Of a stretch of DNA of 42,604 nt, positions 1 to 42,604 are shown in pieces. Location of the stretch: NCBI RefSeq assembly GCF_030068455.1, contig NZ_JAQOSQ010000030.1:1-42604 (forward strand). The letters are read 5' to 3'. Numbering within the stretch: the first letter of the stretch is position 1; every line of letters begins with the position of its first letter. The stretch is from Roseofilum casamattae BLCC-M143. Its GTDB lineage: Bacteria; Cyanobacteriota; Cyanobacteriia; Cyanobacteriales; Desertifilaceae. A program made the translations under genes and the position numbers. The notes under the pieces were generated by a model that saw only the letters and a program-made list of their open reading frames with translations, did not search any database and had not been told where the DNA came from.

Positions 1-1
1 G

Positions 2-424
2 GTTTATGTCATTGGCCTGCGCCTTGACCCGAAACAGAAGAAACAAAAGAGCGATGATGATTTTCTGATTATCATCACTGACCATGACCCCCATACCGCT
101 TTGGCCGACTATGGTCGTCGTTGGGGCATTGAAACCCTCTTTGGGGCACTCAAGACTCGAGGATTTTGCCTAGAATCGACTCATTTTACTGATAACGAGC
201 GTCTGTCTAAGCTTCTGGCTCTTTTAGCTCTGGCCTTTGTCTGGGCGATGAAAGCCGGAATCTGGCGACATGCTCAAAAGCCAATTCGTATCATTCTGGC
301 TCATGGTCGCCGTGCCCATAGCCTATTTCGTTATGGTTTCGACCTCCTGCGCCGCTTTTTCATTGACCCGCTCTCTTTTTCTGACTCTCTCTTTCAGCCC
401 ATACAACTTTTGTCCTGTACTTAG
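2..424 (+). CDS. IS4-family transposase, C-terminal part (5' end outside window)
   Basis: The reading frame is open from base 2 to the TAG at 422-424, so the 5' part lies outside the window. It reads VYVIGLRLDPKQKKQKSDDD and later DYGRRWGIETLFGALK. The latter fits the IS4 signature Y-(2)-R-(3)-E-(6)-K exactly and carries the glutamate of the DDE catalytic triad. Known IS4 transposases cut and paste the element through this DDE core; the C-terminal helices after the motif (LSKLLALLALAFVWAMKAG) are also typical. A TTG at 101 is not the real start because homology-like sequence continues upstream. I could not identify the right terminal inverted repeat in 425-500. Whether the full gene is intact cannot be judged from here. 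Confidence 0.88.
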   Translation, partial: VYVIGLRLDPKQKKQKSDDDFLIIITDHDPHTALADYGRRWGIETLFGALKTRGFCLESTHFTDNERLSKLLALLALAFVWAMKAGIWRHAQKPIRIILAHGRRAHSLFRYGFDLLRRFFIDPLSFSDSLFQPIQLLSCT

Positions 425-503
425 TAAGAAACTACTCTCAAGCGTAGTTTACGACAGAAGCAGAAGCGGGCAGCTATGAATAATGACTATATGTTCTCTT
501 TGA

Positions 504-995
504 CTACAGTGTGGCGGCTAAGGCGGCGATCGCGCTGTCGGCAGCTTGTTCGGCTTGTTTCAAGGAGTGCCCAAGTTTGGCATAACCGGGGCGTTGGGAG
601 TGCAAGTAACGGGCGCTGGTGTTGGCATAGCCCTGCATCCGTCTCTCGTTCCGGCCTTCGTTTCGACGATAAAACTCATGCCATTTATTCACCTGGGTAT
701 GATCGTCGGACATGCTTTTTAAGGCTGTATATGCCTTCTTGGTTGCACGGGTGGTGAGTTTGGCATCTCTGGCCCGTTCCTGTAAGGCTTGGGCTTCCTC
801 CTCGGAGAATACCCGTGCTTGCTCGACTACAGGGGCATAGCGAAATTTGTCCCAGCTACCAGGAGAGTCTGGAGTTATTGCGTTCGGAGCACTTTTGGTG
901 TGGACTGAGTTGGCGTCGAGTTGGTTTTTCTGTCCGTTGACGGGGGCGATCGCAGCACTATTGCTGTCGCCCCTGAGAAATCCGAGTAGTCCCAT
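504..995 (-). CDS. Hypothetical protein, 163 aa, last gene of the small-gene operon
   Basis: I do not recognise a family. The protein begins MGLLGFLRGDSNSAA, has a polar low-complexity N-terminal third, and a charged, probably helical C-terminal half (EEEAQALQERARDAKLTTRA, then KQAEQAADSAIAALAATL). No signal peptide or membrane segment is evident. The ATG at 995 has a GAGG ribosome site six bases upstream and overlaps the end of the small membrane-protein gene 958-1113 by 38 bases, so the two are probably translationally coupled. It is the promoter-distal gene of the minus-strand operon and ends near the IS4 element. Role unknown. Confidence 0.6.
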   Translation of the reverse strand: MGLLGFLRGDSNSAAIAPVNGQKNQLDANSVHTKSAPNAITPDSPGSWDKFRYAPVVEQARVFSEEEAQALQERARDAKLTTRATKKAYTALKSMSDDHTQVNKWHEFYRRNEGRNERRMQGYANTSARYLHSQRPGYAKLGHSLKQAEQAADSAIAALAATL

Positions 996-1113
996 TGTTG
1001 ACCTCGATTTTTATGGTGAAAAAGTGGGAGATAACTCCCCAAGCGAACATCCCGACCAGGATTAGCAACAGGGGGTTGTAATCGGTTGGGGTTTTGTCCC
1101 AGGAGCTTTTCAT
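958..1113 (-). CDS. Small single-span membrane protein, 51 aa
   Basis: A short frame reads MKSSWDKTPTDYNPL, then a hydrophobic stretch of about 20 residues (LLLILVGMFAWGVISHFF), then a polar tail ending GRQQ. This is the pattern of a single-pass membrane protein. A good ribosome site (AGGAG, about eight bases before ATG) sits just downstream of the hairpin at 1128-1146, and the 3' end overlaps the next gene by 38 bases. These points support a real gene despite its length. Family unknown. It may anchor a complex made by the surrounding operon; that is inference from context only. Confidence 0.6.
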   Translation of the reverse strand: MKSSWDKTPTDYNPLLLILVGMFAWGVISHFFTIKIEVNNGTTRISQGRQQ

Positions 1114-1127
1114 CCGAAGTCTCCTGG

Positions 1128-1146
1128 GTCTACCGGGCAGGTAGAC
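1128..1146 (-). promoter_or_regulatory. Short hairpin just upstream of the ribosome site of the 51-aa gene
   Basis: A perfect 7-bp inverted repeat (GTCTACC / GGTAGAC) with a 5-base loop lies immediately before the CCCAGGAGAC ribosome site of the gene starting at 1113. No T-run follows, so it is not a classical terminator. It could stabilise the mRNA or modulate translation of the last two operon genes. Confidence 0.4.
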
Positions 1147-1205
1147 TTGGTTGTAATTTTCATTGTTGGTAGAATTCTGGTGTGTTAATTGTTGGGGCGA
1201 TCGCG

Positions 1206-1457
1206 CTAGCGATGCGGAGCATTATCGCAACACGAATGCGATCGCCTTTGAGTTCGCGGTTCAATTGGGTATCCCTGAGATCCCCACTCCATATAGGCTT
1301 GAGCGCGTTCCAAACGGTTAATAGCACTTTGAAACTCCCCAATGTCGTTGATGTCTTCAACTTCCTGGAGGTGGGCGATCGCCTCGGAAATATACTCTTG
1401 CAAGCGGGTTTGGCAGTATTCCTCGGATGGAATTTCGGTATGGGGTTTGTGTGGCAT
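1206..1457 (-). CDS. Hypothetical small protein, 83 aa
   Basis: Unrecognised. It reads MPHKPHTEIPSEEYCQTRLQ, followed by an acidic, probably alpha-helical middle (ISEAIAHLQEVEDINDIGEF, SAINRLERAQAYMEWG) and a basic tail with cysteines. The ATG at 1457 directly follows the TAA of the upstream 175-aa gene, and GGAGG lies five bases before the start inside that gene's last codons, so translation is coupled. The coding choice rests on this ribosome site; an overlapping frame at 1160-1360 lacks one. Confidence 0.6.
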   Translation of the reverse strand: MPHKPHTEIPSEEYCQTRLQEYISEAIAHLQEVEDINDIGEFQSAINRLERAQAYMEWGSQGYPIEPRTQRRSHSCCDNAPHR

Positions 1458-1985
1458 TTAATCCTCCGTCTTGAGAGTGAGTGAGTTTAGCTTGTTTTGT
1501 AGCCAATGGATTTGGTCAGCCAAGCGATTGACGAAATCCAGCATAAGTTCCTCGTCTAGACTTTGGACGTAAGCCGCCAGTGCGTCTGGATGCCAGAGCA
1601 CGGCCCTCTCTTCTTCATCAAAGTCTAGGGTGAATAAATCAACCTCATCAGTTAATCGATCGCGATTTTCGATGGAGGTATACGATACAAATAGCGATCT
1701 ATAGTCAGAGCGCAGTTCTCTAGGGTCGATCGCGTTGAGGGAGCAATCTCGATCTTGCAACCATTGATAGAGAGCCATTTGTGACATGCCCTGGGAGTTA
1801 GCCCACACGGCGAAGGCATCTAGAATCTCCTTGTAGGGGCCGTGGCGCTCTGCATATTCGGCGAGCCGCTCAACAAAGTCATTGACTCCGGTTTTAGTCT
1901 GGGCTTCAAGGTAATAGTGGAGCGCCGAAGGTAGTCCCACCAGCGCCAGCTCTCCGGTATCGAGGGTTATGTCCAGTTCTTCCAT
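1458..1985 (-). CDS. Hypothetical acidic protein, 175 aa
   Basis: No family recognised. The protein is acidic and mostly helical, begins MEELDITLDTGELALVGLPS, and ends with a leucine-rich amphipathic stretch (DFVNRLADQIHWLQNKLNSL) that could form a coiled coil. There is no signal peptide or transmembrane segment. Its ATG overlaps the TAA of the preceding 78-aa gene (TAATG), and the next gene starts at the base after its stop, showing tight operon packing. Role unknown. Confidence 0.65.
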   Translation of the reverse strand: MEELDITLDTGELALVGLPSALHYYLEAQTKTGVNDFVERLAEYAERHGPYKEILDAFAVWANSQGMSQMALYQWLQDRDCSLNAIDPRELRSDYRSLFVSYTSIENRDRLTDEVDLFTLDFDEEERAVLWHPDALAAYVQSLDEELMLDFVNRLADQIHWLQNKLNSLTLKTED

Positions 1986-2221
1986 TAATCTTCCTCTTGA
2001 AACAGTTCTTCGGAAGTGCGATTATCAATGTTGGCTTCATCCCAGAGCTTTGCGAGTTCGCTGTCAGGGGAAATGGGAAATTCGCGATCGTAGTCAGAGA
2101 TGGCTTCGCACAAGTCGGCCAATTTTTCCCAGATCTCAATCTGCCATTGCTCTTTACGCAACTTGGCTAGGAAGACTGGATCTAACTGTTCTTCGGGCAG
2201 TGGTTCTTGGATTTGGGGCAT
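1985..2221 (-). CDS. Hypothetical small acidic protein, 78 aa
   Basis: Unrecognised protein beginning MPQIQEPLPEEQLDPVFLAK and ending TSEELFQEED, highly acidic and probably helical. A strong AGGAGG ribosome site lies about 8 bases before the ATG. The stop codon overlaps the start of the 175-aa gene. Its place in the operon makes it a likely cytosolic partner of the neighbouring proteins; this is inference. Confidence 0.65.
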   Translation of the reverse strand: MPQIQEPLPEEQLDPVFLAKLRKEQWQIEIWEKLADLCEAISDYDREFPISPDSELAKLWDEANIDNRTSEELFQEED

Positions 2222-2237
2222 CAGTTTTTCCTCCTAA

Positions 2238-2324
2238 TTAGAATGCCATGGTAGCGGCAAGGAATGGGCGCTCTACCTCCCTGGTAGCCACGGTTTGGAG
2301 CGCCTGTAGGATTCGTCGAATCAT
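2238..2324 (-). CDS. Small ORF, 28 aa, or the frameshifted C-terminus of the 187-aa gene
   Basis: A short frame MIRRILQALQTVATREVERP follows GAGG eight bases upstream and ends just before the AGGAGG of the next gene. The same frame stays open upstream of the ATG, into the end of the 187-aa gene, and there reads a convincing amphipathic helix (RRELQQLSEIADQLRRQNHL, then LTLLLCLQAEDKT). It therefore may not be an independent gene but the true C-terminus of the upstream protein after a -1 shift near 2420-2440. See the separate finding. Confidence 0.35.
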   Translation of the reverse strand: MIRRILQALQTVATREVERPFLAATMAF

Positions 2325-2359
2325 GGTTTTGTCCTCTGCTTGCAGGCAGAGCAGAAGGG

Positions 2360-2923
2360 TTAGCAGGTGATTTTGGCGGCGGAGCTGGTCAGCAATTTCT
2401 GAGAGCTGTTGTAGTTCTCGGCGGCTAATGCCTTTACCTCTTCTGGGGGAATGGAGCCTAGTCCTATTCCGGAGAGGAGTAGGTCGATGTCGAAGCCGCT
2501 GTTGCTGGTTTCCAGGGCTTGGCGTTTGGCTGCGATCTGCTGTTGCAGTAATTGTTTTTTCGCTGCTAAGTAGGCGTTCTCCTCGGCTATGGCCCGTTGG
2601 GTTCCCCGTTGGACGCTGGTGAGTAGGTCGAGTTGGTCGAGCAGGTTGTAGGCATCTGCCACCTGGTTAGATCTACTGGTGGGTTCGGCGGGGTCAGTGG
2701 TTTCGGGAAGCGGTTTAGCTGGCTCCGTCGCGGCGGCCAGTTGACGGGCCGGTTGGTTGCGGTTGCCAACAATTTCTCGGATCGCGATCGCTTCTTCTTC
2801 ACTAACGCTAGGGGATGCTTCTGGATCGGCTACGCCAAAGTCTTCCATCAGAATGATGTCTAGATCGACTAGCTCGATTCCCAGTTCATGCGCCAAGTCG
2901 GTTTTGAGCACTGTATTGCTCAT
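2360..2923 (-). CDS. Hypothetical protein, 187 aa, with an IF2-N-like N-terminus
   Basis: No firm family. Residues 8-50 (DLAHELGIELVDLDIILMED, then SVSEEEAIAIREIV) resemble the small helical IF2_N-type module in pattern only. A proline- and threonine-rich linker follows, then a coiled-coil-like stretch (EENAYLAAKKQLLQQQIAAK). The ATG at 2923 has GGAG about ten bases upstream and lies 38 bases inside the end of the HTH-like gene. The annotated C-terminus (SSQKLLTSSAAKITC) looks less protein-like than the alternative frame at the same place, so a frameshift is possible. Role unknown. Confidence 0.6.
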   Translation of the reverse strand: MSNTVLKTDLAHELGIELVDLDIILMEDFGVADPEASPSVSEEEAIAIREIVGNRNQPARQLAAATEPAKPLPETTDPAEPTSRSNQVADAYNLLDQLDLLTSVQRGTQRAIAEENAYLAAKKQLLQQQIAAKRQALETSNSGFDIDLLLSGIGLGSIPPEEVKALAAENYNSSQKLLTSSAAKITC

Positions 2924-3248
2924 GTTCGTATTTCTCCAAGGTGAATAAGTTTTTCTGGTCTCGGATGGCTAAAATTGCGGCTTTCCGAGTGTTTTGGATG
3001 GCAAAAATTTGCTTGATTTTTGCCAAACACCAAACCATATACCCGTTGAGTAATGGGGTTTTTGGGGAATATTTATCGCCTGCTTTTTTGGCAGTTCGAT
3101 AGTCGGGAAAATAGAGGTTCGCTAATCGCATGTACGGATAAAGCGATCGCCTGTCCATCCCTAGGGCGCGAGCGGCTGCTGAAATGCTGTACGCCGTGCC
3201 CTCTATAGTTTTGCGCTCGAGGCGCTCGACATAGATTAGGTCATACAT
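2886..3248 (-). CDS. Helix-turn-helix-like protein, 120 aa, first gene of the minus-strand operon
   Basis: The protein reads MYDLIYVERLERKTIEGTAY, then a probable helix-turn-helix (SISAAARALGMDRRSLYPYM) at about residues 21-40. The C-terminal two thirds are basic and aromatic-rich. It probably binds DNA and may regulate or replicate the element; this is inferred from the motif and its first place in the operon. An in-frame TTG at 3291-3293 would add 15 residues but has poor spacing, so I chose the ATG at 3248, which itself lacks a strong ribosome site. Its first 35 codons and leader lie in the 214-bp repeat that recurs at 3760-3973, where the gene copy is truncated. Confidence 0.6.
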   Translation of the reverse strand: MYDLIYVERLERKTIEGTAYSISAAARALGMDRRSLYPYMRLANLYFPDYRTAKKAGDKYSPKTPLLNGYMVWCLAKIKQIFAIQNTRKAAILAIRDQKNLFTLEKYEHEQYSAQNRLGA

Positions 3249-3358
3249 TATTGAGTTTTCAAGGTTCCACAGTCTAGACGACAGTACGCTCAATCCCTTT
3301 GGCCGCTTACCTTCCTCGGCAGAGGCGACAGTCTCGGGCTGTCGTGTCTGTTGTCATG
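3145..3358. repeat. 214-bp direct repeat, copy A
   Basis: By eye, the 214 bases here are identical to 3760-3973. The repeat spans the first codons and the leader of the HTH-like gene, including small hairpins (GACAG...CTGTC) in the minus-strand leader. Sequences diverge at both edges: the upstream arms hold different operator palindromes and different small genes. This points to a recent tandem duplication or recombination of a regulatory module. Confidence 0.85.
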
Positions 3359-3363
3359 AATTC

Positions 3364-3428
3364 ATTGTACAATGCCGTCATGACGAATGGCAAGTCATTC
3401 CATATATTGGTCATTCGCCATGACCAAT
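3364..3428. promoter_or_regulatory. Cluster of palindromes between divergent genes (operator-like)
   Basis: Three palindromes lie between the HTH-like gene and the plus-strand small gene: ATTGTACAAT (3364-3373), CGTCATGACG (3376-3385), and ATTGGTCAT / ATGACCAAT (3406-3414 and 3420-3428, spacer TCGCC). The element GTCAT recurs several times in both orientations. This is the usual look of an autoregulated ribbon-helix-helix operator. The binding protein is inferred, not shown. Confidence 0.55.
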
Positions 3429-3467
3429 AATCCTTAGTACGCACACTCTTATGGAGGATATGAGAGT

Positions 3468-3692
3468 ATGGATCTAGACACTCTAAACCTTGAATGTATG
3501 GCTAGGAAAAGCGCAGACCCAAACTATCAGCAAACCTGCGGGGTTGTCCCGAAAAAACTGATTGCAAAGATGAAAATGATCTGTTTTTCGCGGGGAATTA
3601 CTCAGTCGGAGGCATTAGAGGAGGCCTTAGTCTTATGGACTGAGGCGAATAATTTAGATCGAGAGGACAACGATCGCCAAGAACCCCAATAA
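3468..3692 (+). CDS. Small ribbon-helix-helix-like protein, 74 aa (module 1)
   Basis: The core VVPKKLIAKMKMICFSRGIT, followed by QSEALEEALVLWTEANN, has the strand-helix-helix layout of CopG/Arc-type repressors, although no exact family is recognised. GGAGG at 3453-3457 supports the ATG at 3468; an alternative ATG at 3498 lacks a ribosome site. Palindromic sites precede it and a strong terminator (3716-3749) follows, making a complete small transcription unit divergent from the minus-strand operon. Likely a DNA-binding regulator, as in plasmid copy-control or addiction modules (inference). Confidence 0.55.
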   Translation: MDLDTLNLECMARKSADPNYQQTCGVVPKKLIAKMKMICFSRGITQSEALEEALVLWTEANNLDREDNDRQEPQ

Positions 3693-3704
3693 CTGAGGTA
3701 CTGA

Positions 3705-3863
3705 CTAGCAATAACAAAAATCCCCCAGTCGTGAGGTTGGGGGATTTTTATGCCCTAGAGATCGCCTGTCCATCCCTAGGGCGCGAGCGGCTGCTGAAAT
3801 GCTGTACGCCGTGCCCTCTATAGTTTTGCGCTCGAGGCGCTCGACATAGATTAGGTCATACAT
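3705..3863 (-). pseudogene. Truncated duplicate of the HTH-like gene
   Basis: Thanks to the 214-bp repeat, the frame starting at 3863 repeats the first 35 residues of the HTH-like protein (MYDLIYVERLERKTIEGTAY through MDRRSL). It then runs into the module-1 terminator and stops after 52 codons, losing the rest of the protein. It keeps the probable helix-turn-helix, so a short DNA-binding fragment could still be made, but a by-product of the duplication is simpler. Confidence 0.7.
3716..3749. terminator. Perfect 12-bp stem terminator, bidirectional
   Basis: AAAAATCCCCCA and TGGGGGATTTTT form a perfect 12-bp stem around a 10-base loop, with A- and T-tracts on both sides. It ends the module-1 gene and would also stop transcription from the opposite strand. 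A less perfect version (GTGAGGTTGGGGTATTTTT) follows module 2 near 4361-4379. Confidence 0.85.
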
Positions 3864-3973
3864 TATTGAGTTTTCAAGGTTCCACAGTCTAGACGACAGT
3901 ACGCTCAATCCCTTTGGCCGCTTACCTTCCTCGGCAGAGGCGACAGTCTCGGGCTGTCGTGTCTGTTGTCATG
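3760..3973. repeat. 214-bp direct repeat, copy B
   Basis: Second copy of the repeat at 3145-3358, with no difference seen by eye. It is followed by a different operator palindrome and a different small gene. A trace of a third copy (GCGATCGCCTGTCCATC, 4391-4407) follows the module-2 terminator, so the modules were probably once more numerous. Confidence 0.85.
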
Positions 3974-3984
3974 GAATTAATGTA

Positions 3985-4023
3985 CCCCAATGTCATACAA
4001 TATGTCAATATATGACATTGGGG
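3985..4023. promoter_or_regulatory. Perfect 12-bp inverted repeat before module-2 gene
   Basis: CCCCAATGTCAT (3985-3996) and ATGACATTGGGG (4012-4023) are perfect inverted arms around an AT-rich 15-base centre. It stands where module 1 has its own GTCAT-containing palindromes and shares the TGTCAT core but not the flanks. It looks like a diverged operator for the downstream ribbon-helix-helix-like protein. Confidence 0.6.
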
Positions 4024-4066
4024 CATAAAGGAGACGGAAGAGGGAGACAAGGGGTAAAGAGGTATA

Positions 4067-4327
4067 GTGGGGTATAGACCTTCCCTCTGTACCCCGATGT
4101 CCAATAAGTCTAAATTCGTAACAAGAATCTTTTTCCCCGATGAGGACTCTCGGTATAGATTCAAAGCCGCTTGCATGATGAATCTGACAACAATGACAGA
4201 TGTATCCCTCAAGTTGTGTATGTGGTTCGTCGAATACTGGGAGAAGACTGGAAAACCTCCGTTAGTCGAGCTACAACGACTATTAGAAGAAATCGAGCAA
4301 GATAGCGATCGCAAAGACTCCGAATAA
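4067..4327 (+). CDS. Small ribbon-helix-helix-like protein, 76-86 aa (module 2)
   Basis: Reads SKFVTRIFFPDEDSRYRFKA, then helical MNLTTMTDVSLKLCMWFVEY and an acidic tail (RLLEEIEQDSDRKDSE). The layout parallels the module-1 protein (strand, two helices, acidic tail), but identity is low, so the pair are diverged paralogues or unrelated members of the same fold. The GTG at 4067 is preceded by AGAGG at good spacing; the ATG at 4097 (MSNKSKF) is the alternative. A terminator-like GC stem with T-run follows. Likely an autoregulated DNA-binding protein (inference). Confidence 0.55.
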   Translation: MGYRPSLCTPMSNKSKFVTRIFFPDEDSRYRFKAACMMNLTTMTDVSLKLCMWFVEYWEKTGKPPLVELQRLLEEIEQDSDRKDSE

Positions 4328-4544
4328 CTGCGATATTGCAATCATTGGTTCATCCCTAGCCGTGAGGTTGGGGTATTTTTATGCCCAAATGCGATCGCCT
4401 GTCCATCAGTACCACCCAAGGAAAGCAAACCCGACTGTTGCGATCGTCGGGGTTTTTCATTAGATAGCTTGCTAGCAACATAGCAAGCTATCGCCATTAA
4501 CGAGGAACAATGTACTGACCGATCGCACTTAATCTCTAGATATA

Positions 4545-4583
4545 GCGATCGCAAAATTTTCGGGCAAACTGCGATCGCGATCG
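4545..4583. repeat. 39-bp HIP1-flanked repeat, copy 1
   Basis: Starts GCGATCGCAAAATTTTCG and ends CTGCGATCGCGATCG. It matches 5012-5050 with one difference (GGG versus GAG in the middle). Both ends are HIP1-type GCGATCGC sites around an AAAATTTT core. Confidence 0.7.
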
Positions 4584-4743
4584 CATAGTTACATTACTTC
4601 ACTTTTCTTGTACTACATCCGACCAGCCACGCAGCGCGGGACAGCATTTAGATGTTCCCTTCTCTCTTCAATGGCTACACTCTAAACGCCGCTCGGCACT
4701 ACGAGGTTGTTTTGTAGTATTTGTACGATTGACGAGAAATTCT

Positions 4744-4837
4744 ACTTTCGCACACTTTCGCACACTTTCGCACGGACTTTCGCACGGACAAAGTCTTACA
4801 CTGTAAGTCTTTGCGCTACTTTCGCACACTTTCGCAC
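4744..4837. repeat. Iteron-like array of six ACTTTCGCAC decamers
   Basis: Exact copies of ACTTTCGCAC start at 4744, 4754, 4764, 4776, 4818 and 4828. The first three are directly abutting, giving one helical turn spacing; the fourth is offset by GG. Between the two groups is a palindrome CTTACA-C-TGTAAG (about 4794-4806). Direct repeats at about 10-12 bp spacing are typical of binding arrays for partition or replication initiator proteins. The copies are too short and too closely packed for a CRISPR. Confidence 0.65.
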
Positions 4838-5011
4838 GCTTAGTATTTTCAGAAGAGAAAAGTTTACGGAAGTTTACAGTCTAGGGGTAGTGGTTGGAAT
4901 GCGATCGCGATCGACATTCCGATCGATTTGTGCGATCGCAATGTCGATCGCCAATTACTCCGCCGATCGCAACAGTCAGGATTTTTCATTGCGATCGGGC
5001 CGGTCGTGGTG

Positions 5012-5050
5012 GCGATCGCAAAATTTTCGAGCAAACTGCGATCGCGATCG
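5012..5050. repeat. 39-bp HIP1-flanked repeat, copy 2
   Basis: Second copy of the element at 4545-4583, same orientation, one mismatch. The two copies bracket the decamer array and about 430 bases of non-coding DNA. Confidence 0.7.
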
Positions 5051-5073
5051 GCTCTAAACATCTTGCCGATCGG

Positions 5074-5379
5074 CTACTCCACAGAATAAACCGGAACTTG
5101 TTTACCCAGGACACAATTCCGCACCCGCCGTACAACTCCATCGCTGTCGATCGAGAATTTTTTGTACTCCTTGGACTTGACGAAACATTCTCCCAGGAGG
5201 CTCTGACTATCGACGAAATACCCCAAGGTAATCTCCCAAGGAAAATATCCCTCATCTTCGGAGTTCTCAAGATTTTCCATGGCTTCTATCCTAATATCGG
5301 TTATGTTTTCTCCATTAATTTTAGCCATTTGAAGTAAATATTCTGTGGCTAAATTGGCCGCATCTTCAATTTGCATCAT
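5074..5379 (-). CDS. Hypothetical small acidic protein, 101 aa (paralogue A)
   Basis: Begins MMQIEDAANLATEYLLQMAK and contains ITDIRIEAMENLENSEDEGY, WEITLGYF and SIDSDGVVRRV. The same order of elements occurs in the gene just upstream: a start helix, GE/DIR.E.ME, W.ITL.Y, Y..F.I..D.VV. The two are therefore tandem paralogues. The start overlaps the end of paralogue B by 14 bases, with GGAG nearby. Family unknown; small acidic proteins duplicated behind a larger gene are common among immunity proteins, but no toxin is recognised here. Confidence 0.6.
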   Translation of the reverse strand: MMQIEDAANLATEYLLQMAKINGENITDIRIEAMENLENSEDEGYFPWEITLGYFVDSQSLLGECFVKSKEYKKFSIDSDGVVRRVRNCVLGKQVPVYSVE

Positions 5380-5692
5380 ACACTCCCGACTCGTCTAATC
5401 CTTCACAATTACGTCGATAAGTTTTTACTATTTTGACAACTCTATCTCCTCCAATCCAAAACCGCCGGTAAACTCTTGTCGAGGCACATAGGTAGGTAGA
5501 CCTTGAATCTAACGGATTTGGTGAAAACTCCTGCTCCAAATAGCTCAATGTAATCTTCCACGAGCGAATCTCCTGGATTCGCTCCATTTCCTCAAACCTG
5601 ATATCGTCAATCTGCTCGTCTCCCCAGGAGGTCATCCGGTTGAGAAAACTTTTGGCAATTTCGATCGCCTCTTCGATTTCTATGTTTTTCAC
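5366..5692 (-). CDS. Hypothetical small protein, 108 aa (paralogue B)
   Basis: Begins with GTG (MKNIEIEEAIEIAKSFLNRM) preceded by AGGAGG four bases away. It shares its segment order with the adjacent downstream gene (DDIRFEEMERI, SWKITLSYLEQEF, RRFWIGGDRVVKIVK). The central strands and terminal W/V-rich strand suggest a small alpha/beta domain. It is nine bases after the stop of the larger upstream gene, so the three are one operon. Function unknown. Confidence 0.6.
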   Translation of the reverse strand: MKNIEIEEAIEIAKSFLNRMTSWGDEQIDDIRFEEMERIQEIRSWKITLSYLEQEFSPNPLDSRSTYLCASTRVYRRFWIGGDRVVKIVKTYRRNCEGLDESGVYDAN

Positions 5693-5700
5693 TAAGCCTC

Positions 5701-6261
5701 CTACGCCGCACTGGCAATCGCGCCAATTTTCCCTCTGAATCTCACTATCTTATCTCCAAACAACGGCAACTCCAACTGCACGAAAGGAGAGCGTCTCGGC
5801 TCCTCTCTGGCTGCTTTGGAGACGGTCTTTTTCTCGGGTAATGTGACTTCAAAGCGGACGATGTCAAACAGCTTGAGTTGCCGGCACTTTATTTGGCTTG
5901 AATAGGTCGCCCAAAGGTCATCATTTGCGAGAAATAGAGAAGTCCGAATCTTGGGGATTTGCCAAACCATTTTAGATCGCAATCCTGCCTGCTCGTCGCA
6001 AAATTGATTGAATAGGTTCATTGAATCTCTGACGGCATCGGCAACATCCCAGGCGATTTCGCGAAGAGCACTTTTTACCCGGCGCTTGCTAGCGGCATTC
6101 GCATTTTTCCAGTAAATACTATCCCATTTTTTGTGGTAATCCCGCGCTCGTTTAGCTCCTAGTTCGAGTTTTTGGGTCAGGGACTTGAATATATTGCTAC
6201 TGTAGTTTAGCTTGTTCGAGCGCTCGGCTGCAGACCCCAAACATGCCGATAATACATACAT
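5701..6261 (-). CDS. Hypothetical basic protein, about 186 aa
   Basis: Not recognised. From the ATG at 6261 it reads MYVLSACLGSAAERSNKLNY and has a lysine/arginine-rich helical middle (ARDYHKKWDSIYWKNANAAS) and a strand-rich C-terminus (FVQLELPLFGDKIVRFRGKI). TTG and GTG codons just upstream (6273, 6270) are possible starts. None has a strong ribosome site. It leads the three-gene operon with the two small paralogues. A toxin with immunity proteins is one reading of this layout, but no nuclease or other toxin motif is visible. Confidence 0.55.
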   Translation of the reverse strand: MYVLSACLGSAAERSNKLNYSSNIFKSLTQKLELGAKRARDYHKKWDSIYWKNANAASKRRVKSALREIAWDVADAVRDSMNLFNQFCDEQAGLRSKMVWQIPKIRTSLFLANDDLWATYSSQIKCRQLKLFDIVRFEVTLPEKKTVSKAAREEPRRSPFVQLELPLFGDKIVRFRGKIGAIASAA

Positions 6262-6356
6262 ATATTGCACCAAAATACTGTTTTTATTATATCATAAACA
6301 AAGGCAAAATATTTCAGTTATAATGGATTTAGAAAGTTGCTTTATATGAATAAAAG

Positions 6357-6635
6357 ATGCCATTTAATGAAAAAAAAATACGCCCTGCCTGGAAAATGTT
6401 GCCGAAAGCTGCTCGAAGAGCATTGCAAAATTTAGAGTGCGCGATCGCCTCTGGAGAAAAGGAAGAAGTCGATCGCGCTGTTAATGCGATCGCAGACAGT
6501 TTCTATGAGGCAAGTGAAGAGATAGCGATTTACCGTATTGAATGCCAGAAACTGCGCAATCGACTTCGGTGGAGAAAGCGATCGCGCCGCAGTGGGGAGA
6601 AAGCGATCGCGCGTTGGTTAACTCTATTCGGATAG
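6357..6635 (+). CDS. Hypothetical small basic protein, 92 aa
   Basis: Reads MPFNEKKIRPAWKMLPKAAR, then an acidic helix (SGEKEEVDRAVNAIADSFYE) and an arginine-rich C-terminus partly made of HIP1-derived codons (RWRKRSRRSGEKAIARW). The start lies in AT-rich DNA divergent from the minus-strand trio and has no strong ribosome site. A run of nine A at codons 5-8 could be prone to slippage. Unrecognised; moderate confidence that it is expressed. Confidence 0.45.
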   Translation: MPFNEKKIRPAWKMLPKAARRALQNLECAIASGEKEEVDRAVNAIADSFYEASEEIAIYRIECQKLRNRLRWRKRSRRSGEKAIARWLTLFG

Positions 6636-6922
6636 TATGGCGATCGCAAACGGCAGAAATGGGATGCGATCGCGCCGAGAAACCAAAAAAGCTCCAACAG
6701 CGAATGTCTAAAGCCAGAATGCACAGCCAGAGAGAACTCCAGCGATTGCAGCCTCAATTTTTCTGAGGTTCCAAAAAGGATCCAAAATCTCTCTAGCTAA
6801 AAAATAAGGAAAATTCTTGCTGTGCGAAAAAATGCAGGGGAGAAAGTGGGAGAGAAGGAAAACCAACGATTTTACGTTGTTTCAGCCATCTAAATTCTCA
6901 GTAAACAATGCGTATAAAAAGA

Positions 6923-6994
6923 AGCCCATGACGAGGATTGAACTCGTGACCTCACCCTTACCAAGGGTGTGCTCTACCACTGAGCTACATGGGC
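6923..6994 (-). tRNA. tRNA-Thr (GGT anticodon)
   Basis: The minus strand folds as a 72-nt cloverleaf. The acceptor is GCCCATG / CATGGGC with discriminator U, D arm GCTC / GAGC, anticodon stem CACCC / GGGTG with loop TTGGTAA (anticodon GGT), and T arm ACGAG-TTCAATC-CTCGT. CCA is not encoded. It reads ACC/ACU threonine codons. The tRNA-Tyr gene lies 22 bases upstream on the same strand, so they are probably co-transcribed. Confidence 0.95.
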
Positions 6995-7016
6995 AGGTGA
7001 GTCACCGGATTAGTGA

Positions 7017-7098
7017 TGGGCCGAGCTGGATTCGAACCAGCGTAGGCATTGCCAGTGGATTTACAGTCCACCCCCATTAGCCACTCGGGCATCGACCC
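7017..7098 (-). tRNA. tRNA-Tyr (GTA anticodon)
   Basis: The minus strand gives an 82-nt class II tRNA. The acceptor is GGGTCGA / TCGGCCC with one G-U pair, anticodon loop CTGTAAA (GTA) on stem TGGA / TCCA, a long variable arm, and T arm GCTGG-TTCGAAT-CCAGC with discriminator A. It decodes tyrosine codons and lies directly upstream of tRNA-Thr. Confidence 0.95.
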
Positions 7099-7164
7099 TT
7101 ATTTTCCTCACCGATTTCTAATCGTATCACAAGAGTTTGGAAACGACAACCTCTTTTGGCAAAA

Positions 7165-8448
<1,284 letters not shown>

Positions 8449-8465
8449 TTAATTCGGAATTGCCG

Positions 8466-10925
8466 TTAATTCCCTAAAAATTGTTCCAGCCATTTGTGCC
8501 GCCACGCCAAACGCAAGAGAATTGCCCAGAGCCAGGCGATCGCGCTAATGAACAGATAATCATTCCATCCGAGTAAGGTCAGATCGAAAAAGCTGCGTAC
8601 TGAGGGAATAGCGAGAATACCGACGTAGACGGCTGCCACTGCCAAAGACACGCCCGTATAGCGCCAGTCGCCGCTGAGGGGTTCTGCGGCCACCCAAAAC
8701 GCTGTAGGGGGTTTGAGGAACACCATTAGCAGCAATCCACCCATAACTAAAATCGTTACCAAGGCACTGCGTGGAACCGCGAGGAGGCGATCGTCCAAAA
8801 TGACGATTCCCGTCTCTTCTACGGCTTGCCAGACCCCGGTAACTAAATATCCGAGATAGACGATCGCCCCGGCAACGGTTAAGGAGAGGGCTGCGGGAAG
8901 GACAAAGTGCATGAGAGATCGCCCTCTCTCCCGGTCTTCGAGAGCGCCAGGTCTGGACCAGGGTGGCAAACAGAGGGTGGGCAATCCCACGGAAAGCACG
9001 GTAGCTAAAGCACTATGTTTGGTTAAGAGGGGAAAGGTGCCAATGACTTGACCCGTTGCTAAAATCAGCAGGGTAAAGGAAAAAATGCGGACGATAAATA
9101 GTTTCAGTACATCTTGAATGCCATTTTGGATGCGCTGGCCTTCGACGAGAGCGAAGGGAAGAGATTTAAACGAGTCGCGCAAAAGGACGAGATCGGCAAC
9201 GGCTTTTGTTGCTTTACTCCCGCTTTCCATGGCGATGCCCAGATTTGCTTGTTTCAGGAATAAGACATCATTGACGCCGTCGCCGATGGCGGCCACATAG
9301 AGTCCTTGCCGGCGCAAGGTTTGCGCGATTTCGGCTTTTTGTTCGGGAACGATGCCACCGAAAATCTGGTAATGAGCGATCGCATCGGGGCGTTGCGCTT
9401 CATCCAATTTCGCCAGCTCCATGCCGGAAATCGCCGGTAAATCGCCCTCTAAACCGACTTGACGGGCGATGGCGGCTACGGTTTGCGCGCGATCGCCGGA
9501 AATAATTTTCAGGGCGACTCCAGCCTGCTGAAAGCCTTCTAGGGTCTCTAAAACGCCCTCGCGCAGGCGATCGCCGAGAATGACGAGTCCCAGAGGTTGC
9601 AGCGATGGCGGAATCTGGGGATTGTCACCCTTATCGTAAAAAGAGGCAACTTCAGAAGTTCCGGCAAAAAGAATAACTCGAAATCCTTGCGCCGTCTTCG
9701 ATTCAATCTCGCTCCAAACTTCGGCAGAGAGAGGAATAGAGCGATCGAGAATCTCTGGCGCTCCCAAGACGTAGGTTCCGGCCATCCCATCTTCCCCAGA
9801 GTCGGAAAAGACGAGTCCGCTCCACTTGCGTCCGGAGGTGAAGAGAACTTCTTCCACTGGAGATCGGGGGTTTTGGGGGCTGGTGTTGGCGATCGCTTTG
9901 CTGGTGGCATTTCTCGAACTGCTGCTCGCGCTGTAGATCCCTAAGAGATAGTGCAGTTTGTCGATAGATGTCTCGATGGGATAGAGTTGGTTGACTTCAA
10001 TCTCATTGGTGGTTAACGTCCCGGTTTTATCCAAACAGAGGACTTTCACGTGACTGAGAGATTCAACAGCGTTGGCTTGTTGAATAAGGATATTTTGCCG
10101 TAACATGCGCACCGCTCCCAAGGTGTAGGCGAGGGTGACGGAAAGGTAGAGACCTGCAGGAACTAACCCCGCAATAACAGCAGCTTCTTGCACGGCATCT
10201 TGGACGCTTTGGGTGCGACTGAGTACGGAAATGGAAACCAGAAACCAGAGAAATGCAGCGACGAGAATAAAGGTGCGAATGACTCGATTGACTTGTTGCT
10301 GCACGGGGGTATAGATTTGGCGGAAGGCGCGCGCTCCGGAGGCAAGGCGATAGGCGTTAGTATCTTTACCGACCTGTTGCGCTTGGTAGTAGCCTTCGCC
10401 GCTGATACAGAAGGTTCCCGAGAGAATGCGATCGCCTCTCGTTTTGGCGATCGCGTCGGACTCCCCAGTGAGCAAGGATTCGTCTACTTCCACCCGACCT
10501 TGCAACAGTTCCCCATCAACGACGATTTGTTCTCCGGGGATAAGGTGTAAAATGTCGTCTCGGACGATCTCGCGCGGATCGAGGGTGCATTCTTTGCCAT
10601 TGCGCATCACGAGGGACTGGGGACGGGTAAGCAGAGCAATGCGATCGAGTTTGCGTTTCGCCCAAATTTCTTGACAGACACCGATGAGCAGAGCGTTGAA
10701 GAGGACTGCAATGACGATGATGCCGTCGCTATAGAGTCCTAAAGAAATCAGAAGCAAGAAAATGGAGAAGAAGACTCCGTTAACGAAGGTGAAGATAGTT
10801 TCGCGGATGATATCGAGATAGGAGCGAGAGTTGGGTAATTTGACGTTGTTGTCTAAGCCAGACTTTTGGCGCCCCTGCACTTCCGTATCGCTTAGTCCTG
10901 TCGGTGTTGAGTCCGCTGAAATCAT
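8466..10925 (-). CDS. P-type cation-transporting ATPase, HAD family
   Basis: 819 residues with the complete catalytic set: TGES in the actuator domain (about 153-156), the phosphorylation motif DKTGTLT (299-305), and GDGVND in the hinge (near 537). The membrane segment before the P domain carries VPAGL instead of the PEGL of SERCA-type pumps. N-terminal architecture (no heavy-metal-binding domain, two helices before the A domain) and the six C-terminal helices place it with CtpE-like, probably Ca2+-transporting, ATPases. Substrate is inferred. It probably forms an operon with the downstream CNNM gene. Confidence 0.85.
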   Translation of the reverse strand: MISADSTPTGLSDTEVQGRQKSGLDNNVKLPNSRSYLDIIRETIFTFVNGVFFSIFLLLISLGLYSDGIIVIAVLFNALLIGVCQEIWAKRKLDRIALLTRPQSLVMRNGKECTLDPREIVRDDILHLIPGEQIVVDGELLQGRVEVDESLLTGESDAIAKTRGDRILSGTFCISGEGYYQAQQVGKDTNAYRLASGARAFRQIYTPVQQQVNRVIRTFILVAAFLWFLVSISVLSRTQSVQDAVQEAAVIAGLVPAGLYLSVTLAYTLGAVRMLRQNILIQQANAVESLSHVKVLCLDKTGTLTTNEIEVNQLYPIETSIDKLHYLLGIYSASSSSRNATSKAIANTSPQNPRSPVEEVLFTSGRKWSGLVFSDSGEDGMAGTYVLGAPEILDRSIPLSAEVWSEIESKTAQGFRVILFAGTSEVASFYDKGDNPQIPPSLQPLGLVILGDRLREGVLETLEGFQQAGVALKIISGDRAQTVAAIARQVGLEGDLPAISGMELAKLDEAQRPDAIAHYQIFGGIVPEQKAEIAQTLRRQGLYVAAIGDGVNDVLFLKQANLGIAMESGSKATKAVADLVLLRDSFKSLPFALVEGQRIQNGIQDVLKLFIVRIFSFTLLILATGQVIGTFPLLTKHSALATVLSVGLPTLCLPPWSRPGALEDRERGRSLMHFVLPAALSLTVAGAIVYLGYLVTGVWQAVEETGIVILDDRLLAVPRSALVTILVMGGLLLMVFLKPPTAFWVAAEPLSGDWRYTGVSLAVAAVYVGILAIPSVRSFFDLTLLGWNDYLFISAIAWLWAILLRLAWRHKWLEQFLGN

Positions 10926-11000
10926 TCTCCTCCACTAACTGGTGTTCTATCACCTATCTCGAACTTAAACTATATTAGGTGAGTTTTAGATGGGAAATCG

Positions 11001-11450
11001 ATGAAAATTCGCATTGCCAGCACCAAAGATGTTGAAACTCTGTTTGCCATCAGAACCAGCGTGATTGAAAATTATCAATCTCGCGCAGAACTGGCAGAGT
11101 TGGGAATTACCGTGGATTCCGTGACTGAAATACTAAAAACAGATGGTCGCGCTTGGATTGCTGAAATTGAGGGAAAAGCTGTAGCCTTTGCGATCGCCAG
11201 CTCTACGGAACATACTATCTTTGGAATGTTCGTACATCCTCAGTTTGAAAATCGGGGATTGGGTCGCGCGCTGATGCAACGTGCTGAAGAATGGTTATGG
11301 GAGCAAGGTTGCGCGGAAATTTGGTTATTGACCGGGAATAACCCAATGTTGCGCGCCTATGGATTTTATCTCCATTTGGGGTGGACTCCGGTGGAGGTGG
11401 AAACGGAGGGGCCGTTTGCGGATGAGATGAAGTTTATGAAGTGGAAGTGA
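11001..11450 (+). CDS. GNAT-family N-acetyltransferase
   Basis: 149 residues with the GNAT fold: MKIRIASTKDVETLFAIRTS at the start, and the acetyl-CoA-binding motif A (MFVHPQFENRGLGRALMQRA) at about 83-102, containing R/Q-x-x-G-x-G/A. The C-terminal part (AYGFYLHLGWTPV) matches motif B. It transfers an acetyl group from acetyl-CoA to an amine; the acceptor cannot be inferred. It stands alone, divergent from the P-type ATPase, with a short shared promoter region. Confidence 0.85.
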   Translation: MKIRIASTKDVETLFAIRTSVIENYQSRAELAELGITVDSVTEILKTDGRAWIAEIEGKAVAFAIASSTEHTIFGMFVHPQFENRGLGRALMQRAEEWLWEQGCAEIWLLTGNNPMLRAYGFYLHLGWTPVEVETEGPFADEMKFMKWK

Positions 11451-11561
11451 GAGAGAGCGCGATACAGTGAGTTGCTTTAATTTATCGTAATTATTTCCCG
11501 CGATCGCATCGAGTAAGATCCAGTCATAACTGTCTGCAAAGAAGCTTTCAAGGGATCTACC

Positions 11562-13082
11562 ATGACCGTATCCTTACTCGATGTTATTCGACATTACAAA
11601 GGCAAGCCGAATGAAGATCTGGCCTTACAAAAACTCCAACATGCTATTGATACCGTCCGTCCGGAACTATTAAACGAATCCTCCGACTTCCTCCGTCGTT
11701 GGCGCACCCCTCTCAGTCCGGAAGATACCGCCGTCCGGCTAAACGTACCCTACCTGAGCCAACTGGACAACATCAACAAAAATCGCACCTCCAACGTCAC
11801 CTGTCTCGCCATGTGCATGGGATACTTCGGCCATCCCATCATCAACCCCTCAACGAGCGAGCAACTCGAAGACGAACTCTATCGTTACTGTCGGGAAAAC
11901 GACCTCTCGCGCCATTCCCCCTACGACTTAGCTCAAATTTTCAACAGCTATGGCTACCACGATGACTTTCGCAACAACGCCAGTCAAGCTGATATCAAAA
12001 AATCCTTAGATCGCGGCAATCCTTGCATTATCCACGGTTGGTTTACCCGCGCCGGTCATGTCGTTACCATTGTCGGCTACAACAACGACGGGTTCATCGT
12101 CCACGACCCCATGGGGAAATGGAGCGCTCGAGGCTACGACAACGCCATTAGCGGTGCCAACTTGACCTACTCCTATGCCGAGATAAAAGAACTCTGCAGT
12201 GCCGATGGCGACATGTGGGTGCATTTCGTCAGCAAACCTGCCTCTGTTCAACCTTTGGGAACTGTCGTCGAACAAACCCAAACCATCAAACTGCAAGTTA
12301 TCCTGCAAAATAACCAAACCTTACCCATCGCTGAAGCCACCAAGTATACCGACTTGATTATGCAAATCCAAGTCCGCTTGCGCAGCTTAAAACTCCTCGC
12401 TGGAAAAGCCGACGGACTCTACGGGCCGATCACGCAATCGGCGCTCTCTCGCTTTGCCGAAGCCTATCATCTAAGCTACGACCCAATTACCGCCGATTTA
12501 GCCAAACAACTGATTCAAGCCCAAAACGTTCCCGGATTCGACCCGACGAAAGAACTGGCAACTCCGGAAGTGGTGGCCAAATGTCTCAATGCACCCATAG
12601 AAGACGCGCGCACCTATCTTCCACCGCTGATGCAGGCCATGAGCGAGAAAGGAATGCTCAATCGACCTACCTTGATTGCTGCCTTAGCCACTATTGGCGT
12701 GGAAACTAACGGCTTTCGTCCGATTAACGAGTGGGGAGGAGAGGCTTATTTCCGCGATATGTACGAATGGCGCTCCGATTTGGGCAATAATCAAGCGGGA
12801 GATGGGGTGCGCTACCACGGACGAGGATTTATTCAGATTACCGGCCGCGCCAACTATCGCTCCTATGGCGAAAAGTTAGGCGTGCCATTAGAAGATAATC
12901 CGGAACTGGCCTTAGATCCGGGGATTGCCACTCGTATTTTAGTCGAATATTTCTGGGATCGCAGCGTCGATCGCCGCGCCACGGAAGGCGACTGGAAAGG
13001 AGTTCGCCGCGCTGTCAATGGCGGTTTGAACGGTTGGAGCCATTTTTGGGGCGTCGTCCAAGAGTTGCAACAGCGCATTTAA
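11562..13082 (+). CDS. C39-like domain + peptidoglycan-binding domain + GH19 chitinase-like protein
   Basis: 506 residues in four parts: a 50-residue N-terminal segment shared with the next gene; a C39_2-type papain-like domain (about 60-225); a PG_binding_1-like repeat (about 262-320, LRSLKLLAGKADGLYGPITQ); and a GH19 domain (about 330-506) with ATIGVETNGFRPINEWGG and the signature GRGFIQITGRANY. GH19 enzymes cut chitin or peptidoglycan-type glycans. In the C39 domain His166 and Asp182 are present, but the nucleophile position is Ser77 where the neighbour has Cys, so peptidase activity is doubtful. No signal peptide is seen; release would need lysis or a non-classical route. Confidence 0.85.
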   Translation: MTVSLLDVIRHYKGKPNEDLALQKLQHAIDTVRPELLNESSDFLRRWRTPLSPEDTAVRLNVPYLSQLDNINKNRTSNVTCLAMCMGYFGHPIINPSTSEQLEDELYRYCRENDLSRHSPYDLAQIFNSYGYHDDFRNNASQADIKKSLDRGNPCIIHGWFTRAGHVVTIVGYNNDGFIVHDPMGKWSARGYDNAISGANLTYSYAEIKELCSADGDMWVHFVSKPASVQPLGTVVEQTQTIKLQVILQNNQTLPIAEATKYTDLIMQIQVRLRSLKLLAGKADGLYGPITQSALSRFAEAYHLSYDPITADLAKQLIQAQNVPGFDPTKELATPEVVAKCLNAPIEDARTYLPPLMQAMSEKGMLNRPTLIAALATIGVETNGFRPINEWGGEAYFRDMYEWRSDLGNNQAGDGVRYHGRGFIQITGRANYRSYGEKLGVPLEDNPELALDPGIATRILVEYFWDRSVDRRATEGDWKGVRRAVNGGLNGWSHFWGVVQELQQRI

Positions 13083-13123
13083 GTCTTTCCTATTACCCAT
13101 TTCCTATTTTCTAATTGCCGACC

Positions 13124-13849
13124 ATGAGCATTTCATTAGTTAACATTGCAAAATACTATGAAGGCGAGCCGCATCAAGATATGGCGATCGCCATTCTACA
13201 ACAAGAGCTAGAGCGCACCCATCCAGAACTGCTCGCCGAAAACTCCGAGTTCATGCAGTGCTGGAAAACCCCAGAGTCCGCTGGCGATCGCTCGAGTCAG
13301 GAGAACCTCAATACCGTTGACTCGGACACCGAACTTCCGAAAACCAAAATCTTATCCATTCCTTATTTCAGTCAACTGAATAATGAAATGAATCCTCACG
13401 GGTCGTGTAACGTGACCAGCGTGGCCATGTGCTTGACCTATTTAGGCTATCAACATCACCGTTCCGGCCAGCTCGAAGACGAACTCTATCAATATTGCCT
13501 CAGTCAAGGATTGTCGCGCCACTCCCCTTGGGATTTGCAAGAGTTAATCGGCCGCTACGGCTATAAAGATGATTTCCAAGACAAAGCCAAATGGGCTGAT
13601 GTGAAAACCTGGCTCGCGGACGGCAACCCCTGTATCGCCCATGGCTGGTTTACCCGCTCCGGTCATATTGTCACCCTCACTGGCTATAACGAAAAAGGAT
13701 GGGTGGTTCACGATCCGTATGGCGAGTGGTTTTCCTGGGGATACGACACCAGCGTTAGCGGCAAAAACTTAACCTATTCCTATGGCATGATGCGCCAAAT
13801 CTGCGGCACCGATGGCGATTTGTGGATTCACTATGTCTCCAAGCCATAG
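13124..13849 (+). CDS. C39-like peptidase, tandem paralogue without the hydrolase domains
   Basis: 241 residues from the ATG at 13124 (a TTG at 13115 is less likely). Residues 1-50 (MSISLVNIAKYYEGEPHQDM) and the C39_2-type domain closely match the preceding protein. Here the catalytic cysteine is intact (Cys95 in SCNVTSVAM), followed by the His (SGHIVTLTGYN) and Asp (VHDPYG). It ends where the PG-binding and GH19 domains begin in the neighbour. No signal peptide is visible. The gap of 41 bases suggests co-transcription. Probable cysteine peptidase or amidase on peptides or cell-wall peptides; substrate unknown. Confidence 0.8.
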   Translation: MSISLVNIAKYYEGEPHQDMAIAILQQELERTHPELLAENSEFMQCWKTPESAGDRSSQENLNTVDSDTELPKTKILSIPYFSQLNNEMNPHGSCNVTSVAMCLTYLGYQHHRSGQLEDELYQYCLSQGLSRHSPWDLQELIGRYGYKDDFQDKAKWADVKTWLADGNPCIAHGWFTRSGHIVTLTGYNEKGWVVHDPYGEWFSWGYDTSVSGKNLTYSYGMMRQICGTDGDLWIHYVSKP

Positions 13850-14048
13850 TCCAAATCCATAGCATTTTTATTGGATTCGCAACCCTCCCGTGGGAGAAGG
13901 GGCTGGAGGAAGAGAGCAAGCGATCGCATTGAAAAGGCTGTATAGACAGAAAACACAAATCCTTCTAAGCTAGATGGGCACTCCAACCCACCCAAACACA
14001 ACCCATTCATTATTAATTATTAACTATTAATTGTTAATTAAGATCGCC

Positions 14049-14600
14049 ATGCCCTATCAACACGAACCCGCAGAACACATCAAACAACAGTTTTTCTATC
14101 AAGGACGCAAGTTTAGTTTTGATGGCTCGACCCTGCGCCTTCCCAACGGAGTGGTGGGAAATTGGGAATGCATTCGCCATCCCGGAGGCGCTCTGGCCGT
14201 CCCGGTGACTCCCAACGGAAAATTAGTCTTAGTCCGTCAATATCGGTTTGCCGCTCAAGGACGACTGTTGGAGTTTCCTGCCGGAACTGTCGAACCCCAC
14301 GAAGATCCTGCCGAAACGATTAAACGGGAAATTGAAGAAGAAACCGGATATCGTGCAGGTCAATGGCGCAAGCTAGGTCAGTTTTTTCTCGCACCCGGCT
14401 ATTCTGATGAAATTATTTATGCCTTTTTAGCGCAAGATTTGGAAGAATTGCCTAATCCTCCCGCCCAAGATGAGGATGAAGATATCGAAACGGTGTTGAT
14501 GACTCCGATGGAGTTAGAACAAGCGATTTTAGATGGGGAGCCTGTTGACGCGAAGTCTATTTCTGCTTTGGTGTTGGCTCGCCCGTTCTTGTCCGAGTAA
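14049..14600 (+). CDS. Nudix hydrolase (ADP-ribose pyrophosphatase-like)
   Basis: 183 residues from the ATG at 14049 (MPYQHEPAEHIKQQ); a TTG at 14031 in AT-rich DNA is less likely. The Nudix box GTVEPHEDPAETIKREIEEE followed by TGY fits G-x5-E-x7-R-E-U-x-E-E-x-G-U. The preceding VRQYRFAAQGRLLEFPAG is typical of ADP-ribose/nucleoside diphosphate sugar hydrolases. Likely a cytosolic housekeeping enzyme that removes ADP-ribose or similar dinucleotides. It converges with guaA across a shared terminator. Confidence 0.85.
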   Translation: MPYQHEPAEHIKQQFFYQGRKFSFDGSTLRLPNGVVGNWECIRHPGGALAVPVTPNGKLVLVRQYRFAAQGRLLEFPAGTVEPHEDPAETIKREIEEETGYRAGQWRKLGQFFLAPGYSDEIIYAFLAQDLEELPNPPAQDEDEDIETVLMTPMELEQAILDGEPVDAKSISALVLARPFLSE

Positions 14601-14611
14601 CTCGATCGCTG

Positions 14612-14669
14612 TAACCCTCTTTTGTCACTGTCGCCGGAGCAAATTTTAGAATGCTCGTAAAGAGGGTTA
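14612..14669. terminator. Bidirectional terminator between Nudix gene and guaA
   Basis: TAACCCTCTTT and AAAGAGGGTTA form an 11-bp stem between two convergent genes, with a 36-base loop. The position and symmetry suit termination in both directions, although T-runs are short. Confidence 0.65.
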
Positions 14670-14679
14670 ACTTGGAGTA

Positions 14680-16284
14680 CTATTCCCACTCAATGGTTCC
14701 AGGAGGTTTGGAGGTAATGTCGTATACCACTCGATTCACTCCCTTCACTTCATTTACAATCCGATTAGAAATGGTTTCTAATAAGTCGTAAGGGACTCGC
14801 GACCAATCTGCGGTCATGCCATCTTCGCTGGTAATCAGGCGCAACACGATGGGATGAGCGTAGGTGCGTTTGTCTCCCATGACTCCGACGCTGCGAATGG
14901 GGAGCAGAACGGCAAAGGCTTGCCAGAAATCGTGATACATTCCTTGCTGGCGGATTTCGTCGCGCACTACGAAGTCGGCATCGCGGAGGATGTTCAGGCG
15001 CTCTGCGGTTACTTCGCCGATAATACGGATGGCTAAACCGGGGCCGGGGAAGGGATGGCGTTTGACGATTTCTTCGGGGAGTCCGATGGAGCGTCCGAGG
15101 TTGCGCACTTCGTCTTTGAAGAGTTTGCGCAGGGGTTCGATGAGTTTGAACTGCAAGTCTTTTGGCAGTCCGCCTACGTTGTGATGGCTTTTGATTTTGA
15201 CGGCGACGCGCTCCCCAGTTTTCGGGTCAACGTTGGTATCGGCAGATTCGATAACGTCGGGATAGAGGGTTCCTTGGGCGAGATAGTCAAAGGGACCGAG
15301 TCGTTTCGACTGTTCTTCAAAAACATGGATAAATTCGTGACCGATGCGCTTCCGTTTTACTTCCGGATCGGTGACTCCTTCGATCGCTTTTAGGAACCGA
15401 TCGCGGGCTTCGATGTATTCTACGTTAATATGGAATTTGCCGGCAAACATTTCCACCAGGGCTTCTGGTTCTCCTTTGCGCATGAATCCTTGGTCGATAA
15501 ACATGCAGGTGAGCTGGTCGCCAATGGCTTGATGGAGTAAGAAAGCGAGGGTGGAGGAATCTACACCACCGGATAAGGCGAGCAGGACGCGGCGATCGCC
15601 TACTTTGGCGCGAATCTCGCGGATGGATTCTTCGACAAATGCTTCTGTCGTCCAGGTGGGTTCGGCTTCGCAAATGTGGTAGACAAAGTTGCGAATTAGG
15701 GCTAAACCGCCGACGGAATGCACGACTTCCGGATGGAATTGCACGCCGTAGAGCTTTTTCTCGTTATTGGCGATCGCCGCACATGGGGTATTATTGGTAT
15801 GAGCCAGAATATCGAATCCTGGAGGCAGTTGCAGACAAGAATCTCCATGACTCATCCACATGGTGGTTCCATTATCGACATTGGTGAGTAAATCTGTGGG
15901 GTCGTCGATAAATAGCTCCGCTTTTCCATATTCGCCGCGCTCGGCTTTTTCGACATTTCCTCCCAACTGTTGCACCATCAGTTGCATTCCATAGCAAACG
16001 CCGAGGATGGGTATTCCCAGATGAAATAATTGCGGATCGCAAACGGGAGCGCGATCGTCGTAAACCGAACTGGGACCGCCAGAAAGAATAATCCCTTTCG
16101 GATTGAGGGTTTTGATGTGGTCTACGCTGGTACGATAGGAGAGGACTTCTGAGTAAACTTGGGTTTCGCGAATGCGACGGGCAATTAATTCGGAATATTG
16201 GGAACCAAAATCAAGAATAACAATCGTTTGCCGATTGATATCCCACAGGGGAGTTGTGGGAGGAGAGGATTGAGTTTGAACCAT
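14680..16284 (-). CDS. guaA: GMP synthase (glutamine-hydrolysing)
   Basis: 534 residues, full length for the family. The N-terminal class I glutamine amidotransferase domain has [20 protein letters not shown], the nucleophile loop GVCYGMQLM and the His-Glu HPEVVH. The ATP pyrophosphatase P-loop is [11 protein letters not shown], and the C-terminal dimerisation domain ends KPPGTIEWE as in other GuaA. It converts XMP to GMP with ATP and glutamine, in purine biosynthesis. The start ATG at 16284 follows a short 5' extension usual in cyanobacteria. Confidence 0.97.
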
Positions 16285-16405
16285 GATATAAAGTGGGGTG
16301 GATGCAATCTTGCTGAAGGTTGCGTGTTGCGGCAGGGAATGGAAGTTGATTCCCTTCTCGTAGTGATGTTGTGTTGATATGGTTTTCTAGAATATCACAG
16401 TTTGC

Positions 16406-17521
16406 TCAAAATGGAGCAGTTGCGATCGTAATTATCCGATCGCGATCGAATAATACGGAATTGACGATAACATGCTGTTGCGATTGTTTATAAATATAAC
16501 GTTCTGCCCGGCGGTTAATCTCTTCAGCGATATCGGTATAAATTCGATTTACCCAAGGAATACCTGATTCCCGCTCTAAGTCTCGCAGGATTTGCAAGCC
16601 ATTTTGAACGGTTCCGCAATTGAGTAATTCCGGTAATAAATGGCTGGGAATGCCTAATTTGCCGCAATAGGCTGTGAGAATTTCCAATCGTCCGTCGGCC
16701 AGATCGTGATGGGTATGAAAAATTCCCCCAGCCAGTTTAATTAATTTTCCATGATATCCCCACAGCAGGATTTCTTTCACCTGTTGGATGCCTGCTTCTG
16801 CTAACATCGGCCCTAACCAATTAGCCGTTTTCACCAGTTGCTCGGGATTAATTCCTTTCTGTTGCGCTAAGGATAATCCGTTTTCGCCCAAACAAAATAC
16901 CAGGCGATCGAACTTTCGCGCTTTTTCCTGTAAAATGGTGCGGAATTCAGCCAACTGTCCGGGAGCGCTGAGGGGTTGAGAAATTCCGGTGGTTCCTAAT
17001 AGGGAAAGTCCATCGACAACGCCAAAGGCAGGGAGCGATGTCCGTTGCGCTAATCGTCGTCCTTCTGGCAGAATTAGGGTAGTGCGAATGGCGCGATCGC
17101 CTTTTAAACAGGTGCTAAGATTCGCTTGCAACAGTTGGCGAGCATAGCGATGGATGCCGGGATTCCCTCGTCCGTTTTCCCCTCGTCCGATGCCCTCTCC
17201 GGCTTCGATTTCGATCGGATTATCTCGCTTCCCATTCTCTTCGCTTTCGCGCCATTCTACGACTCCCCAGACGGGGGTATGGCGGGTTAAATCTAAGTTA
17301 TCTCCGGGGTCGCTGCGGGCGATCGCAAGGGCCATTCCAGCGCGAATATATGAGACTTGTTCGATGGGAATAGTAACGGTAATGGCAGGTTCAATTAGGT
17401 TAAGTTCTACCGACTCTAACTCTCGCTCTCCCTGCAGGTAGCGCAAAGCAGCGACGGCTGCCGCTGTGGCAAATACGGGTAGGGTATATCCAGAACGAGG
17501 AGAAGGTGAAGACAAGTGCAA
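16406..17521 (-). CDS. cbiD: Cobalt-precorrin-5B C1-methyltransferase
   Basis: 371 residues beginning SGYTLPVFATAAAVAALRYL after a short leader, the conserved CbiD opening, with later family segments (VWGVVEWR, SLLGTTGISQPLSAPGQL, LLWGYHGKLIKLAGGIFHTH). CbiD methylates C1 of cobalt-precorrin-5B with S-adenosylmethionine in the anaerobic cobalamin pathway, used by cyanobacteria to make pseudocobalamin. It is on the same strand as guaA, about 120 bases upstream; pairing of cbiD with guaA is common in cyanobacteria as far as I recall. Confidence 0.9.
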   Translation of the reverse strand: MHLSSPSPRSGYTLPVFATAAAVAALRYLQGERELESVELNLIEPAITVTIPIEQVSYIRAGMALAIARSDPGDNLDLTRHTPVWGVVEWRESEENGKRDNPIEIEAGEGIGRGENGRGNPGIHRYARQLLQANLSTCLKGDRAIRTTLILPEGRRLAQRTSLPAFGVVDGLSLLGTTGISQPLSAPGQLAEFRTILQEKARKFDRLVFCLGENGLSLAQQKGINPEQLVKTANWLGPMLAEAGIQQVKEILLWGYHGKLIKLAGGIFHTHHDLADGRLEILTAYCGKLGIPSHLLPELLNCGTVQNGLQILRDLERESGIPWVNRIYTDIAEEINRRAERYIYKQSQQHVIVNSVLFDRDRIITIATAPF

Positions 17522-17608
17522 TGAGAATGGTTTATTTTTCTTTTCTCATCATATATTACTTGTCTTGGCGATCGAGTACAGTATTTAATCTGAAACGCAA
17601 TATACTCA

Positions 17609-17992
17609 CTACTCCCTATTTCCTATATCTCGGATAATTTCTGGCGATGACCAAGCCAGGGTTGAGAGAATGGCTTTGGCTAAGTTATTAATATCTTGAG
17701 AATTGTTATCTAATGGGGAAGCCACGGGACTATCGGAGGATTGAGAGATCGAAGGCCGATCGTCTACTTCTGCTCGATGTTCTCCCTCAGCAGTTGCGGG
17801 TAAAGCGTCTTCTGCCTGAGGACGATAGTTATACAGAGCAACGTGTGAAACTGCCGAACTGAGCGCGTGATGGAGGACATAAGCATCAACACTCAATCCA
17901 GTTAAGGCAGCCGCTTGCTCTAAAAGGCGATAATGCCGATCGGAAATTGTCAGAGAAAGGATGGATTCTGCTGTTTCAGGTGAGTCAGACAT
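17609..17992 (-). CDS. Ribbon-helix-helix-like protein, 127 aa
   Basis: The N-terminal 50 residues (LSLTISDRHYRLLEQAAALT, then GLSVDAYVLHHALSSAVSHV) have the strand-helix-helix layout of DUF1778/CopG-type DNA-binding antitoxins. The rest is a disordered, acidic linker and a short C-terminal helix. No partner toxin is adjacent. Probably a small regulator; the assignment is by pattern only. Confidence 0.5.
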   Translation of the reverse strand: MSDSPETAESILSLTISDRHYRLLEQAAALTGLSVDAYVLHHALSSAVSHVALYNYRPQAEDALPATAEGEHRAEVDDRPSISQSSDSPVASPLDNNSQDINNLAKAILSTLAWSSPEIIRDIGNRE

Positions 17993-18331
17993 AGGGTGCT
18001 GCTACGACGTCAAGCGATCGCTTTACCTTACCTTACTCCATCGGGCGATCGCAATCGGGATATCGAGATGAATTCCCCGAAAATCGTAGATTTCGCTACA
18101 TTTACCCGAGTCGAATTACGGTTCTGTAAATTTACACTAAGCTTTCGCGAAAAGATCGCCTAAGGTGGATTACGATTAAAGAGGTGCAAGAAAATCGATG
18201 ATTCATTCATCCGTAAAGGAATATTTCTATCCGAAGTTAGCAATTACTTCAGATCGATAAAAAGACGCATATCGCGTACTTTTCGGTCGATCCCCAACTA
18301 ATACCGGTCGTTTTGAATATTGTTTCAAAAA
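17993..18331. other. Intergenic region, 339 bp, divergent promoters
   Basis: It separates the minus-strand RHH-like gene from the plus-strand anti-sigma-like gene. I see two HIP1-type sites near the left edge and AT-rich DNA after 18110, but no convincing gene, RNA or palindrome. A 20-codon frame at 18198 with a possible ribosome site is too short to call. Confidence 0.6.
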
Positions 18332-18766
18332 ATGCAACACCTAATTGCCTGCGGAAAACTCGATTCCCTCTCCACGATTGCTCAATACATTCTTCGAGTG
18401 GCGCGAGAAGCCGGACTCGATTCGCGATCGTCCTATAAACTCCGTTTAGCCGTGGATGAAGTCGCGACTAATATTATCATTCATGGCTATACTGAAGCTG
18501 GACTTAAAGGTAATTTAAATATTCAGACGGATATTGGCGATCGGGAGTTAAGAGTCTTCATTGAAGATACCGGAGCAGAATACGATCCGACTCAACAATG
18601 CGAACCGGATCATCTGTGTACTCCCTTGCAATGCCGTCCCGATGGAGGACTGGGAGTTTATTTGGCTCGTCAGAGCGTTGACCGGTGGATTCACGAGCGC
18701 ATTGGTGAAGTTAACCGTAATATTTTTATTGTGAAGCGTCCGGAGGAAACCGTAGGAGTGTCGTGA
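18332..18766 (+). CDS. Anti-sigma-factor-like serine kinase/ATPase (RsbW/HATPase_c_2)
   Basis: 144 residues from the ATG at 18332 (MQHLIACGKLDSLSTIAQYI). The N box is LRLAVDEVATNIIIHGYTEA and the G1/G2 boxes are EDTGAEYDP and RPDGGLGVYLARQSVDRWI, the GHKL fold of RsbW/SpoIIAB-type regulators. Such proteins bind or phosphorylate anti-sigma antagonists in partner-switching stress signalling, in the cytosol. No antagonist or phosphatase is adjacent, so its partner is unknown. The small gene 47 bases downstream may be in the same transcript. Confidence 0.85.
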   Translation: MQHLIACGKLDSLSTIAQYILRVAREAGLDSRSSYKLRLAVDEVATNIIIHGYTEAGLKGNLNIQTDIGDRELRVFIEDTGAEYDPTQQCEPDHLCTPLQCRPDGGLGVYLARQSVDRWIHERIGEVNRNIFIVKRPEETVGVS

Positions 18767-18812
18767 ATTAGTTAGAATAGAATAATCAATGTTGATAGCG
18801 GGGAGTATGCTA

Positions 18813-19067
18813 ATGACGGATACAGATAAGCCATCGGATCTTTTATATCCGTACAGTCGCTATTACGGTGATTTTACTCCAGAAAATTTGGTCTTTGATG
18901 CCAATTTACAAGAGTTTGCCCAGCGAGTCACTTATATTTGTTCATTGGAAACTAATGGTAAGATTACTCCAGCAAAGGCTTACGAACAAATTCGCAGTTT
19001 ATGGACGCAATTAGCTGAGAGTAAAACTGAATTGGGAATCGAGGATTCTGGAGAGCGATCGAGATAA
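18813..19067 (+). CDS. Small conserved cyanobacterial protein (DUF7219-like), 84 aa
   Basis: Contains LLYPYSRYYGDFTPENLVFD and ANLQEFAQRVTYICSLETNG, which I recall as a conserved cyanobacterial family (DUF7219). Function unknown. The ATG at 18813 has GGGGAG at correct spacing; upstream ATGs at 18789 and 18807 are less well placed. It is probably co-transcribed with the anti-sigma-like gene. Confidence 0.65.
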   Translation: MTDTDKPSDLLYPYSRYYGDFTPENLVFDANLQEFAQRVTYICSLETNGKITPAKAYEQIRSLWTQLAESKTELGIEDSGERSR

Positions 19068-19068
19068 G

Positions 19069-19143
19069 ATAGGAGAGGCGCGATCGGGTCATCAGAAAAT
19101 TGCTGTAGAAATTAAAAGCTTTATTCAAAGCTCCACTATTACC
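19069..19143 (+). pseudogene. Remnant of xisH
   Basis: This stretch reads GEARSGHQKIAVEIKSFIQS, then STIT, in one frame. GQKIAVEIKSF is the core nuclease-like motif of XisH, the usual upstream partner of XisI. Both ends of the gene are gone: there is no start or N-terminal domain upstream, and after STIT the frame runs directly into the xisI start. An internal deletion has therefore removed most of xisH. The call depends on recognising this core only. Confidence 0.65.
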
Positions 19144-19144
19144 G

Positions 19145-19483
19145 ATGGATACACTAAGTCGCTATCGCCAAGCCGTTCAACAACTCCTCGAACATTATGC
19201 GCGTTTCGGTGGTGACGATAAAGACGGAGTAGAAACCGAATTAATTGTCGATCCGATAAGAGATCGTTATCTGCTTTTTCATGTGGGTTGGCTGGGAGAT
19301 TACCGAATTTATGGCTCTATCTTGCACTTTGATATTAAGAATAGTAAAGTTTGGATACAGCACAACGGAACCGAATACGATGTTGCTCGAGAGTTACAAG
19401 ATTTAGGAATTCCGAAAACCGATATTGTTATTGGTTTCCATTCTCCATTTAAGCGACAGTTCACTGAATACTCGGTAAGCTGA
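19145..19483 (+). CDS. xisI: XisI-family protein, 112 aa
   Basis: Reads MDTLSRYRQAVQQLLEHYAR, then RYLLFHVGWLGDYRIYGSIL, IKNSKVWIQHNGTEYDVARE and a C-terminal VIGFHSPFKRQFTEYSV, the whole length of the XisI family. XisI and XisH were first named as controlling factors for excision of the fdxN element in heterocyst-forming cyanobacteria. Many copies are found as pairs elsewhere, and a role as a toxin-antitoxin-like or mobile pair has been considered. Here the partner xisH is reduced to a fragment, so this copy is an orphan. Confidence 0.85.
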   Translation: MDTLSRYRQAVQQLLEHYARFGGDDKDGVETELIVDPIRDRYLLFHVGWLGDYRIYGSILHFDIKNSKVWIQHNGTEYDVARELQDLGIPKTDIVIGFHSPFKRQFTEYSVS

Positions 19484-19522
19484 GTCAGCCAACAGAACAA
19501 TTGAGTTCTATCAATCTGGCGC

Positions 19523-20533
19523 TTATCCTGTTTGGAAGATATTCTTCACCATTCCTTTTTTCAATCCTGCTGCAACGCGATCGAGTTCGTCGATTTCTGC
19601 ACTGCTGAGAGACCAACCAAGCGCTCCAATGTTATCCTCAGCTTGAGTAATATTTTTCGCTCCGGGAATGGGAATGGTTCCTTTCATCATACACCAATTG
19701 AGCGCAATTTGCGAAGGTGTTTTTTCGCGACCTTCAGCTATCTGTCGTAGGGTTTCCAGAAGCGGACGAACTTGTGGTAAAAGTTGGCGAAAGAGGCGAC
19801 GGCGCAACCCAGGAGGCAAGTTACCCGACTCGCTATATTTCCCCGTTAATAGTCCTAAAGCCAGGGGACTATAAGCAATAAGTTGAATACCGAGTTCGTC
19901 GCATAATTGTTTGAGATCTAATTTAGCGACGGGGTCGGTGGAGAGGAGAGAATATTGGACTTGTAAGGTGAGAATAGGAACGCCTCGTTGGGTAAAGCGA
20001 TCGCAAATTTTTTGCAACCGTTTGGGTCCGTAGTTTGAGAGTCCCACGGCTTTCACTTTGCCTTGTTCGTAGAGGTCGGCTAATCCATCTAACAGGGGGA
20101 ATTCTTGCCAGGGAAAATAGTTTGCTGTAGACCAATGCATTTGGACTAAGTCAATTGGTCGTTGCAGGCGAGTTGCGGAAGCTTCTGCGGCTTTTACCAT
20201 AGATTTTCGGCTCAGTCGCCAAGGATAAGGCGCGAGTTTTGTCGCTAAACAAATGTTATTTTGATTGGGAGAAACACAAGCTTGTGCAAACTGTCCCAAC
20301 AGGATTTCGCTTTGTCCGTTTAACTTCCCCGTGCCATAAGAATCTCCTGTATCGAATAAGGTGACTCCCTTATCGACGCAGAGATTAAAGACTTGCTGGA
20401 GTTGCTCGTCCATACTGCGATCGTATTGCCAAAGCAATCGATTTCCCCATGCCCAAGTTCCGCATCCCATTCGAGGTAAAAGAATAGTCGATTGTCCGGT
20501 CATTTTTTTCAAGAATTGGTTTGTTAATTTCAA
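19523..20533 (-). CDS. Aldo/keto reductase
   Basis: 336 residues forming a TIM-barrel reductase. The catalytic tetrad appears as Asp and Tyr in LFDTGDSYGTG, Lys in LATKLAP, and His in LVQMHWS. The NADP-binding end is IPIPGAKNITQAEDNIGALG. Cyanobacterial and plant-type AKRs reduce aldehydes and ketones with NADPH; the substrate is unknown. It is a single gene next to the agmatine deiminase-like gene on the same strand. Confidence 0.9.
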   Translation of the reverse strand: MKLTNQFLKKMTGQSTILLPRMGCGTWAWGNRLLWQYDRSMDEQLQQVFNLCVDKGVTLFDTGDSYGTGKLNGQSEILLGQFAQACVSPNQNNICLATKLAPYPWRLSRKSMVKAAEASATRLQRPIDLVQMHWSTANYFPWQEFPLLDGLADLYEQGKVKAVGLSNYGPKRLQKICDRFTQRGVPILTLQVQYSLLSTDPVAKLDLKQLCDELGIQLIAYSPLALGLLTGKYSESGNLPPGLRRRLFRQLLPQVRPLLETLRQIAEGREKTPSQIALNWCMMKGTIPIPGAKNITQAEDNIGALGWSLSSAEIDELDRVAAGLKKGMVKNIFQTG

Positions 20534-20575
20534 TTAGAATAGCACGAGACTATTATCTATTTCATGAGGTCGAAT

Positions 20576-21721
20576 TCATGAGGTCGAAGGAACTTGTTGG
20601 GTAATACAATGAATGCCACCTCCTCCTTCAGCTAATGTCAGGCTCTCAACTCCAACAACCTCTCGGTCTGGAAAGACTTCGCGCAAGATAGCTAGGGGAG
20701 CATCGTCTTGTTCTGGATCGCCGGATGTGGGGACGATAATCCCATTATTGACGATGTAAAAATTCATGTGTGCCAGATCGTCACCGAGGGGAATTTCTAC
20801 GATCTCCAGAGTGCGATCGCGGGCATCCTTAGCTTCTTGCAATCGCCGTTTCGCATCTTGTAAAATTCGATAGTTGGGGTCGTTGCGATCGTCGGTTGTA
20901 TGCAGCAAAACTACTCCCGGAGCGGCAAATGCACAAAAGCCATCCACATGACCGTCCGTAACGGGATCGGGCACAATTCCATCTCCCAACCAAATTACTT
21001 TTTGGACTCCTAAATAATCTCGCAAGCGCGCTTCTATTTCAGCTTGACTTAAATGAGGATTGCGATTTCGATTGAGCAAACATTCTTCAGTAGTAATTAA
21101 CGTTCCTTCCCCGTCAACCGCGATCGCTCCACCTTCGAGAACCAAGTCAGTCGGATACATCGGTATTTCTAGAGCACCACTCAACCGAGCTTTCAGCAGC
21201 GCATCATCTGCATAGGGAGGGAACTTCGCTCCCCAACCATTAAATGTAAATCCGGCAATGCGACGTTCTCCCTTATTATTAACTAAAATAGTCGGGCCGG
21301 AATCTCGCGACCATCCGTCGTTTACGGGAAATTCGATTAACCTTATCTCGGAGCTAAGTAACTCGCGCGCAATGCTTCTCTCGTCTGGATGAACGACCAT
21401 GAGAACCGGTTCAAATTCCTGCACGGTATTCGCAACATTCGCCCATTCTTCATAGGCATCTTCGAGACCATTATCTTCCCAATTTTGTGCTGGCGGAAAC
21501 ACCATAATTGTATAGTCGTGGGGTTGCCATTCAGCGGGAAAGAAAAAACCATCATCCCGAGGAGTAGAATCTGGGATGAGAGTAGCTGAGGTACGGGAAT
21601 AATTGGGCATACTATGTAAACTTGTGGTGAGAGAACTGCTGCTGGAACAGGCTGTGGAAATGCCGAGAAGAGAACCAGTGGAAATTAAGCTGAGTTGGAG
21701 AAAGTGGCGACGGTTAAACAT
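20576..21721 (-). CDS. Agmatine deiminase / peptidyl-arginine deiminase family, Tat- or lipoprotein-exported
   Basis: 381 residues from the ATG at 21721. The N-terminus MFNRRHFLQLSLISTGSLLG has a twin-arginine signal and ends in a possible lipobox (STAC), so the enzyme is probably outside the cytoplasm. Active-site parts of the guanidine-modifying fold are present: NDGWSRDSGPTILVNN, the DGHVD histidine and the nucleophile cysteine in EGGGGIHCITQQVP. The family hydrolyses agmatine to N-carbamoylputrescine and ammonia. Sixteen codons upstream lack support. Whether agmatine or a peptide arginine is the substrate cannot be told. Confidence 0.88.
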   Translation of the reverse strand: MFNRRHFLQLSLISTGSLLGISTACSSSSSLTTSLHSMPNYSRTSATLIPDSTPRDDGFFFPAEWQPHDYTIMVFPPAQNWEDNGLEDAYEEWANVANTVQEFEPVLMVVHPDERSIARELLSSEIRLIEFPVNDGWSRDSGPTILVNNKGERRIAGFTFNGWGAKFPPYADDALLKARLSGALEIPMYPTDLVLEGGAIAVDGEGTLITTEECLLNRNRNPHLSQAEIEARLRDYLGVQKVIWLGDGIVPDPVTDGHVDGFCAFAAPGVVLLHTTDDRNDPNYRILQDAKRRLQEAKDARDRTLEIVEIPLGDDLAHMNFYIVNNGIIVPTSGDPEQDDAPLAILREVFPDREVVGVESLTLAEGGGGIHCITQQVPSTS

Positions 21722-21876
21722 GAGTGGGTTGCGCTCCACAATATTTGAATGATATCGCGATCGCATCATAGCAAATTAAGACCAGTTGCTCTTCTGGTGC
21801 GCGCCAGATATAATGTCATGTAAGATTGCCGATTATCTTGCCAAAAATTGCTAGGGCGCAAAACACGAGATTAATT

Positions 21877-22266
21877 ATGTTTGGAACGTTTCAGTCAAGT
21901 CAGTTACGGATAGAAGTTGAGGCTTCTGAAGCGACGATTCGCCAAAGCTTATTATATCCAGAACAATTACGCCAGTGGTTGTGGCCGCAGCAGTTATCGG
22001 ACGGATTGCCCGAACAGCTTACCACTGGGTTAGAGTTTACCAGTTGGACGGGCCCCGTGGCGATCGCCCATCACGTAGAAATTGCCGAGTCCGCTCGCTT
22101 GCGACTCCTGCTCAGTCAAGGAGTTGATGGGTTTCACGAGTGGATGTGGGGAGAAGGCTGGGTGCAGTCTCGCATTGAAGGAGTTACCCTACTCCCCTTA
22201 AACTTGGGACAAACGGCCAGTTTGCTCCGCCTGAAGCAGTTTCTCAGTCGTCAGAAGCAAGCTTAA
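21877..22266 (+). CDS. SRPBCC-like protein, 129 aa
   Basis: From the ATG at 21877 it reads MFGTFQSSQLRIEVEASEAT, then IRQSLLYPEQLRQWLWPQQL and GFHEWMWGEGWVQSRIEGVT. The strand-helix pattern with the ending LSRLKQFL-type helix fits an START/SRPBCC ligand-binding fold, as in other short cyanobacterial proteins. The ligand is unknown. It precedes the broken DUF1152 gene by 33 bases. Confidence 0.65.
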   Translation: MFGTFQSSQLRIEVEASEATIRQSLLYPEQLRQWLWPQQLSDGLPEQLTTGLEFTSWTGPVAIAHHVEIAESARLRLLLSQGVDGFHEWMWGEGWVQSRIEGVTLLPLNLGQTASLLRLKQFLSRQKQA

Positions 22267-22299
22267 ATCTCCAATGCTCTCATTCTCCCGAATATTCTG

Positions 22300-22464
22300 A
22301 TGCAATTACAGACTATTCCGCTATTTTCTGAATTAGAATCAGCTCAAACCATTCTCTTAGCAGGTGCAGGAGGAGGGTACGATATTTTTTGCGGGTTACC
22401 TCTCTACTTTAGCCTGTGATTGCTGGGCAAAACCGTTCATCTAGCTAACCTATCATTTTCGTGA
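22300..22464 (+). pseudogene. DUF1152-family gene remnant
   Basis: Reads MQLQTIPLFSELESAQTILL, then AGAGGGYDIFCGLPLYFSL, hits TGA at codon 40, and continues in the same frame as LLGKTVHLANLSFS before another stop. The AGAGGG-(F/Y)D-(V/I)-F-x-GLPLY and GK.V.LANLSF segments are those of the start of DUF1152 proteins, which are normally about 300 residues. The rest is absent because the GTPase gene begins 13 bases later. It marks an insertion or deletion breakpoint. Confidence 0.75.
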
Positions 22465-22476
22465 TTTTGAACAAAC

Positions 22477-23481
22477 ATGAGGCAGCTTCTAGAATATATT
22501 CTCCAAAATAAAGAATGGTTATTCAGTGGTTTAGGTCTTGCCACGTTGTCAGCAATTTTCTGGCTCTTCCAGCAATCAATAATAAGTTTTAGGAGTGCAA
22601 AGAAAGGAAATATCAAACAAGGGTACAGTGGAGATATTAGAATTGTTGGGCCTCGTGCATCCGGTAAGACAGTTTATCTTGCAGCATTAGCAGATTGGCA
22701 TAATTTAGGTAATGAGAGTCCAGTAAATTCAGTTGAAGCTATTAATCAAGCAGCTAGAAGATTGATTGATTACTCCCGCGACATTCTTGCAAATGGACGG
22801 CAGCTCGGACCAACTCATGCATTTGATCCACATAACATACCTCATTATGAATTATACATTGAACTTATATTTAATTCCTACTTTTGGCCAGTACATTCTA
22901 TTTTCAGAAGACGTATCAAATTTAGTGTAAGTTTCCAGGATTATAGCGGTGAAATATTTCATGAAATGGCACGAAAAAATGAAACTAACAATTATGTTAT
23001 TAATAATTTTCTAGATGTTTGTGCCTTGTCTTCTAAATTTATGATTATTATCGATCCCTTAATTATAGATGACGAAAATGATTTAGAATATGCATTAGCG
23101 ATCAAAAATTATTTTCAGGAATTAGAGAATCGTTTTATAAGAGGAGATCGAAGTCTAAGTGAGTCCAGAGCTGCTGTAGTGCTTAGTAAATGCGATCAAT
23201 TAGAGGTTTGGAAACATAGAAAAAATATTATGGCTTTTTTTAAGAATAAATTCCCTCGTTCGTACAAAGTGTTGCAACAAATCAATGCCAAGGAGCAATG
23301 TTCGATCGCTTATTTTTCATGTTCTGCATTTGGTATGATTGGTAAACCACCACAACCCAATGCAATTTCCCTACGTGGAGGTTACGCTTTTGTTCTAAAA
23401 GATTCAAGTTCATGGCAACCTTTTGGACTAGTAGCACCTATCTACTGGTTATGTACCGGTCGAAGGATAAGAGACTTTTAG
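22477..23481 (+). CDS. Membrane-anchored P-loop GTPase-like protein (double-GTPase-like), next to the dnd genes
   Basis: 334 residues. An N-terminal hydrophobic helix (WLFSGLGLATLSAIFWLF, about 14-31) probably anchors it. The GTPase motifs are G1 GPRASGKT (58-65), G3-like DYSG (155-158) and G4-like SKCD (237-240); SCSAFG (281-286) may be G5. The C-terminus PFGLVAPIYWLCTGRRIRDF recurs, as I recall, in DO-GTPase/TRAFAC-type immune GTPases. The gene is AT-rich and has no full GCGATCGC, unlike its neighbours, a sign of transfer. It converges on dndD and follows a broken gene. Role in defence is inferred from context and family resemblance, not shown. Confidence 0.7.
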   Translation: MRQLLEYILQNKEWLFSGLGLATLSAIFWLFQQSIISFRSAKKGNIKQGYSGDIRIVGPRASGKTVYLAALADWHNLGNESPVNSVEAINQAARRLIDYSRDILANGRQLGPTHAFDPHNIPHYELYIELIFNSYFWPVHSIFRRRIKFSVSFQDYSGEIFHEMARKNETNNYVINNFLDVCALSSKFMIIIDPLIIDDENDLEYALAIKNYFQELENRFIRGDRSLSESRAAVVLSKCDQLEVWKHRKNIMAFFKNKFPRSYKVLQQINAKEQCSIAYFSCSAFGMIGKPPQPNAISLRGGYAFVLKDSSSWQPFGLVAPIYWLCTGRRIRDF

Positions 23482-23575
23482 TAGTATAATGTGTTTCAGG
23501 TATTGGCAACCTGGCGAGAAAATCGTCGCAACACTCAGCCTCGGAAACATATCCCCGTCTAACCCTTTATCAAAT

Positions 23576-23607
23576 AACCTCTGCGCTCTCCGTGCCTCTG
23601 TGGTTTT
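23576..23607. repeat. Interspersed short repeat (CTCTGCG...CTCTGTGGTT type)
   Basis: The intergenic sequence AACCTCTGCGCTCTCCGTGC followed by CTCTGTGGTTTT is of a kind I recall as a common interspersed repeat in cyanobacteria and related genomes. It lies between the convergent GTPase and dndD genes. Genome-wide copy number would confirm. Confidence 0.45.
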
Positions 23608-23620
23608 CCTCCTACTCCAC

Positions 23621-25591
23621 CTAAAACTCAAAATACCCTTCCTGAAACGTCGTCTGCCCCGTGCTAGCATCATAAGCAAGTCGATACTCCCGCGCGATCG
23701 CCTCCTGATTCCGTAAATTCTCTACTTCAGTTTGTGCGATTTCTGTATCCGTAGACAGCAAAATAACTTGGCGAGCAGCACTGGGAAAGTAGCGCTCGAT
23801 CAAGTTCTGACGGTGAGAAGAGTCCAGGCGACCAAGAGGAGTATCAATTGCGACTGGAATTTGGCGACCGGAAACGCGCGCTAGTCCCCACAAAAATGCG
23901 ATCGCCAACAGTTGTTTTTCTCCCGCAGATAATCGATATTTCGGCAAAAACTTCCCCTCTAAATCATATAAGGATAAGCTAAAATTGTGGGTATCGATAA
24001 CCACGCGATGCACCAGATCGGATTTATGTAAGAGATAGCGAAAACATTCGGTGACTTGGTTTTCTAATTTGTTAAGTTTCTTCAGAGTGAGCTTTTCCCG
24101 AAACTGTTCCAATATCGTTTTTACTCTGGCAATAGAGCAAACCATATGAGCCGAGTTTTTGCGTTCGAGAAAGGTTTCTGTATATTTCTTGAGGTCTTTC
24201 TTTCCGTCAGCCAGCGCGCGATCGATTTCTTTCAGTTTCCGCTGTTTTTCATCCCTATCCCCTTTCAGTTTAACCCATTTTTCCTCAGCTTTCTTCATCG
24301 TATCAATCAACGCTTGGTATTGTTCTGGGGAAGCCGCAGCGGCAATTTTGCGTTCGGTATCCGTTAGCTCCGAGTTCAGTTTTTCCAGATATTCCCATTC
24401 TACGTTAGCTTTTTCTACTTGTGCGGGAACCTTATAAGCAATGAGTCGTTCTAAGTTCTCTAAAGTTTCCGGTTTTGCATTCAACCAGGTATTATCCGCA
24501 GATAAAATATCTTCAGCGAGAGTTTCCGAATCTTCCTGGAGAAAATCGGCGACTTGCGATGTGGTATCATCGGGGAGCGATAGTGTTTGCAAATAGTCGA
24601 GTAAACGGCGATCGCGCTCTTGAATGCGATCGCGACTTATCCGCGCTTTCATTGACTCTCTCTCAGCTTTCCCCTGGGTTAATCCAGATTGCAATAACGA
24701 TTCGATTAACGCGAGAGGCAAAGAAGCAGATGCCAGCTTAACCAGTATATCGCGAGTTTGCTCGATTTTGTTGGCGATCGCCTTCCGTTGCAAATCGAAT
24801 TGACTTTTCTCTGCTGCCAGTTTCCCCCCTTCCGTCAGAAACTTATTCTGCGAGACATTATATCGTTTTTCCGCAATTTCTAAATTCTTATTCATTTTCT
24901 CAATAGCAGCAGCAACATTCTCTCGCTCCTGCTTCAAGCGATCTGACTTTGCTTCAATTTCATCTAAGTCCGAAAGCTCATCTTTATCGGCTAGTTCTTT
25001 CTGCTGTCGGCGCGATAAAATATCGAGATCGATATCTAATTTCTCCGCTAACTCCAATCCCAATAACGATTGAATTGCCTCTACAACTACTGGCGGAGGC
25101 GCATCCATTTCTGCCAGTTCTTTCACTTGCTCGCCATCAAAAAGAAATAGATTAGAAATTCCCAAAGGTAGCAAATTTTCAATATAGTCGTCCCAAGTTT
25201 CTTCTAGAGCGCGATCGGGAAATTCCCCACTGAGAATACCGAGAGTATCCTTACTATCTTCCTTCGTCCAATAGCGAATAATCCGAAACTCACTTTCTAT
25301 GCCACTATTAACAACACCGATCGATAACTCCAGGCGCGTTTTTTCGTCCGGGTTAGCATTACGGTTAACGCATTGTTTCAGAAACTTAGTATAACTGAGA
25401 TTGCCTCTCGTCGAACATTCCGCACGATGTCCGTACAACACCAGACGAATGGCATCCATCAGCGTTGTCTTTCCCCCACCATTCATTCCACCTAATAGAA
25501 TAATTGGTTGCGATAATTCCGGACGCAAATTTAAGACTTGCCTCCCTAAATACGGGCCGAAGTTTTCTAATACGAGTTCCAGAAAAATCAT
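23621..25591 (-). CDS. dndD: DNA sulfur modification ATPase DndD (SMC-like)
   Basis: 656 residues. The N-terminus MIFLELVLENFGPYLGRQVL is followed by Walker A GGMNGGGKT (34-42). A long coiled-coil middle follows, then the ABC signature LSAGEKQ (554-560) and Walker B IPVAIDTP (about 578-585) with a D-loop LGRLD. This SbcC/Rad50-like layout and the LFLFDGEQVKELAEMD segment are typical of DndD, which uses ATP in the DndCDE complex that inserts sulfur into the DNA backbone. It lies 18 bases downstream of dndC on the same strand. It contains several GCGATCGC sites. No dndE follows it, which is unusual. Confidence 0.93.
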   Translation of the reverse strand: MIFLELVLENFGPYLGRQVLNLRPELSQPIILLGGMNGGGKTTLMDAIRLVLYGHRAECSTRGNLSYTKFLKQCVNRNANPDEKTRLELSIGVVNSGIESEFRIIRYWTKEDSKDTLGILSGEFPDRALEETWDDYIENLLPLGISNLFLFDGEQVKELAEMDAPPPVVVEAIQSLLGLELAEKLDIDLDILSRRQQKELADKDELSDLDEIEAKSDRLKQERENVAAAIEKMNKNLEIAEKRYNVSQNKFLTEGGKLAAEKSQFDLQRKAIANKIEQTRDILVKLASASLPLALIESLLQSGLTQGKAERESMKARISRDRIQERDRRLLDYLQTLSLPDDTTSQVADFLQEDSETLAEDILSADNTWLNAKPETLENLERLIAYKVPAQVEKANVEWEYLEKLNSELTDTERKIAAAASPEQYQALIDTMKKAEEKWVKLKGDRDEKQRKLKEIDRALADGKKDLKKYTETFLERKNSAHMVCSIARVKTILEQFREKLTLKKLNKLENQVTECFRYLLHKSDLVHRVVIDTHNFSLSLYDLEGKFLPKYRLSAGEKQLLAIAFLWGLARVSGRQIPVAIDTPLGRLDSSHRQNLIERYFPSAARQVILLSTDTEIAQTEVENLRNQEAIAREYRLAYDASTGQTTFQEGYFEF

Positions 25592-25609
25592 GAAATGAGG
25601 CTAAAATAG

Positions 25610-27256
25610 TTAGTCGGTTTGAGAGGAATGAGGAAACTTGAAACTTCCCCAATTTAGAGATAACTGTTCTGTCGCCGGTGGGGGTTCGGGTTCCGGTTGA
25701 TTATCTGGATGGTTCGGATCGGCTTTTTCCGGATTTTCAATTAAATCTTTCACTCGTCCTGCATTATTATCTTGCATTGCATGATTCATTGCACGGCGAT
25801 AATGTGCTTCTTCAATAGCATCATCTTGCGTCCGAGAACTGGTTTTAAAACAGTTAGTTAACGCCTCATAAATCCCCGAACGACTGCTCTTATTTTGATA
25901 CTGACGTTCCGTATCCAGGAGTTTTCGCAATAGCTCGAACTCCATGGGGTCATTATTGGTGACTTCTTCGAGAATACTCCATTCATCCAAACCGAGCAGA
26001 GTGCGATCGCCATCCGGACGGCGATCGATAAATTCCTCTCCCGTCACTTCCTGATAAATGCGAGGCAAGCTGTCATCAAACTCGTGCTTTTCCTCCAACC
26101 AAATTCGCCGAATTTCGCTCAACTCTTCCGGAGTAATTAAAGTAATATTGCCCATTTTCGGAGGCGCGGTTGCACGAACTTGCACCTGTGCTTTCAATAG
26201 TTTCCGTAACAAATACTCGCGCCATTCCTTCAGATAAGGACCGGGAATAGGTTCCACAGAAGTTTGATTCTTTTTTCCTTCCACTTTGCGCTCAAAGAGT
26301 TGAACATTGCCATGGATTCGCCGGAAATCTCGTTTATCGCGATCGTGTTTTGTATCCAATTCATTGCGAATATCTAGAAGTGGTTGCAACCATTCTTTCT
26401 CTTCATCATTTTGAATCATTGCCTCCATCGACTTATCTTTATTTACCAATGTACAAACCCAACAGCCAAAGCGTGAATCCCCACAGCTTGGAGTTGAAGT
26501 ATCGACAACCAGAGGACATTCATTATCCGCCGTCGCTCCTCGATACATCGCAAACAGATCTTTATTATCTATTCCCCAAGGATTCTCCCATTGCATCAGA
26601 TACATCCAGACTTCATCCGTTCGCCAATCTTCAATGGGACTATAAATAAAAGAATTAGGCAAGCAAGGATTCGGACTTAATCGCTCGCGGATTCTATTCA
26701 CCTCATACTTTTCAATCACCCGAGCACGAGCCGTACTCTCAGCCTTACGAACTCCTAAAGCAACAATGGTCTCACCATAGGTTCTAATGGCTTCTCGCAT
26801 AAAAGCATTGACAGGACTAATTTTCATTCTATCCGTACACCACCGGAATCCTTGTCGAGGTGCTGGATATCCTTTACCAATTAAACACACCCAGAATGTC
26901 TCCTTGAAGTTAGGATGAAGTAAATGAGCTTCAATGGGAATATTTTGTGTGGTTGCTGAAGAAGTTATCTGTTGTAGTGACTGAGTTACCCAAGCTGAAA
27001 CAATTGGATTTTCTACCAATGTATCGGTTGTAATCACATGAATAGTCTTGGTCCGGCGCTCTTTTGGTAGTTTAGCTAAGGCATTCCAGATTAGCTGTAA
27101 CACCACTGTTGAGTCCTTGCCCCCACTATATCCTATAATCCAAGGAATTTCGTCTAGGCAATAAAGATTTTGAATTTCTTGGGTCAGTTTCTCAATGGTG
27201 GTGATAAACTCATCTACGGTACGATGCGGTAATAGTGAAGACTTAGTCGCTGTCAT
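25610..27256 (-). CDS. dndC: DNA phosphorothioation sulfurtransferase DndC (PAPS reductase-like)
   Basis: 548 residues. The ATP pyrophosphatase P-loop SGGKDS is at 44-49 in WIIGYSGGKDSTVVLQLIWN. RWCTDRMKI (Cys140), and Cys258, Cys265 and Cys268 in SCGDSRFGCWVC, are the likely iron-sulfur cluster ligands of DndC. The C-terminus is acidic and proline-rich (NQPEPEPPPATEQLSLNWGS). DndC activates the DNA phosphate and passes sulfur, delivered by DndA or an IscS cysteine desulfurase, to DNA. No dndA is in the window, so an IscS-type enzyme elsewhere is expected. Confidence 0.94.
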   Translation of the reverse strand: MTATKSSLLPHRTVDEFITTIEKLTQEIQNLYCLDEIPWIIGYSGGKDSTVVLQLIWNALAKLPKERRTKTIHVITTDTLVENPIVSAWVTQSLQQITSSATTQNIPIEAHLLHPNFKETFWVCLIGKGYPAPRQGFRWCTDRMKISPVNAFMREAIRTYGETIVALGVRKAESTARARVIEKYEVNRIRERLSPNPCLPNSFIYSPIEDWRTDEVWMYLMQWENPWGIDNKDLFAMYRGATADNECPLVVDTSTPSCGDSRFGCWVCTLVNKDKSMEAMIQNDEEKEWLQPLLDIRNELDTKHDRDKRDFRRIHGNVQLFERKVEGKKNQTSVEPIPGPYLKEWREYLLRKLLKAQVQVRATAPPKMGNITLITPEELSEIRRIWLEEKHEFDDSLPRIYQEVTGEEFIDRRPDGDRTLLGLDEWSILEEVTNNDPMEFELLRKLLDTERQYQNKSSRSGIYEALTNCFKTSSRTQDDAIEEAHYRRAMNHAMQDNNAGRVKDLIENPEKADPNHPDNQPEPEPPPATEQLSLNWGSFKFPHSSQTD

Positions 27257-27298
27257 GACAGAGGGTCAGTGTTATGGGGATTGCTCGTGTGATATAGT

Positions 27299-27311
27299 TA
27301 CTGTTACAGTA
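27299..27311. promoter_or_regulatory. Palindrome in the dndC-dndB divergent promoter region
   Basis: TACTG-TTA-CAGTA is a perfect 5-bp-arm palindrome, followed by CAGTA again at 27351-27355 just at the dndB start. It is in the 98 bases between divergent dndC and dndB, where a regulator is expected. DndB itself is reported to bind and repress dnd promoters in other bacteria. The site is not the exact published palindrome I recall. Confidence 0.4.
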
Positions 27312-27354
27312 CAGAAGCTGTTGTTCATCAAGACTTTCTATTGTACTCTCCAGT

Positions 27355-28539
27355 ATGCCTGAAGATAATCAAAATATTGCCGATGGGACTCTACCTCTTG
27401 ACCAAGCTCTCTATCCCTACTTCGCTCAACATAGTAAAGATAGGTGTTATCCTGCATTAGTTTGTCATCAGGGTAACCGAGAGATGGTACAGATTAATGT
27501 ACCTGCTTATGATATCCCTACTCTTTTACAAAGCAAACCCTCTATCAACAACGATCCAGATTCTGGTAAAAATCGTCCAGTAGTGGCAGAACATGCCGGG
27601 GAGATTAAAGAGTATATTCGAGAACGAGTTAGAAAGAAGAAGCCCTGGGTATTAGGAACGATAACAGCTAATATCGACCCTTCTGAAATTCAAGTGATTA
27701 GGTTGGGTCGAGGTATGGCAATAGCGGTTATTCCCAGAAATGTCAAATTAGATATTACCGATGGGCAACACCGAGTTCGTGCCATTGATGAATTAGCGAG
27801 AAGTGAAGAAAATACATTAATTGGTAATGATGATTTCCCGATTACCTTAGTTCTAGAAGGTGACTTTAAGCAATGTCAGGTAGATTTCCGCGATATGGCA
27901 CAAACGCGCCCGCTCGCACAATCGCTCTTACGATCCTTTGGCGAGTATGAGGGAGTTATTGGGATAGTCAAAAACTTGATAGAATCTGTGCCAATGTTTG
28001 CGGGCAAGACAGAAAAAATCAAGAAAACTCCATCACCAAAGCAAAAGTGTATATATACGATTAACTATATTGGCAATTTCGTTAGCTGTGCTTTTGCCGA
28101 CGATCCTAAAAAACAACTCAAAGACCATGATGTCGAGCAATCTTCTGAGGCTTTGACTGCGTGTTGCAATCAATTCTTTTCACAATGTAACAATACTAAA
28201 TACATTTTTGAACTCAACTATGCTGAATTAACGTCAGAGGACATTATCAAGTTTCAAGGAAATTGTATTTTGACCAAAAGTGTTGGGTTAGAAGTCTTAG
28301 GGCGTTTACTATACAATACCTATGATGAAATTAACGGCACCTTCGATCTAGAACAAGTAGCTCGGCTTTCCCAACTGGATTGGTCCATGAGTAGTCCTTT
28401 GTGGCGTGATAGTTTAGTTAGAGTCGATCCAAATCCCAAAAATCCAGCTCAACCCTACAAGATGTCTCCTGGTAGAGGTGGTGTAAAACTAGCTGTTTCT
28501 TATATAAGACGAGAGCTTGGATGGTTGGAAACGGTCTAA
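27355..28539 (+). CDS. dndB: DNA sulfur modification protein DndB (DGQHR domain)
   Basis: 394 residues with the defining DGQHR (136-140, in LDITDGQHRVRAIDELARSE). It also has family segments ARTRPL-like DMAQTRPLAQSLLRSFGEYE and SPLWRDSLVRV. DndB is a dispensable regulator that affects how often DNA is modified. Here it is divergent from dndCD rather than first in the dndBCDE operon. It is AT-rich with no full HIP1 octamer, unlike dndC and dndD, which have several. It could have been acquired separately. Confidence 0.9.
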   Translation: MPEDNQNIADGTLPLDQALYPYFAQHSKDRCYPALVCHQGNREMVQINVPAYDIPTLLQSKPSINNDPDSGKNRPVVAEHAGEIKEYIRERVRKKKPWVLGTITANIDPSEIQVIRLGRGMAIAVIPRNVKLDITDGQHRVRAIDELARSEENTLIGNDDFPITLVLEGDFKQCQVDFRDMAQTRPLAQSLLRSFGEYEGVIGIVKNLIESVPMFAGKTEKIKKTPSPKQKCIYTINYIGNFVSCAFADDPKKQLKDHDVEQSSEALTACCNQFFSQCNNTKYIFELNYAELTSEDIIKFQGNCILTKSVGLEVLGRLLYNTYDEINGTFDLEQVARLSQLDWSMSSPLWRDSLVRVDPNPKNPAQPYKMSPGRGGVKLAVSYIRRELGWLETV

Positions 28540-28594
28540 ACTTTAGTGAAGATGTAGTTGAAGTAATAGTAGTTATAATTTATGCTACTATTAC

Positions 28595-29332
28595 TCAATT
28601 ACTGTCTTTAAGTTGACTAGTCTCTTGCGATCGCGCGGCTAACTCTTGCACAAAAGCTTGATGCTCGGTGGAATTTATCCCCTCTTGCAAAACAGCCAAC
28701 ACTCGTTGCATATCGCCTTGCCGCATTGCCGATACATCCAGGCACAAACCGGGAAAGACTTGGGAGCAGATAACGCCATCTGCATTAGGCAACAAAGAAA
28801 TATAGTCGCCGTTATCCAAATGAAACCAATCAATTCGTTCCTCAAATATCTGCCAAACGATATATTCTTGAATACCATTGCGTCGATAAGCGCGCTGTTT
28901 ATCTCCTAAGTCGATCGCCGCACTACTCGCTGCAATTTCTATAACTAATTCTGGCGCACCATCGATATACCCATCGGCACTAAAACTCGAACTTCCCCCA
29001 CTTTCTGGGCTAATTAACAATACTCCATCCGGTTGCGGTTCGTTATCGATATCCAAACGTACCGTCGGTTCAATTCCTATCCTGACTTGGGAGGTAGCAA
29101 TTTTATAAGTCCACAACCAACCCATCATATCTCCGTGAGGTTCGGCATGGGGTTCAAAGCGTAATGGTGATGCCATATAGACTATTCCTTCGATAAGTTC
29201 CGCTTTTTTCACCTCTGGCATAGCAGAATAACGACGCTCGAACTCTGGGGAGGTGAGACGATCGCCATTTTCCAAAGGTGGCAGTGTTTTCTGAGGAGCG
29301 AACTGAGAGGTTAGCGATCGCGACAGAGTCAT
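28595..29332 (-). CDS. Uma2-family (DUF820) restriction endonuclease-like protein
   Basis: 245 residues. The PD-(D/E)xK-type core is spread over DNEPQPDGVLLISPES, GAPELVIEIAASSAAIDLGD and KQRAYRRNGIQEYIVWQI. The order D...PD...ELVIEI.S.S...D...K...Y is that of Uma2 proteins, which are abundant in cyanobacteria. It probably binds or cleaves nucleic acid, but role and target are unknown for most members. It lies between dndB and the Crp-like gene, on the minus strand. I cannot tell whether it works with the dnd system. Confidence 0.85.
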   Translation of the reverse strand: MTLSRSLTSQFAPQKTLPPLENGDRLTSPEFERRYSAMPEVKKAELIEGIVYMASPLRFEPHAEPHGDMMGWLWTYKIATSQVRIGIEPTVRLDIDNEPQPDGVLLISPESGGSSSFSADGYIDGAPELVIEIAASSAAIDLGDKQRAYRRNGIQEYIVWQIFEERIDWFHLDNGDYISLLPNADGVICSQVFPGLCLDVSAMRQGDMQRVLAVLQEGINSTEHQAFVQELAARSQETSQLKDSN

Positions 29333-29389
29333 CTTTTCAGCCTCAATGGTTGAGATACTGTATCTTATCTTAACTCTAACCCTCTCATA

Positions 29390-29430
29390 GTTTTAAAAAA
29401 AAGAAAATAGTTTTAGAAAACTCTATAATA
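29390..29430 (+). promoter_or_regulatory. Shared promoter cassette, copy 1 (before Crp-like gene)
   Basis: A 41-base stretch runs from GTTTT through an A-tract and AGTTTTAGAAAACT to TATAATA. TATAAT at 29424-29429 is a perfect -10; the -35 position has no consensus, so an activator may be needed. AGTTTT-AG-AAAACT is an inverted repeat over the spacer. 33 of 41 bases match the cassette at 30824-30864 with identical spacing. Confidence 0.65.
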
Positions 29431-29552
29431 CCTTCAGCATTCGATCCCCGACCTCATGACCGAACTCCTGAAGGGATCTCGATATTTTTTGTTGCGTTAT
29501 GCTACCTTATCTTTAGTATTGTACAAAAGCTTTAGTTTATCTAGTCTAACAG

Positions 29553-30242
29553 ATGTATGCAACTATCGAGCAACTCGCAACAATAGATGTCTTTTCTAAT
29601 CTTGACTCTACAGTCTTAACCCAGCTTGCTGATGTCGCCAGAATACATTGTTATCAGCGGGGTAAAATTCTGATTCATGAAGGAGATCGACTTCCAGCTC
29701 AGTTTCATGCAGTGCTTGAGGGAAAACTGCTCGTCCAAAAAATAGCTGAATCTGGAAAAGAGACAACATTGCGTCAACTTCCGGCTGGGGAAATGTTTGC
29801 CGCACCTGCAATATTTGGTGATGGTATTGCTCCGGCTACTGTCAAGGCATTAAACGATTCACAGATTATCACTATTGATAAAACAATTCTCCTCGGTCTC
29901 ATCCAAGCTTCCCCAGAAATTTCTTTACATATTTTGCATTGCTTTAATCAACGACTCCAGGAGATGCATCAAACCATTCATGGTTTAATTTCAGAGAGGG
30001 CAACAGTTCGACTCGCACGTTTAATTGAGTATATGGCTCAACAATATGGGGTTAAACCTACGGAAGAGGGAGTTCAGTTAAATATGAATCTCCCTCATCA
30101 GCAAATGGCGAGAATGGTAGGAATAACTTATGAAGAATGCGTCCGAATTGTGAGAAAAGACTTGGATAAAATTGTTCGCTATAATCGCGGTGGCAGGATC
30201 GTCATCAACGATCTTTCCACCTTAAGATCCATCACATCATAA
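29553..30242 (+). CDS. Crp/Fnr-family transcriptional regulator
   Basis: 229 residues. The N-terminal cyclic-nucleotide-binding-like beta barrel is seen in HCYQRGKILIHEGDRLPAQF and FAAPAIFGDGIAPATVKALN. A dimerisation helix and a winged helix-turn-helix (NLPHQQMARMVGITYEECVR, about 180-200) follow. No cysteine cluster for an Fe-S sensor is visible, so it is not FNR itself; it may bind haem, NO, 2-oxoglutarate or a nucleotide. The convergent downstream gene encodes a globin, so a role in NO or oxygen response is plausible. Its promoter matches that of the DGQHR gene at 30920. Confidence 0.9.
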   Translation: MYATIEQLATIDVFSNLDSTVLTQLADVARIHCYQRGKILIHEGDRLPAQFHAVLEGKLLVQKIAESGKETTLRQLPAGEMFAAPAIFGDGIAPATVKALNDSQIITIDKTILLGLIQASPEISLHILHCFNQRLQEMHQTIHGLISERATVRLARLIEYMAQQYGVKPTEEGVQLNMNLPHQQMARMVGITYEECVRIVRKDLDKIVRYNRGGRIVINDLSTLRSITS

Positions 30243-30313
30243 TTGCTCGATCGCGATCGATCTACCCTCATCAATCTGTTTTCACTATTTTCCTGGAAAA
30301 TAATTGTCGCCTA

Positions 30314-30718
30314 CTAATCTTCTGCCGCAAGCATAACTTCGGTAATCGATGAATACGCCTCAGTCCAAGCCTGTTCGATCTCCGGAGTCCATTGCTCCTT
30401 CAGGACCATCGACATGGTCTTAATGAGATTCATCCCTATAATCGGATAATGATTGGGTAAAACACCATATGCTACGTGTCGAGTGGCTAAGGCTTTTAAA
30501 GCCTCTGTTAATTTATCTGGCTGTTTGAGATTCTTGACTATTAATGCCAAAGATGCAAATAGTTTTTTCGCTTGTTCCTTCATGTCTGTAGATTTAAACA
30601 AGGGTTTAACCTGAGGGTAATCTAAAAACAGATTGCTGTAAAAATATTCCGTAAATTCACTTTCGCGATCGCGCAAAAGAGCAAAACTAGTTTCGAGAAG
30701 TTGAGCGTTTAAGGACAT
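30314..30718 (-). CDS. Bacterial single-domain globin
   Basis: 134 residues. LLETSFALLRDRESEFTEYF is the A-B region (with the B10 tyrosine), FKSTDMKEQAKKLFASLALI the E helix region, and LATRHVAYGVLPNHY the F-helix region with a probable proximal histidine. The length and pattern fit flavohaemoglobin-like/Vitreoscilla-type single-domain globins rather than truncated ones. It binds oxygen or NO. No reductase domain is fused. It converges with the Crp-like gene. Confidence 0.88.
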   Translation of the reverse strand: MSLNAQLLETSFALLRDRESEFTEYFYSNLFLDYPQVKPLFKSTDMKEQAKKLFASLALIVKNLKQPDKLTEALKALATRHVAYGVLPNHYPIIGMNLIKTMSMVLKEQWTPEIEQAWTEAYSSITEVMLAAED

Positions 30719-30823
30719 TGTCTTTCAAACCCGTGTAACTCTTACATCACCTAGTTTGCCAAGTTGAAAGCGGAATGACTATGAGCTACCTCAATAAGAG
30801 CCTATGGATCTAACTCAATACTG

Positions 30824-30864
30824 GTTTTTAAAAAAAGCGACGAGTTTCAGAAAACCTTATAATA
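30824..30864 (+). promoter_or_regulatory. Shared promoter cassette, copy 2 (before second DGQHR gene)
   Basis: This matches the cassette at 29390-29430 in 33 of 41 bases, including the GTTTT/A-tract start, GTTTCAGAAAAC inverted repeat and perfect TATAAT (30858-30863). The gap from GTTTT to -10 is 34 bases in both. The start of the DGQHR gene is about 57 bases downstream. Confidence 0.65.
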
Positions 30865-30919
30865 GCTGCGGAATGCAATCCCCTACAGGGAGTCTACGAC
30901 CATCGCCCCCATCATAAAA

Positions 30920-32437
30920 ATGACCGACCCAGTCCCCCAACTGCTATCTCGCCACAACAACCAACTCCTCGTCCAACCCACGCAAATGGGCGAAACTCCA
31001 GCCTACCTAACCTCCGTCACCCTAGAATGGCTCGCCAACCGAGTCCGCTTCGCCTATCAATTACCCCTGTTTCAACCCAAATTCGATCGCAAAACCCATA
31101 ACACTATCCGCGACGCCGAAACCATCGAGCAACTGCAACAGCGTCCCCTGGACTGGTCTCGCCAAGCCTCCCTCGCCCAATATCTCGCCATCCGTCCCCA
31201 CCACAAATTCTCCCCCATCCTCGCCGTCATCAGCCCTCCCTGGGTAGACGATCCTAACGCAGCAGAATGGGATCTCGACGATCGCGCCACTCAGTCTGCA
31301 GCCGACTATACCGCCCTCGATCCCGACCTCGGACTGCTCGACTTACCTCCCACCGTCCCCCTCTTCGCACTCGACGGTCAGCACCGACTCATGGGCGTGC
31401 AAGGCCTGATGGAACTGATCCGCAGCGGTTCCCTGACCAAATACAAAAAGAACAAAAAACCCACCGGTTCTGTCCTCACCGCAGAAGACCTGCAACAACA
31501 CTACAACGTCTCCCCAACGCGCCTGCAACAGCTCTCCCAAGAAAAAATCGGCATCGAACTCATTCCCGCCGTCATCCCCGGAGAAACCCGAAATCAAGCC
31601 AGAAACCGCATCCGCTCTATCTTCGTCCACGTCAACCTCATGGCCGTGCGTCTCAGTGCCGGGCAGCTCGCACTGCTTAACGAAGATGATGGCTTTTCTA
31701 TTGTCGCTCGGCGCATTGCCATTCACCATCCTCTATTCAAAGACGAACCAGACCGCTCCCCGCAAGTTAACCTAGACAGTGCCACCGTCTCCGCCAAGTC
31801 CACCGTACTCACCACCCTGCAAGCCCTGAAAGACATGGCCGAGCGCTACTTACAGCATCCCTATCCCCACTGGAAACCCCAAGAAAAAGGACTCATCCCC
31901 CTGCGTCCGGAAGACGAGGAACTGCAAGCGGGAATTGATACTTTTGCGACTCTCTTCGACTACCTCGCCACCCTACCCAGCTATCGATCGCTGCAAGATG
32001 GCTTTTCTAGTACGGAGATGCGCCAGTTTAGCTTTGAACGCCACGACGGTCGGGGAAATATTCTCTTTCGTCCCGTCGGTCAAATAGCTCTGGCGCGCGC
32101 TCTCGGTCTTTTAGTCTACCGCCACCAACTATCCCTAGAAGCAATATTTGCCAAACTGCGCGCTTATGATGAACAAGACGGCTTCAGTCACATCGATCGC
32201 CCCCAGTCTCTCTGGTATGGCGTTCTCTTCGACCCAAATAAGAAACGCATCCAGGTTGCCGGACGGGAGCTAGCCGCGCGCCTCTTAGTTTATCTGGTCA
32301 ATGACTGCGAAGACAAACTAGAACGAGGGAGGCTGCGACACGACCTTGCGGTGGCGCGCAGCTTCGAGGGGCGATCGCTCAATTTTGATGGTAAATGGGT
32401 GAAACCCAAAGATGTGGGAATGCCAGCTACTCTCTAA
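30920..32437 (+). CDS. Second DGQHR-domain (DndB-like) protein, 505 aa
   Basis: It carries DGQHR at 152-156 in PLFALDGQHRLMGVQGLMEL, like DndB, but is 110 residues longer. It has an extra middle (KYKKNKKPTGSVLTAEDLQQ) and a C-terminal part not seen in dndB. Other DGQHR features include RNRIRSIFVHVNLMAVRLSA and the LSAGQLALLNEDDG segment. Some DGQHR proteins are called phosphorothioation-associated, so this could be an alternative regulator or a substitute. The GC-rich, C-ending codons and lack of HIP1 differ from dndB. It follows the shared promoter cassette, so it may respond to the Crp-like protein (inference). Confidence 0.85.
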   Translation: MTDPVPQLLSRHNNQLLVQPTQMGETPAYLTSVTLEWLANRVRFAYQLPLFQPKFDRKTHNTIRDAETIEQLQQRPLDWSRQASLAQYLAIRPHHKFSPILAVISPPWVDDPNAAEWDLDDRATQSAADYTALDPDLGLLDLPPTVPLFALDGQHRLMGVQGLMELIRSGSLTKYKKNKKPTGSVLTAEDLQQHYNVSPTRLQQLSQEKIGIELIPAVIPGETRNQARNRIRSIFVHVNLMAVRLSAGQLALLNEDDGFSIVARRIAIHHPLFKDEPDRSPQVNLDSATVSAKSTVLTTLQALKDMAERYLQHPYPHWKPQEKGLIPLRPEDEELQAGIDTFATLFDYLATLPSYRSLQDGFSSTEMRQFSFERHDGRGNILFRPVGQIALARALGLLVYRHQLSLEAIFAKLRAYDEQDGFSHIDRPQSLWYGVLFDPNKKRIQVAGRELAARLLVYLVNDCEDKLERGRLRHDLAVARSFEGRSLNFDGKWVKPKDVGMPATL

Positions 32438-33018
32438 TTTTGCGTTAACTCCAGGTTTAACTCATTCACCGCTTTGGGAATGCGAGGAGTAGAATTTTCT
32501 CGTGGAGGAAAATCAAATAACTCGCGCAGAGCCGTATCGACGGTTTCAAAGGGAATTCTACCCACCTCGTCAAAAATTCGGTTGCCTTGGCGATCGAAAA
32601 TTATAGTTTGCGGAATTTGCCCTCTATAATAATAAGCAGGCGATGTGGAGTCATCTGGACTGTCGAAAATAATTTGGTCAACACTGAGGGGAACAAAATC
32701 AACAATGCGACCGTAATAGGCTTGGAGCTGGGAAACGACTGTCGTATATTGTTTGCAATCTCGGCTATCGTCAAGATAAAAAATGAGTAGGGTTGCCCGG
32801 TCTTGTTGTAGGGAGTTGGGGAAAGAAATTCTGGGCGGAACCAGAGAACCGTTGCCTCCATAAAGGGCGAAAATGTTACCATCAAAGGTATCCTTATCGA
32901 TCGCGGCCATAGCTGCTGGACTTGACAGGCCGAATAACCACATCCAACCAATAACAGCCAGCAACAAACAGGAACGGAACACTATCTGTTTCCAATGATA
33001 AATCTGATTTAATAGCAT
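32434..33018 (-). CDS. Thylakoid photosystem I accumulation factor-like, thioredoxin-fold protein
   Basis: 194 residues. The N-terminus has a signal/membrane segment (CLLLAVIGWMWLFGLSSPAA, then MAA), so it is exported to the thylakoid lumen or periplasm. LYGGNGSLVPPRISF and FYLDDSRDCKQYTTVVSQLQ, with GQIPQTIIFDRQGNRIFDEV, are as I recall those of the cyanobacterial family annotated as photosystem I accumulation factor. The single Cys replaces a CxxC redox pair, so it is not a standard thioredoxin. The 3' end overlaps the convergent DGQHR gene by four bases. Confidence 0.7.
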   Translation of the reverse strand: MLLNQIYHWKQIVFRSCLLLAVIGWMWLFGLSSPAAMAAIDKDTFDGNIFALYGGNGSLVPPRISFPNSLQQDRATLLIFYLDDSRDCKQYTTVVSQLQAYYGRIVDFVPLSVDQIIFDSPDDSTSPAYYYRGQIPQTIIFDRQGNRIFDEVGRIPFETVDTALRELFDFPPRENSTPRIPKAVNELNLELTQN

Positions 33019-33207
33019 TTTATTACGGATTTACAACGCGATCGCTGGATAAGGAACTGTAAGATCGACACGATCGAGGCTACCATACTTTGGGTCGATC
33101 TTCCGGTGACGGCAAACCTACAGAAATTCGCGATCGATTTGGCATCGCTCGTTAGCACTGTCCCTATCTCGACCTTTCGTTAATCTCTTTGACTGCCCAT
33201 GCTCGCC

Positions 33208-33594
33208 ATGACTCACGAAGATATTCAAAAGCTTGGAGCTTCTCTGCGGCCGATCCGTCAGAACGGGTTAGCTTCGGGCGATCGAGATAGCATTCGTCGG
33301 TTTTGGTATCAAGGAGACGAACCTTATTTTGATGTTTTCTTTGACTTTCAAGGTCGAGACTTAGTCTGGTTTCAATTTACCTTTCGCGGCAAGTCATTTA
33401 CCTGGTATCAAAATCAGGGAATTGAAACCGGATTCACCAACGAAACTCAAGTGATGCCAGATTATTATCCCTCCAGCAAGTTAATCGCAACTCATACCGA
33501 AGTTGATGAGAAATTTATGCGCTTAGTTCGGGATATCTTACACACCAGAGAAGATGAATATCCCTTCGATCGCGCCTTACAGTTGTTTAATTAA
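33208..33594 (+). CDS. Conserved hypothetical protein, 128 aa
   Basis: From the ATG at 33208 (MTHEDIQKLGASLRPIRQNG) it contains FWYQGDEPYFDVFFDFQGRD and LVWFQFTFRGKSFTWYQNQG, a strand-rich aromatic domain, then IETGFTNETQV. It looks like an uncharacterised cyanobacterial family. No membrane segment. Role unknown. Confidence 0.6.
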   Translation: MTHEDIQKLGASLRPIRQNGLASGDRDSIRRFWYQGDEPYFDVFFDFQGRDLVWFQFTFRGKSFTWYQNQGIETGFTNETQVMPDYYPSSKLIATHTEVDEKFMRLVRDILHTREDEYPFDRALQLFN

Positions 33595-33609
33595 TAATTA
33601 CGATCGAAG

Positions 33610-33669
33610 AAACCGAGTTTCTAGCTTGACATACAACCAGGATATAAATGGGTTGGAGAAACCCGGTTT
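33610..33669. repeat. Long inverted repeat, possible terminator between convergent genes
   Basis: AAACCGAGTTTCT (33610-33622) and AGAAACCCGGTTT (33657-33669) are inverted arms with one mismatch and a 34-base loop. The AGAAACC(C/G)GGTTT element is a short repeat often seen in cyanobacterial genomes. It lies between two convergent genes. Confidence 0.5.
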
Positions 33670-33689
33670 GTGCTGTCTTCACCTAAAAT

Positions 33690-34778
33690 CTAAAACTCAA
33701 AAATTGCCTGATTTGCTCCTAAATCGGAATCCGCACTAAATCTTTCCAAATAGTCGCGCAATTTTTCTGGAAATTCGGGAAAGTGAAACTGACTATCTCC
33801 TCGAGCAATATCTGCCCAGAAATAGCGCAAATCGCCTACCCATTTTTCTGCTTCTTTTTCTTCTAAATCACAGGGAGAGTTGGTTAAAATACGCATCATA
33901 AATGGACGCGATCGCTCTCCCATCCACTCCCGCGAAAACTCGTGCAGATCGGGCCAGTCTGGCAGAGATGTAATGCGATCGGATTGGACTTTAACTCGCG
34001 TTTTTCCACTCGGTTGCGACTCAACATGAACCAGACGATAGGGATGGGGATAACTCACCAACGATCCCGTCGTGATTTCATACAAATCCCCCGATCGCGC
34101 AATATCTTGGATATGCAAATGTCCGGTAAAAATTAAATGAACTCCGGCATCGCGCAACATGGAAATTAAGCGATCCGAATTTTTCAGCATATATCGCTTG
34201 CCCAAACAATGATTGGATTGGTCGGGCAAATGTTCGATAACATTATGATGGATTGTAACGAACCGCAATGGTTCCTTTGTCGTGGCTAAAACTTCCGCCA
34301 ACCATTCCATTTGCCCGTCATTTAAATAGCCATAGCCTAACTGCCTTCCTTCCTCATCAAAATCATTAGAATCTAAACCAATTAATCGGACTCCTGGCAA
34401 GAGTTCGCAGGTATAATCTGACTGATGCAGATGATAGCCAAACTTCTCATAGTAGTGCGGAAATTCAGCTTGACCGCTCGAGGTTTCATTTGCCCACTTG
34501 TGCGGAATATCGTGATTGCCAGGAATGACATAAACGGGGTAAGGTAATTGGCTCAGACGATTGGCTAACCATCGGTGATTTTCCGGTTCTCCATGTTGGG
34601 TTAAATCTCCCGGTAATAAAAGAAAGTCGAGATCGAGATGACTGATGCGATCGAGCACTAACTCGAGTGCAGCAATGCTTAACTCCACCAAATGAAAACG
34701 CCGGGGATGATCCCAAATTGTGTGTTGGAGGGCAATGTGTAAATCGCTGATAATTGCAAATCGAAAACAAAAATTCAT
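33690..34778 (-). CDS. Calcineurin-like metallophosphoesterase (Icc/CpdA-like)
   Basis: 362 residues with the metal-binding motifs in order: AIISDLHIAL, LLPGDLTQHGEPENH, VIPGNHDIPH, VTIHHNVIEHLP and LIFTGHLHIQD. This is the pattern of the cyclic nucleotide phosphodiesterase/Icc branch. It binds two divalent metals and hydrolyses phosphodiesters or phosphomonoesters; the substrate cannot be told. It is a single gene. Confidence 0.88.
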   Translation of the reverse strand: MNFCFRFAIISDLHIALQHTIWDHPRRFHLVELSIAALELVLDRISHLDLDFLLLPGDLTQHGEPENHRWLANRLSQLPYPVYVIPGNHDIPHKWANETSSGQAEFPHYYEKFGYHLHQSDYTCELLPGVRLIGLDSNDFDEEGRQLGYGYLNDGQMEWLAEVLATTKEPLRFVTIHHNVIEHLPDQSNHCLGKRYMLKNSDRLISMLRDAGVHLIFTGHLHIQDIARSGDLYEITTGSLVSYPHPYRLVHVESQPSGKTRVKVQSDRITSLPDWPDLHEFSREWMGERSRPFMMRILTNSPCDLEEKEAEKWVGDLRYFWADIARGDSQFHFPEFPEKLRDYLERFSADSDLGANQAIFEF

Positions 34779-34985
34779 TTGCTAAAAAAATATGGTAAAA
34801 CTTACCGATGATTATAACGCCGAATTTGAGAAGGTGACAGGAGATGCGATCGCCGAAGGCGGGTCTTCGACCATCGCGCGCCAGATATAGTCCCCGAACA
34901 ACAGCCAGCTTTACTTGCCCAACCGGGTCTGATATCCTGAACGGAAACGGTTCGCAAACCCAGTTACGCAACTCCCTATACCCCT

Positions 34986-35516
34986 ATGGCACTGCTCGAT
35001 TCAAAAGGTCGGTTATTTGGTAAACTATCTATCCTAGACTTAGGCGCTCTTCTAGTTATCGGCCTCGTCTTATTCGGAATCTTCTTCTATCCAGGAACCT
35101 CCGGATCGGTGGCCCAAGTGGGGGTAGAAACCAAGCCAGTAGAGGTTGATGCGATCGTGCGCGGACTGAGCATCCGCAACCCAGAGGCACTAATTCAAGA
35201 GTTTGAAGAGAGCAAAAGTACCAATATTATTATCCGCAATCAGCCTTACGGCAAGGTAGCAGTTAAATCAATCGAGCGGCTCAATCGCCAAGTAATAGTA
35301 CCCCAACCGGATGGAACGGTGAAAGCCTTACCCGATCCCAGAGGAGACAGTACTTTCGCCATGGATATGCTGCTCACTCTCGGAGGCAATGCACAGGTCA
35401 CCGATAGTGGCGTTGTCTTGGGAAATAGCAAGTTGAAAATTGGTACGCCTATTGAACTCGAAGGCATGACCTATAACTTTAATGGAAGCGTGATTGAAGT
35501 GCGCATTCTCGAGTAA
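34986..35516 (+). CDS. DUF4330-family membrane protein, 176 aa
   Basis: A short cytosolic leader MALLDSKGRLFGKLSILDLG precedes a single membrane helix (ALLVIGLVLFGIFF, about 21-34). The rest is a strand-rich extracytoplasmic domain (VDAIVRGLSIRNPEALIQEF, NIIIRNQPYGKVAVKSIERL). The arrangement and the LDLGALLVIGLV segment fit DUF4330, a conserved cyanobacterial family with unknown function. Confidence 0.8.
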   Translation: MALLDSKGRLFGKLSILDLGALLVIGLVLFGIFFYPGTSGSVAQVGVETKPVEVDAIVRGLSIRNPEALIQEFEESKSTNIIIRNQPYGKVAVKSIERLNRQVIVPQPDGTVKALPDPRGDSTFAMDMLLTLGGNAQVTDSGVVLGNSKLKIGTPIELEGMTYNFNGSVIEVRILE

Positions 35517-35613
35517 GGAAAATTGGCTAATGGGGTTTGGCGATCGCGGCTTTCCTAATCTGTGATAGGGTAGACAAGCTCTCATAACTACGATCGTTGC
35601 AACAGGAGAATCT

Positions 35614-36033
35614 ATGACCCGCGCTATTATGGAAACCGAAAAGGGAACCATTAACTTAGAACTGTTTGATAAGGATGCTCCCAATACGGTAAAAAACTTT
35701 GTCGAGCTATCCCAGAAAGGATTTTATGATGGCTTAACCTTCCACCGGGTTATTGATAACTTCATGATTCAAGGTGGATGTCCTCAAGGAACTGGAACCG
35801 GCGGTCCCGGTTACAAAATTAACTGCGAAATTAACGATAATAAACATTTAGCCGGAACCCTTTCCATGGCTCATGCAGGTCCCAATACTGGCGGAAGTCA
35901 ATTCTTCATCTGTCACGGACCTCAACCGCACCTCGATGGCGTTCACACCACCTTCGGTCAAACTGAAGATATGGATGTAGTGAATGCTATTCGTAAAGGA
36001 GATAAAATTGTTTCCGTGAAGATTGAAGAATAG
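35614..36033 (+). CDS. Peptidyl-prolyl cis-trans isomerase, cyclophilin type
   Basis: 139 residues. [13 protein letters not shown] and [16 protein letters not shown] carry the catalytic Arg-Phe and substrate-binding residues of cyclophilins; [19 protein letters not shown] is the classical signature. There is no signal peptide, so it is cytosolic. It catalyses prolyl isomerisation in protein folding. AGGAG lies upstream of the ATG. Confidence 0.95.
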
Positions 36034-36042
36034 TAATGTTGA

Positions 36043-36071
36043 AGTGGGGCGTGTTAATAACCTACCCCACT
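36043..36071. terminator. Putative bidirectional terminator
   Basis: AGTGGGG and CCCCACT form a 7-bp stem with a 15-base loop between the convergent cyclophilin and 116-aa genes. No T-run follows, so it is only a candidate. Confidence 0.5.
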
Positions 36072-36114
36072 CAGCTTACTGGCTAGTCTAGGTGTTTATT
36101 TTACCCAATAGAGA

Positions 36115-36465
36115 CTAACTCTGGCGCTTGACAGTCTCTCGCAATCGATTCATCTGATCGATCAGATCGCAAACTTGTCGTTTCCAACTGCCGCCTTTAT
36201 CTCTTCCTTCCATCGCGATTCTGGAAGTAATCCAGTCTATAATTAACTGGTTTTCCTCTCTTTCATCGCCCACATCTGCTCGCATAAACTCGAGAAAATA
36301 AGGGATATCCCATTTCATCATGCGAGTCCAGACCTCATAGGGAGCAACAGTCCAATCAACTTCCCAAACTTGCTTGAGCAGTCGGAGGAAAATTATTTCT
36401 TCAGGACCGCGACCTGGTTTGGTAACTTCTGCCTCTAGAGCAGCAACTAAAGTTTGCTTGTTCAT
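36115..36465 (-). CDS. Hypothetical protein, 116 aa
   Basis: Mostly helical: MNKQTLVAALEAEVTKPGRG, then EEIIFLRLLKQVWEVDWTVA and a basic C-terminal helix (SWKRQVCDLIDQMNRLRETV). No motif or family recognised, no membrane segment. The gene stands alone in AT-rich surroundings. Confidence 0.6.
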   Translation of the reverse strand: MNKQTLVAALEAEVTKPGRGPEEIIFLRLLKQVWEVDWTVAPYEVWTRMMKWDIPYFLEFMRADVGDEREENQLIIDWITSRIAMEGRDKGGSWKRQVCDLIDQMNRLRETVKRQS

Positions 36466-36845
36466 TTTTGCCTCTAATCGGAATTGTTTTATTCATATCC
36501 TATATTTTTCATTTTTACAAGTAGTATTTCTATAAGAAATATTTCTCTTTTTTACGATTATTATTACTTGAAAATTTGTTTATCCTTATTCTGTCACTCT
36601 CCAGTTTATTCTATGATTAAAAATTTCTGAAGCCAAAGTATAATCGACGATATGGAGTTTTGCGATCGCCACTAATTTATACTTGTTCGATCGCTTCACT
36701 ACCGGCGATAATCGTCTTTTTTGTTCTCTCAGACGACTAACCACTGTCCTCTAAGGCTAGACTTTAGGATAAATTAGTGCATTTTTGTTCGGAAGTGCCG
36801 CAAAGATGTTAAAAAATATTAAGCCGGCGATCGCAGTAACTGTTT
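36466..36845. other. AT-rich intergenic region, 380 bp
   Basis: No gene is seen. The stretch 36466-36660 is strongly AT-rich with several possible -10 boxes; two HIP1-type sites follow near 36660-36700. An ATG at 36806 is in another frame and has no long ORF. It probably holds the promoters of the 116-aa gene and of the sulfotransferase-methyltransferase gene. Confidence 0.6.
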
Positions 36846-38303
36846 ATGGTGGATTACCTGATTATAGGAGCGCAAAAAAGCGGGACAACCTCCCTCTATC
36901 ATTATCTGATCCAACATCCGCAGATCGTGGCAGCGACGGAAAAAGAACTGCACTACTTTAGCTTACACGGCGATCGCCCCCTCTGGTGGTATGAAGCTCA
37001 GTTTCCGCGATCGGGAGTCCGAGGCGAAGCCAGTCCGTACTATCTCTATCATCCTCTCGTTCCCGAGCGAGTCAGTCAATGCTATCCTCGCGTTAAACTC
37101 ATTGTCCTGTTGCGCGATCCTCTCAAACGGGCCATTTCCCACTACTATCATGAAGTACGTTGGGGATTTGAATCCCTCGGACTGGCCGAAGCACTGGCAG
37201 CAGAACCCGAACGCCTGCACGGAGAAACACAAAAACTGCAAGATAATGCCCTCTATCACAGCTTAAACCATCGCCATTACAGTTATCTAGACCGAGGGAT
37301 TTATATTAGGCAACTACAACGGTGGCATCAATATTTTCCCCGAGAGCAATTTCTGATCTTATCTGCTGAAGAATTTTACGATCGCCCGCAAACTATCGTT
37401 AACCAAGTGTATCGATTTCTCGACCTTCCCTCTTATGATATTCAGGAAAAATCTATTTACGATCGCGGAAACTATTCCCAAATTTTGCCAGAAATTCAAC
37501 AGCAACTGGTAGAATACTTCCAACCCTATAACCAACAGCTATTTACCTATCTTCGTCGTACCTTTAACTGGAGTTCTATGACTAAACCAAAAAGTATTAT
37601 TGACTATGAAGGCGCTTGGGACAACTACGCCCAATCTTGGACATCTACCGCTCCCGACTATAAATATGTTGGAGATGAATGGATCGGCCAACAAGCGGGT
37701 GCTGCCGACTCTTTAGCCGAATACGAACAACTGATCGAAACCCAACTTATTGCCCCCAATATCGAACCTACCGATACCGTACTCGAAATTGGCATTGGTG
37801 GCGGTAAAACAGCAGCACTCTTATCTAAATACTGCCAGCAACTCATTTGTGCCGACATCTCCAGCGAAATGCTGAAAGCAACTGAAACTCGCTTGCAAGG
37901 CACTGAAGTTGGCGATCGCATCTCCTATGTTAAACTCGACGGACTCACCTTAGACGGCATCGCACCCAACAGTCTCGACGTTTGTTTCTGCTACGATACC
38001 ATGGTTCATATCGAACCGAGAGATATCTACAACTACCTCGTCCAAATTCCCCCGCTCATGCGCGGCAAACGTCTCTGCCTTTTCCATCATAGTAACATTC
38101 TTTCGCCTCTCGGTTGGGAGAAATTTCTCAACGACTATCCCCATAATCTCCTCGGCAAACGAGATGGCACGGCTTTCTCAATTATGACTAATGAAATTAT
38201 GGAAAAATTCCTCACCAGCTTAGGCTATGAAATTCTCTGGAAAAATACGGAATTAGTCCCCAGAGACTGTATCTGGTTGTGTCGCGCGCCCGAATGCCAA
38301 TAA
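36846..38303 (+). CDS. Sulfotransferase-methyltransferase fusion protein
   Basis: 485 residues in one frame. Residues 1-240 are a sulfotransferase: the PAPS 5'-phosphosulfate loop is GAQKSGTTSLYHYLIQHP, and the 3'-phosphate-binding region is KLIVLLRDPLKRAISHYYHE. From about residue 243 (MTKPKSIIDYEGAWDNYAQS) there is a class I SAM methyltransferase with VLEIGIGGGKTAALL as motif I and LICADISSEMLKAT. It may sulfate and methylate a sugar or other surface molecule; the next gene is a glycosyltransferase. An internal ATG at the domain border leaves open separate expression of the second domain. Confidence 0.85.
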   Translation: MVDYLIIGAQKSGTTSLYHYLIQHPQIVAATEKELHYFSLHGDRPLWWYEAQFPRSGVRGEASPYYLYHPLVPERVSQCYPRVKLIVLLRDPLKRAISHYYHEVRWGFESLGLAEALAAEPERLHGETQKLQDNALYHSLNHRHYSYLDRGIYIRQLQRWHQYFPREQFLILSAEEFYDRPQTIVNQVYRFLDLPSYDIQEKSIYDRGNYSQILPEIQQQLVEYFQPYNQQLFTYLRRTFNWSSMTKPKSIIDYEGAWDNYAQSWTSTAPDYKYVGDEWIGQQAGAADSLAEYEQLIETQLIAPNIEPTDTVLEIGIGGGKTAALLSKYCQQLICADISSEMLKATETRLQGTEVGDRISYVKLDGLTLDGIAPNSLDVCFCYDTMVHIEPRDIYNYLVQIPPLMRGKRLCLFHHSNILSPLGWEKFLNDYPHNLLGKRDGTAFSIMTNEIMEKFLTSLGYEILWKNTELVPRDCIWLCRAPECQ

Positions 38304-38340
38304 TTTCTTCCTCGACTCGTTTGCTTGACAAAAATTATCC

Positions 38341-39714
38341 ATGCGAATCTTATTTTTACATCCCAACTTTCCCGCTCAATTTCGCCATCTCGCCCATTAC
38401 TTTGGCAGCGATCCCAATAACCAAGTTCTCTATCTAACCAAGAACGAACGACCGGAATGGGTAATTCCTGGAGTGCGCAAAGTTCTGTTCAACCCCAGTC
38501 GCGAACCTCGTCCCGAAACCCATCACTACGTGCGTCCGTTTGAAAGCGCCATTCTCTACGGACAAAGCGTTTATCGTGCGGCAGAACAACTACGGGCGGA
38601 AGGATTTATTCCCGATGTAATTTACGGACATTCCGGATGGGGGCCCACTTTATTTTTGAAAGAAGTCTTTCCGGAAAGTCCATTAATTTGTTATTACGAA
38701 TGGTTCTATCACGCGCGCGGCTCGGATGCCGATTTCGACCCTTCCGACTCTTTAAGTGCCGACGATTTATGTCGGATTCGGGTGAAAAATGCCTCAATTT
38801 TACAAGACTTATATACCTGCGACTGGGGAGTTTGCCCGACGCAATGGCAAAAATCCCAATTCCCTAGGGAATATCAAAGTAAATTATCGGTTATTTTTGA
38901 TGGAATTGACACGGATTATTTTGTTCCCAATCCCGGAGTTCCCCTCAAGTTTTCTGGAGATGGATATCCGAATAATGTGCCTTCTCTCGACTTATCCGGA
39001 GTAGATGAAATCGTAACCTATGTGGCGCGGGGAATGGAAACCTATCGCGGATTTCCGCAGTTCATGGAGTCCATTGTTTATCTACAAGAGCAACGTCCCA
39101 ATTGTCATGTGGTGATTGTGGGTGCCGATCGCGTTTGCTACGGTAAATCTTTACCCAATGGCAAGTCCTATAAAGAAGACATGCTGGAGAAATTAACCCT
39201 CGATATGTCTCGGGTACACTTTACCGGTCCTTTGCCTTACGGACTGTATCGGCAAGTAATTCAAGCCTCGTCTGTCCATGTTTATCTAACCCGACCTTTT
39301 GTTTTATCCTGGTCGATGATGGAGTCTTTGTCTACCGGATGTTTGATTTTAGGTTCGGATACGCCACCGGTGCGCGAGATGATTCGCGAGGGAGAAAATG
39401 GACTGTTGGTAGATTTTTTCTCGCCGAAAGAGATTGCTAAACGAGTAGGAGAAGTTTTAGATCATCCGAACCGCATGGCAGAACTGCGGCAAAATGCGAG
39501 ACAGTTTATTGTGGATAATTATGCCCTGAAGAGTTTACTGCCGCAGCATGTTAAGATTGTCGAGAATATAGCCAATCGCCAGTTTCCATCGTCAGCTACT
39601 GATGGATTTACTCCACAAATGCAAGAGTATATGAAAAATGGTGACGATCGCACGGTGAATCGCGCAGTGAAAGGAAAGAAAAAGAAGAAAAAATCGAAAG
39701 GGTTTGCGCTCTAA
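38341..39714 (+). CDS. Glycosyltransferase family 4-like protein
   Basis: 457 residues with the GT-B fold of GT4. MRILFLHPNFPAQFRHLAHY starts the N-terminal Rossmann domain. The C-terminal donor-binding region is FVLSWSMMESLSTGCLILGS, then DTPPVREMIREGENGLLVDF. It ends with a lysine-rich tail (GKKKKKKSKGFAL). It probably transfers a sugar from a nucleotide-sugar to a cell-surface polymer or lipid. It is 37 bases after the sulfotransferase fusion, so the two likely make one product. Confidence 0.88.
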   Translation: MRILFLHPNFPAQFRHLAHYFGSDPNNQVLYLTKNERPEWVIPGVRKVLFNPSREPRPETHHYVRPFESAILYGQSVYRAAEQLRAEGFIPDVIYGHSGWGPTLFLKEVFPESPLICYYEWFYHARGSDADFDPSDSLSADDLCRIRVKNASILQDLYTCDWGVCPTQWQKSQFPREYQSKLSVIFDGIDTDYFVPNPGVPLKFSGDGYPNNVPSLDLSGVDEIVTYVARGMETYRGFPQFMESIVYLQEQRPNCHVVIVGADRVCYGKSLPNGKSYKEDMLEKLTLDMSRVHFTGPLPYGLYRQVIQASSVHVYLTRPFVLSWSMMESLSTGCLILGSDTPPVREMIREGENGLLVDFFSPKEIAKRVGEVLDHPNRMAELRQNARQFIVDNYALKSLLPQHVKIVENIANRQFPSSATDGFTPQMQEYMKNGDDRTVNRAVKGKKKKKKSKGFAL

Positions 39715-39738
39715 GTCTGGAAGAGGAGGCATAAGGAT

Positions 39739-40695
39739 ATGCGACGTTCTCGATATCGCCCGTCACCGAATCAAAATCCTTCATGGATAAAACGGCAGCT
39801 TTTAAACATCGTGCGATCGCTGATGGTTCTGTTGCAGGCGATCGCCAATAGCCTGCAAGATTCTAACGATCGCGATATCCCGAACTCTCCCTATGCTCGG
39901 AGCGATCGCAATTTCAATGGCTTTGATATCGCAGTCGGAACGATTATTCTGTTGGCGATCGCCTTTTTCCTCTGGGTTTCTCTCTTTCCCAATCCTTCGG
40001 TAGAAATTGCCTCATTACCCAATCCCGAAATCGTTTCCGAACCCGTTCCTCTCGAGGAAAATGAAGCCGAGTTACCCGAAGTTCTCGAACCAAACGAAAT
40101 AAGTGTATCGGAACTGGAAGATAATTCTCTCGAAGTTCCCATACCAGAAATTTCAGAAGAAATAGATACTTTGCCAGAACTAGAGAACGAGCTGGAGGAA
40201 GAAAGAGCAACCGAAGAAATCGAATCCGAAATCCCGGAAAAGATTGCGGAGTTGGACGAACCAGAAAACCCCGATCGCATTCCAGAAACCCTCGCTCTTG
40301 CCGAACCCATTCCCGTCCGGATTCGCTTGCCAAAAATTCCCCCCATTCTCACTCCCGAACAAAGATTGATTGCAGCCATTCAAGAGCAAATTTCCGATCT
40401 CGATGGAGACAACTCGCGAGAACTCATTGATTCCGTTCGAGCGGATTTTCTCAATAGCATTTTACAAATTAAGGTCAAATCTCAATGGTCGAAACTGCCC
40501 TTAGAAGAACAACAAACTCTCGCCGATGCCATGTTACAGAAATCGAAAAAACTAGACTTTACCCGTCTCGAAATTCGGGATAACCGCGATCGCCTTTTAG
40601 CTCGTAGTTCCGCCACCGGAGTGCCAACCGTAATTTTGCTCCAGAGTAGTTTGGCGATCGCAAAAACATCCAACCCAAGCACCACCAAAAATTAG
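39739..40695 (+). CDS. Single-span membrane protein with acidic linker, 318 aa
   Basis: A basic N-terminus (MRRSRYRPSPNQNPSWIKRQ) leads to a membrane helix (FDIAVGTIILLAIAFFLWVS, about 74-93). Then comes a very acidic, proline-rich region (ELENELEEERATEEIESEIP) and a C-terminal domain (LTPEQRLIAAIQEQISDLDG, PLEEQQTLADAMLQKSKKLD). Looks like an uncharacterised cyanobacterial membrane protein. It probably belongs to the preceding glycosyltransferase operon, with a 24-base gap, but I see no catalytic motif. It overlaps the convergent pentapeptide gene by four bases. Confidence 0.7.
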   Translation: MRRSRYRPSPNQNPSWIKRQLLNIVRSLMVLLQAIANSLQDSNDRDIPNSPYARSDRNFNGFDIAVGTIILLAIAFFLWVSLFPNPSVEIASLPNPEIVSEPVPLEENEAELPEVLEPNEISVSELEDNSLEVPIPEISEEIDTLPELENELEEERATEEIESEIPEKIAELDEPENPDRIPETLALAEPIPVRIRLPKIPPILTPEQRLIAAIQEQISDLDGDNSRELIDSVRADFLNSILQIKVKSQWSKLPLEEQQTLADAMLQKSKKLDFTRLEIRDNRDRLLARSSATGVPTVILLQSSLAIAKTSNPSTTKN

Positions 40696-41459
40696 CGCCC
40701 TCGATCGAATTGCGCCAACCTTAAATTAGCTCCGCGAAACTGAGCCTCTCGCACATTCGCACCGAGAAAGTTAGCCCGAGTTAAGTTGCTCCAGCGCAGA
40801 TCCGCTTGGTAGAGATCCGCATCCCGCAAATCCGCACCGTAGAGATGAGCGCTACCTAAATGAGCATGACTCAAATTCCCTTGTCTGAGATTCGTTCGGT
40901 GCAAATAAGCCTCAATCAATTCCGCCTGATAAAACAGCGCACCCGACATCATCGATTCGCTAAAATTAGCTTGCCAGCAGTTTGCATAACTGAAATTCGC
41001 CCGAATTAAATCCGCACCGCTCAGATCGGCTTCTTTCAAATAAGCTCCAGTTAAATTCGCCCCACTTAAATTCGCGCCATGCAAATTCGCGCCATGCAAA
41101 TTCGCCGCTCTTAAGTCCGCTCCGACTAAATTCGCCCCACTCAGATCGGCATATTGCAAATTCGCCTGGTGTAAATTTGCCCCAACCCAATGACTGCCAA
41201 CCGCCGACGCTTCCTGCAAAAAAACATCAATTGCGATCGCCCCATTGAAATTTGCCCCATCCAGACAAGCGCGCTCCAGCTCCGTCCGCGTGAGATTTCC
41301 TCGCTGTAAATCGACATTCTGCCAATCAATACCGTTGAGCAAATAGCCGCTAAAATCCCCATCGCTCAGATCGGGAGCGCAACCCGGCGTCTGACGGCGC
41401 CACTCGTGCCATCGCTCGACACCACGATACAATTGTGCTAAATGTTCTGAATTTGCCAT
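40692..41459 (-). CDS. Pentapeptide-repeat protein, 255 aa
   Basis: About 25 tandem A(D/N)LXX repeats run from roughly residue 50 to the end (ANLHQANLQYADLSGANLVG, ANLHGANLHGANLSGANLTG, AYLKEADLSGADLIRANFSY). This folds as a right-handed quadrilateral beta-helix. The N-terminal 40 residues (YRGVERWHEWRRQTPGCAPD) are separate. Such proteins are very common in cyanobacteria, with unknown function in most cases; no signal peptide is seen. Confidence 0.92.
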   Translation of the reverse strand: MANSEHLAQLYRGVERWHEWRRQTPGCAPDLSDGDFSGYLLNGIDWQNVDLQRGNLTRTELERACLDGANFNGAIAIDVFLQEASAVGSHWVGANLHQANLQYADLSGANLVGADLRAANLHGANLHGANLSGANLTGAYLKEADLSGADLIRANFSYANCWQANFSESMMSGALFYQAELIEAYLHRTNLRQGNLSHAHLGSAHLYGADLRDADLYQADLRWSNLTRANFLGANVREAQFRGANLRLAQFDRGR

Positions 41460-41482
41460 ACCGCGATCGTCTTCTTCACCAA

Positions 41483-42151
41483 TTATTCATTCCGTTTAGC
41501 ATCCGGATGTTCCCGTCCGGAAATATTCTCAATCGCCCCGAGAGCCGCTTGGGATGCTGCTATGATATCCCGTTCCTCGCCCCCGAGATAGAGACGGCCG
41601 AAACTGCCCACAGCCTGCACCTGCAAAATATTAATCAACGCCGCCTTTTCCGCCTCATTCGCTGCCAGAGCCGCATAAGCAGCCGGTTGTACTTCCAGAA
41701 CGTATAACGTTTGCCCCGCCAAAATCATCTGTCCCCGTCGGTTGCGATTAATCAACTGAGTTTGGTGCGGGTCGATATTGCGGATAATCTGGCTGGAAAC
41801 TACCTTTGGCTTTAAACGGTCTCGCTCGTTCACTCCTAAAGCATCCAAAATCGCGTAGCCAGCCGTACGCGTTTCCCCCTGACTGCTGGAATGCACTTCT
41901 AACAATCCGTACAAACGCTCGACAAATTGCACCGCCGGACGAACTCGCGTTGCTTTCAGCGCCACATCCGTAATCCGATTAATTTCAATCCCCGGCGAAA
42001 TCTCAATCCACAGCGACGTATCTCCCGGAAGCGGAAGAAAGCCCAAAGCTACCGTACCAATGTAAGCGGCATGTTGGGGTTGCAGGTTGTCGATGAAAAC
42101 GTAGCTTCGTAATTCCGTAGCCAAAATAAGGGTGCTCCCAATCTGCTCCAA
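41483..42151 (-). CDS. ccmP: Tandem-BMC carboxysome shell protein CcmP
   Basis: 222 residues. [40 protein letters not shown] and [20 protein letters not shown] are near-diagnostic, as I recall, of CcmP. The second BMC domain continues with [20 protein letters not shown]. CcmP is a tandem-domain trimer, stacked as a gated pore in the beta-carboxysome shell, for larger metabolites. Unlike the main ccmKLMN operon, ccmP is usually a satellite gene, as here. Confidence 0.88.
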
Positions 42152-42271
42152 TTATCTTACCCTCAGTTCGGATGAAGCGAAGACGTTCGATCGCGATCGC
42201 TATTATGGGAATGCACAAGCAGTGCTGACTTGACTAATGTGGAAATTTACCAAAAAGATGGGTTTAAAGCC

Positions 42272-42295
42272 CCGTCCTTTTAGGACGGCTTTTTT
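42272..42295 (+). terminator. Rho-independent terminator-like hairpin
   Basis: CCGTCCT-TTT-AGGACGG is a 7-bp stem followed by C and a T-run. It stands between ccmP and the IS630 end. The sequence GTTTAAAGCCCCGTCC with this stem is also reminiscent of the 3' end of IS200/IS605 elements, so it may be a relic of one. Confidence 0.6.
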
Positions 42296-42406
42296 AGTGT
42301 TATAATCGCAACGGTATGAATCCCCTGAGTGTTGCTATAGGCTAGTGTTGCGTCAATGCAGAAATGGCAGATAATAGAGAGGTAGAGTGGAAAAAGTCAA
42401 CAAACC

Positions 42407-42604
42407 ATGCCAGCCAAACGATATATAGTGTCTCTGACAGAGGAAGAACGGCAAGAGTTAGAAAAACTGACGAAAACCGGAAAAGCAGCAGCCCGAAAAA
42501 TTAATCATGCACGAATATTACTGAAAGCAGATATAAATCAATCGGGAGGAGGATGGAAAGATAGTGAAATCGCGTCAGCTTTAGATGTGAGTATAAGAAC
42601 GATT
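42407..42604 (+). CDS. IS630-family transposase, N-terminal part (3' end outside window)
   Basis: Reads MPAKRYIVSLTEEERQELEK, then LTKTGKAAARKINHARILLK and WKDSEIASALDVSIRTI at the window edge. This is the helix-turn-helix N-terminus of IS630/Tc1-mariner-like transposases; the DDE domain lies outside. IS630 elements insert at TA. The left end of the element is probably between 42340 and 42400, but I could not fix the inverted repeat. Confidence 0.85.
   Translation, partial: MPAKRYIVSLTEEERQELEKLTKTGKAAARKINHARILLKADINQSGGGWKDSEIASALDVSIRTI

Follow-up and report, generated by a model that had tools for sequence, protein, structure and literature searches.

Dispersed dnd phosphorothioation genes in Roseofilum casamattae, with a displaced dndE and a second DGQHR protein that is probably a regulator

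A phosphorothioation (PT) locus in which dndC and dndD lie side by side, with dndE and dndFGH nowhere near them, raises the question of whether its missing parts have been lost, replaced or moved. Such a locus occurs in the 42,604-nt stretch of the Roseofilum casamattae BLCC-M143 genome analyzed here as a whole (hereafter the window), for which the original prediction had proposed a variant arrangement, a decayed system or one in which other proteins replace DndE. The locus bears on a wider question, that of the role of PT in lineages without dndFGH.

Both modification genes, which had been called clear and adjacent, were confirmed at their predicted positions, as were two further genes, one dndB-like and divergent, the other encoding a second DGQHR protein. 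The dndC gene (25610-27256, minus strand), which encodes a 548-aa PAPS-reductase-like sulfurtransferase component, matches the DndC equivalog model TIGR03183 with 707.5 bits (cut-off 290.4) over model positions 2-446 of 447, and dndD (23621-25591, minus strand), encoding a 656-aa SMC/RecF-like ATPase component, matches the DndD equivalog model TIGR03185 with 650.7 bits (cut-off 245.85) over positions 1-650 of 650. The whole genome holds this one dndC match only at E ≤ 0.001. When the eight proteins encoded between 22477 and 32437 were compared with PADLOC models, the top model for DndD was a PbeC-named one (856.9 bits), above the DndD model (726.6 bits); PbeC-named models match DndD and an SspD-named model weakly matches DndC (32.1 bits), and none of PbeA, PbeB, PbeD and SspE was among the matches listed for these proteins (for DndD, the best 25 of 68). 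The genes do not form a contiguous dndBCDE operon, the dndB-like gene being divergent and dndE lying on another contig.

The predicted absence of dndE from the window was borne out, with no DndE match at E ≤ 1 on the window's contig, but it is local only: a search of the genome found dndE, without stops, on a separate contig (C13), with 145.7 bits to PF08870 and 125 bits to TIGR03184 (cut-off 71.85). Since dndE is encoded elsewhere in the genome, no substitute for DndE is needed, and the suggestion that other proteins replace it is not supported. A contig-break artefact was rejected for this genome because dndD ends 23.6 kb inside the contig, so that dndE is not nearby. All six genomes of the genus that were searched carry dndE on a contig other than that of dndC; in two of them (G005 and G008), the contig continues for ~4.9 and ~7.7 kb past dndD, stretches short enough for moderate dndC-dndE distances to be possible there. 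Across the family, dndE was found in 9/10 genomes and dndC in 10/10, and 217 of the 226 dndC-positive Cyanobacteriales genomes have dndE; the nine without a match comprise four that are at most 88% complete and five listed as 96-100% complete, including G001 and G261. Among 28 near-complete assemblies (no more than 10 contigs, and listed positions for both genes), a hand count put dndE near dndC in 21 and far from it in 7. Judged by its genes, the modification system is apparently intact, with the small dndE merely displaced: DndC, DndD and DndE each match their family model over nearly its full length, which does not support decay, and intact C, D and E genes are present in one genome and co-occur across the order. 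That PT is actually made is what we infer. With dndE displaced rather than missing, a false exception is removed. The variant arrangement is the proposal that stands, though varied and disordered cyanobacterial gene orders without dndFGH have already been published, together with the proposal that the ancestral form is the cyanobacterial one (PMC8569181, in the part of the article available).

The two DGQHR proteins of the window are members of the DndB superfamily, described in the literature as ParB/sulfiredoxin-like, with a DGQHR motif that is putatively NTP-binding. The dndB-like gene (27355-28539, plus strand, 394 aa) encodes the first, with 267.8 bits to PF14072 (cut-off 29.1) and 65.2 bits to TIGR03187 (cut-off 58.85), and is not a canonical DndB, as it reaches 49.3 bits against the DndB equivalog model TIGR03233 (cut-off 328). 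Relatives at E < 1e-100 occur at 18/80 dndC loci, each time on the other strand from dndC. The 98-bp gap between the two divergent genes (27257-27354) presumably holds promoters for both; across the loci compared, this gap contains assorted inverted repeats and no repeat or motif common to all. The best PDB match of the predicted dndB-like model (pTM 0.61) is the ParB-like protein PadC (6ryk; Foldseek probability 0.98, E 0.048).

The second DGQHR gene, which we call DGQHR2 (30920-32437, plus strand, 505 aa), likewise encodes a DGQHR-domain protein, with 159.7 bits to TIGR03187 (cut-off 58.85) and 48.3 bits to PF14072 (cut-off 29.1), and its distribution is that of a conserved dnd partner. It was found at 58 of 80 named dndC loci (E ≤ 1e-5), at 47 of the 61 loci that offer 6 kb or more of upstream sequence, and at 59/84 clustered loci, where it is on the strand opposite dndC in every case (59/59). 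Of the 165 genomes (among 291) that have DGQHR2, 156 also have dndC over its cut-off, so that it seldom occurs without dndC. Distance correlations are high for DndC-DGQHR2 (0.83), DndD-DGQHR2 (0.93) and DndC-DndD (0.84), none being reached in 300 permutations, in co-occurrence tests that ignore shared ancestry. DGQHR2 is not essential to the dnd system, since it is missing nearby at 14/61 loci and 70/226 dndC-positive genomes yield no match, and it need not be close to dndC, lying 3.7 kb away in the window and on a different contig in three of the six genus genomes (G005, G008 and G009). Fold searches gave no meaningful PDB match for the DGQHR2 model (pTM 0.57; best E 0.62) and none at E ≤ 0.001 for either DGQHR protein, neither of which has a solved-structure sequence match at E ≤ 1. 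NCBIfam names another dnd-associated DGQHR protein distinct from DndB (TIGR04172, "DNA phosphorothioation-associated DGQHR protein 1"), whereas DGQHR2 and the dndB-like protein show no match to it at E ≤ 0.01. Among the matches listed in a search of open-licence literature, there was no report of a cyanobacterial dnd-linked DGQHR protein. DGQHR2 is a widely conserved dnd partner and probably a self-regulating controller of the DndB type.

The case for self-regulation comes from a palindrome, GTTTTTAAAAAC, that begins ~80 nt upstream of DGQHR2 across loci. It is exact in 36/59 DGQHR2 upstream regions and has one mismatch in 12 more, including the window; the remaining 11 have at least two mismatches. 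The operator-like candidate in the window, GTTTTTAAAAAA (30824-30835, plus strand), starts 96 nt before the start codon of DGQHR2 and is the only site within one mismatch of GTTTTTAAAAAC in the 42.6 kb, where 0.27 such sites are expected by chance and at least one occurred in 24 of 100 shuffles. A hand count placed 37 of the 38 exact copies present in the loci (1.51 Mb) in the 300 nt that precede a DGQHR2 gene, and in 17 of 35 few-contig genomes the motif upstream of DGQHR2 is exact, against 0.03 expected from genome-wide density. The 12-mer is kept, with differing flanks, in 23 dereplicated sequences that were selected for carrying it, among which a second copy shows no consistent offset. Two other loci of the genus (L004 and L104) have two mismatches, at other positions. 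The genomes G169, G269 and G285 hold 45, 118 and 139 exact copies, respectively, and the sequence is therefore not specific to DGQHR2 there. No related paper on GTTTTTAAAAAC was found in the open-licence literature, judged by titles.

These observations make it likely, as far as sequence comparison can take us, that the window holds part of a scattered cyanobacterial-type PT core in which DGQHR2 sets the PT level and represses itself via GTTTTTAAAAAC, the GTPase, Uma2, Crp and globin genes being unrelated. By analogy with studied Dnd systems, DndC and DndD from the window and DndE from its separate contig would assemble into a single complex that, at short motifs, replaces an oxygen of the DNA backbone with sulfur, the sulfur being supplied by a cysteine desulfurase, an enzyme (DndA/IscS type) general in bacteria. 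DGQHR2 would set the level of modification and, by binding its predicted operator, repress its own promoter. In relatives with DGQHR2 directly divergent from dndC, the palindrome sits between the two, where it could control each of them; in the window, given the one-mismatch site and the 3.7-kb gap, control of dndC is more likely exerted by the adjacent divergent dndB-like gene, or else DGQHR2 may act at a distance or otherwise. For the lineage, this provides a DGQHR protein specific to dnd together with a precise candidate DNA site, a handle on how PT levels may be set in cyanobacteria. The closest parallel is Salmonella DndB, which binds the promoter of its own operon (PMC4507180, available part) and with which the DGQHR proteins share the PF14072 superfamily, the DGQHR motif and a gene at the dnd promoter region. 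However, the score here is far under the DndB equivalog cut-off, and the Salmonella operator, TACG-N10-CGTA in that part of the paper, differs from the candidate GTTTTTAAAAAC, which stands upstream of a different family member. With the solitary cyanobacterial Dnd systems (DndABCDE) described in the accessible part of PMC8569181, the present one shares DndC, DndD and DndE equivalog matches, the lack of a detected DndH and a family-wide presence consistent with vertical inheritance; it differs in its unlinked dndE, its divergent dndB-like gene that is not a TIGR03233 equivalog, and its extra DGQHR2 gene with a conserved site of its own.

A rather unlikely alternative is that DGQHR2 reads PT instead of regulating it: the protein would depend on NTP, serve in recognition or on the restriction side and be akin to the DUF262 half of SspE and DndI, and the palindrome would be the operator of another regulator. 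DndB has been grouped with SspE and DndI (DUF262) in a ParB-like superfamily, and DndI has DGQQR as its NTPase motif (PMC11662687 and PMC4619093, available parts); moreover, DGQHR2 is longer than the dndB-like protein, its C-terminal part is long and mostly helical in the predicted model, and a distance of over 300 bp separates its gene from dndC in 31/57 loci. Yet DndI and SspE, which share a DGQxR motif with it, are PT-sensing nickases of the DUF262-HNH type (PMC11662687, same part), whereas neither HNH nor any other nuclease family is among the family matches of DGQHR2, whose invariant histidines across 34 homologues number only two, one of them within DGQHR. In addition, GTTTTTAAAAAC stays with the DGQHR2 gene also at loci where kilobases separate that gene from dndC, which fits autoregulation. 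The restriction side may lie elsewhere. Although the genome has no DndH (TIGR03238) match over the cut-off of 50 bits (best 12.9), it encodes, outside the window, a helicase matching TIGR04095 (dnd_restrict_1, a "dnd restriction" family of NCBI) at E 4.3e-188, and strong matches to this family, by our chosen limit of E < 1e-120, occur in 219/226 dndC-positive genomes versus 24/65 others. It is possible, if doubtful, that helicase and modification genes together make up a full, dispersed modification-restriction system, which would be compatible with the scattered, DGQHR2-regulated core. The family name, however, is an annotation rather than a function shown by experiment, the match is also strong in G100 and G143, both without a dndC or dndE match, and in L036 the gene adjoins one that resembles lexA by eye, a hint of a DNA-damage role. 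The neighborhood survey, too, points to candidate restriction-side partners, of a kind that a search based on dndFGH would overlook. With rather less than even confidence, we propose that Cyanobacteriales carry a dispersed core-genome DNA-sulfur epigenetic system under the control of DGQHR2, a dedicated DndB-superfamily protein that, unlike Salmonella DndB, would work via GTTTTTAAAAAC and would be paired, in place of dndFGH, with restriction genes of its own: the TIGR04095 helicase and also, next to dndC in many species, a nuclease of the SBD-HNH type.

That the dispersed genes are relics of a decaying system making no PT is very unlikely. They are indeed scattered, in surroundings that differ among species of the genus, and DndH was not found, but DndC, DndD, DndE and both DGQHR proteins have intact frames covering most or all of their family models, and dndC and dndE are present throughout nearly the whole family. 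Still less credible is the strongest reading of the original prediction, a new defence island in which neighbors and DGQHR proteins replace DndE and DndFGH. Proximity in the window speaks for it: a DO-GTPase2-like GTPase with a hydrophobic N-terminal segment by eye (22477-23481, plus strand; PF19993 30.8 bits, cut-off 27), a Uma2 family gene (28595-29332, minus strand; PF05685 94.8 bits), a Crp/Fnr-type regulator (29553-30242, plus strand; PF00027 59.6 bits) and, between the latter and DGQHR2, a globin gene (30314-30718, minus strand; PF00042 75.7 bits). However, GTPase, Crp and globin genes each occur at 0/80 other dndC loci and Uma2 at 2/80 (E ≤ 1e-5), none of the four is again found next to dndC in the stretches compared from relatives, the flanks of the window hold housekeeping genes (guaA, cbiD, a photosystem I factor and tRNAs), and dndE exists in the genome. 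The survey of dndC loci thus largely refutes the island, and we rejected the four genes as parts of the system, with the caveat that looser clustering finds Uma2-like relatives at 8/84 loci, including the window; most likely they are bystanders unrelated to it. Two findings together had been named as speaking against the prediction, a dndE at another place and a lack of conserved linkage to dndCD, in related genomes, for the remaining genes; the former was found, and the latter holds for GTPase, Crp, globin and Uma2 and fails for the second DGQHR gene, which is linked at most loci. The globin gene had been missing from the genes originally listed.

Gene calls and profile searches confirmed the predicted layout of the locus, that is, adjacent dndD (23621-25591) and dndC (25610-27256) on the minus strand, a divergent dndB-like gene (27355-28539, plus strand, 394 aa), genes for Uma2 (28595-29332, minus), Crp (29553-30242, plus) and a second DGQHR protein (DGQHR2; 30920-32437, plus, 505 aa), and a GTPase gene (22477-23481, plus) convergent with dndD. 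A globin gene (30314-30718, minus), absent from the original prediction, lies between those for Crp and DGQHR2. As for the reported lack of dndE, it holds only for the window, which is an entire contig (C30) of a 5.1-Mb, 98% complete assembly in 74 contigs. The sole strong match to the DndE model in this genome is on contig C13 (1000-1329; 145.7 bits, no stops) and also exceeds the TIGR03184 cut-off. A contig end does not account for the separation, as 23.6 kb of contig lies beyond the end of dndD; the displaced gene matters because deletion of dndE is reported to abolish DNA phosphorothioation (PT) in Salmonella (PMC9239217). The window thus belongs to an apparently intact but dispersed cyanobacterial dnd system, whose gene order represents a variant of a kind already known and published. 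The closest named DndC relative that we found, from Roseofilum halophilum, is 78% identical.

In the genus, dndC and dndE are on different contigs in all six genomes; a moderate distance is possible in two assemblies (G005 and G008), where less than 8 kb of contig follows dndD. The family has dndC in 10 of 10 genomes and dndE in nine. Across 291 genomes of the order, DndE scores over its cut-off in 240 and DndC in 226, with both in 217, dndC alone in 9, dndE without an over-cut-off dndC in 23, and neither in 42. True absence of dndE probably occurs in some dndC-containing genomes, since five of the nine with dndC alone are listed as 96-100% complete (the other four are at most 88% complete). 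In the assemblies with no more than 10 contigs and both gene places among the matches listed (28, counted by hand), dndE and dndC are ~8 kb apart or less in 21 and distant in the other seven (G021, G047, G091, G103, G107, G125 and G219). Of the 59 named loci whose sequence extends at least 5 kb downstream, 30 have dndE in cis.

The dndB-like protein is a member of PF14072, but its score against the DndB equivalog is 49.3 bits (cut-off, 328); one relative (locus L018) has an additional true DndB (411.6 bits) on the same strand as dndC. Elsewhere the genome encodes a third DndB-like protein (G000:C1:407498-408679), which shares 44% identity with that of the window, and similar copies occur in G005, G006 and G009. 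For the window DndD (23621-25591), PADLOC scores PbeC-named models over DndD-named ones (856.9 vs 726.6 bits), possibly a naming confusion for cyanobacterial DndD.

To see which neighbors are linked to dnd, six-frame ORFs from 80 named dndC loci were searched with the window proteins (E≤1e-5). DGQHR2 was found at 58 loci, Uma2 at two, and the GTPase, Crp and globin at none. DndD matched at 67 loci, the dndB-like protein at 28 (18 at E<1e-100) and DndE at 33 (34 with the query's own locus), the gaps in DndD and DndE being due in part to short contigs. Under looser clustering, Uma2-like proteins appear at 8 of 84 loci, including the window, and the members of another cluster (cluster 17) also resemble Uma2 on visual inspection. 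Genes of this family are therefore widespread in these genomes and not specific to dnd. Stretches from nine genus or family genomes contained no counterparts (E≤1e-10) of the GTPase, Uma2, Crp or globin of the window. Genes flanking the locus include guaA, cbiD, two tRNA genes and one for a photosystem I accumulation factor, so the region is not an obvious mobile island.

DGQHR2 matches occur in 165 of the 291 genomes, 156 of which have dndC over the cut-off; in the remaining nine, the dndC match is partial or weak or the genome is at most 93% complete. Conversely, 70 of the 226 dndC-containing genomes have no DGQHR2 match. Co-occurrence P-values ignore shared ancestry and are to be taken as descriptive. 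Pairwise distances of DGQHR2 correlate with those of DndC (r 0.83) and DndD (0.93) as closely as those of DndC do with DndD (0.84). DGQHR2 is present at 47 of the 61 loci with at least 6 kb upstream, and is on the strand opposite to dndC in all 59 clustered loci. In 57 loci with DGQHR2, it is at most 300 bp from dndC in 26 and further away in 31.

A palindrome, GTTTTTAAAAAC, first seen in the DGQHR2-dndC gap of several loci, is exact in 36 of 59 300-nt regions upstream of DGQHR2, has one mismatch in 12 more and at least two in 11, and mostly starts ~80 nt from the start codon. The loci (1.51 Mb) contain 38 exact copies, all but one of them (37, counted by hand) no more than 300 nt upstream of a DGQHR2 gene. 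An exact copy also occurs in 25 of 1024 control regions; these copies must therefore be the same sites viewed from neighboring genes. The palindrome keeps to DGQHR2 even with dndC kilobases off, and in 23 dereplicated sequences, chosen for having the motif, the 12-mer is constant and its flanks vary. Within 471 nt upstream of DGQHR2 in 35 few-contig genomes, it is exact in 17 (0.03 expected from its genome-wide density) and has one mismatch in eight, a not fully independent replicate as some genomes may share species with the named loci. In eight genomes with a single copy, this is upstream of DGQHR2 in four. A lone copy elsewhere means nothing, since three genomes (G169, G269 and G285) hold 45, 118 and 139 copies and a reversed control pattern occurs 0-9 times per genome. 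Several copies in G169 are paired, 20 bp apart; such multiple copies may belong to a repeat element or reflect a larger regulon. In the window, the candidate operator GTTTTTAAAAAA (30824-30835), one mismatch from GTTTTTAAAAAC, is the only site that close (at least one such site occurs in 24 of 100 shuffles) and is followed by TATAAT at 30858-30863. The conserved DGQHR2 and its palindrome are the part that we did not find described in the literature searched.

We propose that DGQHR2 could be a self-regulating controller of PT modification, because Salmonella DndB is reported to bind and down-regulate its own operon promoter (PMC4507180) and DGQHR/DUF262 proteins have been placed in the ParB/sulfiredoxin superfamily (PMC4619093, PMC11662687). 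The best PDB match of the dndB-like model is the ParB-like PadC (probability 0.98 but E 0.048), and the DGQHR2 model (pLDDT 81.5, pTM 0.57) had no meaningful match in a PDB fold search. A single shared site for direct repression of dndC cannot be the general rule, since DGQHR2 and dndC are 3.7 kb apart in the window and occupy different contigs in three of six genus genomes.

On the restriction side, a profile search found no DndH match over the cut-off in the genome, and Nostocales are reported to lack dndFGH (PMC8569181). Near dndC in relatives are, by NCBIfam name, a "dnd restriction" helicase (TIGR04095), dnd_assoc_4 (TIGR04062) and a putative methyltransferase (TIGR04096), together with a second DndD-like ATPase scoring under the DndD cut-off. 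TIGR04095, whose putative restriction role comes from annotation, is matched in the window's genome (E 4.3e-188; ~626 bits as estimated from the matches listed, cut-off 600), and strongly (E<1e-120) in 219 of 226 dndC-containing genomes vs 24 of 65 others. At one locus (L036:163-2442), the helicase gene adjoins a lexA-looking gene (by eye), a pair that recurs at several loci, hinting at a DNA-damage link.

An SBD-HNH-like nuclease of ~320 aa, with no match in a search of the window's genome, is encoded at other loci (L104:6748-7767, L038:8984-9979 and L049:641-1618, all plus strand, and others). The L104 copy scores 119.6 bits against NF045808, "phosphorothioated DNA-binding restriction endonuclease" (under the cut-off of 180). 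The nuclease clusters at 30 of 84 dndC loci, 23 copies being near full length. Among its best 40 genome matches, counted by hand, 31 are within ~4 kb of dndC or DGQHR2, one is on another contig and eight are undecided in placement; a survey reports fewer than 3.6% of such phosphorothioated-DNA-binding enzymes near dnd genes (PMC7461809). In G002, G004, G065, G098, G156 and G284, several copies are apparently in two pieces and others contain a stop within the matched region, which in some may fall right at its end, as though keeping the nuclease active beside dnd were sometimes costly.
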